A stretch of DNA of 42,795 nt from Planctomycetota bacterium (GTDB taxonomy: Bacteria; Planctomycetota; Planctomycetia; Pirellulales; PLA5): contig QEVJ01000040.1 in the NCBI GenBank assembly GCA_003576845.1, forward strand, positions 1 through 42,795, given 5' to 3'. The notes beneath the pieces were generated by a model. The model had not been told where the DNA came from and made no database searches. It saw only the letters and a list, made by a program, of their open reading frames with translations. Numbering within the stretch: position 1 is the stretch's first letter; every line of letters begins with the position of its first letter. A program made the translations under genes and the position numbers. Below, piece by piece: positions 1 to 42,795 of this stretch.

Positions 1-93
1 GTTGATGTTGGCGAGGTTGTTGGAGATGACGTTGAGCTTCGTCTCCATCGCCTCCATGCCGGTGGCAGCCGTGTATAGCGTTTGAATGCTCAT
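1..93 (-). CDS. flgG: Flagellar distal rod protein FlgG, N-terminal fragment
   Basis: Only the first 31 codons lie in the window; the gene runs off the left edge. The visible residues begin MSIQTLYTAATGMEAMETK and continue into the ISNNLANIN signature of the flagellar rod/hook N-terminal domain, which forms the coiled-coil core of axial flagellar proteins. TAATGMEA near the N-terminus is typical of FlgG, the distal rod subunit. The gene lies 164 bp downstream of flgF on the same strand, the usual flgF-flgG order. The gap is filled with 7-bp repeats, so co-transcription is likely but not proven. The start is the ATG whose complement is at 91-93. The motif supports the family well; FlgG rather than another rod paralogue rests on the motif and the neighbour. 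Confidence 0.85.
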   Translation of the reverse strand, partial: MSIQTLYTAATGMEAMETKLNVISNNLANIN

Positions 94-102
94 GGGAATT
101 AA

Positions 103-134
103 GGATTCGGGATTCGGGATTCAGGATTCGGGGG
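103..134. repeat. Heptanucleotide repeat, GGATTCG type
   Basis: Four contiguous 7-bp units (ggattcg, ggattcg, ggattca, ggattcg) run into a G-tract just upstream of flgG. This is the G-rich arm of a composite element. After about 20 bp of unique sequence a C-rich heptad array follows. Confidence 0.9.
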
Positions 135-153
135 AACGCAGGTCGCTTCGATC

Positions 154-265
154 TAACCTCTAACCTCCAACCTCTAACCTCCAACCTCTAACCTCCAACC
201 TCCAACCTCCAACCTCCAACCTCCAACCTCCAACCTCCAACCTCCAACCTCCAACCTCTAACTCT
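154..265. repeat. Heptanucleotide repeat array, 16 units of YAACCTC
   Basis: Sixteen consecutive 7-bp units alternate between taacctc and caacctc, with the last one degenerate. The left part mixes the two variants and the right part is homogeneous caacctc, as expected from slippage. The array overlaps the end of flgF: the TAG stop of flgF (258-260) is formed within it. A related array in the opposite orientation is found at 32.5 kb. Confidence 0.95.
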
Positions 266-1031
266 GCCGCAACATCCGGTTCGTTATCCCAGAAAGCATC
301 TGATCGTGGTTGCGGATCATATTGACGTTCATTTCCATCGCTCGCGTAGCTTCGATGAGCTGCATCATTTCACTCGTCGCTTGCACGCCGGAATATTCGA
401 GGTAGCCGCTTCGCAGCCGGCGTTCGTCGGGCGGCACGACGGCCACCGGGCCGAGCGGATAGAACCGATTCTCGCCGCGCTTCACCAGATCGCCGAGCGA
501 CGCGGGCCGGACCACGCCCACTTCGCTCACCGCCACGCGCTGTCCATCCGGCGCGATCTGATACACGGCCCCATCCTCGCCGATGCCGGCCGGACCGAGC
601 TCGCGGTCGACGACCACGGGCGTGCCGCCGCCGGTCAGCACGCGCTCGCCTTCTTGCGTGAGCATGTTTCCCTGGGCATCGATGCTGAAGTTGCCCGCCC
701 GCGTCAAATACTTCTCGCCGTCCTTCTCGACCTGAAAGAATCCGTCGCCCAAGATCGCGACGTCGGTGTTCATGCCCGTGTGCTTGAGCGGGCCGGTCGA
801 AAAGTCAGTCACGGTTTCGAAGAACCGCACGCCGCCGGAAAGATCGTTGACGCCCTGCCGGCCCGGCTGGTCGAGTCCCTGCTCGATGGCTTCCGCCGCG
901 CGGGCTTGGAACATTGCCAGCTCGCGCTTGAAGCCGACCGTGTCGACGTTGGCCAGGTTGTTGGCCAGCATCTCGAGCCGTTTGCTCTGCACGTTCGCGC
1001 CGTCGGCGGCGAGGTAAAGCCCGTAAGGCAT
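258..1031 (-). CDS. flgF: Flagellar proximal rod protein FlgF (257 aa)
   Basis: FlgF is a subunit of the flagellar rod, the periplasmic drive shaft assembled through the flagellar type III exporter. The N-terminal signature is ANNLANVDTVGFKRE (residues 24-38). The middle carries the GDGFFQV motif of the flagellar basal-body family, and the C-terminus has the conserved helix with GVQATSEMMQLIEATR. The length fits FlgF. The frame is open 45 codons further upstream, but that part has no family similarity, so I start at MPYGLYLAADG, where the family alignment begins. No convincing Shine-Dalgarno sequence precedes it. The stop codon lies inside the adjacent heptad repeat. FlgF rather than FlgG is supported by the partial flgG downstream. 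Confidence 0.92.
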   Translation of the reverse strand: MPYGLYLAADGANVQSKRLEMLANNLANVDTVGFKRELAMFQARAAEAIEQGLDQPGRQGVNDLSGGVRFFETVTDFSTGPLKHTGMNTDVAILGDGFFQVEKDGEKYLTRAGNFSIDAQGNMLTQEGERVLTGGGTPVVVDRELGPAGIGEDGAVYQIAPDGQRVAVSEVGVVRPASLGDLVKRGENRFYPLGPVAVVPPDERRLRSGYLEYSGVQATSEMMQLIEATRAMEMNVNMIRNHDQMLSGITNRMLRQS

Positions 1032-1343
1032 GGCCGAACCAGAACTACAACGTCGGCCCCCCCGGACCAATGTGTGCCGTCGGGCTATAGCAACGAGCGT
1101 GCCGGTCGCAGCGCTCCGTCCGCGAATCGCGACCGCGTGAATCGCAACCCGAATGAAGCAAAGCAATTGCGCATCGGGACGTCGCCGATGCTAGCATGCG
1201 CCCACAACTCGGCGAAATCGGCCCATTCGGCGAGCTTCGCCGATGCTAGCGGCGAGAAGTGCCGAACGGTAATCCGGCGGTCATGCTCGAACAATCGCAA
1301 CGGCCGACGACGAACGGCCCACTGCCCACTGCCCACTCCAGAT
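1032..1343. other. Intergenic region between DUF58 gene and flgF
   Basis: About 310 bp without a supported gene. It holds a 13-bp direct repeat, cgccgatgctagc, at 1183-1195 and 1238-1250. The second copy sits in a short imperfect hairpin (cttcgccg ... cggcgagaag). Three cccact-type heptads end just before the DUF58 stop codon. No T-run follows the hairpin, so I do not call a terminator. A promoter for flgF should lie here but none is obvious. Confidence 0.6.
1318..1338. repeat. Short heptanucleotide repeat, CCCACTG x3
   Basis: Three tandem 7-bp units (cccactg, cccactg, cccactc) end 5 bp before the stop codon of the DUF58 gene. It is the smallest member of the intergenic heptad family in this window. 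Confidence 0.75.
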
Positions 1344-2252
1344 CTATCGCCCCCGCCGCGTCTCCGCCCGCGCGTTGAGATAGTCGACCAGCACCTCGCC
1401 CATGTGCCGGGTCGTGTCGACGAGCAGATACTCGACGCGGTTGCGATGGGCGATCTCTTCCAGCTCGGCGTTGAACCGTTCCATTGCCGCCAGGTACGCC
1501 TCGCGCAAATCGTCCGGCCGGGCGAGCATTTCTTCGGGGATCTCTAGGCCCACGAACTTGACCATGCCGTCGAACTCGAACGCCAACTCGTCATGGTGCA
1601 TGACCTGCATCAGCACGACCTCGTGCCGCTGGTAGCGGAGCCGCTGGAGGGCCGATTCGAGCGACGCGAGGTCCGTGAAGAAGTCGGAGAGCACGATCAC
1701 GATCTCGCGGCGCTTCATGCGGCCGGCGAGTTCGGTGAGGCAATCGCTGATTTGCGTTTTTTCGCGCGGCTCGATCTCGTCGAGGTGCTCCGTCATGCGG
1801 ACGATCTGGCCCATCGCGTTGCTCGGCGGGACGAAGCCGCGAATGCGATCGTCGAACGTGGCGAGCGAGACTTTGTCGCTCTGGCGGACGATCGAGTGCC
1901 CGAGCGTCGTCGCCAGCCGCGACGCATAGAGCAGCTTTTGCTCGTCGCCGTCGCCGTAGCGCATCGACGCCGACACGTCGAGCACGAGGTGGCAGACGAA
2001 ATTCGTCTCCATCTCGTACTGCTTGATGAAATACTTGTCGCGCGTGAAGTAGACCCGCCAGTCGATGTGCTTGGGATCGTCGCCGGGCGCGTACTCGCGA
2101 TGGCCCGCGAACTCGACGGCAAAACCCGAAAGCGGCGAACGATGGTGCCCCGCGAGATTGCCGATCACGAGTCCGCGCGGCTCCAACGAGCGATCGGCGA
2201 CGCGGTTGAGCACGTCGGGGTCGAGGTAGCGGGAGAGGACGGATTGGGGCAC
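1344..2252 (-). CDS. DUF58 / vWA-fold protein paired with MoxR (302 aa)
   Basis: The DUF58 signature is clear: GHHRSPLSGFAVEFAGHREY (residues 35-54), then the pattern PGDDPKHIDWRVY. Next comes a von Willebrand A-type domain whose metal-ion site D-V-S-A-S (residues 92-96) keeps the D-x-S-x-S pattern. A second vWA strand is VIVLSDFF. There is no transmembrane segment, so it is probably cytosolic. DUF58 proteins are nearly always encoded beside MoxR ATPases, as here; the pair is thought to act as a chaperone or metal-insertion system for envelope complexes, but the substrate is unknown. The start codon is GTG. The next in-frame Met is near residue 81, inside the domain, and the N-terminus (QSVLSRYLDPDVL) matches the family, so GTG is favoured. 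A composite repeat of about 245 bp separates it from moxR. Confidence 0.9.
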   Translation of the reverse strand: MPQSVLSRYLDPDVLNRVADRSLEPRGLVIGNLAGHHRSPLSGFAVEFAGHREYAPGDDPKHIDWRVYFTRDKYFIKQYEMETNFVCHLVLDVSASMRYGDGDEQKLLYASRLATTLGHSIVRQSDKVSLATFDDRIRGFVPPSNAMGQIVRMTEHLDEIEPREKTQISDCLTELAGRMKRREIVIVLSDFFTDLASLESALQRLRYQRHEVVLMQVMHHDELAFEFDGMVKFVGLEIPEEMLARPDDLREAYLAAMERFNAELEEIAHRNRVEYLLVDTTRHMGEVLVDYLNARAETRRGR

Positions 2253-2255
2253 GGG

Positions 2256-2500
2256 AATCGGGGGTCAGTGGTCAGGGGTCGGGGAGGATTCGGGATTCGG
2301 GGTTAGTCGCTCGCGATTGCGTTGGACGGCGAATTGTGAGTGGTAAATGGTGAGTTGTGAATGTCAAATGGCGGAGTCGTGTCGCCTCGTCGCCGATCTG
2401 CGGACGTATGTGGATTGTCGTTCACAAATCACCATTCACGATTTTCCATTCACCATTCGCCTTCCCCAGCCCCCAGTCCCCAGCCCCCAGCCCCAAGTCC
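2256..2500. repeat. Composite heptad element with inverted architecture
   Basis: Four blocks, all of 7-bp period, fill the gap between the MoxR and DUF58 genes. They are G-rich ggtcagt/ggattcg units (2256-2303), gtgaatg-type units (2331-2373), cattcac-type units (2421-2462) and ccccagc/ccccagt units (2463-2500). The second and third blocks are approximate reverse complements around a unique loop of about 47 bp. The outer G-rich and C-rich blocks extend the symmetry, so the whole could fold as a long imperfect hairpin. The last block ends 4 bp before the MoxR stop codon. Confidence 0.88.
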
Positions 2501-2504
2501 CTGT

Positions 2505-3533
2505 TCACGCGGCCGGTTTGGAATACGCCTTATTCGCCGGCACTTCGCGCATCAACTGTTCGATCAACTGCTCACTGTTGACTCCGGCTGCTTGGGCGGC
2601 GTAGTTGCCCGCGATGCGGTGCCGCAGGGCTGGCTTGGCGACCGCCTGCACGTCTTCGACCGTCGCATGGTGCCGGCCGTAGAGAATCGCCCGCGCCTTG
2701 GCCGCCGTAATGAGCGCGAGCACGCCGCGGGGACCCGCGCCCCAACTGATCCACTTATTGACGAACTCCGGCGCTTCCTTCGTTTGCGGCCGCGACGCCC
2801 GCACGAGCGCCCACGCGTACCCCAGAACCTGATCGCTCACCGGCACGCGGTTGACGAGTTGCTGCACGGCCAAAATCTCGTCGGCGCCCAGCACCGGCTC
2901 GATCTTACCTTGCTGCCCCGTCGTCACGCGGCGGGCGATCTCCCATTCTTCCGCGCCGCTCGGATAGTCGACCTTGATGTGCAGCAGGAACCGATCGAGC
3001 TGCGCCTCCGGGAGCGGATAGGTTCCTTCTTGTTCGAGCGGGTTTTGCGTAGCCAGCACGAAAAACGGCGCGGGGAGCTTGTGCATCGTGCCGCCGGCCG
3101 ACACTTGCCGCTCCTGCATCGCTTCGAGCATGGCGGCCTGCGTCTTCGGCGGCGTGCGGTTGATTTCGTCGGCGAGAATCATGTTCGCAAACAGCGGTCC
3201 GGCGAGGAACTTGTATTCGCGCTGGCCCGTTTGCAGGTTCTCTTGAATGATCTCCGTCCCCGTGATGTCGCTGGGCATCAAGTCCGGCGTGAACTGAATC
3301 CGCTTGAAAGACAGATGCAGCGACTCGGCGAGCGAGCTGATCATGAGCGTCTTGGCGAGCCCCGGCACGCCTTCCAAGAGCGCATGCCCGCGGCTGAACA
3401 TGGCCACGAGAATCTGCTCGATCACCTCATTCTGTCCGACGATCGCCTTCGACAGCTCGTCGCAAATCCGGTTGTAAGCATCCTCGCAAGCAGCCACGGC
3501 GGCCACATCGTCGGAATCATTTTGCAAAGACAT
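2505..3533 (-). CDS. MoxR-family AAA+ ATPase (342 aa)
   Basis: A MoxR-type AAA+ ATPase, the partner of the DUF58 protein encoded next. Walker A is GVPGLAKT (residues 55-62). Walker B is MILADEINR, with D122 and E123. The MoxR-specific segment TPPKTQAAMLEAMQERQVS follows, then sensor 1 ATQNPLEQEGTYPLPEAQ and the arginine-bearing LDRFL. Length and motif order are normal. MoxR proteins use ATP to remodel or load vWA-domain partners, and this cluster encodes three such proteins. The start chosen is MSLQNDSDD, preceded by GGAG about 10 nt upstream. The frame is open 28 codons further upstream, but that part crosses a spacer and looks non-coding. Confidence 0.95.
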   Translation of the reverse strand: MSLQNDSDDVAAVAACEDAYNRICDELSKAIVGQNEVIEQILVAMFSRGHALLEGVPGLAKTLMISSLAESLHLSFKRIQFTPDLMPSDITGTEIIQENLQTGQREYKFLAGPLFANMILADEINRTPPKTQAAMLEAMQERQVSAGGTMHKLPAPFFVLATQNPLEQEGTYPLPEAQLDRFLLHIKVDYPSGAEEWEIARRVTTGQQGKIEPVLGADEILAVQQLVNRVPVSDQVLGYAWALVRASRPQTKEAPEFVNKWISWGAGPRGVLALITAAKARAILYGRHHATVEDVQAVAKPALRHRIAGNYAAQAAGVNSEQLIEQLMREVPANKAYSKPAA

Positions 3534-3603
3534 CGAAATCAATCTCCAAGTTGCCAAGTGAAGGCATTCGCCACGTCGAGACAAGAAATCCTGCGTCCTG
3601 ACT

Positions 3604-3640
3604 CCCTCGATCCTCAATCCTCAATCCTCGATCCTCCCCC
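3604..3640. repeat. Heptanucleotide repeat, ATCCTCG/ATCCTCA type
   Basis: Five tandem units of the form atcctca/atcctcg/atcctcc immediately follow the stop codon of the 1333-aa coiled-coil gene (minus strand). The same unit recurs at 32641-32696, also immediately after a minus-strand stop codon. Confidence 0.88.
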
Positions 3641-3641
3641 A

Positions 3642-6600
3642 TCAATCCACCGCCTGAAAATACCGCTTGAGCCGCTCCTCGTATCCGCGCGGCGCACGCC
3701 GCAACGCATCGGCGCGGATCGCGTCTTGCTGCCGCTTGGGCAATTTGGCGAACCACGGCGGAAGCTCGACTTTCGCCGGATCGCCGGAGGCCGCGTTGCC
3801 GTTCGCGTCCCCCGTGCGGCTGTCGGCGGTCTGCGATGCGGCCGTTTGGTCGAGCGGCTTTTCGCCCGCCGCTTGATTCTGCGCCGCAGCGCCTGCGGTT
3901 GCTGCGCCGCCCTTGCCGCGCGGCGACGAAGCGTTCTCCGCGGTCTGCCCTTGGCCGAGGTTCTCCGTTTCGCCTTGCCCCTGGCCCATGCCTTGTGCTT
4001 GTCCGAGCGCGGCCGAGGCTTGGGCATTGGCTGCGGCGCCGGCGATCATCTCGGCCGTCACCTCCGGCGAGTTCGGCACGAATCCGGTGCCGAGCTGCCC
4101 GGCCTGCGATTGTGCCTGGCCGCGGCCCGGCTGCATTCCTTGCCCCTGGCCCATCCCTTCGCCCGTGCCCTCCGACTTTCCCATACCGGGTTCAGAACCT
4201 TGTCCCGTGCCTTCGCCGGGCTGTTCGCCCATGCCCTGCTGTTCGCCGTCGCCGGGCTGCATACCTTCGCCCGTCGCTTGTTGGCCGGTCGAAGCGAATT
4301 CGCTGCCGGGTAACGCCTGCGCAAGTTGCGACGCCGTTTCGAGCGCCTCGCGCAGCGGCGGATTGGCGACCTGCTCCTGGCCCGACACATCGACCGCTCC
4401 TTCTCCGAGCGTGCGCTGCGCCTCAGCAAATTGCTGCTGCGCCTGAGCGAGTCCTTGGGCCGCCTCGACTTGGGCAGCGGTCGGCGGCGCGGGCGAAGGA
4501 CTCGTGCCCGCCTCGTTTGGCGAAGGCTTGCCCTGCGGCGCTTCACCCGCGTCGCTCGGCGGCGCCTGCGCGGCTTGGCCTGCTTCCGTCGCTTTGGCCA
4601 ATGCTTCGCCAAGTTCGCCGATCGCGTCGCGAGCCGCTTGTTGGCGGAGCGCCGCGTCGGCGATGGCCTCCGCAATTTGCCGATCGCGGCGAACTTGTTG
4701 GGCCCGGGCGACGATGTCGGCGGCGGCCCGCTGGAGGTCCGCTTGAACTTCGCCGGCGGCTTCGACCGCGTCGCGCGGCGCTTCGCCGGCTCGGGCGCCT
4801 CGTTTCGCCACGGCTTGCGCGTCGCGCAGCGCCGCCGTCGCGCCCGGATCGACGTTCGAGGCTTTCTCGGCAAGTTCGCCCGCTTGCGACTGCCGCCCCG
4901 CAAGTTGTTGCGCCTCCTTCGCGGCGAGCGCCGCTTTTGCCTCCGCGATCTTGCCGGCAGCATCGGCGAGTCGATCCGCGGTCGATTGCTGCGACTCTTG
5001 GGCGGCGTCGGCTTCGCCCTTGCCGAGCGCTCCGCTTGCCGCCTCGGACGACTGGCCCGCGGCAGCGAGCGGTTCGGCGGCTTGCGGCGCGACGTCGGAA
5101 GCTTGCTCCTTGGCGGCGGCGGCGAGTTCGCCGACGCGCTCCTGTGCAGCCGCGTCGGATTGGCCGTCGTTTTTTGCCTTCGACGCTTCCGCCGCGGCGG
5201 CGTCGGCGAGTTGCTCGGCTTCGGCGAGCGCGGCTTGCGCCTTCTCGCGCGCGGCGTCGGCGGCCGGACGATTGCCTTCGGCCATGTGCTGTGCCGCTTC
5301 GCGGGCGGCTTTTTCCGCTTCGGCCAGCGCGCGCTCGACGCCGCCTTCCGCGCCTTGAGCGGCTTCCGCGGCGGCATCGGCGACCAGCTGCTGCTCGGCA
5401 GCCGCCTCTTGCATGGCCTGGGGCGTGTCGCCCGGTGGCGCGGCTTGTTCGGCGGAGGCGTCGGCGGCGCGCTGTTTCGCGGCGGCTTCCGCGACCTTTC
5501 CCGCCCGCTCGAATGCCTTGGCGGCCTGTTCGCGGCCGGCGGCGCGCTGCTGCTCCGCTCGTGCAGCGCGGACTTTATTGGCGGCTTCGTCGAGCTTCGC
5601 GAGCTTCTCCGCCGCCGCACTCGCGCTCGGGTCGATGGCGGTTTCGATCGGCTCCCGCGCGGCGTCGAGTTCCGCAAGCTGGCCTTCCGCTTCCACGCCG
5701 AGGTCCTTGGCCGCGTCGGCGATCTCCTTTCGCAACCCTCCGGCCGCGTCGGACAAATACTTCGCCGCTTCTTTCGCCTGTTCCGCCGACTTGCTGGCGT
5801 TCGCCTTCGACGTTTCGCCGGGGCGTTGTTCTGCTTGTGCGAGTTGCTCGGCGGCGGCTTGGATCGGACGTTTGGCTTGCGCGAGCCGTTTGGACACTTC
5901 CGGCGCGGTGTTTTTCACGCCTTCCGCCACGCGCTCGGCGACCTTCTCGACATCGCGTTGTTCGCTCGAAAGAGCTTCGGCCGTCTTAGCGTCGAGGCCA
6001 GCTTCTCGCGCCGCCTTGCCGGCCCGGTCGGCGACGGCGCGTTCCGCGGCGGCCGCTCGCTCGATCGCTTCCGCCGCGCGGGCAAGCTCTCCGATCTTCA
6101 CGCCAAGCGCCCTCCGCTTCGTCGCATCGAGCGCCGCTTCGACTTCCGCCTTGGCGAGTTCCACGGCTCGCGTCGCCTTTTCGGCCGCCGCTTGGCTTGC
6201 GCCGGTCGGCTTGTCGCCGACTTGTTTCTGGGCTTCCGCCGCTGCCCGTGCCGCGTCCGCCGCCCGGTCGATCCGAGCCTTCGCCGCCGCGGGCAAATCG
6301 CGGTTGTCGTCGACTTTGTCCAGTCGACTCGCCACCTCGTTCTCGCGCTGCTGCGCTTGCGCCGGATTGCTTGCCGCCGCTTGCTCCGCAGATTCTTGCT
6401 GCGACTCGATCGCCCGCAACTCGTCGCGGGCTTGCTCCAGATCGCGGGCCTGCGCGTTCAACTGGTCGGCCGTTTTGTCGGAATTGGCAAAATCCGACAA
6501 ATCGTTGAGCCGCTCTTCGATCGCCGCCAGATTGGCAAGCACTTTGTCTTGCTGGGCCACAGCGGCCTCGCGAGCGTTCTCGAAGACGCCTTCTTCCGCC

Positions 6601-7643
6601 TTCGCCGATGCCGCTTGGGCTTGATCGACGAACGCGGTCGTGTCGGGCGTGTCTTTGACCAATTCGCCAAGGTCGGCGAGTGCCTCGCGAATCTTGGCCT
6701 GACGCTCGGTCAACTCGGTCGTCGTCTTGGCGTCGAGCGGCGACTTCTGCGTTTCCGTCCGCAGTTCATTCTGGCGGGCCGCGAGCGCGCGCACGAGTTC
6801 CAACGCCGCCTGGCGATCGCTGTCGATCCGATCCTTCGACCGCGCTAGCCGAGGTAGCAAACGTTCCAGCGCGTCGATGACCCGTTGCTGGCTGTAGCCC
6901 GCGGAGGCATACCGCACGGCCTCGGCCACCCGGCGATGCTTTCCGTCGCCGTCGAGGGCCAGGATCGCGTTGTCGATTTCGCCCCGCGTATTTGCTTTCT
7001 GCAAATCCTGCATGCCGCCGATCGCCTCGGCCGCGACTTCGCCGCCCCAACCGGCCACGTCGGCCAGGGCCAGCTCCAGCGCCGTGAACAGCGTCCGCAC
7101 GTCGCGCTGGTCTTGCCGCGCCGCGAGCACCTGCCGCTCGCGTTCGCCCTCGATCGTCTTGAGCAGCGCGGCCGTCACGTCGCGAATGGCCGACTGCCGG
7201 GCGATCAACTCCTTGACTTGCGCTTCAAGCCGAGACATCCGCAGCCGGCGAAGCAGCTTCTGCCGTTCGGCCGCGAGCGTGATGACGATGTCCCGCGTCT
7301 TGTTGCGCACTTCGCCGACGATCGCCTCGCGCTCGGCCGGCTCGACTTCTTGAGCCTTGACCAGCAGCGCGACGACGCCCTGCATTTCTTCCTCGATGAG
7401 CGTGTCGATCTCGTCCCGCATGAGCCGCACGTCGCGGCCAAGCTGCGAGTTCTCCAGGCCGTTCTCCTGCAATTGCCGCAGTTGCAGATCGAGCATGTTC
7501 GCCACCATGCCGCGGGCGACTTCCGTTGCCCGCTTCTGGGCCTGCTCGTGATTCTTTAGCTGGTCGACTTCGACCGCCCGAGCCACGCTCGCCGCGGCGA
7601 TGCAAACCAGACAAGCCGCCGCATATCGCCATGCACCGCTCAT
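3642..7643 (-). CDS. Exported Ala-rich giant coiled-coil protein (1333 aa)
   Basis: I recognise no catalytic domain. The N-terminus is a good Sec signal peptide (hydrophobic core CLVCIAAASVARA, cleavage likely after residue 23). About 1000 residues follow that are dominated by Ala, Glu, Gln, Lys and Arg with heptad-like spacing, so long helical coiled coils are expected. Around residues 1120-1185 a low-complexity stretch rich in Gly, Gln and Met occurs (repeats such as GEGMGQGQGMQPG). The last ~45 residues are a compact segment (LPPWFAKLPKRQQDAI ... ERLKRYF) that looks conserved. The start codon overlaps the stop of the upstream DUF4175-like gene (ATGA), so the two are translationally coupled. 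It probably acts in the periplasm with the vWA membrane proteins of the operon, perhaps as a spacer or scaffold; this role is inference. The large open frames on the opposite strand here are composition artefacts. Confidence 0.85.
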   Translation of the reverse strand: MSGAWRYAAACLVCIAAASVARAVEVDQLKNHEQAQKRATEVARGMVANMLDLQLRQLQENGLENSQLGRDVRLMRDEIDTLIEEEMQGVVALLVKAQEVEPAEREAIVGEVRNKTRDIVITLAAERQKLLRRLRMSRLEAQVKELIARQSAIRDVTAALLKTIEGERERQVLAARQDQRDVRTLFTALELALADVAGWGGEVAAEAIGGMQDLQKANTRGEIDNAILALDGDGKHRRVAEAVRYASAGYSQQRVIDALERLLPRLARSKDRIDSDRQAALELVRALAARQNELRTETQKSPLDAKTTTELTERQAKIREALADLGELVKDTPDTTAFVDQAQAASAKAEEGVFENAREAAVAQQDKVLANLAAIEERLNDLSDFANSDKTADQLNAQARDLEQARDELRAIESQQESAEQAAASNPAQAQQRENEVASRLDKVDDNRDLPAAAKARIDRAADAARAAAEAQKQVGDKPTGASQAAAEKATRAVELAKAEVEAALDATKRRALGVKIGELARAAEAIERAAAAERAVADRAGKAAREAGLDAKTAEALSSEQRDVEKVAERVAEGVKNTAPEVSKRLAQAKRPIQAAAEQLAQAEQRPGETSKANASKSAEQAKEAAKYLSDAAGGLRKEIADAAKDLGVEAEGQLAELDAAREPIETAIDPSASAAAEKLAKLDEAANKVRAARAEQQRAAGREQAAKAFERAGKVAEAAAKQRAADASAEQAAPPGDTPQAMQEAAAEQQLVADAAAEAAQGAEGGVERALAEAEKAAREAAQHMAEGNRPAADAAREKAQAALAEAEQLADAAAAEASKAKNDGQSDAAAQERVGELAAAAKEQASDVAPQAAEPLAAAGQSSEAASGALGKGEADAAQESQQSTADRLADAAGKIAEAKAALAAKEAQQLAGRQSQAGELAEKASNVDPGATAALRDAQAVAKRGARAGEAPRDAVEAAGEVQADLQRAAADIVARAQQVRRDRQIAEAIADAALRQQAARDAIGELGEALAKATEAGQAAQAPPSDAGEAPQGKPSPNEAGTSPSPAPPTAAQVEAAQGLAQAQQQFAEAQRTLGEGAVDVSGQEQVANPPLREALETASQLAQALPGSEFASTGQQATGEGMQPGDGEQQGMGEQPGEGTGQGSEPGMGKSEGTGEGMGQGQGMQPGRGQAQSQAGQLGTGFVPNSPEVTAEMIAGAAANAQASAALGQAQGMGQGQGETENLGQGQTAENASSPRGKGGAATAGAAAQNQAAGEKPLDQTAASQTADSRTGDANGNAASGDPAKVELPPWFAKLPKRQQDAIRADALRRAPRGYEERLKRYFQAVD

Positions 7644-9364
7644 TTCGACTCTCCTATGCCGAGCTGGTCCTGGATCAGCGATTGAATCTGCTGTTCGAGC
7701 ACGGGATCGATTTCGGTCACCGCCGACTCGATGCCGGCCACGTCGGTGACGTTGAACACCAAGGCATCCGCAGCGGCGGACTTGCCGGGCGACGCGCCGC
7801 GATAGTCGGTCGCCTCGAACACGAGTTCGAGCCGATCGCCCTTTTCGAGCGCGAGCGACGCGAGCGGTGCGGCGAACGACCGGCGCTCTCCGCCCGCGAG
7901 CGTCGGTTCTCCGGCCGCGACGGCCAGCGGCGGCCGCGCGATGCGCTGCGGGCCGTCGGGCGTTTCGCGCAGAATGGTCGCTTTGGCCTCGACGCGGGCG
8001 ACGCCGTAGTCGTCGTCTACGCGATACTCGATGACCGGACGTCCCGACGGCAGCACGTGCCGCGTCTTAACCTGCGCGGAAATCCGCGGCGGACGATCGG
8101 CCTTGATGCGCAGCGAACCCCGCGGCGGCCGCTCGGGCGAAAGTCCGTCGTCGTCGACCGTAATGACGGTGTATTCGAGCTCACCGGCCAGGGCGGCGAG
8201 CGGCGTGTTTGCCGGATCGAGCCGCCATTGTCGAGCGTCGTCGCTCGTCTGAGAGAGCGCGTAGCGCTTCTCGCCGATCGCCACCGTTGCGGACGCGAGC
8301 GACTTGTTGCGACTCGTCACCTCGACCTCGACCCGCGAGCCTTCGAGGACTTCGAGATTCCGGGCGCCCGGCGACGGTGCGTTGCGGTCTTGCGCCAACG
8401 CGGCTCGGGCGTAATCCGGCGGCCTCACAATCAGCCGGCAATCGACCACCGGCACGGCGACCAGCTCGATCCGCGCCGGATCGGTCCAGGCATCGCCCAA
8501 GAAAACCTGATACGTCGCCGCGTCGTTCAAGCGTTCGATGCGTCCGACGTAGGCCGTCCAGTCCCGATCGGCCAGCTCCTCCGCCTTTACGACAGCGGGC
8601 AAGTCGACCGTCAATTTGCGCTCGGCGTCGATGGAAAGCTCGATTCGCCCTCGCTCGGGCAACTCGCCGCGGCCGAACACTTCGATCGAGAGCGGTTGCC
8701 CTTGCGGACATGCGACCGCCGCCGCCTCGCGGCCGATTGCGGGCGGCGCCTCGTGGCCATTGATGACGATCTTTTCGACTTGCGTCGCCGTCGGATAGTG
8801 CATTCGACCCAACAACATGCGGTTGACGAAGGCGATCGCGTGGCCGGGAAAGAACGCCGTTGCCGCGGCTACGACGATCGCCGTGGACAAGAGCAGCATC
8901 GCCCTCCGCGCGAGGACGTCGGTTCGCACGCCGCTCAGCACGTCGATCGCGTCGGCCCGTTCCGCAACGTCCTCGACGACGACGGCTTCGAGCGCAACGG
9001 AACCCCACGACGCTGCCTCCGGAGACTCGAATTGCAGCGCGGCCACCAGGTCGCGGCCCAACGGTTGCCGAGCCGCGCGATACTGATCCTCGATCAAGAG
9101 CGCGACGTCGAGGTCCGTCTCGCGCGTGGCGAGCCACGGCCGCGCCCAACGTTGCCAAGCCCACGCGACAACCGCCGCGACGCCGAATAGCAGCGCCAGG
9201 CGAAACGGCACGCCTCCTTCGACGCGGAAGTCGATAAGAAACGCGCCGCCCAGCGCCCAGAGCAGCGCCGTCGAGGCCGCGCAATACGCCGTCGCCGACC
9301 GCACGGATTGCCGCTTGCGGCGGAACGCTTCGATGTCGGCGCGTAATCGCGCGAGCCGGGTCAT
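7640..9364 (-). CDS. DUF4175-like three-helix membrane protein (574 aa)
   Basis: Two hydrophobic segments (about residues 25-45 and 52-70) form a hairpin. A third lies around 155-172 (MLLLSTAIVVAAATAF), and the remainder, roughly 400 residues, is predicted outside the membrane. The external part is rich in beta-type sequence with Ig-like features. The layout, and the company of BatA-type, vWA and MoxR genes, match the DUF4175-like proteins found in such clusters; I give that family name by layout and context, not by a firm motif. The start MTRLARLR is chosen because its ATG overlaps the TGA of the upstream vWA gene (ATGA at 9361-9364); its own stop overlaps the start of the coiled-coil gene in the same way. 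Its function is unknown, probably a membrane-anchored structural partner. Confidence 0.82.
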   Translation of the reverse strand: MTRLARLRADIEAFRRKRQSVRSATAYCAASTALLWALGGAFLIDFRVEGGVPFRLALLFGVAAVVAWAWQRWARPWLATRETDLDVALLIEDQYRAARQPLGRDLVAALQFESPEAASWGSVALEAVVVEDVAERADAIDVLSGVRTDVLARRAMLLLSTAIVVAAATAFFPGHAIAFVNRMLLGRMHYPTATQVEKIVINGHEAPPAIGREAAAVACPQGQPLSIEVFGRGELPERGRIELSIDAERKLTVDLPAVVKAEELADRDWTAYVGRIERLNDAATYQVFLGDAWTDPARIELVAVPVVDCRLIVRPPDYARAALAQDRNAPSPGARNLEVLEGSRVEVEVTSRNKSLASATVAIGEKRYALSQTSDDARQWRLDPANTPLAALAGELEYTVITVDDDGLSPERPPRGSLRIKADRPPRISAQVKTRHVLPSGRPVIEYRVDDDYGVARVEAKATILRETPDGPQRIARPPLAVAAGEPTLAGGERRSFAAPLASLALEKGDRLELVFEATDYRGASPGKSAAADALVFNVTDVAGIESAVTEIDPVLEQQIQSLIQDQLGIGESK

Positions 9365-11913
9365 GGGAGGTTCACCAACTTTCGGCCCAGCCATTCGCCG
9401 AGCATCAGCGTCACGACGAGAATGAAGCAAGGCCACGTGCTCCAGAGCTTATGTACTTCGACCACTTGCTCCGATCTGGCCAGGCCCTCGATATCGGCCG
9501 GCAAGTTTGCGACCGTGGTTAGATCATAACTTCGCCCGCGCGTCTGTGTCGCCAGCAAATCCTGGACGGCGACGTTGCGCACGGCGCTGCGGCGCTCCGC
9601 CGAACGGCTTGCGACGACGAGCGAAATCGGCGGCTTCCATTGACCCGCGATCGGATCCTTCACCTGGACGCGATAGGTTCCCTCGGCGAACACGGGAAAC
9701 CGCGTTTCGTACCGCCCCGCGTGAACGAGCGGCAACGACAGCTCTTCCGTCGTTTCGCCGCCCTGCGACGCGCGGTTCGGCCGCGTCAGGCGATACGACA
9801 GCTTCGCCGCGCGATCGGTATCGAGCGGCTTGAACTCTTCGTCGTAGGCTTCGACGGAGAGCGTCACCTTGTCGCCGGCCTGATAGCGGAGCTGATCGTT
9901 GTCGGTTCGCACGACGAAGCGTTTCTCGCCGCCGAGCTCGTGGCTGAAGCCGAGTTGGTGGATCAACTGGCCCCAGAACTGCTGGTAGTAGAGTTCGCCG
10001 TACTTGCGCCGCAGGCGCCACGTCTCATTGAAGCCGAGATAGACGACTTGTCCGCCGCGGCTGCCGTATTTGCGCGCGGCGATGAGCGGCTGGAGCTGCT
10101 TGTCGCCATCGGGACAGACGTCGGTCGGGTGCGTGGCGAGCACCGACACGTCCGGCCCGCGCACGGCGCGCACCGGTTGATACCAAGGCAAGGCGCCGAG
10201 CGCTTCCCAGCCGCCGACGTCGTCCTCCGCGCCGCTCGCACTTCCACGACCGACTGCACCGGTGAGCCGCATGAACTCGGTCCGCCGGCCCAGCGGCGTG
10301 ATCTCGATCCGGAACGGACGCTCGCGGATACCCGCGTTCGGGTCCGCCTCGACCGGCAGCATCGCGTGAATCTTGGCCAGCGCCTCGTCGAACTCGGGAT
10401 TGCCCGTGGGACGCGCGTATTGACCGATGCCGAACCGCGGCCCGGCCATCACGACAAGCCCTCCGCCAAACTCGCCGACGAATTCCTCGAGCCGCTCGCA
10501 AAAGCCCTTCGTCAGCACGTTCGCGGGAATGTCGCCCAGGAAGATTACGTCGTTCTTGAAGAACTCGCTCCGCGTGGGCGGGGTGAGCGACGACGTGAAC
10601 AACTCGTGGTTCTGCTTGACGGTCGGATGGGCCGAGTGCAAATACGTGCGGAAGCCCTTCACGCCGACGAGCGGGTCGCGATGGAACACTTCCTTGATGA
10701 ACCGCCATTCCCACGTCGGTTCGTATTCCACGAATAGCAGCCGCACGTATTCGTCGAGCACTTGGAGCTTGCGCGTCGCGCGGTTGTTGTCGGTAGCCGT
10801 TTCTTCCACGAGCGGGACGAGTTCGCCGGTGACGTCGTACACGCCCGGCTCGCTCGGCACAAAGTCAAACGACTCGACGAGCGTGCCGCTTGACAGGACG
10901 ACCTCGCGCGACCCGACTTGAATCGGCTCCGCTTCGGCCCGACCTTCTTCGCCGCCGGACAGTCGTTTCGCTACGACCCGCACTGTCGCCGGGCGGTTTT
11001 CGAGACCTTGTTGCTCGACGGAAACCGAAATCGTGCGCTTATCTCCCTGTCGCATCACGGCCGCAAACGATACCTCGGCCTTGGCGTCGCGGGCTCGCTC
11101 GGGACCGACGCCGACCGCGTAAATCGGCACGCCCAAGCGCTCCGCGGGCATCGTCGGTCCGCCTGCCGCGGGGCCGCCGGCGTTCTGGTCGAAGTCGCTG
11201 AAGATCACCACGCCCGCGAGCCGGCTCGAAGCGTGCTTTCCGGCGAGCGAGGCGAGCGCCGAGGCGAGATTCGTCACTTGCCCCCGCGACGACAACGCGG
11301 CGGCGAGCTTTTCGCCGTCGATCGTTTCGTCGTCGCCGTCGATCGCAATCGCGTCGACTTCGTCCCGGCGGCTGAATTGAAAGCACTTGACGCGGAACCG
11401 CTCTTGAAGCTTCGCCACGAGCGCACTCTCCCGGCTGCGAACGAGCGACTGCACGTATTCGAGCCGCGTCGGGCCGGGCATTTCGGACGGCGAATTGGAA
11501 GCGCTCGTGCCCGGCGACGTTGGGGCGATGCCAACGGCCGCGTCGAGCTTGCGACGCTCGTCTTCCGCGAAGCGATCGGCGATGGCCATGCTGTCGGTGC
11601 CGTCGAACAGCAAGTACAAGAGCGGTTTCGGCCGGTGCGTATACGCGATGCGAAACACCGGATCGCCGAGCACCACGACGAGCAGCGCCAAGAGTCCGCC
11701 CCGACAGCAAGCGAGCAACAACCTTCCGCCGCGGACGCCGCGCGACTGTCCGCGCAGATAGAAGGCCAGCGACAGCGCAAAGGCCAACACCGCGAGCGCA
11801 ACGACGATGCCCGCGCTGAGCCGCGCCCACGGTTCGGCAAACGAGACGGCGTGCGAATCGATCGATTCCACGTTCTCCCGCAGCCGAAACAGTTTTGCCA
11901 GCCAATCCGTCAT
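9361..11913 (-). CDS. vWA-type membrane protein with glutamine-amidotransferase-like domain (850 aa)
   Basis: Two N-terminal membrane helices (about 33-53 and 64-83) lead into a vWA-like domain starting LLYLLFDGTDSM. Its metal site is D-G-T-D-S (residues 104-108), a D-x-T-x-S variant of the usual D-x-S-x-S. A second vWA strand is AGVVIFSDFDQN. Further on, IFLGDIPANVLTKGFCERL and EFGGGLVVMAGPRFG resemble the amidotransferase-like fold common in such planctomycete proteins; no catalytic Cys triad is evident. Ig-like strands and a C-terminal helix (WPCFILVVTLMLGEWLG) finish it. The start MTDWLAKLF is chosen because the upstream residues are encoded by the heptad repeat. The protein most likely sits in the inner membrane with its bulk in the periplasm, as a MoxR/DUF58 partner. 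Confidence 0.88.
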   Translation of the reverse strand: MTDWLAKLFRLRENVESIDSHAVSFAEPWARLSAGIVVALAVLAFALSLAFYLRGQSRGVRGGRLLLACCRGGLLALLVVVLGDPVFRIAYTHRPKPLLYLLFDGTDSMAIADRFAEDERRKLDAAVGIAPTSPGTSASNSPSEMPGPTRLEYVQSLVRSRESALVAKLQERFRVKCFQFSRRDEVDAIAIDGDDETIDGEKLAAALSSRGQVTNLASALASLAGKHASSRLAGVVIFSDFDQNAGGPAAGGPTMPAERLGVPIYAVGVGPERARDAKAEVSFAAVMRQGDKRTISVSVEQQGLENRPATVRVVAKRLSGGEEGRAEAEPIQVGSREVVLSSGTLVESFDFVPSEPGVYDVTGELVPLVEETATDNNRATRKLQVLDEYVRLLFVEYEPTWEWRFIKEVFHRDPLVGVKGFRTYLHSAHPTVKQNHELFTSSLTPPTRSEFFKNDVIFLGDIPANVLTKGFCERLEEFVGEFGGGLVVMAGPRFGIGQYARPTGNPEFDEALAKIHAMLPVEADPNAGIRERPFRIEITPLGRRTEFMRLTGAVGRGSASGAEDDVGGWEALGALPWYQPVRAVRGPDVSVLATHPTDVCPDGDKQLQPLIAARKYGSRGGQVVYLGFNETWRLRRKYGELYYQQFWGQLIHQLGFSHELGGEKRFVVRTDNDQLRYQAGDKVTLSVEAYDEEFKPLDTDRAAKLSYRLTRPNRASQGGETTEELSLPLVHAGRYETRFPVFAEGTYRVQVKDPIAGQWKPPISLVVASRSAERRSAVRNVAVQDLLATQTRGRSYDLTTVANLPADIEGLARSEQVVEVHKLWSTWPCFILVVTLMLGEWLGRKLVNLP

Positions 11914-12050
11914 ACAAATGCAAAAGGCAGAATGCAAAAGGCAAAATGCAGAATGAAGTACGCCAAAGGTGCGGCTAGTAACGGATCATGGCCGGGCGAC
12001 CCTTTTGCATTCTTCATTTTGCATTCTTCATTTCCCTCATTTCCTTCTTC
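11914..12050. repeat. Composite heptad element, AATGCAA/TTGCATT type
   Basis: Six tandem 7-bp units (caaaagg, cagaatg, caaaatg forms) at 11914-11955 are followed by about 46 bp of unique sequence. Complementary units (attcttc, attttgc) then run from 12002 to about 12050. The two arrays are inverted copies and could pair as a stem-loop. The left array touches the start codon of the downstream gene; the right array encodes the last nine or so residues and the stop of the BatA-type gene. Confidence 0.9.
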
Positions 12051-14725
12051 GGCCACGCCAGCGCCGTCATCTCCACTACCAAACACGCCGCCACCGTCGC
12101 CACGAGCCACCACCACAAATTCTGGCCGCGAACCGAGGCGCCTTCGATGCTCACCTGCTCGCCGGACGCGATCCAGCGAAAGTTTTCGATCGCCGCAGTC
12201 TCGCGTCGCAATCGTTCGCGATCCACCGGCGCGAGGAGCGATTCCTCGGCGGGTCCATTGGCCGCAAGCAGCGTCGCCGGCGTCGCCGCACGCTCGTCGG
12301 CCTCGTCCGCAGATGCTTCTGCGGTTTCGCCGCGCTCCGATTGCGCCGCGAGCCGATAAAACCCGCGTTCGTAAATCCCGCCGATCGTCACGCCATACGT
12401 TTCGGCATCGAGCGCCTCGACGTCCTGGACGTGCTTCGCGCCGTCAGGCCGCGTCACCTCGAACGTTCGCTGCTGGTCGTTCGGGTCGATCGGAATCGCC
12501 ACGTCGCGGTCCGTTCCCACGTCGCGCACGGGCAAGGTTCGCTGCAAGCGGCGGCGCATCAGGCGATCCGCGAGAAACATCGTGTACGACGCCGGCCACG
12601 TGTTCCAACCGCTCCGCACGCTGGTGGCGACGAACAGCACGTGTCCGCGGCCGATGCGCCGCTCGACGAGAAAGGGCATACCGTTCGTGAACCGCGCCAG
12701 CACCTGCGGCGCGGCTTGTCGCGCTTGAGCCGTCGCGTCGGCGGCGGGTGGTCCGCTTGACCGCTCCGGTTTCCATGCCAACCACGTCGCCTCGGCGTCG
12801 CGACGCGCTTCGAGCTCGGCATCGCGCGCGGCGGCATCGGCCGCGGAAAGCGTTCCTTCCGTTTCGCGACGCTGCCAGTCGGCGAGCCGCCGCTCCGATT
12901 CTTCGCGGTCGCGAGCGGCATCCGAGAGACGACTCGCCTCGGCGGCAACGAATCGCTCGATGCTCGCGGGACTGGCGTCCACCCGAACCGCCTTGAAGAA
13001 CAACGGATCGCGATAGAATGCCGCCTGCGACTCCGGCGATTCGCCCGCGATGTGGAACTCGTCCTGTCCCGCGAGGCTGTCGAACGCAATGTGAAAGGGT
13101 TCAAGCCGAGCGGGGTCTTCTTCGAGCGCCTGGCCGATCGTGCCGTCGAGGGGAGCGGAAAGAATTCCAGCGCCGTCGCGCCACGCCGCGTTGTTCCACT
13201 TCTGGGCGTCGAACTTCCCGCCGGCGGCGACGATCAACTCGCCCCCTTGCGTCACGTAACCGCGCAGCAGGACAGTTACCGCATCGTCGGGCGCTTCGAT
13301 GCCCGCCGCGACGACCAACCGCGCATCGGCGAGCAATTTACGGTCGAGTTGCCGCGGCGTAACGTGTCGAACGCTGACCAGCGGCGCGGGCGCGGCCGGC
13401 CGAGCGCTCGAGGGTGCGAGAATCCGCCGCAGCGGCTGCGTTTCGCCGAAAACCTGCCGCCCGGCCTGTTCCCCCTCCGCGCCGAGCTCGTCGACGAACA
13501 CGACGGGCAGCGCCGACACAACCGTCGCGGCGAGCGCACGCGAGTCGTCCATCGTCAGCCGGTCGCTCGGCAGCGAAACCCGCACGGGAACGTGCCGCAT
13601 TTCGCCGGGAGCAAGGCTGGTGTCGAACTGGTGGTGAAAGGCAATCTCCCGCGTCGCTCCGTCCTCGAGCCGGTCGATCGTTTGCGAAGCGACCTCTTCG
13701 TCCTCGACCCACAGCGACACCTGCACGTTCTCGCGCGGTTCCCGGCCCGAATACCGCACGCGGGCGATGATCTTCGCGGGACTGAGCGTGTCGGCCACGC
13801 CGTCTTCGAGCTCGACCGACGCGACGGAGGCGTTCGCCGGGTCGGTCGCCGAAACATCGACGACCTGAAACTCCGGCAAATCCGCGATCTGAGCCGCCGC
13901 GCCTTCGGGCCAGTTGATCTCCTGCTGGTCGCCGAACAGCACGACGCGCTTGGCCGCCGCGGGAAACTCTGGCGCCTGCGTACAGGCGTCGCGCGCCAGG
14001 GCGACCGCGGAGGCCACGCTCGCCTGCCGATCGACGGCGGCAATCCGTCCGACGGCGGCCCGTGCGTCGTCCTTGTTAGGATAAGGATCTAGGCCGAATT
14101 GATCGAGCGGACCGCACACCGGCAACACCGCGATGTGGCTCCCTTCGGGCAAGCGGTCGATGAGCGCGAGTGCCCGCGCTTTCGCATCGTCGAGCAGCGA
14201 ACGTTCGAGCGCGTAGGACATGCTCAGGCTGTTGTCGACGAGCAGCACCGCGTGAACGGGTTGCGTCGGGTCGCTCGCGACAACGGACGCTTGCGCGGTC
14301 GTGTCCCAATACGGCTCGGCGCCGTAGTAAATTGCCACGGCGCCGAGACCGACTGCCGCGGTCGTGAGCGCGGCACGTCCCCGCGGCGCCGAGCCAAGCG
14401 TGGCCGCCGCGAGTCCACATGCCAACGCCCCCGCGCCCGCCGGCAATGCGATGCGCCAAGCCAGCGGCGCATCCGCCGGCACGAACGGCCGCGCGAGCGC
14501 TAAGCCGAACAACAGCACGGCGAGCGTTCGCAGCGCCAAGAGCAACAGGTCGCGAAGTTCGAGAATCCGGCGGTTACGGCGGATCGCTTCTCGCAAGAAA
14601 TCCATCGCCGCCCAATGCACGACGCGAAAACGCCGCCGGTTCAACAGATGGATGATGACCGGTCCCGTCGCCGCCGCCGCGCCGGCAATCGCAAACCAGG
14701 CATAGCCGGGCAGGAACTGAAGCAT
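12014..14725 (-). CDS. BatA-type vWA membrane protein (903 aa)
   Basis: The N-terminus is a BatA-type double-transmembrane domain: a first helix at about 8-27, then HLLNRRRFRVVHWAAMDFL, the pattern RRNRRILELRDLLLLALRT and a second helix at about 58-78. Two more hydrophobic segments lie near 95-135. The vWA domain has an intact metal site D-N-S-L-S (residues 164-168). A later segment (LLADARLVVAAGIEAP, then QGGELIVAAGG) resembles the amidotransferase-like fold, and RRIGRGHVLFVATS is typical of this protein class. A C-terminal helix precedes the end. The last nine or so residues (MREMKNAK and neighbours) are encoded by the adjacent 7-bp repeat and are probably not functional. The start MLQFLPGYAWF fits the family; eleven upstream codons are left out. 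Confidence 0.9.
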   Translation of the reverse strand: MLQFLPGYAWFAIAGAAAATGPVIIHLLNRRRFRVVHWAAMDFLREAIRRNRRILELRDLLLLALRTLAVLLFGLALARPFVPADAPLAWRIALPAGAGALACGLAAATLGSAPRGRAALTTAAVGLGAVAIYYGAEPYWDTTAQASVVASDPTQPVHAVLLVDNSLSMSYALERSLLDDAKARALALIDRLPEGSHIAVLPVCGPLDQFGLDPYPNKDDARAAVGRIAAVDRQASVASAVALARDACTQAPEFPAAAKRVVLFGDQQEINWPEGAAAQIADLPEFQVVDVSATDPANASVASVELEDGVADTLSPAKIIARVRYSGREPRENVQVSLWVEDEEVASQTIDRLEDGATREIAFHHQFDTSLAPGEMRHVPVRVSLPSDRLTMDDSRALAATVVSALPVVFVDELGAEGEQAGRQVFGETQPLRRILAPSSARPAAPAPLVSVRHVTPRQLDRKLLADARLVVAAGIEAPDDAVTVLLRGYVTQGGELIVAAGGKFDAQKWNNAAWRDGAGILSAPLDGTIGQALEEDPARLEPFHIAFDSLAGQDEFHIAGESPESQAAFYRDPLFFKAVRVDASPASIERFVAAEASRLSDAARDREESERRLADWQRRETEGTLSAADAAARDAELEARRDAEATWLAWKPERSSGPPAADATAQARQAAPQVLARFTNGMPFLVERRIGRGHVLFVATSVRSGWNTWPASYTMFLADRLMRRRLQRTLPVRDVGTDRDVAIPIDPNDQQRTFEVTRPDGAKHVQDVEALDAETYGVTIGGIYERGFYRLAAQSERGETAEASADEADERAATPATLLAANGPAEESLLAPVDRERLRRETAAIENFRWIASGEQVSIEGASVRGQNLWWWLVATVAACLVVEMTALAWPKKEMREMKNAK

Positions 14726-14774
14726 GAGCGGAGGCAGGAGAAAACGTGGCGGGTGCAACCGGGTCGCGGAAGGG

Positions 14775-15908
14775 TTACTTCACCTTAAAGCGCTCGATCT
14801 TGCCTTCCTGCAAGATCGGCAGATACCGATTCGGAATGGCCAGCACGAAACAAGCGACCGCGGTACCAAACAGCTCGCCCGGCTTCCCGCCGACGCGCGC
14901 CCCGTCGTGCCATCGGCCGTCTTGTTCGGCGTTGCCGAGCGCTTGGATCTGCGTGGCGACCAGATGATCGCGCAAGATCGGATAGCATTCGCGCCACGGC
15001 TCGCCGCCAACCTGGTAGAGCGCCTGGCCGACGTAATACAGCGTGTAGGCGTCGAACGGAACCTGGCCGTTGCGGCGTTCTGGTTTGAGCTGTTTCACCG
15101 CGGCCGTGATGACCTCCATGTTCTTGGCGATCCGCCAGTCGTCGTACTGACCGAACTCCTGAAGGCACACCACGCCCGCGGCGGCCATCGCGATCGTTCC
15201 GCCCCCGCCGCCCTTCTGATACGTGAACTGTCCGCGATGCTCGCGCTGCTCTTCCTCGGGCGCGGTGCGGCTCGCCCCGTTTGGCGTATAGTGCTCGCGA
15301 ACGCTGCGCATCGCCAGGTCGATCACTTCCTGGGGCGCTTCGAGCCCGCTATCCACCGCGCTCCGCAGGGCCTTCGCCTGCATCACGGCGAGGCTCAAAT
15401 CGTGACCCATGTGTTGCGAGCGGGCTTCATAGTCCCAACCGCCGTCGCGACACTGCGTCGCGGCGATCAACTTGAGCGCGCGTTCGAGAACCCCGCCCAG
15501 CTCATCGTCCTTCTTCATGCCGTGCGCCTGGCCCAGCACGAACGTCGCCAGCCCGTGGTTGTACATGTCGCGTTTAGGGTCGGCGATGTTCAACAGGCCG
15601 GTATCGCGGCGGGATTTGCGGAGCATGTAGTCCAGCGAACGCTGACACGCACGGCCGTACTCGCCGCGGCCAGGCAAATGCCCGTCGGCCATGAACGCCA
15701 GCGCCCCAAGCCCGACGAGTCCGAGGTCGTTCGACTGCCAATTCCCGTCGCGTCCTTGGTTCTTGGCGTGAGCGAGCCATGTCAAGCCGCGGGCCAAAGC
15801 CGCCTCGCTCGCCGGCGTCGTTTCCCAGTCGCCCTCGGCCCACGCGGCGCCGGAGAAAACGCCAGCCAATACCGCCGCCAGAATCGCGGCAAATCCTGCT
15901 CGAATCAT
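14775..15908 (-). CDS. Exported prenyltransferase/squalene-oxidase-repeat protein (377 aa)
   Basis: After a Sec signal peptide (hydrophobic core AGFAAILAAVLAGVFSGAAWA, cleaved near residue 24), the protein shows alpha/alpha-barrel repeats with QW-like turns: GRDGNWQSND, CRDGGWDYEA and EQDGRWHDGA. This is the fold of terpene cyclases and prenyltransferase beta subunits. The DXDD motif needed for squalene-hopene cyclisation was not seen, and the protein is exported, so a carbohydrate- or protein-binding role is more likely than triterpene synthesis. It is the first gene of the minus-strand cluster, 49 bp before the BatA-type gene, so probably in the same transcript. The start MIRAGFAA is chosen because the signal peptide begins there; the frame is open 69 codons further upstream. 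Confidence 0.85.
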   Translation of the reverse strand: MIRAGFAAILAAVLAGVFSGAAWAEGDWETTPASEAALARGLTWLAHAKNQGRDGNWQSNDLGLVGLGALAFMADGHLPGRGEYGRACQRSLDYMLRKSRRDTGLLNIADPKRDMYNHGLATFVLGQAHGMKKDDELGGVLERALKLIAATQCRDGGWDYEARSQHMGHDLSLAVMQAKALRSAVDSGLEAPQEVIDLAMRSVREHYTPNGASRTAPEEEQREHRGQFTYQKGGGGGTIAMAAAGVVCLQEFGQYDDWRIAKNMEVITAAVKQLKPERRNGQVPFDAYTLYYVGQALYQVGGEPWRECYPILRDHLVATQIQALGNAEQDGRWHDGARVGGKPGELFGTAVACFVLAIPNRYLPILQEGKIERFKVK

Positions 15909-16384
15909 GCGAGAACCTAGCGACACGGGGCGAACGCGCGGATGGCGGGCGAGTTTGGCGGGAAGGTAGCGGAGGGCGGCGTCGCAAAGCCGCGCCGAAC
16001 GCGGCCGCGGGCTTTCTCGGGACATGTCGCATCCCGCGAAATGGTTACATTCCAATTGCGCAGGAATCGCCCGGTCGCGGCCGAAAATGCCGGAGGCCGC
16101 TCGGAACCGCGCCAACGTGCGATTTGCGCAAGGTCGCTTGTCTATAGTCTATACTTATATCTTCGCGATCCCAGTCCGCACCCACCGACTGAGCGGTGTC
16201 TGAGTCTTCATAGAAGGTCAGGCCAAGCGGGTGACGAATCCGCCATTCCTGCAAACCCCAGCCCGCGCTGGCCTGACGCGAACGACGCTCTATCAGCAAT
16301 TCCCGTCAGGCCAGCGCGGACCGAATCATTCCAGAGTGGCAACGCCTAGCGCCGCTTGGCCTGACCTACGACTTCCACGCTACT
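15909..16384. other. Intergenic region upstream of the envelope cluster
   Basis: About 475 bp without a supported gene, between the 1595-aa PQQ gene and the squalene-oxidase-repeat gene, both on the minus strand. It contains an AT-rich island around 16138-16165 in otherwise GC-rich DNA, a plausible site for the cluster promoter, though no well-spaced -35/-10 pair could be assigned. Closer to the PQQ gene lies a nested inverted-repeat element. Confidence 0.6.
16216..16366. repeat. Nested inverted-repeat element (REP/MITE-like)
   Basis: Four copies of one core (GTCAGGCCARCG and its complement) are arranged as A-B-B'-A'. The outer arms ggtcaggccaagcgg (16216-16230) and ccgcttggcctgacc (16352-16366) are perfect inverted repeats of 15 bp. 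The inner arms lie at 16263-16278 and 16304-16319 and are perfect over about 16 bp. It ends 18 bp after the stop of the PQQ-protein gene. The architecture resembles clustered REP palindromes or a small non-autonomous element; no transposase is nearby. Confidence 0.85.
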
Positions 16385-19300
16385 TCACGGCGTTACTTGC
16401 AGCCGCTTCCACAGCGTCCGCCGCGGCTTGCCGTCGGGCGAACGCGCCGAAACCTCGAATGTGACCGCCTGCCCGGCCAGCGGCGCAAGCTCCAGCTCGA
16501 ACCGCTCCCAACCCGGTTCGCCGCGGCCGCCGATCGTCTTTTCGAGCAACACGCGGTCTCCGGCCGCGACGCGAATTGCCCAAGCTTCGTTCGCCGCATA
16601 TCCGGCCTTGATCCGCAAGCGTCCCTTGCTGCCCGGGGCGATCGCAGCTTGGTGGGTGAAACCGACGGACGTGCGGGCGTCCGCAATCGCGAGCACGGTG
16701 TCGTCGGATTCGAGATGCTTGACCAGCGTTCCCGCCGGGTCGAGCACGCCGCTGGCGACGATCCAACCCGGCAACGTTTTGTCGGCCGCCTTTTGCAGTT
16801 CGGCAATGCCGTTCGCGGCGGGCGGGTCCTTGGGCGCGTCGCTCGGCGGCATCAACGGTTCGACGCCGGGCGGAAACAACTCGACGACCTCCCGCGTTTC
16901 GCCCGTCGAACTCGCGCCCCACAATCCCCAAATCCGCCCGGCGGCGCTCACCGCGAGCGGCCCGAATTGCCCGCCGCGTTCCTTCCACGCTTCGTTCGAC
17001 CAGCGTCCCACGGGCTTGCCGCTGGCCGGGTCGAGCCAGACGAGCGTCGGTCCGCCGACGCCTCGCGAGCGCGCTTCGCCGTCGGGGCGCGTCGCGATGA
17101 GAATGCCCTTGGCCACATCCGGCCCGGCCAACACCCGGCAATACTCATCGGCCAAAAAACGCCAGGCGACGCTTCCATCGTCGGCACGCAAGCCAGCGAG
17201 CCCGTTGCCATTGCGAACGACTAAGCAACCGCCGGCCAGCGCCGCGAGTTGCACGATATCGGCGTCGCTGTGTTGCCACGTCATCCGGCCGCTCGCGGTT
17301 TCGAGGCAGACGACTTTTCGCACCGTCGGCGCCGCAACGAATACGCGATTCCCCTGCACGATCGGCATGTCGTGCGCTTGGACGAAGCACCAGCCGTCGA
17401 CGCTCGCCGGAACGTGCGGCAGCGAGCGGACCCAGTGGACCTGTCCCGATAAGTCGCAGCAGACGAACGCGGAGCCAAGCGCAACGTACAACCGGTCGCG
17501 ATCGAGCGTCGCCCGGCATGCCCCGAGCTCGCGCCACGCTTCGCTCAGCCGAACCAGCGGCCGCGACCGCAACAACGCCCCCGTTTCGTCGTCGATGCTA
17601 ACGAGCGATATCTGCCACGCCTGGCCGAGCGCGTCGGGCTGAGCCGCAATGGCGAACACGTCGTCCTGCGCGAAGACGGGGTCGCCGACGATCGCCTGCC
17701 GCGATTCCATTGCCGCTTGCCAAAGCTGCCGGCCGCTGTGCGCGTCGAGGCATACGAGTACGGGGCCGTCCTTGGCGAGCCACCGCAGCATCACGCGGTT
17801 CTCGACGACGAGCGGCTGCGCCGACGCGATGGGCCATTGCTTCGCGTCGCCCGGCGAGGATCGCAGCGCCGCCTCCCAAATGCGCCCACCGCCTTCGGTA
17901 TCGAACGCAACCGCCGACGTTCGTCCATTGATGACGATCAAGTTCTCGTGTGCCGCCATCGCTGCGGTTCGCGCAAACCAGTCGATCGCGACGCGCGGCC
18001 CGAGCACATCTTCCGTCGCCCGCGGCGGTTGGATCGGCCCCACGCGGAAATCGCCGCGCTTGACGGCGCGCAACGCGACCGGTTCGACGGGAACTCGCGA
18101 TGCGTTGTTTTCCGGCGAATCGACCGCGACCGGCGAAGCTGCCGCCCTGGCGACCAGTTGATCCAACACGTGCTCGAATTCGTCGGCCGCGATGCTCTCG
18201 TCTCCCAAACGCACGAGGCCCGTCGCCGGCTCGCCCGTTTTCCGACCCGCCACGGCCGCGGCCAGTCGCGCCCGTTGCCGCGCCTCTTCGGAAATCGGAC
18301 CGCGATTGTTTTCACTGGCGGCATGGAAATGCGCGAGCGCTCGCGCAAACTCGCCGACGGAAAGCGCGCGGTTGCCGAGCCACAAGTGCGCCTCAGCGGC
18401 CGCCGCTGTGCCGTGGTATTGCAGTGTCGCCGCTTCCACGAGCGCGACATTCGCCTGCGCAATCGCCTTGCGCACCCGCAACAGCGCCGTGGGGCCAAAC
18501 CGCTCCTGCATTGCCGATTCGAGTTGCGGGTGCTCGCGCATTGCCTGTTCGATCGCCACCCGCAGCGACACGTACAACCCCTCGTCCTTCGCATCCGGCA
18601 ACACGCCCAGCTTGTCGGTCGCCTCGACCAGCTTTGCTCCGGCCGTGGCAATCGTGTCGGCGGCGTCGCGAAACGCCTCGCCCTCGACCGCGGCCCGGAA
18701 CTCGGCCAGCACGTTGAAGGCGTCGGTATCGAATTGCTCGACGAGCGGATCGCGCCATGCGGGATGCATTGCCGGCCGCGGCTCGTCCGCATTGCCTTTG
18801 ACGTGCCGCCGCGCAAGCATCTGCGCCCAATCGACCATCGAACCGCCGCCGTCGTTGCGCCGCCGCCAACGCTCGCGCAATTCGCGGTCCGCGCGGAACC
18901 GAAGCGTGCGGCAAAGCCGGTCGAGAGCGTCCCAGTCGCCCGAATCGACGAGGTGCAATATCTCGCGCCGCGCCAAGCGGTCGGTTTCGACGAATACGCC
19001 GTCTCGCGACCGAACGGGCGAATGGATCAACGCCTCCGCCAGCGCGGTGTACGGTCTTGCGACGGGCTCGCTCGGCGTATCGGCGAGCGCCGCATACGTC
19101 CGCACGAGCGCCCGCGCCCGTTCCGGTTCGTCCCAGACGTTCGAGACGAGCGCCAGTCCGTCGAGCGCACGAAGGCGACGTTCGAGCGGCAAATCGGCCT
19201 CGGCAACGTGCTCGACGAGTTCGGCCAGCGCCGATCGGACGACCTCGGCGCTCTTTCCGCCGCCGAGCGCCGCGACGGCCGCGGCCCGACGCCACGTCGC

Positions 19301-21172
19301 CGCATCGACATTCGCCGGGCATGCGTCGGCCACGCGCCCGCGCCATTCGCGATGGTCCTTGGCGTCGCTAGCCGGCATCGCGGCAGCGACGAGTTCCGCG
19401 GGCGCTAACGCGGCAATGCCCGCAAGCTCGCGCCAAGCAATCTGTCCCAGGCGGATGACGCGCGGCTCTTCGCCGGGCGCCAGCGCAATACCGAGTCTCT
19501 GCGGCGCGATGCCGGGACAAACGGGCCAGGGATTCGCCCAATGCAAGCCGTCCGCACTGAGCGAACAGCGCATTCCCGCGGCGGTGCAGAGAATCCGCAG
19601 CCACGCCGTTTCCCCGACCAGCGGCGCGGGACCGGCATCGAGGTTGTCGTAGGACTCGATACGTCCATCGCCGGCCGCGACGATCCACACGCCCGCGCCG
19701 CCCGTCGCCCGCGCGTGCATGAACCGCAAGACTTCCGCTTGCCGACCCTGATCGTCGGCGAGAAACACGCTTGCCCCCGGCGCCGCGCCGTCGACGCGAA
19801 CGATGATCTCCCGCACGGTTCCCGCGCCGCCCGCAGGCATCGCGGCGGTATAGGCTTGGGCCGGCGAGCTCGTCTTCTGCGACGCCAGCGCGACGCTCCC
19901 GGAAGGCGACAAGTCGAACCGCGATCCGGCGGGAGTCGTGGCTTGCCAATCGAGCCGCGCCGGCGCGTCCTCGACGAGCGTCGGCGGCGCCGCACCGCTC
20001 GGCGGCGGCAGGTCGCCGATTCGCGTCATCGTCAACCCGAGGAAACAGGCCCGCCCGTCGAATAGCACTTCCGTCGGCGGTCCATCGAGCGGCGCCACGA
20101 GCAATTCGATCCCGCCGCGAGCGAGAACCAACTCTCCGCCGCGCCAGAAGAGGTCGATCGTCGCCTGCCCATCGCGACTCGTGCGATAACTGCGTTCGTC
20201 GTCGGTCGCCGTGAGTGCGAGCGTTTTGGGTTGGACCTCGCCCGCGGCTCGCGTCGCGACGTACGCGGCCCACGCGAAGCGGCGGTCTTCGTGATACTGC
20301 AGCATCACCCCACGCTCGCCGCGCCAGAAGTACAGCTTGAGCTTGTTGGCGTCGCGTATCGCCAAACGCCACGCGGAATCCTCGCGCCACGGAGCGGCCA
20401 GCCGCGCAACTCCGGCAAACGTGCCGCACCGCCGGCCCTCGACGTCGCGCTCCTGAACATCGAGTTGAATGCCGGGCAGGCCGGCGAGCCACTGCCGCAG
20501 TTCGTCGCGGCGGGGAGTGAATCGCCCTTCGCCAATGTCGATCAAGCTGATCGTCGCATACGGCCGCGGATTCCCGCCGAGATGCTCGGGTCTGTCCCAG
20601 ACGGCGACCGGCGCCGCGGGGGATGGACTCTTCGTCGGCTCATCCGATGCGACGGGCGACACCGGCGGAGTCGGCGAATGTTGCGCCGCCCGAGCGGCCG
20701 GAGGATTGTCTTCGCCGGGATTCGCTTCCGTCGAAGCGAGTTGTTTGGCTTCACCCGACCGCTGCTTCGTCGATACCGGCGGTGGAGACGTTCCGTTGGT
20801 CGACGTGGCGATCTTTTCGACGCGCTGCCCGTTCGCCGCGAACATCGGCGCGGAGTCGTCCGGCCACCAGTGCCACGCCGCTCCCGCAATCGCCAACACC
20901 ACGGCGAGCGCCGCGCCCCAGGGCCACCGCCGCTGCGCCGGCTTGCGCCACATCGGCCGAATATTTCCGGCCGCCGCAACGATCTTCTCCGGGTCGATCC
21001 GCCCCGCGTCGAACGTCACGGCCAGAAGGTCGTCCAGCCGCAGCCGGTCCGCCATCGCTTGGCGAATCCGCGGCGAATCGGCGAGCCGCGATCGCACCAG
21101 CTCGATCTGCTCGTCGGTCCATTGTTCCGATGGAGCTTCGGCAATCAGTCGCAGGATCTCTTCGTCGCTCAT
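16385..21172 (-). CDS. Giant membrane-anchored PQQ-propeller protein, possible anti-sigma partner (1595 aa)
   Basis: Residues 1-80 form a small helical cytosolic domain (SDEEILRLIAEAPSEQW ...). A single membrane helix follows at about 83-104. The rest is predicted periplasmic: a long region with an alpha-helical middle, then a PQQ/WD40-like propeller at about 1057-1425 with repeated strands such as LVCLDAHSGRQLWQ, VVCLETASGRMTWQ and LVWLDPASGKPVGRW. A C-terminal beta-rich domain occupies about 1450-1595. The gene follows an ECF sigma factor gene on the same strand after 191 bp. A short cytosolic domain, one helix and a large sensor region is the layout of membrane anti-sigma factors, so it may regulate that sigma factor; no zinc-type anti-sigma motif is seen, so this is inference. 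The start MSDEEIL is chosen because 111 upstream codons cross a repeat-bearing spacer. Confidence 0.82.
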   Translation of the reverse strand: MSDEEILRLIAEAPSEQWTDEQIELVRSRLADSPRIRQAMADRLRLDDLLAVTFDAGRIDPEKIVAAAGNIRPMWRKPAQRRWPWGAALAVVLAIAGAAWHWWPDDSAPMFAANGQRVEKIATSTNGTSPPPVSTKQRSGEAKQLASTEANPGEDNPPAARAAQHSPTPPVSPVASDEPTKSPSPAAPVAVWDRPEHLGGNPRPYATISLIDIGEGRFTPRRDELRQWLAGLPGIQLDVQERDVEGRRCGTFAGVARLAAPWREDSAWRLAIRDANKLKLYFWRGERGVMLQYHEDRRFAWAAYVATRAAGEVQPKTLALTATDDERSYRTSRDGQATIDLFWRGGELVLARGGIELLVAPLDGPPTEVLFDGRACFLGLTMTRIGDLPPPSGAAPPTLVEDAPARLDWQATTPAGSRFDLSPSGSVALASQKTSSPAQAYTAAMPAGGAGTVREIIVRVDGAAPGASVFLADDQGRQAEVLRFMHARATGGAGVWIVAAGDGRIESYDNLDAGPAPLVGETAWLRILCTAAGMRCSLSADGLHWANPWPVCPGIAPQRLGIALAPGEEPRVIRLGQIAWRELAGIAALAPAELVAAAMPASDAKDHREWRGRVADACPANVDAATWRRAAAVAALGGGKSAEVVRSALAELVEHVAEADLPLERRLRALDGLALVSNVWDEPERARALVRTYAALADTPSEPVARPYTALAEALIHSPVRSRDGVFVETDRLARREILHLVDSGDWDALDRLCRTLRFRADRELRERWRRRNDGGGSMVDWAQMLARRHVKGNADEPRPAMHPAWRDPLVEQFDTDAFNVLAEFRAAVEGEAFRDAADTIATAGAKLVEATDKLGVLPDAKDEGLYVSLRVAIEQAMREHPQLESAMQERFGPTALLRVRKAIAQANVALVEAATLQYHGTAAAAEAHLWLGNRALSVGEFARALAHFHAASENNRGPISEEARQRARLAAAVAGRKTGEPATGLVRLGDESIAADEFEHVLDQLVARAAASPVAVDSPENNASRVPVEPVALRAVKRGDFRVGPIQPPRATEDVLGPRVAIDWFARTAAMAAHENLIVINGRTSAVAFDTEGGGRIWEAALRSSPGDAKQWPIASAQPLVVENRVMLRWLAKDGPVLVCLDAHSGRQLWQAAMESRQAIVGDPVFAQDDVFAIAAQPDALGQAWQISLVSIDDETGALLRSRPLVRLSEAWRELGACRATLDRDRLYVALGSAFVCCDLSGQVHWVRSLPHVPASVDGWCFVQAHDMPIVQGNRVFVAAPTVRKVVCLETASGRMTWQHSDADIVQLAALAGGCLVVRNGNGLAGLRADDGSVAWRFLADEYCRVLAGPDVAKGILIATRPDGEARSRGVGGPTLVWLDPASGKPVGRWSNEAWKERGGQFGPLAVSAAGRIWGLWGASSTGETREVVELFPPGVEPLMPPSDAPKDPPAANGIAELQKAADKTLPGWIVASGVLDPAGTLVKHLESDDTVLAIADARTSVGFTHQAAIAPGSKGRLRIKAGYAANEAWAIRVAAGDRVLLEKTIGGRGEPGWERFELELAPLAGQAVTFEVSARSPDGKPRRTLWKRLQVTP

Positions 21173-21220
21173 ACGCAGCGCCAACCGAACGAATGCCGAA
21201 GCGTGCAGCCAGCCTGAGAT

Positions 21221-21315
21221 CGTAGGGTGCGTCGAACGAGGTGAGGCCCACCGCGCGTGGCGTGCCGTCGTTCTTGGCGGGCCTCGCTCCGCTACCCACT
21301 CGACCCACTCCACGC
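21221..21315. repeat. GTAGGGTGCG-type dispersed repeat with internal palindrome
   Basis: The segment begins cgtagggtgcgtcgaacgag and contains facing gaggccca and gggcctcg arms. Similar cgtagggtg-headed elements occur at 34.2 kb in this window. It separates the sigma-factor gene from its likely partner gene and may be a hairpin in the shared transcript. Confidence 0.6.
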
Positions 21316-21363
21316 TGCGGCGCACCGCATGCGCGAACTCCCGACTTCGGCGCCGCCCACGCA

Positions 21364-22206
21364 CTACGCCGATTCGCCGTCCGGACATTCGCACTTCCGC
21401 GTCAAGCATTGCTTGAGCGCCTGCCGCGCCCGGTATATTAACAGCTTGACCGCGCCTTCGCTTCGCCGCAAGCGATCGCCGATTTCCACGAGCCGCATCC
21501 GGCAACGGTAGTACATGTCGAGGGCGTCGCGGGCGCTGCCGCTGAGCGTTTCGATGCAGCCCGGCAAATGACCGACCAGGTCGTCGTATGCACCGTCACA
21601 TAGCTCCGTGCCTTCGTCGATGTCGATGCACAGCGAACTCCAGGCCACTTCGCGGCGGCGCGTCAGTTTGCGAATGTGTTCGCGCAAGACGTTTCGAGCA
21701 ATGCCCATCAACCAGGGGCGAACCATAATCGGCGACTCGAAACTGACCGGCATCTGAAAGCAACGCATGAAGACTTCCTGGCAGAGGTCTTCGGCGTCGG
21801 CCGCTTCGAGCACGCGGGCGCGGAAATAACCGAACACGGGACGCTGGTGCCGTTCGATGAGGATCTCGAACGCCCGCGCGTCTCCCGCCTGAGCGGCATG
21901 AACGAGCAAGTCATCGGTCGGCTCCGGCGGCGCGGCGCACCGCTGGGTAAGAAAGGCGATCGCCGCCCCCGCGAGTGAACCATTCGTGCCGCCGACGAGC
22001 TTCTTCCGCGAAGCGTCGATGGCGGGGGACTTGCGCGGGGCCTCGACGGCGCGAAGGCGTGCCTGCGTGGCAGCATTCGTAGGCGTAGATCCCGCACGAA
22101 CGCCGATACCCGATTCCGACCGCTCGGTTTCGCGGCCGGAAACCGAACCGGCGCGTTCGCTACGTCGGCCATTGCCACGACGGTCATCGCCACGACGGTC
22201 GTCCAT
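21364..22206 (-). CDS. ECF-type RNA polymerase sigma factor (280 aa)
   Basis: Sigma-70 region 2 spans about residues 98-170: LLVHAAQAGDARAFEILIER, then VFGYFRARV and DAEDLCQEVFMRCF, the core-binding and -10 helix. Region 4 spans about 212-265 with SARDALDMYYRCRMRLVEIG and the recognition helix EGAVKLLIYRARQALKQCL. Regions 1.1 and 3 are absent, as in ECF sigma factors. An Arg-, Gly- and Ser-rich N-terminal extension of about 97 residues looks disordered; the true start may be further in, but no better ATG was found. The ATG chosen (MDDRRGDD) is one of two possible in the extension. A short Cys-bearing tail ends the protein. The gene is followed on the same strand by the giant PQQ membrane protein, a plausible regulator. 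Confidence 0.88.
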   Translation of the reverse strand: MDDRRGDDRRGNGRRSERAGSVSGRETERSESGIGVRAGSTPTNAATQARLRAVEAPRKSPAIDASRKKLVGGTNGSLAGAAIAFLTQRCAAPPEPTDDLLVHAAQAGDARAFEILIERHQRPVFGYFRARVLEAADAEDLCQEVFMRCFQMPVSFESPIMVRPWLMGIARNVLREHIRKLTRRREVAWSSLCIDIDEGTELCDGAYDDLVGHLPGCIETLSGSARDALDMYYRCRMRLVEIGDRLRRSEGAVKLLIYRARQALKQCLTRKCECPDGESA

Positions 22207-22465
22207 CACCCGCTCCACTGGGTAGTCAGGGCCATACTGGCCACGGCGCAATCGCGCCGCCGAGAATGCCCGCGCGCAACGAACCCAGCTTGCAACGAGC
22301 GAACCCTTCCCACGTGACCAAGGTAATCTAGCGACACGGTCTTGGGGATGTACTCAGAAAACACAAATATCTCGACAAGTTGTCTCGCGGACGCAAGAAC
22401 GCCGTACCGGCCCTTTGTGCATCCGGTTTTGCGGGTCACGACGGTCGTCGCGACCACCAGATAGC

Positions 22466-22561
22466 AGTCCGTTGAAAAGGGGGACTGACCCTCTCAGGCA
22501 CGTCGTAATCAGCGGCTCAAGACGCACTTTCCAAAGGGTCCGTCCCCTTTTTCAACGGGCT
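22466..22561. repeat. Inverted-repeat element, GTTGAAAAGGGG type
   Basis: Two 27-bp arms (22466-22492 and 22535-22561) are imperfect reverse complements with a loop of 42 bp. Each arm reads agYccgttgaaaaggggg in its own direction, then ends in gaccct. The arms differ by one indel and a few substitutions. A short inverted repeat with no gene inside suggests a REP/MITE-like element. It also could act as a transcription barrier between the divergent genes. Confidence 0.85.
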
Positions 22562-22653
22562 GACAGGTCAATTCGAGGCGAGGCCCCATTTTTCTTCCCG
22601 GGAGTCCTCGCGAACCGCAGGGACAAAGGCCGGATCGCGCCATCCGCGGTTCG

Positions 22654-22682
22654 TTGACAGCTTTTCCTAACGTGTTTAGAGT
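22654..22682 (+). promoter_or_regulatory. Sigma70-type promoter for argH
   Basis: A perfect -35 hexamer TTGACA (22654-22659) is followed, after exactly 17 bp, by TAGAGT (22677-22682), four of six matches to TATAAT. Transcription would start near 22689, leaving a leader of about 100 nt before argH. The surrounding DNA is locally AT-rich. Confidence 0.65.
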
Positions 22683-22787
22683 AAATGAGTTGTCGCGTTC
22701 CCCGCCGCCCCGTGTGACGGGCGAACTGCGACTCACAGCCATGTCCAAGAGCGCTCCGCGACGGCGGTCGATTGCCAACGGTTTCGC

Positions 22788-24209
22788 ATGTCCGATGCTT
22801 CGCCAACCGCCGCGCCGCCACGCCATGTGGCCGGAGTCTTCTCCGAGGCGACCGACGCGCGCGTCCAGCGGTTCACCGAAAGCATCAGCTTCGACAAGCG
22901 CCTCTACGCACACGACATCGCCGGTTCGATCGCCCATGCACAAATGCTCGCCGACGTCGGCGTGCTCACGCCGGACGAGTGCCTGCAAATTACGCACGGC
23001 CTCGAACAGATCCGCCGAGAAATCGAGCAGGGTGACTTCGCCTACTCGGTTGAACTCGAAGACATCCACATGCACATCGAGCGGGCATTGACGGACCGCT
23101 TGGGCGATGTCGGACGCAAACTGCATACCGGCCGGAGCCGAAACGACCAGGTCTCGACCGATTTGAGGCTCTGGACCCGCACGCGAATTGACGCCATCTC
23201 TTCGCTGCTCGCCGATTTGCAGCGTGCCTTTGTCGCTCGCTGCGAAACGGATGCCGACGTGGTGTTGCCGGGCTATACCCACTTGCAGCGAGCGCAGCCC
23301 GTGCTCGCGGCTCACTATTACCTTGCCTATTGCGAGAAGTTCGAGCGCGACCGACAGCGCCTCGCCGATTGCCGCCGTCGCGTCAATGTGCTGAGTTTGG
23401 GCGCAGGCGCGCTAGCGGGCACATCGATTCCCATCGACCGGCAAAACGTCGCCCGCCGATTGGGATTCGACGCCGTGGCCGCCAACAGTCTCGATGTTTC
23501 GAGCGATCGCGATTTCGTTATCGAATTCGTCTTTTGCCTGGCGCTCATTGCCGAGCATTTGAGCACCTGGGCCGAGGAGTGGATCCTCTGGTCCACCATC
23601 GAGTTCGACATGCTCGAATTGCCGCGGGCCTTTTGTACCGGATCGTCGATCATGCCCCAAAAAATCAATCCCGACGTGCTGGAGTTGATCCGCGGTAAGA
23701 CGGGCCGCGTCGTCGGCGCGCTCCAGACGCTGCTCGTGCTGGTCAAGGGCCTGCCCCTGGCGTACAACCGCGACTTGCAGGAAGACAAGCCGCCACTGTT
23801 CGACGCGGCCGACACGGTCGAAGCGTGCCTTGCAATGGCCGCGCCGGTCGTCGCGGGGGCCACGCTGCGCCGCGACGCGATCGCCGAACGGCTCGACCGC
23901 GGCCACCTCGATGCGACCGCGTTCATGGAGTACCTGATTCGCCGTGGCATTCCTCAGCGAACGGCGCACCACCTCGTCGGCAAGCTCGTCGGCGAAGCGA
24001 TGCGCCGCGAATGTCGCCTTGCCGACTTGCCGCTGGAACGGTTCCGCGAAATCGACCCGACGCTTGATGCCGACGTTTTCGACGTCCTCGGCGTAGACAA
24101 CGCCATCGCGGCCATGCAAAGCTATGGCTCGACCGCCCCAGGCCAGGTGGCCGAACAACTCGCTCGCTGGAAGAACCACTTAACCGTACTTAGCCCGTCA
24201 CCCATTTAG
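22788..24209 (+). CDS. argH: Argininosuccinate lyase (473 aa)
   Basis: ArgH splits argininosuccinate into arginine and fumarate, the last step of arginine biosynthesis, in the cytosol as a tetramer. The family signatures are all present: [13 protein letters not shown] (from residue 114), [10 protein letters not shown] (162-171) and the catalytic-loop signature [12 protein letters not shown] (285-296). Length is normal. One oddity is the N-terminus: most ArgH proteins have a W-G-G-R-F segment just before the S-E-x-T-D-A motif, but here it reads V-A-G-V-F. The rest of the active site is intact, so it is probably functional. The gene stands alone, behind its own promoter, and its stop codon overlaps a strong hairpin. 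Confidence 0.97.
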
Positions 24210-24232
24210 CCCGGGGTGAACACACCCCGGGC
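24209..24232 (+). terminator. Perfect 10-bp hairpin at the argH stop codon
   Basis: The arms gcccggggtg and caccccgggc are exact complements around the loop aaca. The stem begins at the last base of the argH stop codon. No T-run follows, so classic intrinsic termination is uncertain; it may instead protect the 3' end or attenuate read-through into the next gene 84 bp on. Confidence 0.6.
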
Positions 24233-24315
24233 AATGTGCTCGGCATTCACGCAAAGACCTTGACCCGACAATCCATCGCCCGATCCCAGCACCACGAAGC
24301 GCGCCTGCAATTGCG

Positions 24316-26622
24316 ATGATCCGATTCCTTGCCTACTCGTTGCTCGTCACGGCCTTCGCCCTGGTCCCGACGGTCTACGCTCAGGACGCGGCGGAAGATC
24401 TGCCCGCGGACGCTCCCGCAGACCCGCCCGCCGATGCTCCTGCCGCAGAGGGCGCGCCTTTCGAAGCCGCAGCGTCCGAAGCTGCGCCGGCCGCGGGCGA
24501 GCTTCCGCCGATCGACGCCGCCAAGTTGGGCGACGATCCAGCCGTGCAAGCGCTCGTCGACTCCAAACCAACGACGCCGATCGAGTTGTTTCGCGTGACC
24601 TATCTGCTCGTCGAGCTGGGCCGCGCCGACGCCGCCGGGCCGTTCTTGAAACGCTTCCTCGCCTCGAATCCGACGCCGCGCGATCTGACGCTGATCCTTC
24701 GGGAACACGGCTCCGGGCGATTGTGGCGAATGGCACGCGTCGAGGCGCTCGGCGCCGACGGCAAGAAGGCGATCGACCTCGTGCTCGACGGCGCCCGCGC
24801 GTTCGCCCGCGATCCGCAGCAACTCGCGCGGTCGATCGAGGCGCTCGGCCACCCCGCGGCTGAAGTCCGCCGCCAGGCCATGCACGATCTCGCCGCCGCC
24901 GAGAACGACGCCGTGGCCCTGTTGATCGCGACGCTCGCCGACGAAACCCAAAAACAGCGCCACGCCGGCGTTCGCGACGCCCTCGTCGCCCTGGGACAAA
25001 CGTCCGTGCCCGGCCTTGCAGCCGCCGTGACTGCGGATGACGCCGTCGCCTTGGCGGCAATCGACTGTCTCGGACGTATCGGCGACGGCGGCGCGATGAT
25101 CTACCTGTTCGGCCCCGCCGCGGGCCACGATGCGGCGCGTCGTACTGCGGCCACCGCGGCGCTCAAACGAATCGCCGGTCGCGAGCCAACGCCCGCCGAC
25201 GCCCGTTCCCTCCTCGCGGCCGAGGCCAAGGCGCATCTCGCCCGCAAGGTTCGGCTGCCCACGCATGGCACGGACCAGGTAACGCTCTGGTCGTGGGATG
25301 CGGCGAAGCGGCAAGTCGCGCCCCAGACCTATCACCACGACGACGCACTGGCCGTGATCGCGGCCCGCCTCGCCCGCGAGCTTGCGGCCGCCGATCCCGC
25401 GAACGCCGAATATCGCCGGCTCAGCATCCTTGCGACGTTGGAAATGACGAAGCTCATCGCGGGCCTCGATGCGCCGCTGGAAACGGCGCCGCAAGCCGAC
25501 GCTGCGACGCTCGACGTGGTGCTGGCCGACGCGCTGGCCCAGCGGCGGATTGCCGCCGCGATCGGTGCATGCCAGGCGCTCGCGAAATCCGGCGACGCCA
25601 CACTCTTGCACCGCCCCGACGGCCGCACATCCACGCTCGCCAGCGCGGCCCGCGACGTAGACCGGCAGGTCCGTTTCGCGGCCGTGTCGGCCATCATGGA
25701 AATCGCCCCCGACAAGCCGTATGCCGGCTCGAGCAGCGTCGTGGAAGCGCTCTGCTACTTCGCCGCGTCCGATGGCCGCAGCCGAGCGCTCGTCGTCGAC
25801 CCGCACGGGTACCGCGCGCAGACGCTGGCCGCCTTTACCGAAGCGATCGGGTTCGACGGCGAGTCGGCAATCCTCGGCCGCGGCGGAAGGTTGATGCTCA
25901 ATCGCTCGGCCGATTACGAGTTCGTCCTCGTCGACCTCGGCGTCGATCATCCCCGCGTCTACGACCTGCTCGGCGAACTCCGCCGCGATCCGCGAACCGC
26001 CCGCCTTCCCATCGGGCTTATGGCCGGCGATGGCGAACTTGCTCGCGCAAAGCGCCTTGCCGCCGCGTTCACTCGCACGATCGCCTTTCCCCAAGCCACC
26101 GACGCCGAGACGATCGAGAAACAGGCCGGCCACTTGCTCGCCCTCCAAGGTCGATTGGCGGCGAGTCCCGACGTTCGCGAACGTCAAGCTGAACTCGCCC
26201 TTGCCTGGCTCGCAAAACTTTCGACCCAGGATCAGGCCGTCTACGACCTGAGACGCTGCGAGTCGATGCTCGTGGCCGCGATCCAGTCGCCGAACCGCTC
26301 TGCCGCCGCCGCCGAGTGCCTCGCAAATCTGGGCACGCACACCGCGCAACTTGCCTTGGTGGACCTCGCCAGCCAGGCGTCGCGGCCGATCGCGATGCGC
26401 GAGTCCGCCGCCGCCGCGTTCGCCAAGAGCGTGCCGCGCCGCGGCATTCAACTCACCAGCCACGAAATCCTCCGCCAATACGACCGTTACAACGCTTCGC
26501 GCGACTTGAACGCAGCGACCCAGAAGGTGCTCTCCTCGATTCTCGACACGATCGAGACTCCAACCAAAGCCGCGGCGAAGAAGCCACAACCCCAAGCCAA
26601 GGCCGCATCGCTCGAACGCTAG
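24316..26622 (+). CDS. Exported HEAT-like protein with receiver-like segment (768 aa)
   Basis: A Sec signal peptide ([20 protein letters not shown], cleaved near residue 22) is followed by an Ala/Pro/Asp-rich linker to about residue 75. Helical pairs resembling HEAT repeats lie at about 120-290 (for example [20 protein letters not shown] and [20 protein letters not shown]). From about 490 to 595 the sequence looks like a response-regulator receiver: [17 protein letters not shown], then [16 protein letters not shown] and [17 protein letters not shown]. The acidic pocket residues are partly kept, but the protein is exported, where phosphotransfer is unlikely. More helical repeats end the protein. 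I do not know its function; a binding scaffold is most likely. The gene lies 61 bp upstream of a sigma54 activator gene. Confidence 0.8.
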
Positions 26623-26683
26623 ACGCCAGGCCAACGTCCCCGGTCGCGTGGCGGCGCGGCCGACAGGAGACCGATCGATTGCC

Positions 26684-27769
26684 ATGACGGCAAACCCCCA
26701 TCCGACGCCCCCCATGAACCGCCCGCTCGGCAACCGCGACGCCGCGACCGGCCCGCCCATTCCCGGCATCATCGGCTCGTCGCCGGCGATGCAAGAGGTC
26801 TACGCCGCCGTCCGCCGCGTCGCCCGCAGCAAGGCCTCCGTCCTGCTCTTGGGCGAAACCGGCACGGGCAAGGAACTCATCGCCCGCGCCATCCACCAGC
26901 TCAGTCTCCGCGCCAGCGGCCCGTTCATTCGCGTCAACTGCGGCGCCCTCACCGAAAGCCTCCTCGAAAGTGAGCTCTTTGGCCACGTCCGCGGGTCGTT
27001 CACCGGCGCGATCGGCAATCGCACCGGCCGCTTCGAAGCCGCCCACACCGGCAGCATCTTTCTGGACGAGATCAACTCGACCACCCCCAAGCTCCAAGTC
27101 AAGCTCCTCCGCGTCCTCCAAGAGCGCGAGTTCGAACGCGTCGGAGACACGCAGACGATCCGCGTCGACACTCGCGTCATCGCCGCCAGCAATCGCGACC
27201 TCCGCGAGGAAGTCGAGGCCGACCGCTTTCGCGAGGACCTGTTCTGGCGGCTCAACGTCGTGCCCGTCTACCTTCCTCCGCTTCGCGAACGCCGCGAAGA
27301 CATCCCGGCCCTCGTTGGCCATTTCTTGAAGTATTACAACGACGAGAACGACCGCTACGTCGTCCACATCCAACGCGAAGCCCTCGAAGCGATGCAGGAC
27401 TATCACTGGCCCGGAAACGTCCGCGAGCTGCAAAACTACACCGAACGCGCCGTCGTGCTCGCCGAAGGCGACGAACTGACCGTCGACCTGCTCCCCGACG
27501 CCGTGATGGGCCGGGAAAAACGCCCCATGGGACTCCGCCCCGGCGCCGACCTCGAAACGCTGACCTACGAGCTCGTCCGCACCGGACTCACCACCGCCGG
27601 ACCCCAAGAAGACGCCCTCTACACCAAAATCGTCAATCGCGTCGAACGCGAAGTCATCGCCCAAGTCATGACCGAGTGCGATAACGTCCAGATCAAGGCC
27701 GCCAAACGCCTCGGCATCAATCGCAATACGCTCCATAAGAAGCTCGACGAGCACGGTCTCGAGCAATAG
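26684..27769 (+). CDS. Sigma54-dependent transcriptional activator without sensory domain (361 aa)
   Basis: An AAA+ enhancer-binding protein that opens promoters used by RNA polymerase with sigma54. Walker A is GETGTGKE (residues 57-64). The sigma54-contact loop reads G-S-F-T-G-A (104-109) instead of the usual G-A-F-T-G-A. Walker B is GSIFLDEI (123-130). [10 protein letters not shown], then [20 protein letters not shown] and [12 protein letters not shown] are also typical. A Fis-type helix-turn-helix ends the protein ([20 protein letters not shown]). Only about 30 residues precede the AAA+ domain, so there is no receiver, GAF or PAS input; activity must be controlled by level or by a partner. 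The ATG at MTANPHP is chosen; the ATG ten codons later is an alternative. An AGGAGA lies upstream but at a long distance. Confidence 0.93.
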
Positions 27770-27849
27770 GGCAATCGGGCTTGCCGTCGGCGAATCGTGT
27801 ATCATGGATCGCCAGAGCGCCGCGCTCGACGGCGCCGCCTTCCGTCTTC

Positions 27850-27854
27850 GGGAG
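27850..27854 (+). promoter_or_regulatory. Ribosome binding site that sets the molybdenum hydroxylase start
   Basis: GGGAG lies 8 nt before the ATG at 27863. The frame is open 22 codons further upstream, but that earlier start has no such site and would place an odd Arg-rich segment before the Tat signal. The site favours the ATG at 27863. Confidence 0.7.
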
Positions 27855-27862
27855 TCTGCGCG

Positions 27863-30037
27863 ATGCTCCGAAACTCCGACAATGCGTCGATCCTCGACGG
27901 CGAACCGAACGAGGTCGAACGCTACGAACTCCGCGAGGGACCGGCGTATCGGTTCGACGCCAACCGCCGCGAGTTCATCGAGGTGCTCGGCGCAGGATTG
28001 GTGATCGCCGTCGCCGCACGCGGGGCAGTCGCCCAGCGGCAACGCGGCGGTCGCGGCGGCCGTGGACCGCGCGCCGCCGTCAAAGCAGGCCAGCGATTTT
28101 ACGTCGGCAAGGACGGAATCGTGACCGTGATGAGCAGCAAGGTCGAAGTGGGCCAAGGCTCGCGGACCCAAATCGCCCAAGCCGCCGCGGAAGAGTTGCA
28201 TCTCCCGCTCGATCGCGTCCGCGTGATCCTCGCCGACACCGCGGTCTGTCCCGACGACGGCGGCACCGCCGGCAGCCGCACGACGCCTTCGACCGTTCCC
28301 GCCGTTCGCGCCGCCAGCGCCGCGCTCCGCGAAGTGCTCACCGCGATGGCGGCAAAGCGATTGGAAGCCGACGCGGACGCCGTGCGGTTCGACGGCGGAG
28401 AGTTCGTCGCCGCAAAAAAGAAGATCTCGCTCGGCGAACTCGCCGCCGCGGACGACTTCGCGGCCCAACTCGACGCCACCGTCCTCGGCAACGCCACCGT
28501 GACGCCCGTCGAATCCTGGACCGTGCTCGGCAAACCGGCGGCCAAGGTCGGCGGCGACGAGATCGTCACGGGCCGGCATCGCTATCCGTCCGACATCGTG
28601 CGCCCCGGCATGTTGTATGGCAAAGTGCTCCGCCCGCCCGCGCTCGGCGCAAAGCTGGAGTCGGTCGATGCCACCGCCGCCAAGAAGCTTGAAGGCGTCG
28701 TCGTTGTGACGGACGGCGATTTTGCCGGCTGCGCCGCCGCGAACTCCGCGCTGGCCGCCAAAGGCGTCGACGCGCTCGCCGAGTCGGCGCAGTGGCAATT
28801 GCCGAAAGACGCGCCCACGAGCGACAACGTCTACGACCACTTCGAACGCACCGCCGCCTCGTCGGGCCGCGGCCGCCCAAACACCTGGGGCGATACCGAA
28901 AAAGCCTTCGCCGCGGCAGAAAAGAAAATCGACGTCGCCTACACGATCGCATACATCCAACACGCCCCCATGGAGCCGCGGGCCGCCGTCGCCGAGTGGA
29001 ACGACGGAAAGCTCACCGTCTGGACCGGCACGCAACAGCCGTCCCGCGTCCGCGGCGAACTGGCCGCCGCCTTTCGCATCGCCGAAGCGGATGTCCGCGT
29101 CGTCGTGCCCGATACCGGCGGCGGATTCGGCGGCAAGCATTCCGGCGAAGCCGCCGTCGAAGCCGCTCGCCTCGCCAAAGCCGCCGGAAAGCCGGTCAGC
29201 CTCCGCTGGACCCGCGAAGAGGAATGCACCTGGGCGTACTGTCGCCCCGGCGGCTTGATCGAAGTCCGCGCTGCCCTCGACGAACGAGGCAAGCTCGCCG
29301 CCTGGGATTTCACGAATTACAACTCGGGCGGTTCGGCCATCGACTCGCCCTACCAATCTGCGAGCGGACGCACGCGCTTCGTCGCCGCCGATTCGCCGCT
29401 GCGCCAAGGTTCCTATCGTGCCCTGGCGTCGACGGCGAACACCTTCGCCCGCGAGTCGGCAATGGATGAACTGGCCCTCCTCTCCGGCGCCGACCCGCTC
29501 GAGTTTCGCCTCGCCCATTTGCCCGCGGGTCGTTTGAAGGACGTGCTCGTCGCCGCCGCGAAGAGATTCGACTGGCCCCGCCGCCGCAAAGAAACGACCG
29601 CGCCCCGCGGCGTCGGTCTGGCCTGCGGAACCGAAAAGGGCTCGTTCGTCGCCGCTTGTGCGGAAGTCGAAATGATCGACGGCCAGCCGAAGGTCCTGTC
29701 CATTTGCCAGGCATACGAGTGCGGGGCGATTCAGAATCCGCTCAACCTCCGCATGCAAGTCGCCGGGTGCATCGTCATGGGCCTCGGCGGCGCGCTGTTC
29801 GAGGAAGTCAAGTTCCAGGACGCAAAAATTACCAACGCCAGCTTCAGCGACTATCGCGTGCCCCGCATGAGCGACGTGCCTCAAATCGACATCGAACTCG
29901 TGAATCGTCACGATCTGCCCTCGGTCGGTGCCGGCGAAACGCCGATCATCGCCGTCGCGCCCGCCATCGCCAATGCCATCGTCCACGCCGGCTGCGGCCG
30001 TATCCGCTCCATGCCCCTCAGCCGCGGCCGCGGCTAA
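27863..30037 (+). CDS. Tat-exported molybdenum hydroxylase large subunit, IorB/xanthine dehydrogenase family (724 aa)
   Basis: A molybdopterin-binding subunit of the xanthine dehydrogenase / aldehyde oxidase superfamily, closest in layout to the beta subunit of isoquinoline 1-oxidoreductase. Such enzymes hydroxylate aromatic heterocycles or oxidise aldehydes using water. Evidence: SKVEVGQGSRTQIAQAAAEE near the N-terminal Mo domain, the cofactor-binding DTGGGFGGKHSGEAA (GGGFGGK at 419-425) and GAGETPIIAVAPAIANAI near the end, whose Glu (about 692) matches the catalytic Glu. A twin-arginine-like motif NRREFIEVLGAG (34-45) precedes a hydrophobic stretch, so folded export through Tat is likely. 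The partner 2Fe-2S subunit usual for this family is not encoded in the window. The substrate cannot be told from sequence. It converges on the ABC-2 gene. Confidence 0.9.
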   Translation: MLRNSDNASILDGEPNEVERYELREGPAYRFDANRREFIEVLGAGLVIAVAARGAVAQRQRGGRGGRGPRAAVKAGQRFYVGKDGIVTVMSSKVEVGQGSRTQIAQAAAEELHLPLDRVRVILADTAVCPDDGGTAGSRTTPSTVPAVRAASAALREVLTAMAAKRLEADADAVRFDGGEFVAAKKKISLGELAAADDFAAQLDATVLGNATVTPVESWTVLGKPAAKVGGDEIVTGRHRYPSDIVRPGMLYGKVLRPPALGAKLESVDATAAKKLEGVVVVTDGDFAGCAAANSALAAKGVDALAESAQWQLPKDAPTSDNVYDHFERTAASSGRGRPNTWGDTEKAFAAAEKKIDVAYTIAYIQHAPMEPRAAVAEWNDGKLTVWTGTQQPSRVRGELAAAFRIAEADVRVVVPDTGGGFGGKHSGEAAVEAARLAKAAGKPVSLRWTREEECTWAYCRPGGLIEVRAALDERGKLAAWDFTNYNSGGSAIDSPYQSASGRTRFVAADSPLRQGSYRALASTANTFARESAMDELALLSGADPLEFRLAHLPAGRLKDVLVAAAKRFDWPRRRKETTAPRGVGLACGTEKGSFVAACAEVEMIDGQPKVLSICQAYECGAIQNPLNLRMQVAGCIVMGLGGALFEEVKFQDAKITNASFSDYRVPRMSDVPQIDIELVNRHDLPSVGAGETPIIAVAPAIANAIVHAGCGRIRSMPLSRGRG

Positions 30038-30040
30038 GAA

Positions 30041-30143
30041 CCTATCCCGAAACCGGAATCTGTAGGAGGCGAATCCTTTCGCCGACAGGCCTGGTTAGCG
30101 ATTCTAGCGGCGAAGGGATTCGCCTCCTACAGTCTGGGATAGG
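30041..30143. terminator. Long inverted repeat between convergent genes
   Basis: Arms of 24 bp (30061-30084 and 30108-30131), each reading tgtaggaggcgaatcc outward-in, pair with one mismatch around a 23-bp loop. Outer arms cctatccc (30041-30048) and gggatagg (30136-30143) extend the symmetry. It fills the gap between two convergent genes and could stop transcription from both sides, though no T-run is present. The tgtaggag- start resembles REP palindromes of other bacteria, so it may be a mobile repeat used as a terminator. Confidence 0.7.
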
Positions 30144-30145
30144 CC

Positions 30146-31924
30146 CTAAGTATCGCCGCCCGTCGTGCGCCCCACGATCGCGTCGAACTCGGAAACCGCC
30201 GGCACGAGCATCGCCAGTGTCGCGAACGTATATGTCGCCAGCGTCACCAGAAAGATCCCCAGCGTATACCCCAGAAAGTAGCTCGTAATCGCCCAAAACG
30301 TCGCGAAGGGGCACGCCAGCGCCGCCCATCCGATCGCCGCCGAAGGACTCTTCGCCCCCAGCGCGAAGTACAACCCCGCGCTCCCGCCCACCATGAACGC
30401 CAGAAACGGAGCAAGCTGCACCTCGAACGCCCGCGACGAAGTCCCGCTGAACGCCAGCAGCACCGCGATGCACGTCGCGACGCCCACGAACAGAAAAAAC
30501 AGCGTCCCCAAACTCGCCAGAATCGCCGACCGCCCGCTTTGATAGATCATCCCGCAGTGCAACCCCAGCACGGCCACGAACAGATACAGCACCCCAAGCG
30601 CGACCACAAGATAAACGACGTTCTCCCAACTCGTCCGCCCCGCCGCGCCCAGCATGACGCACAGCGCCAACGGCAGAACGACCATCTCGCGCGTATTGTA
30701 AAGCGCGCCGCCCAGCTTTCCGAACACGATTTCCCTGGGCGAAAGCTCCGTAACGAGCAGCAGGTCGAGCGCCCGGCCATCTCGCTCGCCCGTAATGCTC
30801 GTGACCGCCAGCGCATTGACCAGCATCAAGCTGCACACGAACAGCGGGGCGAGTATCGCTGCCGGCGAGATCGCGCCGCCGCCGGGAGAACGATCGAGCA
30901 CGAAGAAGCCCGCCAGGATCGTCGCGGCCGCGTAGGCGAAGCGGATATACCGCACTTTGCGCCCGTAGGCCCACGTGCGGATCTCGCGCCACGCAACCGG
31001 ATTCTCCCACACGACGCGCGGCCGCGCAGCCGCTCTTGGCGCAACCGACGTTTGCGATTCGAGTGCCGCGGCGGCGCCCCTTCGCCCTGGACGAGCATCG
31101 CGCGGCGGATTCCAAACCCGAATTCGCCAAATCGCCACCGCATTGACGGCCACCGCGAGCGCCAGAATCGCGGCGATGTGAACCGCGACGACTGCGTCGT
31201 CCGTCAAACCGAGTACAGCGTCGCCGCCCGTGGCCGGTTTCAGTGCAAACGCGAGCGCCCGCGCCGGACTGGCGACCGTGGCGAGCGCCGCGACCGTCGA
31301 GTCCGAACCGCCGCTCGCATCCGCCGTCCGCGACGCGCCGAACGCGGCCACCTCGCATCCGCCCAACCATGCCGCAAGCAACAGCGCCGTTGCGGCCAGC
31401 GTCTGAAACGTTTTCTCCCGCCACAACGCAACCGTCGAGCCGACGCTCCCGGCGAGCAGCATCGCCGCCGCGGTAACGCCATACACCCGCGCAATCTGCC
31501 CGAACGACACGCCGCCCACCAGCGGCAGCAGCAGGAACACCGGCAGCGCCGCCGCGAACATCACGCCCAGATACAGCAAGCTCGCCGCGAGCTTGCCGAG
31601 CACCAACTCGCGGTTCGACAAATGCGTCAAGAGCAGCAGTTCGAGCGTGCCGCGGTCCTTCTCCTGCGCCACGGCCCCCGCGGTGAACAGCGCCGAGAAA
31701 AACGTCGCCAGCGCCAGTTGCACCGCCGCGAGCAGCGCCAGCGCCATCGCGCCGAAGTGGGCAACGTCCCCCGCCCCACGAACCAGCCGCGGGCCCGTAT
31801 ACACCAGCCACGCCGTCGCCAGCAGCAACACCAGACCCGCGGGATATGCCGCCCGCACGACGTAAAGAGCCTTCCGCCGGGCGGCCGTGACGACTTCGCG
31901 AGAAAACACAGGGCCGGTCAACAT
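30146..31924 (-). CDS. ABC-2 type transporter permease, two fused halves (592 aa)
   Basis: The protein has about twelve hydrophobic segments in two similar halves separated by a hydrophilic linker at roughly residues 275-315. Each half carries the ABC-2 feature of an amphipathic segment followed by a coupling region: QEKDRGTLELLLLTHLSNRE, then LVLGKL in half one, and GERDGRALDLLLVTELSPRE, then IVFGKL in half two. The repeat of this E-x-D-R-G/A-x-L-x-L-L-L-x-T-x-L pattern shows internal duplication. Such permeases export lipids, polysaccharides or drugs, or act in gliding-type systems, with a separate ATPase, which is not encoded here. The start MLTGPVFSREV is chosen by family fit; an ATG 11 codons upstream is possible. 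Its cargo is unknown. Confidence 0.88.
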   Translation of the reverse strand: MLTGPVFSREVVTAARRKALYVVRAAYPAGLVLLLATAWLVYTGPRLVRGAGDVAHFGAMALALLAAVQLALATFFSALFTAGAVAQEKDRGTLELLLLTHLSNRELVLGKLAASLLYLGVMFAAALPVFLLLPLVGGVSFGQIARVYGVTAAAMLLAGSVGSTVALWREKTFQTLAATALLLAAWLGGCEVAAFGASRTADASGGSDSTVAALATVASPARALAFALKPATGGDAVLGLTDDAVVAVHIAAILALAVAVNAVAIWRIRVWNPPRDARPGRRGAAAALESQTSVAPRAAARPRVVWENPVAWREIRTWAYGRKVRYIRFAYAAATILAGFFVLDRSPGGGAISPAAILAPLFVCSLMLVNALAVTSITGERDGRALDLLLVTELSPREIVFGKLGGALYNTREMVVLPLALCVMLGAAGRTSWENVVYLVVALGVLYLFVAVLGLHCGMIYQSGRSAILASLGTLFFLFVGVATCIAVLLAFSGTSSRAFEVQLAPFLAFMVGGSAGLYFALGAKSPSAAIGWAALACPFATFWAITSYFLGYTLGIFLVTLATYTFATLAMLVPAVSEFDAIVGRTTGGDT

Positions 31925-32040
31925 CGCAACGTTCACCACCCCACGCCGCTTCCGCAAACGTCGAACCCAAATGTTTTGGCCGGTCGCCCAACCGAGCCAA
32001 GCCGCCCGCGATGCCCCGAAACTTACGCCGTAGGCCTTAT

Positions 32041-32063
32041 TTGAAACTTGAAACTTGAAATTT
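32041..32063. repeat. Heptanucleotide repeat, TTGAAAC x3
   Basis: Three tandem units (ttgaaac, ttgaaac, ttgaaat) and a partial fourth. It is AT-rich, unlike most other arrays here, but the period is again 7. Confidence 0.8.
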
Positions 32064-32441
32064 GTGCCTTAACCCCAGACCCTCCCCGCCCAACGCGAAT
32101 CCCGCGCGGCAAACACACGAGGTTATTGAACAAAATCCCGGGAAAATCGGGGGTTAACGTTCAAAAACTCCCTCTTTCGGATGAACTACTCGCGGGCGTC
32201 CGACCACCCGCAAAAAAAGAATTCGCTTCTCCTGTCCGGACGACGTCAACCGCGCAAACGCCAGCGCCTGGCGCAATCCGCCGCGAACCGCGCCCGCCGC
32301 CTCCTTCATACCAGACGACTGGCTCGTTGACCAGCAAGATTTTGACACCCCAGGCAAGTTTTTTCGAAACGCTCGGCGCTCGGTCGCAAGGCCGCGTGCC
32401 GCAGCCAAGGCCCAGCGCGCCGCGCCCGGCGACGTAAACGC

Positions 32442-32485
32442 AAAAAAAACGAACGGCCCAGGCGCCGCAAAGACGCCCAGGCCGT
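32442..32485 (-). terminator. Intrinsic terminator of the BBP7 gene
   Basis: Read on the minus strand, a 12-bp stem (arms at 32474-32485 and 32453-32464, two mismatches, 9-nt loop) is followed within three bases by a run of eight T. This is the clearest rho-independent terminator in the window. It lies about 215 bp after the BBP7 stop codon, so the transcript would include the heptad element. Confidence 0.8.
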
Positions 32486-32523
32486 GTCGTACCGACCGTT
32501 ACCGTGCGATGATGCCAGAGGCG

Positions 32524-32696
32524 AAAGGCAAGAGGCTAGAGGCTAGAGGCAAGAGGCTAGAGGTTGGAGGTTGGAGGTTGGAGGTTAGAGGTTAGACGTT
32601 AGACGTTAGAGATCAGAAACGCCCTCGGCGAACGCGGCATCCTCAATCCTCGATCCTCGATCCTCAATCCTCGATCCTCGATCCTCGATCCTCCGC
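32524..32696. repeat. Composite heptad element, TAGAGGT / ATCCTCG arms
   Basis: Twelve or so tandem 7-bp units (32524-32612) drift stepwise from tagaggc through tggaggt to tagacgt. After about 28 bp of unique sequence, eight units of atcctcg/atcctca (32641-32696) follow, ending 4 bp before the BBP7 stop. The layout is again a purine-rich array, a short loop and a pyrimidine-rich array. Confidence 0.9.
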
Positions 32697-32700
32697 CCCG

Positions 32701-34164
32701 CTACCTATTTACCTCCACGCCGAAGTTGAACGACGTGATGAACATATCCTCGCGGTTGTCCCCGGCGATGCCCAGCGTCGGCAATTGATACAGAATCAAG
32801 CTGCTCGCCCGCCCGATGCCGTCCGCATACATCCCCGTGAAGCCGACCTTGAAGGCCACCGCTTTGGTCAACTGATACGACGTTTCGAGTCGCAGTTCAC
32901 CGAGCGGCGCCCATTCCTCGAACCGCTCGTAGTGCTCGAAGTTCGTATTGTTAAAGGCGTTTACCGCGTTCTGAACGGGAGCTTGGTTCAACTGGCCCGG
33001 CTGGCCTTGGTTCTGCACGCCCGACGGAATGTTGCCGGCGAGCTGACCGCGTTGGTGCACGTTCTGGAAGTTGAACCCGGCGAGGAACCGGCCTTCTGCG
33101 GCGAACAACCATTTGCCGCGGCGGCTGTACCACCGGCCGCCGATCTGCGGGCCGACGATGTTGTTGTCGATCCGCGAGTTCCAGAAGCTCTGGATGGTCA
33201 GCGGCGTGATCACGCCGTTGTTGTTCGGAGCGCTGCCCAACTGCGCCAGGTCGTTGCCGAACCCGCCTTGAGCGTTGACGATGAAGTCTTCGTTCATCTC
33301 CATATACCGGGCGCCGGCAAACAACTCGAAGATCGAAGCGTTGTGCAGCGGACGGAACCGATACATCTTCATCAACTCCACGCCCGACGTATTCGCGTTG
33401 TTCCGCGTCGTCAGGTGCGTGAACTTCGTCGGGGCAATCACCATGTCGCCGAGATCGACGTCCGCCACATTGCTTACCGGCGTGTCGCCGACGCCGTCCA
33501 TGTCGGTGTCGGCAAACCGCCCGGCGCCCGTGCCGCCGTTCAAGTCGTCGTCGAAGCCGTCCCCGTCGCGATCCACGAACATGTGCAGCATCGTTACGCG
33601 TATGCCGTTCGTATTGAACCCAGCCGCTGCATAAAGGTCCGTAACGTCCGGATTGATGAAGTTGACGGCCACCTGCGTATCGACCGTCTGCTGCAATTGG
33701 TCGTCGTAATCGAGAACGCCGCCGATCCAGCCGGTGCTGCCGTCCCAGTACCCGAGTTCATACCGGTTTCCCCAGGCGAACGGCGCATTCCGCACGCTCT
33801 CCTTGAAGCCATTCATCTGCTGGACGACCGACAGCCCATCCGTCGACGTGACGAGCGCCATCGACGTATCGCCCAGCTCGTGCCGCTCCGGTCGGCTGAG
33901 TTGCCAGTTCGCCCGGGCGTAGCTGAAGAACACGCCCTGCGTCCAGGCTTCCTTGCCGTCGTAGTCCTGGTCGTCGACCTTGACGATCCCGAACGGCTGA
34001 TAGTCGTGCTCGAAGTCCACCGGCCCGAAGGGCTGGAACTTGTTCGCCGACGGAGTCCACGAAAGACCTCCGCGGTCGTAGTTGTACTGCGCCTGGGCGG
34101 CCATCGGCACGAGGACGACGGCGGCCAGGGCCACGAGTCGAAGGAAGGGGCGGAAGATCGTCAT
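32701..34164 (-). CDS. BBP7-family outer membrane beta-barrel protein (487 aa)
   Basis: A Sec signal peptide (core LRLVALAAVVLVPMAAQAQ, cleavage near residue 25) leads into a protein rich in alternating aromatic and polar residues, ending in beta-strand-like sequence (DMFITSFNFGVEVNR), as in outer membrane barrels. Motifs such as FELFAGARYMEMNEDF and the pattern IDNNIVGPQIGGRW match the BBP7 family known from planctomycetes. An inserted Asp-rich segment (DRDGDGFDDDLNGG, then DTDMDGVGD) resembles calcium-binding thrombospondin type 3 repeats and would form a surface loop. The start MTIFRPFLRL is chosen by the signal peptide; 136 upstream codons run through a dispersed repeat. A weak GGTAGAG precedes it. 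It probably is an abundant surface protein with its own terminator. Confidence 0.88.
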   Translation of the reverse strand: MTIFRPFLRLVALAAVVLVPMAAQAQYNYDRGGLSWTPSANKFQPFGPVDFEHDYQPFGIVKVDDQDYDGKEAWTQGVFFSYARANWQLSRPERHELGDTSMALVTSTDGLSVVQQMNGFKESVRNAPFAWGNRYELGYWDGSTGWIGGVLDYDDQLQQTVDTQVAVNFINPDVTDLYAAAGFNTNGIRVTMLHMFVDRDGDGFDDDLNGGTGAGRFADTDMDGVGDTPVSNVADVDLGDMVIAPTKFTHLTTRNNANTSGVELMKMYRFRPLHNASIFELFAGARYMEMNEDFIVNAQGGFGNDLAQLGSAPNNNGVITPLTIQSFWNSRIDNNIVGPQIGGRWYSRRGKWLFAAEGRFLAGFNFQNVHQRGQLAGNIPSGVQNQGQPGQLNQAPVQNAVNAFNNTNFEHYERFEEWAPLGELRLETSYQLTKAVAFKVGFTGMYADGIGRASSLILYQLPTLGIAGDNREDMFITSFNFGVEVNR

Positions 34165-34706
34165 CGCTTCTCTACCTTGCCAAAGTGGTAAACGGTTCGG
34201 TACTGCTCGGTCGGTCTCTCGATGCTGCGTAGGGTGGGCTGTGCCCACCGTCCCACGCGCACCAACGTGTTCGCCGGATTCCGGTGGGCACAGCTCCGTA
34301 GGGTGGGCTGTGCCAACCGTCCCACGCGCTCGCCGGATTCCGGCAGGCACAGCCCACCCACCCGGCGCCAAAGCCCTTGCCGTTCGCCCGCGCAAACGGC
34401 TTTGCGGCTTCTGCCGGTGGTATCGGCCCTTCCGCTTGCGGAAGTTAAGCAAGAACGGCAAACGTTGCCGAAAATCCGGGTCGTAGGGACCGCTGGGCGA
34501 GCATCGCGGAGACCTGGATAATCTGGGAGGAAAAAGAGAGCAGCCATCGGCCGCAACGACGGCGGCCATCACCCAAGGTAGCCATCACGCTCCGAGTGAT
34601 GGAGTGCAGTCATTGGACCTCGCCATTCCATGAGTCGCTCTTGGAGTCGCTCGGTTCCGCAAGGCCAAGGTCGTTGGTTCCTCCAAAACCTCCGTTCGTG
34701 CCACCG
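34165..34706. other. Divergent intergenic region of the BBP7 and LigD-like genes
   Basis: About 540 bp serving two divergent genes. The BBP7-proximal half holds a duplicated cgtagggtgggc repeat element. Nothing else is recognisable: no clear -35/-10 pair and no supported gene. The reading frame of the BBP7 gene stays open through the region on the minus strand, but its translation is the repeat itself. Confidence 0.55.
34228..34359. repeat. Tandem duplicate of a GTAGGGTGGGCTGTGCC inverted-repeat element
   Basis: Two units lie head to tail. Each begins cgtagggtgggctgtgcc (34228 and 34297), has a cgtcccacgcg middle and ends with a facing arm containing gccggattccgg and ggcacagc. Unit 2 lacks about 8 bp present in unit 1. 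Each unit can fold on itself. Such gtagggtgggc elements look like dispersed REP-type repeats; a diverged relative lies at 21.2 kb. Confidence 0.85.
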
Positions 34707-35087
34707 ATGCCCCGGTTTGTCGTCCTAAAGCACGAAACTCCCACCGGCAGCGCCCGGCCGCTGCACTGGGATTTCATGGTCGAGCGCGGAGACGTGCTCC
34801 AAACCTGGGCACTCGCCGAAGAGCCCACTGTCGGCCGAGAAATCGCCGCCGAGCCGCTCGCCGATCACCGCCTCGCGTACCTCGACTACGAAGGCCCAAT
34901 CTCAGGCAATCGCGGTTCCGTCACCCGCTGGGACCGCGGCGAATGCACGATCCTAGAAGCCACGCCCAACGGGATCCGGCTTACCGCGAAGGGTAGGAAG
35001 CTCACCGGTGAAGTCGAAATCCGTTCGCCACTAAACGCAGCAAGCACCACGACGTTCCGCTGGTTTTCCCTGACCCCCGACCCCTGA
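34707..35087 (+). CDS. Stand-alone LigD 3'-phosphoesterase-like protein (126 aa)
   Basis: The sequence matches the phosphoesterase domain found at the N-terminus of the bacterial end-joining ligase LigD: FVVLKHETPTGSARPLHWDF (K8, H9, H20, D22), then LQTWALAEEP, DHRLAYLDYEGPI (H54) and VTRWDRGE. In LigD this metal-dependent domain trims 3' phosphates and ribonucleotides at DNA ends. The His and Asp residues of that centre appear kept, so activity is plausible. It is much shorter than LigD, with no ligase or polymerase. The start MPRFVVLKH is chosen by domain fit; the frame is open 37 codons upstream. The last few residues (TPDP) and the stop come from the heptad repeat that follows. Confidence 0.85.
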   Translation: MPRFVVLKHETPTGSARPLHWDFMVERGDVLQTWALAEEPTVGREIAAEPLADHRLAYLDYEGPISGNRGSVTRWDRGECTILEATPNGIRLTAKGRKLTGEVEIRSPLNAASTTTFRWFSLTPDP

Positions 35088-35114
35088 CCCCCGACCCCCG
35101 ACTCCCGACCCCCG
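35073..35114. repeat. Heptanucleotide repeat, six units of ACCCCCG
   Basis: Six perfect-length units (acccccg, acccctg, acccccg, acccccg, actcccg, acccccg) fill the gap between two convergent genes. The stop codon of the LigD-like gene lies within the second and third units, and the stop of the minus-strand gene begins 3 bp after the array. Confidence 0.93.
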
Positions 35115-35116
35115 TT

Positions 35117-36511
35117 CTACCGCCCCCCGACAATCAGAAACTCCCCGCTCGGCGAAAACGCCTCGCCCGGCGCAAACGTGTCCGTCTTCACCGGCTCGAT
35201 CAGCGACGTGATGCTGCCCCGCGTCACGAGCCCGATCGGCTTGCCGTTCTCCACCACGACCAGCACCGAGCCGCTCCCGCGCACGAAGAAGTCCATCAAG
35301 TCGTTGAACGACGTTTCGGGCTGATAGCGCGGCACGGTCTTCGACATGACGTCGCGCACACGGCGAGTTTCGCTGTTCCGCCCCGTCGGCAAGTCCGCAA
35401 CCGCATCGTCCGAGAGCAACCCGGCCAGCGCCCCCGATTTCTCCGTGACGGGCAGCGTCGTCGCGCCCGTCCGGCGGAACTTCGCGGCCGCCTGCATCAG
35501 CGTATCGTCCACGTGCAGCGCCGCGGCGCAAGGAATCATCACGTCGCGGGCGGTCGTGTCCTCGAACAGCTTGCCCGGCGCCGCGAGTTCCGTCCACAGC
35601 AATTCTTCATCGGCAAACTGCCCGGAGTGGGCCACGGCGTCCCGGCCCGACGTCTTTGCCGCCACGACCGCCTGCCGTGCCCGGTCGAGAAGCGCGTCGG
35701 CCGATTCGGTCGATTGCCATTCCGCGACGACGCCGCACGATGCGGTTAGGCCGAGCGGGCTTTCCGAGCCGCCCAGTTCGAGCTTCGCGATCTCCTGTCG
35801 GGCAAGTTCCGCCCACGCCACCGCATCCTGGTCGCGCTCGTCACCCAGCCACACGGCGAACCGATCCGCTTCCAGCCGAGCGACCAGATCGTTCGGATCG
35901 GTGAGTTTCTTGAGCAATGCGGCGACGGCCACGAGTGCCCCGTCGGCCGCTTCCCGTCCCGCGACGATCGCCACCCGGCTGAACCAGTCGAGATCGATCA
36001 GCACGAGTCCCGCCGGGCGCGGTTGCGATTGATGGGCCAGCGCGTGCCGCAATTTTTCGACGAAGCCTTCGCGATTCGCCAGATTGGTAAGCGGATCGAC
36101 CCGCGATTGCATCGCGACGCGGCGTTCGACCTCGGCCAGCCGCGCCGCGGAACGCAGCCGCGCGAGAAACTCGCCGTACACGACCGGCTTGATCAGAAAA
36201 TCGTCGACGCCCGCTTCCAGCGCCGACGTGACCGATTCGGCGTCCGCGGCGCCGCCGAACAGCAGGACGTAAGCCTGTTCGCCGCCGTCGCTCCCGCGCA
36301 GACGCCGGCAGAACTCGACGCCCCCTTCGCCGCCGAACGCATCGTCGACCACCACCAGCGCCGGTCGACGCGCCTCCCACGCCGCGAATGCCGCGTCCGG
36401 CTCGGCGGCCGCGCACACGTCGTAGCCGAACTCCTTGAGAAACCGCGAGACGTGCCGGACGAGCTGCGCCTCGTGGGTCGCCAACAGTACGGACAACGGT
36501 TTACCGGCCAT
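35117..36511 (-). CDS. Receiver / degenerate GGDEF / double-CBS protein (464 aa)
   Basis: Residues 1-125 form a response-regulator receiver with phospho-acceptor D56 (ALVVVDDAF) and the conserved Lys in FLIKPV (K108). Residues 135-295 have a GGDEF fold: DPLTNLANREGF and LVLIDLDWFSRV are typical, but the signature reads E-A-D-R-F (214-218) where G-G-D-E-F is expected. Diguanylate cyclase activity is therefore unlikely. Two CBS domains follow (about 312-375 and 390-455; ARDVMIPCAAALHVDDTLMQ and SVLVVVENGKPIGLVTRGSI), which usually bind adenosine nucleotides. It would combine a phosphorylation input with nucleotide sensing. The gene is divergent from the FHA/EAL gene. The start MAGKPLSVLL is set by the receiver; 145 upstream codons are non-coding in appearance. 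No histidine kinase is near. Confidence 0.92.
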   Translation of the reverse strand: MAGKPLSVLLATHEAQLVRHVSRFLKEFGYDVCAAAEPDAAFAAWEARRPALVVVDDAFGGEGGVEFCRRLRGSDGGEQAYVLLFGGAADAESVTSALEAGVDDFLIKPVVYGEFLARLRSAARLAEVERRVAMQSRVDPLTNLANREGFVEKLRHALAHQSQPRPAGLVLIDLDWFSRVAIVAGREAADGALVAVAALLKKLTDPNDLVARLEADRFAVWLGDERDQDAVAWAELARQEIAKLELGGSESPLGLTASCGVVAEWQSTESADALLDRARQAVVAAKTSGRDAVAHSGQFADEELLWTELAAPGKLFEDTTARDVMIPCAAALHVDDTLMQAAAKFRRTGATTLPVTEKSGALAGLLSDDAVADLPTGRNSETRRVRDVMSKTVPRYQPETSFNDLMDFFVRGSGSVLVVVENGKPIGLVTRGSITSLIEPVKTDTFAPGEAFSPSGEFLIVGGR

Positions 36512-36972
36512 ACGATTTCCAGCGCTTGCAATAAGGCGCCGCACCCGCCGCGAAACGGTCCGCGGCCCAATGCGACGTAATAAGACGTGATAGGAATCGG
36601 CCAAGACGTGAGCGCGCGCGGTCCGTCGCGCTTTCATTGCAAACCTATCATACGCAGCCGCCACAACGCCCGAACGCGCCGCGACTTTTTGCCGACCCCG
36701 CTTCCGATCCTCGCGGCGAAGCCGGTTATCGCGAAATTTCGCGTTATGCCGAACGCGAACCGACGTAACGCCCAGGCCAACCCCGCCGGGGGCGAAAACC
36801 GAACCGATCCGGCCGTTTTTCCGGACGCCGAATGCTATGTTTCCAAAGCCGGAGATCCGGCGCTCACTTCGCTTGCGCAAATGATTTGGCGCGATCGGCC
36901 GTACTCGCAATGCCGCGCCCGGCGATGGCCGCCGCGCTCGGCACACTCACTTCAACCGACGGTGCACTTCGT
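36512..36972. other. Divergent control region of the REC-GGDEF-CBS and FHA-EAL genes
   Basis: About 460 bp between two divergent signalling genes. Three GACGT-boxes in the same direction (gacgtaat at 36574, gacgtgat at 36584, gacgtgag at 36605) are spaced 10 and 21 bp apart, one and two helical turns, which would suit a regulator bound to one face of the DNA. No consensus promoter hexamers are clear. No gene is supported. Confidence 0.45.
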
Positions 36973-38103
36973 ATGTCCTCTCGCACGCAAGTCATGCCGG
37001 ATTCCGCCATCGGCGCGCCTTGGCTCGAACGCGAAACGACGTTCGGCGAACCCGCCGAGAAAGTCTGGCTCGCCCAATTTCCCTTCACCATCGGCCGCCA
37101 GGAATCCGCCGACCACTCGATCAACTCGACCCGCGTGTCGCGCGAGCACTGCCGCATCTCGCGAACCAGCAAAGGATTCAAGATCCGCGACTTGGGAAGC
37201 ACCAACGGCACCTACGTTAACGGCGAGCGCATCGACGAAGTCCCACTCGTCGACGGCGACCTCGTCAGCGTCGCCGACATGGAGTTCACCTTCTTTTCCG
37301 GCGAGTCGTCCGCCGTCGACGCGGCAACCCAACGAATCGCGCCCAAGCAGAACAACGCGGCCGACGACGCCGTCGGCGACAGCCTCGTGCAAACCGTCCG
37401 CTGGATGAACGAAACCGTAACGCAGGGCGGATTGCAGACCACCTTTCAACGCATCGTGGCCCTCGAAGGAGGCCAGACCTTCGGCTGGGACGTCGTCGTG
37501 TTCGATCCGGCCGACGCCATCGAACAGGCTGCCCAAGCGCTCCTCGCCGGCACCGATTGCCGCGTCACCCGCCGCGCCCGACAAGTCTCCCGCCTGGTCG
37601 CCGTCGAACGAATCGCCGCCGCACGCGTCGCGGGCCGGGCCTTGCTCCGCGTCGACCCCATCGAGCTGGGCGATCGCAATCTCGCATCCCGCATCGGCAA
37701 GCTCGCAAATCTCCTCGGCCGAGGAAGAATCGTCGTCGATCTCGACGAAAGCGTCACGCACGACGCCCGCGCGTTTCGCGCGTTCTACGAAGCCATGGCC
37801 GAACGCGACGTGGCCGTCTCGCTCCGCGGTTTCGCCGCCGGCCGCGCGCAGATGGCCGACTACGCCGAATGCCCGCCGCAGTTCGTCCGCTTCGCGCCGC
37901 AGATGACCAGCGACCTTCCCGGAAGCTCGCGGCGAAAGAAGCAAGTCCAAGCCGCGATCGAAGCCGCCGGCGAACTCGACGCCCAGATCATCGTCACCAA
38001 CATCGCCGACAACGAACACGCGGAACTATGCCGAGAGTTGGGCTGCCACCTCGCCGTCGGCCCGCTCTACGGCGCAGCCCACCACACGCCGCAAGTCCGG
38101 TAG
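36973..38103 (+). CDS. FHA / degenerate EAL protein (376 aa)
   Basis: Residues 30-110 are an FHA domain, which binds phosphothreonine: FTIGRQESADHSI (G41, R42), RVSREHCRI (S56, H59) and GSTNGTYVNG (N78, G79) are all kept. Residues 150-370 have an EAL-phosphodiesterase fold: FQRIVALEGGQTFGWDVVVF occupies the place of the catalytic E-A-L motif, which here reads D-V-V (173-175), and IVVDLDESV replaces a metal-binding strand. Cyclic-di-GMP hydrolysis is therefore unlikely; binding remains possible. It lies 56 bp before the kinase-tubulin gene on the same strand, so the FHA domain probably reads phosphothreonine made by that kinase. The start MSSRTQVMPD is chosen nearest the FHA domain; upstream ATGs exist in frame. 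Confidence 0.92.
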   Translation: MSSRTQVMPDSAIGAPWLERETTFGEPAEKVWLAQFPFTIGRQESADHSINSTRVSREHCRISRTSKGFKIRDLGSTNGTYVNGERIDEVPLVDGDLVSVADMEFTFFSGESSAVDAATQRIAPKQNNAADDAVGDSLVQTVRWMNETVTQGGLQTTFQRIVALEGGQTFGWDVVVFDPADAIEQAAQALLAGTDCRVTRRARQVSRLVAVERIAAARVAGRALLRVDPIELGDRNLASRIGKLANLLGRGRIVVDLDESVTHDARAFRAFYEAMAERDVAVSLRGFAAGRAQMADYAECPPQFVRFAPQMTSDLPGSSRRKKQVQAAIEAAGELDAQIIVTNIADNEHAELCRELGCHLAVGPLYGAAHHTPQVR

Positions 38104-38120
38104 CCGTGTTTTGCTCGTGT

Positions 38121-38162
38121 TCCCCCAACCCCTGACTCCCGACCCCTGATCCCCGACCTGTG
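38121..38162. repeat. Heptanucleotide repeat ending in the kinase-tubulin start codon
   Basis: Six 7-bp units (cccccaa, acccctg, actcccg, acccctg, atccccg, acctgtg). The last three bases of the final unit are the GTG start codon of the next gene. The same acccctg/actcccg word is used at 35.1 kb. Confidence 0.88.
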
Positions 38163-41081
38163 TCGCTTCACAACGTTCAAATCTCCGAACCGATCGCCGG
38201 ATATCTGCTCCGCGAGCGGATCGGCGCCGGCGGCTACGGCGAGGTCTGGAAAGCCGACGCGCCCGGCGGCCTCGTCAAGGCCGTCAAGCTCGTCTACGGC
38301 TATCTGAACGAAGAGCGGGCAACCACCGAACTCAAAGCGTTCAACCGCATCAAGCAGGTGCGGCATCCGTTCCTCCTCTCGCTCGAACGCATCGAGGTCG
38401 TCGAAGGCCAACTGGTGATCGTCACCGAATTGGCCGACAGCAGCATGAAGGATTGGTACGAGGAATGCCGCAAGGCGGGCCTGCCCGGCATTCCCCGCGA
38501 CGAGCTCATCGGCTATCTCCGCGACGCCGCCGACGCGCTCGACTACATGTCGAACCACTTCTCGCTGCAACACCTCGACGTCAAGCCCGAAAACCTGCTC
38601 CTCGTCGCCGGGCACGTCAAGGTCGGAGACTTCGGACTCGTGAAAGACCTGCGCGACGGAACCGCGTCGCTCATGCAGGGCATGACCCCGATCTACGCGC
38701 CCCCCGAAGTCTTCGACGGCCGCGCCACGACGCAAAGCGATCAGTACAGCCTGGCGATCGTGTTCCAGGAAATGCTCACCGGGCAATTGCCGTTCCCGGG
38801 ACGGACGCTCGCCCAACTCGCTTCACAACATCTGCACAGTCCGCCGCGCCTCAACATGCTCCCCGCAGCCGATCGGCCGATCATCGGCCGAGCGCTGTCG
38901 AAGGACCCGGCCGCGCGGTTCAAGGATTGCCGCGAGATGGTCGAGTCGCTCGCGACGGCCGGACGCGCGGCCGCCGCCGGCCCAAAGGACGACGCCGACG
39001 AAGCCGAAGTCGGCACGAAATCGATTCTCACCAAAGCCACGGCCGTCTTCGACGGCGGCGCAGCGAAGAAAACCCCGAAGCAATCGCCGCCCCAAGAGGA
39101 AGGCTCGACCCAAGCCTGGCCCGGCGGAATCGGCGAAGACGCGGACGACGACGAGGACGTCCGTCGATCGCGAGCGGTTTCGATTCCGCGATTCAAGCCG
39201 CCGCCGCGCGCCGCTGTCCCAACCTGCGGCGAAGTCATCGAAGCCCAGCTCGAAACGTCGTTTTCGCCGCTGCCGCCCATCGATGCCCCCCAAGGACCCG
39301 CGAAGCTGCGGCCAACGCTGTTCGTCGCCGTCGGCGGCGCGGCAGGCAAGGCGCTGATCCAACTGCGAACGCGGATGGAGGAACGCTTCGGCCAGCTCGA
39401 CGCCGGCTCGGCCGTGCAATTCCTACTCATCGACACCGACACCGCCGCCATGTCGGAATTGATTCGCGGTGGCGATTCGCCGCTGTTGCGCCCGCACGAA
39501 GCGCTCCAAGTGCCGCTGCGACGCACGCAAGACTATCGCGCGAACTCCAAGCGGTTCCTCCAATGGCTCAGTCGCCGTTGGCTCTACAACATTCCGCGCA
39601 GCCAGCTCACCGAGGGCCTGCGCCCGCTCGGCCGATTGGCGTTCGTCGACCACTTCGACGATATCCGCCGCCGCATCGAAAACGCCCTCGACGCGATGGC
39701 CTCGCCCGAAGCCCTCGCAGCCCTCGCCGAACGAGCCGCCGCGCAGGTCGCAGCCGACGAACCGCGCGTCGTCGTGCTCGCGGCGATTTCGGGCGGCACC
39801 GGCGGTGGTATGGTTTTCGACGTGGCCTACACGGCACGCCGCCTGCTCGAACAACGAAACCTCTCCGACCGCTTCGTCACCGGAGTGCTGATCCATTCGA
39901 CCGACTGGCACGCGACCAACCGCGAGCTCGCCATCACGAACGCATACGGCTCGATCGCCGAACTCTACCACTACATGAGCAACGGCGGACAATATCCCGG
40001 CGACACGATCTGCGGTCTGCCCCCGCGGACCGAAGACGGGGCGCCCTTCGCCGAAACCTATCTCGTCCACTTGGGCGACAGCCTCAGCAACGAAGACTAC
40101 CAGCAGCAGCTCGACAACGTAGCCGAGTATTTGTACCGCGACACCGCGACCGCGGCGTCGGCGACGCTCGATGCCTGCCGCCAGCAAAGCGTGCGGCGCT
40201 CGACGCAATCCAAGTTCGACGTGTTCGTGCGGACGTTCGGCCTGGTGCACTGCCGCGTCGCGCCTTCCGATGCGACCGCCGCGGTCGAGAAGCTTTGCAA
40301 GTCGGTGATTGCGGACATCTTCGGAGCGCCGGCCCAACGCGACGCTTCCGCCGCCGCCGAGACTTCCGGCTGGTCCCGGCGGGCACGGGGCGAAGCGCTC
40401 TCCACGCGCGCCGCCAAACACCTCGACAGCCTGCTCCAACCGATCAAGAAGAGCGAGTCGGCCGAAGACGCCGGCGCCGTGTCCCGCACCCTCGTCGCAA
40501 CCGCGCTCGACGAAGCCCTCGCGCCCGTCGCCGCCGAGCTCGTCGATGCCCATCGCGCGGCCGCATCCGAAGCCGAGATGCTCGCCGCCGCCGGCGCCCT
40601 GGGAACACAGGTCGAAGCGATTGTCGGCGAAGTCTTTGCGGCGGCCCAGCAGAAGGTCGCCGAAGCCGCGCGGCGCCTCGACCTCGCGGCGCTCGTCCGC
40701 TCGCAGCATCAAGACGAGCAGCGCACGATTCCACTGTTGCCCGCCTGGGTCGATCGCGCCACGCCTTGCCTTCCCGGCGGCGCGGCCGCGCGGCGGTTGG
40801 TCGTGTGCGCCTCCGCAGAATCGTCCGCCCAGGAACTTTGCCAATCGATCGAGCAACTTTGCGGCCAAACGTCGAATCTGGTCACGGGCGACGATGCGGG
40901 CCTGGCCCTGATCTACGAAACCGAGCAGGTTTCGCTCGCCCAATTCGCGGCCGGAATCGCCGAATATCGCAGCGAATACGCCGACGTCGCCCGCCGCCTG
41001 CACACCCGCGTCGACATCGAATGGGCGCCGCTCCCCGACGTCCGCCCCGCCGCGCCCCAACCGCCGCCGACGCCGCAATGA
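38160..41081 (+). CDS. Ser/Thr protein kinase fused to a tubulin/FtsZ-like GTPase domain (973 aa)
   Basis: Residues 1-275 are a Hanks-type kinase: glycine loop IGAGGYGEVW (21-30), K43, HLDVKPEN (138-145; Leu replaces the usual Arg of H-R-D, so a non-RD kinase), DFG (157-159), APPE (180-183). Catalytic Lys and both Asp are present, so activity is expected. A charged, Pro-rich linker follows to about 380. From 384 on the sequence has nucleotide-binding loops of the tubulin superfamily: VGGAAGKAL (391-399), LLIDTD (422-427) and the tubulin signature GGTGGG (545-550). This matches the tubulin-like (Tubulin_2) group. No clear N-x-D-x-x-D catalytic loop is seen, so GTP hydrolysis is uncertain. No membrane helix. 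The start is GTG, formed by the last unit of a heptad repeat, with no Shine-Dalgarno sequence. It likely works with the upstream FHA protein. Confidence 0.88.
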   Translation: MSLHNVQISEPIAGYLLRERIGAGGYGEVWKADAPGGLVKAVKLVYGYLNEERATTELKAFNRIKQVRHPFLLSLERIEVVEGQLVIVTELADSSMKDWYEECRKAGLPGIPRDELIGYLRDAADALDYMSNHFSLQHLDVKPENLLLVAGHVKVGDFGLVKDLRDGTASLMQGMTPIYAPPEVFDGRATTQSDQYSLAIVFQEMLTGQLPFPGRTLAQLASQHLHSPPRLNMLPAADRPIIGRALSKDPAARFKDCREMVESLATAGRAAAAGPKDDADEAEVGTKSILTKATAVFDGGAAKKTPKQSPPQEEGSTQAWPGGIGEDADDDEDVRRSRAVSIPRFKPPPRAAVPTCGEVIEAQLETSFSPLPPIDAPQGPAKLRPTLFVAVGGAAGKALIQLRTRMEERFGQLDAGSAVQFLLIDTDTAAMSELIRGGDSPLLRPHEALQVPLRRTQDYRANSKRFLQWLSRRWLYNIPRSQLTEGLRPLGRLAFVDHFDDIRRRIENALDAMASPEALAALAERAAAQVAADEPRVVVLAAISGGTGGGMVFDVAYTARRLLEQRNLSDRFVTGVLIHSTDWHATNRELAITNAYGSIAELYHYMSNGGQYPGDTICGLPPRTEDGAPFAETYLVHLGDSLSNEDYQQQLDNVAEYLYRDTATAASATLDACRQQSVRRSTQSKFDVFVRTFGLVHCRVAPSDATAAVEKLCKSVIADIFGAPAQRDASAAAETSGWSRRARGEALSTRAAKHLDSLLQPIKKSESAEDAGAVSRTLVATALDEALAPVAAELVDAHRAAASEAEMLAAAGALGTQVEAIVGEVFAAAQQKVAEAARRLDLAALVRSQHQDEQRTIPLLPAWVDRATPCLPGGAAARRLVVCASAESSAQELCQSIEQLCGQTSNLVTGDDAGLALIYETEQVSLAQFAAGIAEYRSEYADVARRLHTRVDIEWAPLPDVRPAAPQPPPTPQ

Positions 41082-41139
41082 GCGACCCACCGGAAGCATC
41101 GCCGCTTCCCCGCGAGTCCTCTGACAAAGGTGAGAATTG

Positions 41140-41229
41140 GGGTGCCACTGCTGGCTTGTCCAGCAGTGAGGGTCGCCGTTGGACGTGGTCTCGCGATTCA
41201 CACGACTGGACAAGACAGTAGTGGTGCCC
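41140..41229. repeat. Inverted-repeat element between convergent genes
   Basis: Two 24-bp arms (41140-41163 and 41206-41229) pair with four mismatches; each reads gggYRccactRctg then cttgtccag. The left arm also holds a perfect small hairpin, ACTGCTGG-cttgt-CCAGCAGT (41147-41167). It lies between two convergent genes and may end transcription from both. It is REP/MITE-like in form. Confidence 0.75.
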
Positions 41230-41272
41230 AACACCAAGAAACATCGACATGGCACGGCGCGCCCACGCGCGC

Positions 41273-42622
41273 CTACTTCGGCGACGACTCCTGAACCGCC
41301 GCGTCCCGCAGCGTAGCGCGCGGCGACGCCGCCGACGAAGCGGCATCGGCAATCGGCAGCCGCCGCAACAACCAATCGCTCTCGCGGCTCGCCGGGATTT
41401 GCACGTCGCTCGCAGGAACCAGCATCCGCACGATGCCCAAGGCCGGCTGCGGTTGACGCTCGGCTGGCAACAGCAGCGGCCCGAACGCATCGCGCACCAC
41501 GGCCAGCGACGCATCCGGCCCGTCGTTCAATTGCCGCGCCGCCGCGCTCGTTCCTTCCAGCCGGGCCGTTCCTTCCAACCGAGCGTTGCGTCCGTCGATG
41601 TCGAACGCAAACGCGAATTGTTCGTATTCGATCAAGTCGCGAGCATCGCGGGCATCGCTCGTCGCCATTCGCATCGCGAGCGATTGGGCAGCAGCTTCCA
41701 GAAGTGACCGGCCAACCACGCCCGGCCCCGCATCGCAGCGGCCCACCATGCGCGAGACGCGCCCCTCATCAAACGCCAGCTTCTGCAGCGTGATTTCGGC
41801 CTCGCCGCTCAGCTTGTGCCCAAACTGCCGCGTGACGAGCGCGTCGAGATCGGCCTGGACCAGCCGACCGGTCAACTCGCCGGTCCACGATTCATCGCTG
41901 CGATCCGTCGTGCTCGCCCAAAGCTGACCCGCAAACGTCGCCCGCTCGCCAAGGTGCGCCAGCGACGGGAACACGGTGCGGGCAACCGCTAGCGGAAGCG
42001 GCACGCCCCCCGTGCGAAGCTCCAGCCGCACGACGCCGGTCCCGGCGCCGTGCGAACGCTGCACGACCAGCAACGCCGGTTCGCCCGCATTCGCCCCGGG
42101 CAGCGAAAACCGCAGGCCCGCTCGCGAGGATTCGTCGCCGCACGTCAGTTGACCCGCCACATTACCCAGCGTGATCGCGTCGCCAGCAGCGCCGTGCAGC
42201 GTGACGCGGTCGATCGACAGGCGCACCGCCGGATGCCCGGTCGTTCGCCCGATCCGCAGCAGCCGATCCACCGCCCGCCAAAGGAGGTCGAGTTGCGTCG
42301 CGTCGACTTCCACACGCGGCGCAACCAGCGCGACGCCTTCGGCGAGTTCCGTCGCTTCGAGCGTCGCGATTTCCGCGATCACGCGGCGCGACCCAACGTC
42401 GCAGAGCACGACGCCCGAATAAACGACGACGCCCGGACGAGGATCGTCGATCGCGTCGATCGACACGGCAAGCTCAAACGCCGACGAAAGCTCCCGTTCC
42501 GCGTCGATAACACGATTCGGCGAACGAACGTGCGCCGCCCAAGCCAACACCGCGACCGTCGGCGCAACGCACAGCGCCAAAAATGCAACCCGACAAACGG
42601 TACGGCGGGTAGATTCGTGCAT
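41273..42622 (-). CDS. Membrane-anchored protein of unknown function (449 aa)
   Basis: I do not recognise the family. One N-terminal hydrophobic helix (about residues 11-29, VAFLALCVAPTVAVLAWAA) follows a short basic stretch, giving a single-pass anchor with the rest outside the cytosol. The remainder is rich in beta-type sequence with evenly spaced charged and hydrophobic residues (ELAVSIDAI, GVVVYSGVVL, ITLGNVAGQLTCG, FAGQLWAS), vaguely like AsmA-type repeat proteins; this is a weak resemblance only. The start MHESTRRT is chosen because the upstream codons are translated repeat. It converges on the kinase-tubulin gene. Confidence 0.75.
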   Translation of the reverse strand: MHESTRRTVCRVAFLALCVAPTVAVLAWAAHVRSPNRVIDAERELSSAFELAVSIDAIDDPRPGVVVYSGVVLCDVGSRRVIAEIATLEATELAEGVALVAPRVEVDATQLDLLWRAVDRLLRIGRTTGHPAVRLSIDRVTLHGAAGDAITLGNVAGQLTCGDESSRAGLRFSLPGANAGEPALLVVQRSHGAGTGVVRLELRTGGVPLPLAVARTVFPSLAHLGERATFAGQLWASTTDRSDESWTGELTGRLVQADLDALVTRQFGHKLSGEAEITLQKLAFDEGRVSRMVGRCDAGPGVVGRSLLEAAAQSLAMRMATSDARDARDLIEYEQFAFAFDIDGRNARLEGTARLEGTSAAARQLNDGPDASLAVVRDAFGPLLLPAERQPQPALGIVRMLVPASDVQIPASRESDWLLRRLPIADAASSAASPRATLRDAAVQESSPK

Positions 42623-42627
42623 GGAAT

Positions 42628-42765
42628 AGGGATCGGGATTCGGGATTCGGGGAAGGAATGGTGAATGGAAAATGGCGAATTGTGAGTTGTGAACGGCAAG
42701 CGTACCCGGCCCCCAATCATTCATTCACGATTCACAATTCACCATTTACGATTCGCCATTCGTTT
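42628..42765. repeat. Composite heptad element with inverted GTGAATG / CATTCAC arms
   Basis: GGATTCG-type units (about 42628-42653) run into gtgaatg-type units (to 42698). After about 20 bp of unique sequence, complementary attcacg/attcaca/attcacc units follow (42719-42765). It is the same design and the same words as the element at 2256-2500, forty kilobases away. It lies upstream of the membrane-anchored protein gene. Confidence 0.9.
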
Positions 42766-42795
42766 TCTTCCACTTATCGCGCGGCGCCGACCGCA
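42746..42795 (-). CDS. Possible C-terminal end of a gene entering from the right
   Basis: Read on the minus strand from the window edge, 15 codons (RSAPRDKWKKTNGES) precede a TAA at 42746-42748. The basic Arg/Lys content before the repeat looks coding, and the last residues are encoded by the heptad array, as for several other genes here. Too short to name; it may be chance. Confidence 0.3.
   Translation of the reverse strand, partial: RSAPRDKWKKTNGES

What the first reader, a model, noticed from the sequence alone, without database searches (positions are those of the whole stretch)
38160..41081. One polypeptide joins a non-RD Ser/Thr kinase to a tubulin/FtsZ-like domain
The kinase half has a full catalytic set (K43, D140, DFG 157-159) but H-L-D instead of H-R-D. 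The second half carries three tubulin-superfamily loops in order (GGAAGK at 392-397, IDTD at 424-427, GGTGGG at 545-550). Tubulin-like domains of this group are known in bacteria, but their role is poorly understood. A covalent kinase link suggests that phosphorylation and a GTP-driven polymer or switch are coupled. No N-x-D-x-x-D loop was found, so it may bind GTP without hydrolysing it.
Basis: partly seen in the sequence, partly recalled or inferred. Interest (0 to 1): 0.85.

Follow-up and report, generated by a model that had tools for sequence, protein, structure and literature searches.

The report
Kinase–tubulin fusion in a conserved module
The gene makes one protein that joins an enzyme that phosphorylates proteins to a tubulin-like (cytoskeleton-type) domain; this combination was reported in the same group of bacteria in 2010, but it turns out to be inherited with the same partner genes, which gives a testable idea of what it does.

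Summary
One 973-residue ORF (38160-41081, +) carries an intact, non-RD (H-L-D) Ser/Thr kinase (Pfam 1.3e-28) and a Tubulin_2/FtsZl1 domain (8.8e-38). An AlphaFold model of residues 378-973 (pLDDT 88.9, pTM 0.89) matches only tubulins and FtsZs among its top 50 PDB hits. The architecture is not new: Makarova & Koonin (2010) reported N-terminal kinases on four planctomycete FtsZl1 proteins, and papers of 2023 and 2024 repeat it. What I did not find described is the company it keeps. In its order (Pirellulales) it sits beside an FHA-EAL protein (72 of 78 loci), a distinct AAA+ ATPase subfamily (51 loci) and a degenerate GGDEF regulator (about 30 loci). Across 58 genomes the AAA+ subfamily co-occurs perfectly (25/25 versus 0/33) and FHA-EAL nearly so (24/25 versus 1/33). 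FHA-EAL, AAA+ and kinase-tubulin are also adjacent in a genome of another order. None of the 58 genomes encodes canonical FtsZ. Best reading: a GTP-regulated scaffold or filament carries a constitutively competent kinase, the FHA protein reads its phosphothreonines, and the AAA+ enzyme remodels the assembly. Polymerisation, GTP use and phosphorylation are inferred, not shown.

The parts
38160..41081 (+). kinase-tubulin fusion protein, 973 aa
   Evidence: homologues
38208..38918 (+). Ser/Thr kinase domain, residues 17-253
   Evidence: Pfam PF00069 1.3e-28; nearest solved kinase PKMYT1, which shares H-L-D-V-K-P, 2.2e-21
38571..38579 (+). non-RD catalytic triad H138-L139-D140
   Evidence: HLD[VI]KP in all 75 assessable homologues; in this genome 23 HRD-type sites against 2 HLD-type sites
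38628..38636 (+). DFG motif, residues 157-159
38973..39293 (+). low-complexity linker, about residues 272-378, not conserved in sequence
   Evidence: lengths vary, no shared motif
39318..40244 (+). Tubulin_2 / FtsZl1 GTP-binding domain, residues 387-695
   Evidence: Pfam PF13809 8.8e-38; AF2 model and Foldseek
39333..39350 (+). T1-like loop GGAAGK, residues 392-397
   Evidence: G392 invariant in 70 sequences
39429..39440 (+). T2-like loop IDTD, residues 424-427
   Evidence: D425 97%, D427 89%
39573..39641 (+). family signature RRWLYNIPRSxxTEGLRPLGRLA, residues 472-494, between T2 and T4
   Evidence: invariant block in 70 sequences; RRWLYNIP was also the search pattern, but the independently found Tubulin_2 set has it too, with two one-residue variants
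39792..39809 (+). T4-like glycine loop GGTGGG, residues 545-550
   Evidence: G545 100%, G546 99%
40371..40712 (+). helical insert, residues 738-851
   Evidence: AF2 secondary structure, model residues 361-474
40788..41024 (+). C-terminal beta-sheet region and conserved RLHTRxDxxW, residues 877-955; read as the second half of an FtsZ-type C-terminal domain
   Evidence: AF2 strands 500-508, 528-533, 538-548 of the model; R950 99%, D952 97%, W955 99%; many Foldseek alignments run over about 570 columns
36832..38103 (+). FHA-EAL protein, ends 56 bases before the kinase-tubulin start codon; true start probably internal
   Evidence: Pfam FHA 2.4e-19, EAL 4.7e-18; relative in 72 of 78 loci
35117..36946 (-). 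response regulator - degenerate GGDEF - CBS protein, divergently transcribed neighbour; true start probably internal
   Evidence: Pfam; relatives beside about 30 loci; GGDEF motif reads EADRF here and is G-x-x-R-F in most relatives

Best explanation
It is a planctomycete member of the FtsZl1 (Tubulin_2) branch of the tubulin superfamily with an N-terminal eukaryote-like kinase, and it is the core of a conserved signalling module. Shown: two intact domains; a tubulin/FtsZ fold (predicted with high confidence); an invariant non-RD kinase; conserved neighbours and co-inheritance with an AAA+ ATPase and an FHA-EAL protein. Inferred: the tubulin-like domain binds GTP and clusters or polymerises the protein; because the kinase is non-RD it should not need activation-loop phosphorylation, so clustering or the nucleotide state of the tubulin domain sets its output; it phosphorylates threonines on itself or partners; the FHA domain of the neighbouring protein binds those phosphothreonines and brings in an EAL platform (catalytically degenerate in this genome's neighbour copy), linking the assembly to c-di-GMP signalling; the AAA+ enzyme loads or takes apart the assembly. 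Probability that the identity (kinase-FtsZl1 fusion, core of a co-inherited gene set) is right: about 0.95. Probability of the mechanism in outline: about 0.4.
For: Domains. Fold: pLDDT 88.9, pTM 0.89; top 50 PDB hits all tubulin/FtsZ; viral library top hit PhuZ. Kinase catalytic set conserved: K, E, HLDVKPEN, DFG and an activation segment S..GGLTP.Y..PE. FHA phosphopeptide-binding residues G, R, S, H and N conserved in 68-69 of 69 rows. Neighbours: FHA-EAL 72 of 78 loci, AAA+ 51, GGDEF about 30. Co-occurrence over 58 genomes: AAA+ subfamily A 25/25 against 0/33, p 6e-17; FHA-EAL 24/25 against 1/33, p 5e-14; the p-values ignore shared ancestry, but 7 of 20 families are mixed for presence. In genomes with two kinase-tubulins the second copy again has AAA+ and FHA-EAL in order (G024, G032, G039, G048). 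In G344, of another order, FHA-EAL, AAA+ and kinase-tubulin are consecutive on one strand. G005 lacks both the kinase domain and an FHA-EAL gene but keeps tubulin and AAA+, as expected if FHA reads the kinase's product; its family-mate G023 has both.
Against: No biochemical data; GTP binding, polymerisation and phosphorylation are untested. No T7 catalytic loop. No conserved FHA-type phosphothreonine motif was found in the linker, so the FHA target is unknown. FHA-EAL also occurs without a kinase-tubulin in G052 and in three genomes of a sister order. The G005 case is a single draft assembly. In this genome the AAA+ gene is on another contig. AAA+ acting on the tubulin is a guess from co-inheritance.
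Confidence: 0.42

Rival explanations
1. It is a GTP-dependent switch rather than a filament: the tubulin-like domain binds GTP, never polymerises, and controls the attached kinase intramolecularly.
For: No T7 loop or conserved acidic catalytic residue; a large helical insert splits the C-terminal half; the family is too diverged for a filament interface to be recognised (PMC2875224).
Against: The whole two-domain FtsZ-like fold appears to be kept, which a simple switch would not need; the co-inherited AAA+ ATPase suggests an assembly that has to be remodelled.
Confidence: 0.3
2. It belongs to a defence or conflict system, as proposed for other tubulin-containing operons (eLife 2020), with the kinase as the activating or effector part.
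For: Best PADLOC match of the kinase is MAD6 at 1e-41, followed by PD-T4-6 kinases; tubulin homologues occur in GTPase-centred predicted conflict systems (PMC7159879); the distribution is patchy, 25 of 58 genomes.
Against: PADLOC matches cover only the generic kinase domain; the tubulin tree largely follows host families; partners are uniform signalling proteins, not variable effectors; no plasmid match covers most of the tubulin part, and phage matches are to the kinase alone; the GAP1/FNIII partners of those systems were not seen beside the window gene.
Confidence: 0.1
3. It replaces FtsZ in cell division of FtsZ-less planctomycetes.
For: None of 58 genomes encodes canonical FtsZ (PF00091 0/58, controls 13/14), and in this genome the fusion is the only tubulin-superfamily protein found.
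Against: 33 of 58 genomes lack the fusion and AAA+ A, yet these organisms divide.
Confidence: 0.05
4. It is the planctomycete form of the FtsZl1 membrane-remodelling system of Makarova and Koonin, with the kinase fused instead of encoded next door.
For: Same family, and kinases are frequent operon partners of FtsZl1 genes elsewhere (PMC2875224).
Against: The other described partners (vWA protein, divergent GTPase, OmpA) were not seen near the window gene: the nearest vWA domain is 23 kb away in a BatA-type gene; here the partners are FHA-EAL, AAA+ and GGDEF.
Confidence: 0.13

Closest known systems
FtsZl1 / Tubulin_2 (PF13809) proteins with an N-terminal kinase in Planctomycetes (Makarova & Koonin 2010, PMC2875224; PMC9871819 of 2023; kinase survey 2024, PMC11032199)
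   Same: Same architecture, same phylum; Blastopirellula marina DSM 3645, a species in the 2010 alignment, was recovered here with the fusion (L084).
   Different: Those papers give the architecture; in the texts I could search I found no mention of FHA-EAL or GGDEF partners or of this AAA+ partner (supplementary files were not readable). The 2010 paper could not find the T6-H7 and C-terminal elements; the model here suggests an FtsZ-like C-terminal sheet after a helical insert.
FtsZ and tubulin (PF00091)
   Same: Fold; T1, T2 and T4 loops in order.
   Different: Sequence similarity nearly gone (E 0.35), no T7 loop, helical insert, kinase fused, below PF00091 detection.
PKMYT1-type non-RD kinases
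   Same: Nearest solved kinase by sequence, with the same H-L-D-V-K-P loop and DFGL.
   Different: Bacterial, fused to tubulin; no evidence for the same substrates; the resemblance may be convergent.
GTPase-tubulin conflict systems (eLife 2020, PMC7159879)
   Same: Bacterial tubulin homologues proposed to form multimeric assemblies.
   Different: Different partners: no GAP1 GTPase or FNIII proteins seen next to the window gene.

Membership tests
FtsZl1 / Tubulin_2 (PF13809) | match to the family profile above the curated cut-off | tested here: met
   130.9 bits against 27
FtsZl1 / Tubulin_2 (PF13809) | tubulin/FtsZ fold | tested here: met
   AF2 + Foldseek, top 50 hits all tubulin/FtsZ, probability 1.00, TM normalised to target up to 0.59
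FtsZl1 / Tubulin_2 (PF13809) | extended coiled coil, then mostly helical C-terminal domain | tested here: inconclusive
   long helices at residues 738-851 are predicted, but a beta-sheet follows; coiled coil not tested
FtsZl1 membrane-remodelling operon | vWA, divergent GTPase or OmpA genes next door | tested here: not met
   not seen near the window gene by Pfam; not tested exhaustively in the other loci
FtsZ/tubulin proper (PF00091) | profile match | tested here: not met
   PF00091 0/58 genomes including this one, controls 13/14
FtsZ/tubulin proper (PF00091) | T7 catalytic loop N-x-D-x-x-D | tested here: not met
   absent here; only scattered matches in a few relatives
FtsZ/tubulin proper (PF00091) | GTP binding, hydrolysis and polymerisation | not testable with these tools
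   needs purified protein
Active eukaryote-like Ser/Thr kinase | glycine loop, Lys, alpha-C Glu, HxD, Asn, DFG, APE | tested here: met
   conserved in 76 aligned rows; P-P-E in place of A-P-E in the window protein
RD kinases | Arg in the HRD motif | tested here: not met
   HLD in every assessable homologue: a non-RD kinase
Active EAL phosphodiesterase (FHA-EAL neighbour) | E, N, E, D, D, K, E, Q catalytic set | tested here: not met
   all eight replaced in the window copy; its genus-mate L031 shows the same replacements at the sites compared; roughly half of the family keeps them
GTPase-tubulin conflict system | GAP1-N GTPase, FNIII or vWA partners | tested here: not met
   none among the Pfam-scanned neighbours of the window gene

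The most novel reading that the evidence does not exclude
The kinase-tubulin is the core of an undescribed bacterial machine in FtsZ-less planctomycetes: a kinase mounted on a tubulin-like assembly, read out by an FHA-EAL protein and remodelled by a dedicated AAA+ ATPase, which together tie cytoskeletal state to phospho- and c-di-GMP signalling.
Probability: 0.42. Interest if true: 0.78.

Novelty: new member of a known kind. Interest (0 to 1): 0.52.

Why it matters
FtsZl1 proteins have been known since 2010 and I found no experimental function for them. Planctomycetes of this kind lack FtsZ, and their cell organisation is a long-standing puzzle. A covalent kinase link, plus partner genes that are inherited together with it, turns a vague 'tubulin-like protein' into a testable gene module, with cultured hosts that carry it (Blastopirellula marina, Lacipirellula limnantheis, Botrimarina hoheduenensis, Adhaeretor mobilis).

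Tried and rejected
A single-sequence fold of the whole protein gave a useless model (pLDDT 37.5) and was discarded. A sequence search of the PDB with the tubulin part alone found nothing; only the profile gave weak FtsZ matches. A phosphothreonine (FHA-target) motif was sought in the linker and not found. The first FHA-EAL co-occurrence count used the window's divergent copy and showed no exception outside the module genomes (24/25 against 0/33); repeating it with a canonical copy found one exception in the order (G052) and FHA-EAL without kinase-tubulin in a sister order, so the claim was weakened. The AAA+ family has two subfamilies of overlapping score; a tree was needed to show that the widespread one is a separate clade, 100/100. 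FtsZ replacement was rejected because 33 of 58 genomes lack the gene.

Full report
WHAT IS THERE. The ORF at 38160-41081 (+) codes for 973 residues. Pfam gives Pkinase at 17-253 (1.3e-28) and Tubulin_2 at 387-695 (8.8e-38, 131 bits against a cut-off of 27). The two domains are joined by about 100 residues of low-complexity linker that is not conserved in sequence.

IS IT REAL AND CONSERVED. A Pfam-based search of 58 genomes (this one and 57 relatives) found Tubulin_2 in 28; 25 of these carry the type described here. Of the 30 loci fetched, 26 have the kinase in the same frame, always with H-L-D. A separate scan of one genome for each of 84,980 species with the most conserved peptide, RRWLYNIP, gave 77 loci, nearly all titled as Pirellulales or other planctomycetes (a few metagenome bins are labelled otherwise or only 'bacterium'). 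The kinase, again H-L-D, is present in all 75 whose contig reaches that far. This scan is biased towards the clade that owns the peptide; the Pfam search is not. In a phylum-wide sample of 294 genomes Tubulin_2 is rare (14). Of the seven loci fetched from outside the order only one (L115, genome G344, same class) shows the fusion, though some of the others start at a contig end.

THE KINASE. It is catalytically complete: glycine loop, K43, the conserved Glu, HLDVKPEN, DFG, and a conserved activation segment. The missing Arg is a fixed family trait, not a one-off. This genome has 23 HRD-type kinase sites and only two HLD-type sites by DNA pattern. The closest solved kinase is human PKMYT1, which shares HLDVKP. 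From general knowledge, non-RD kinases usually do not depend on phosphorylation of the activation loop; control must then come from elsewhere, and the attached tubulin domain is the obvious candidate (inference).

THE TUBULIN PART. Sequence alone is weak evidence (profile against FtsZ E 0.35), but the order of T1, T2 and T4 is the FtsZ order. An AlphaFold2 model of residues 378-973 built on 70 homologues has pLDDT 88.9 and pTM 0.89. Foldseek against the PDB lists only tubulins and FtsZs in the top 50, probability 1.00, best E 6e-6, TM-score normalised to target up to 0.59. Against viral models the top match is PhuZ. Makarova and Koonin could not place T6-H7 or the C-terminal domain in this family. 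The model shows three late strands (residues 877-925) after a helical insert (738-851), and many alignments run through both, so I read this as an FtsZ-type C-terminal domain split by the insert. No T7-like acidic motif is conserved, so polymer-stimulated hydrolysis of the FtsZ kind is not predicted.

PRIOR KNOWLEDGE. The fusion is not new. Makarova and Koonin (2010, PMC2875224) wrote that four planctomycete FtsZl1 proteins have an additional N-terminal kinase domain. PMC9871819 (2023) repeats it. [quoted passage not shown] No experimental work on it turned up in the library.

THE NEIGHBOURHOOD. Clustering all ORFs around 77 loci and the window gave three main recurring partner families. (a) An FHA-EAL protein in 72 of 78 loci; in the window it ends 56 bases before the fusion. 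(b) An AAA+ ATPase of about 460 residues, extremely conserved, next to or near the fusion in 51 loci. (c) A response regulator-GGDEF-CBS protein in about 30 loci; in the window it is divergently transcribed, just beyond FHA-EAL. In the window copy of FHA-EAL the FHA pocket residues are kept, while the EAL catalytic set is entirely replaced; about half of the family keeps it. The GGDEF motif is degenerate here and in most relatives. This genome also has a second FHA-EAL gene, closer to the canonical type, elsewhere (C192).

CO-INHERITANCE. The AAA+ family has a widespread subfamily B that forms its own clade (100/100, long branch) and a subfamily A that holds the module copies. Subfamily A occurs in exactly the 25 genomes with the module-type tubulin and in none of the other 33, even though 7 of the 20 families are mixed for presence. 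In this genome the A copy is on another contig. FHA-EAL occurs in 24 of the 25 and in 1 of the 33 (G052). The Fisher p-values (6e-17, 5e-14) overstate the case because genomes share ancestry. Genomes with two fusions have a second AAA+ and FHA-EAL beside the second fusion (G024, G032, G039, G048). In G344, of a different order, FHA-EAL, AAA+ and the fusion are consecutive on one strand. In the sister order FHA-EAL also occurs without the fusion (G249, G081, G193), so FHA-EAL has uses outside the module.

A NATURAL EXPERIMENT. G005 keeps the tubulin and AAA+ A, side by side, but the tubulin has no kinase and no full FHA-EAL was found in the genome. Its family-mate G023 has kinase and FHA-EAL, and the two tubulins group together (94/69). 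Loss of the kinase together with the FHA reader is what phospho-dependent recruitment predicts. It is one case in one draft assembly.

HOW IT LIKELY WORKS. Shown: domains, fold prediction, conservation, gene partners. Inferred, in decreasing order of confidence: GTP or GDP binding by the tubulin part; self-association; kinase output set by that association rather than by the activation loop; FHA binding of the phosphothreonines; EAL/GGDEF as c-di-GMP-linked platforms; AAA+ as loader or disassembler. FtsZ is absent from all 58 genomes, so the fusion is the only tubulin-like protein found in this cell, but more than half of the sampled order lives without it, so it is not a general division protein.

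VERDICT. Observation confirmed; interpretation partly supported; architecture already known; the co-inherited module is the part worth following.

Noticed in passing
G000:C186 (L119) and relatives: AAA+ subfamily B, near-universal in the order and about 54% identical to the module ATPase; in this genome it lies beside RimK-like and methenyl-H4MPT cyclohydrolase (MCH) genes.
   Followed up: partly
window 36832-38103: The FHA-EAL neighbour has lost every EAL catalytic residue in this genus (window and L031), although a paralogue closer to the canonical type is kept elsewhere in the genome (C192:175628-176728).
   Followed up: partly
L090, L091, L093, L095, L100: A second form of kinase-tubulin, mostly with a shortened C-terminal part, whose AAA+ partners form their own clade; several genomes hold both forms, each with its own AAA+ and FHA-EAL.
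   Followed up: partly
L027, L028 and G039:C2:1569566-1569916: A separate family of about 710-730 residues that matches only the middle of Tubulin_2 and shows no kinase; one member (L027) shares the RPLGRLA block.
   Followed up: no
L108 (Thermus oshimai plasmid pTHEOS01): A Tubulin_2 gene without kinase follows a vWA gene and a TROVE-domain gene, with brxL a little downstream: a quite different context for the same family.
   Followed up: no
window 12014-14758 (-): BatA/vWA gene 23 kb from the fusion; probably an unrelated Bat-type cluster.
   Followed up: no
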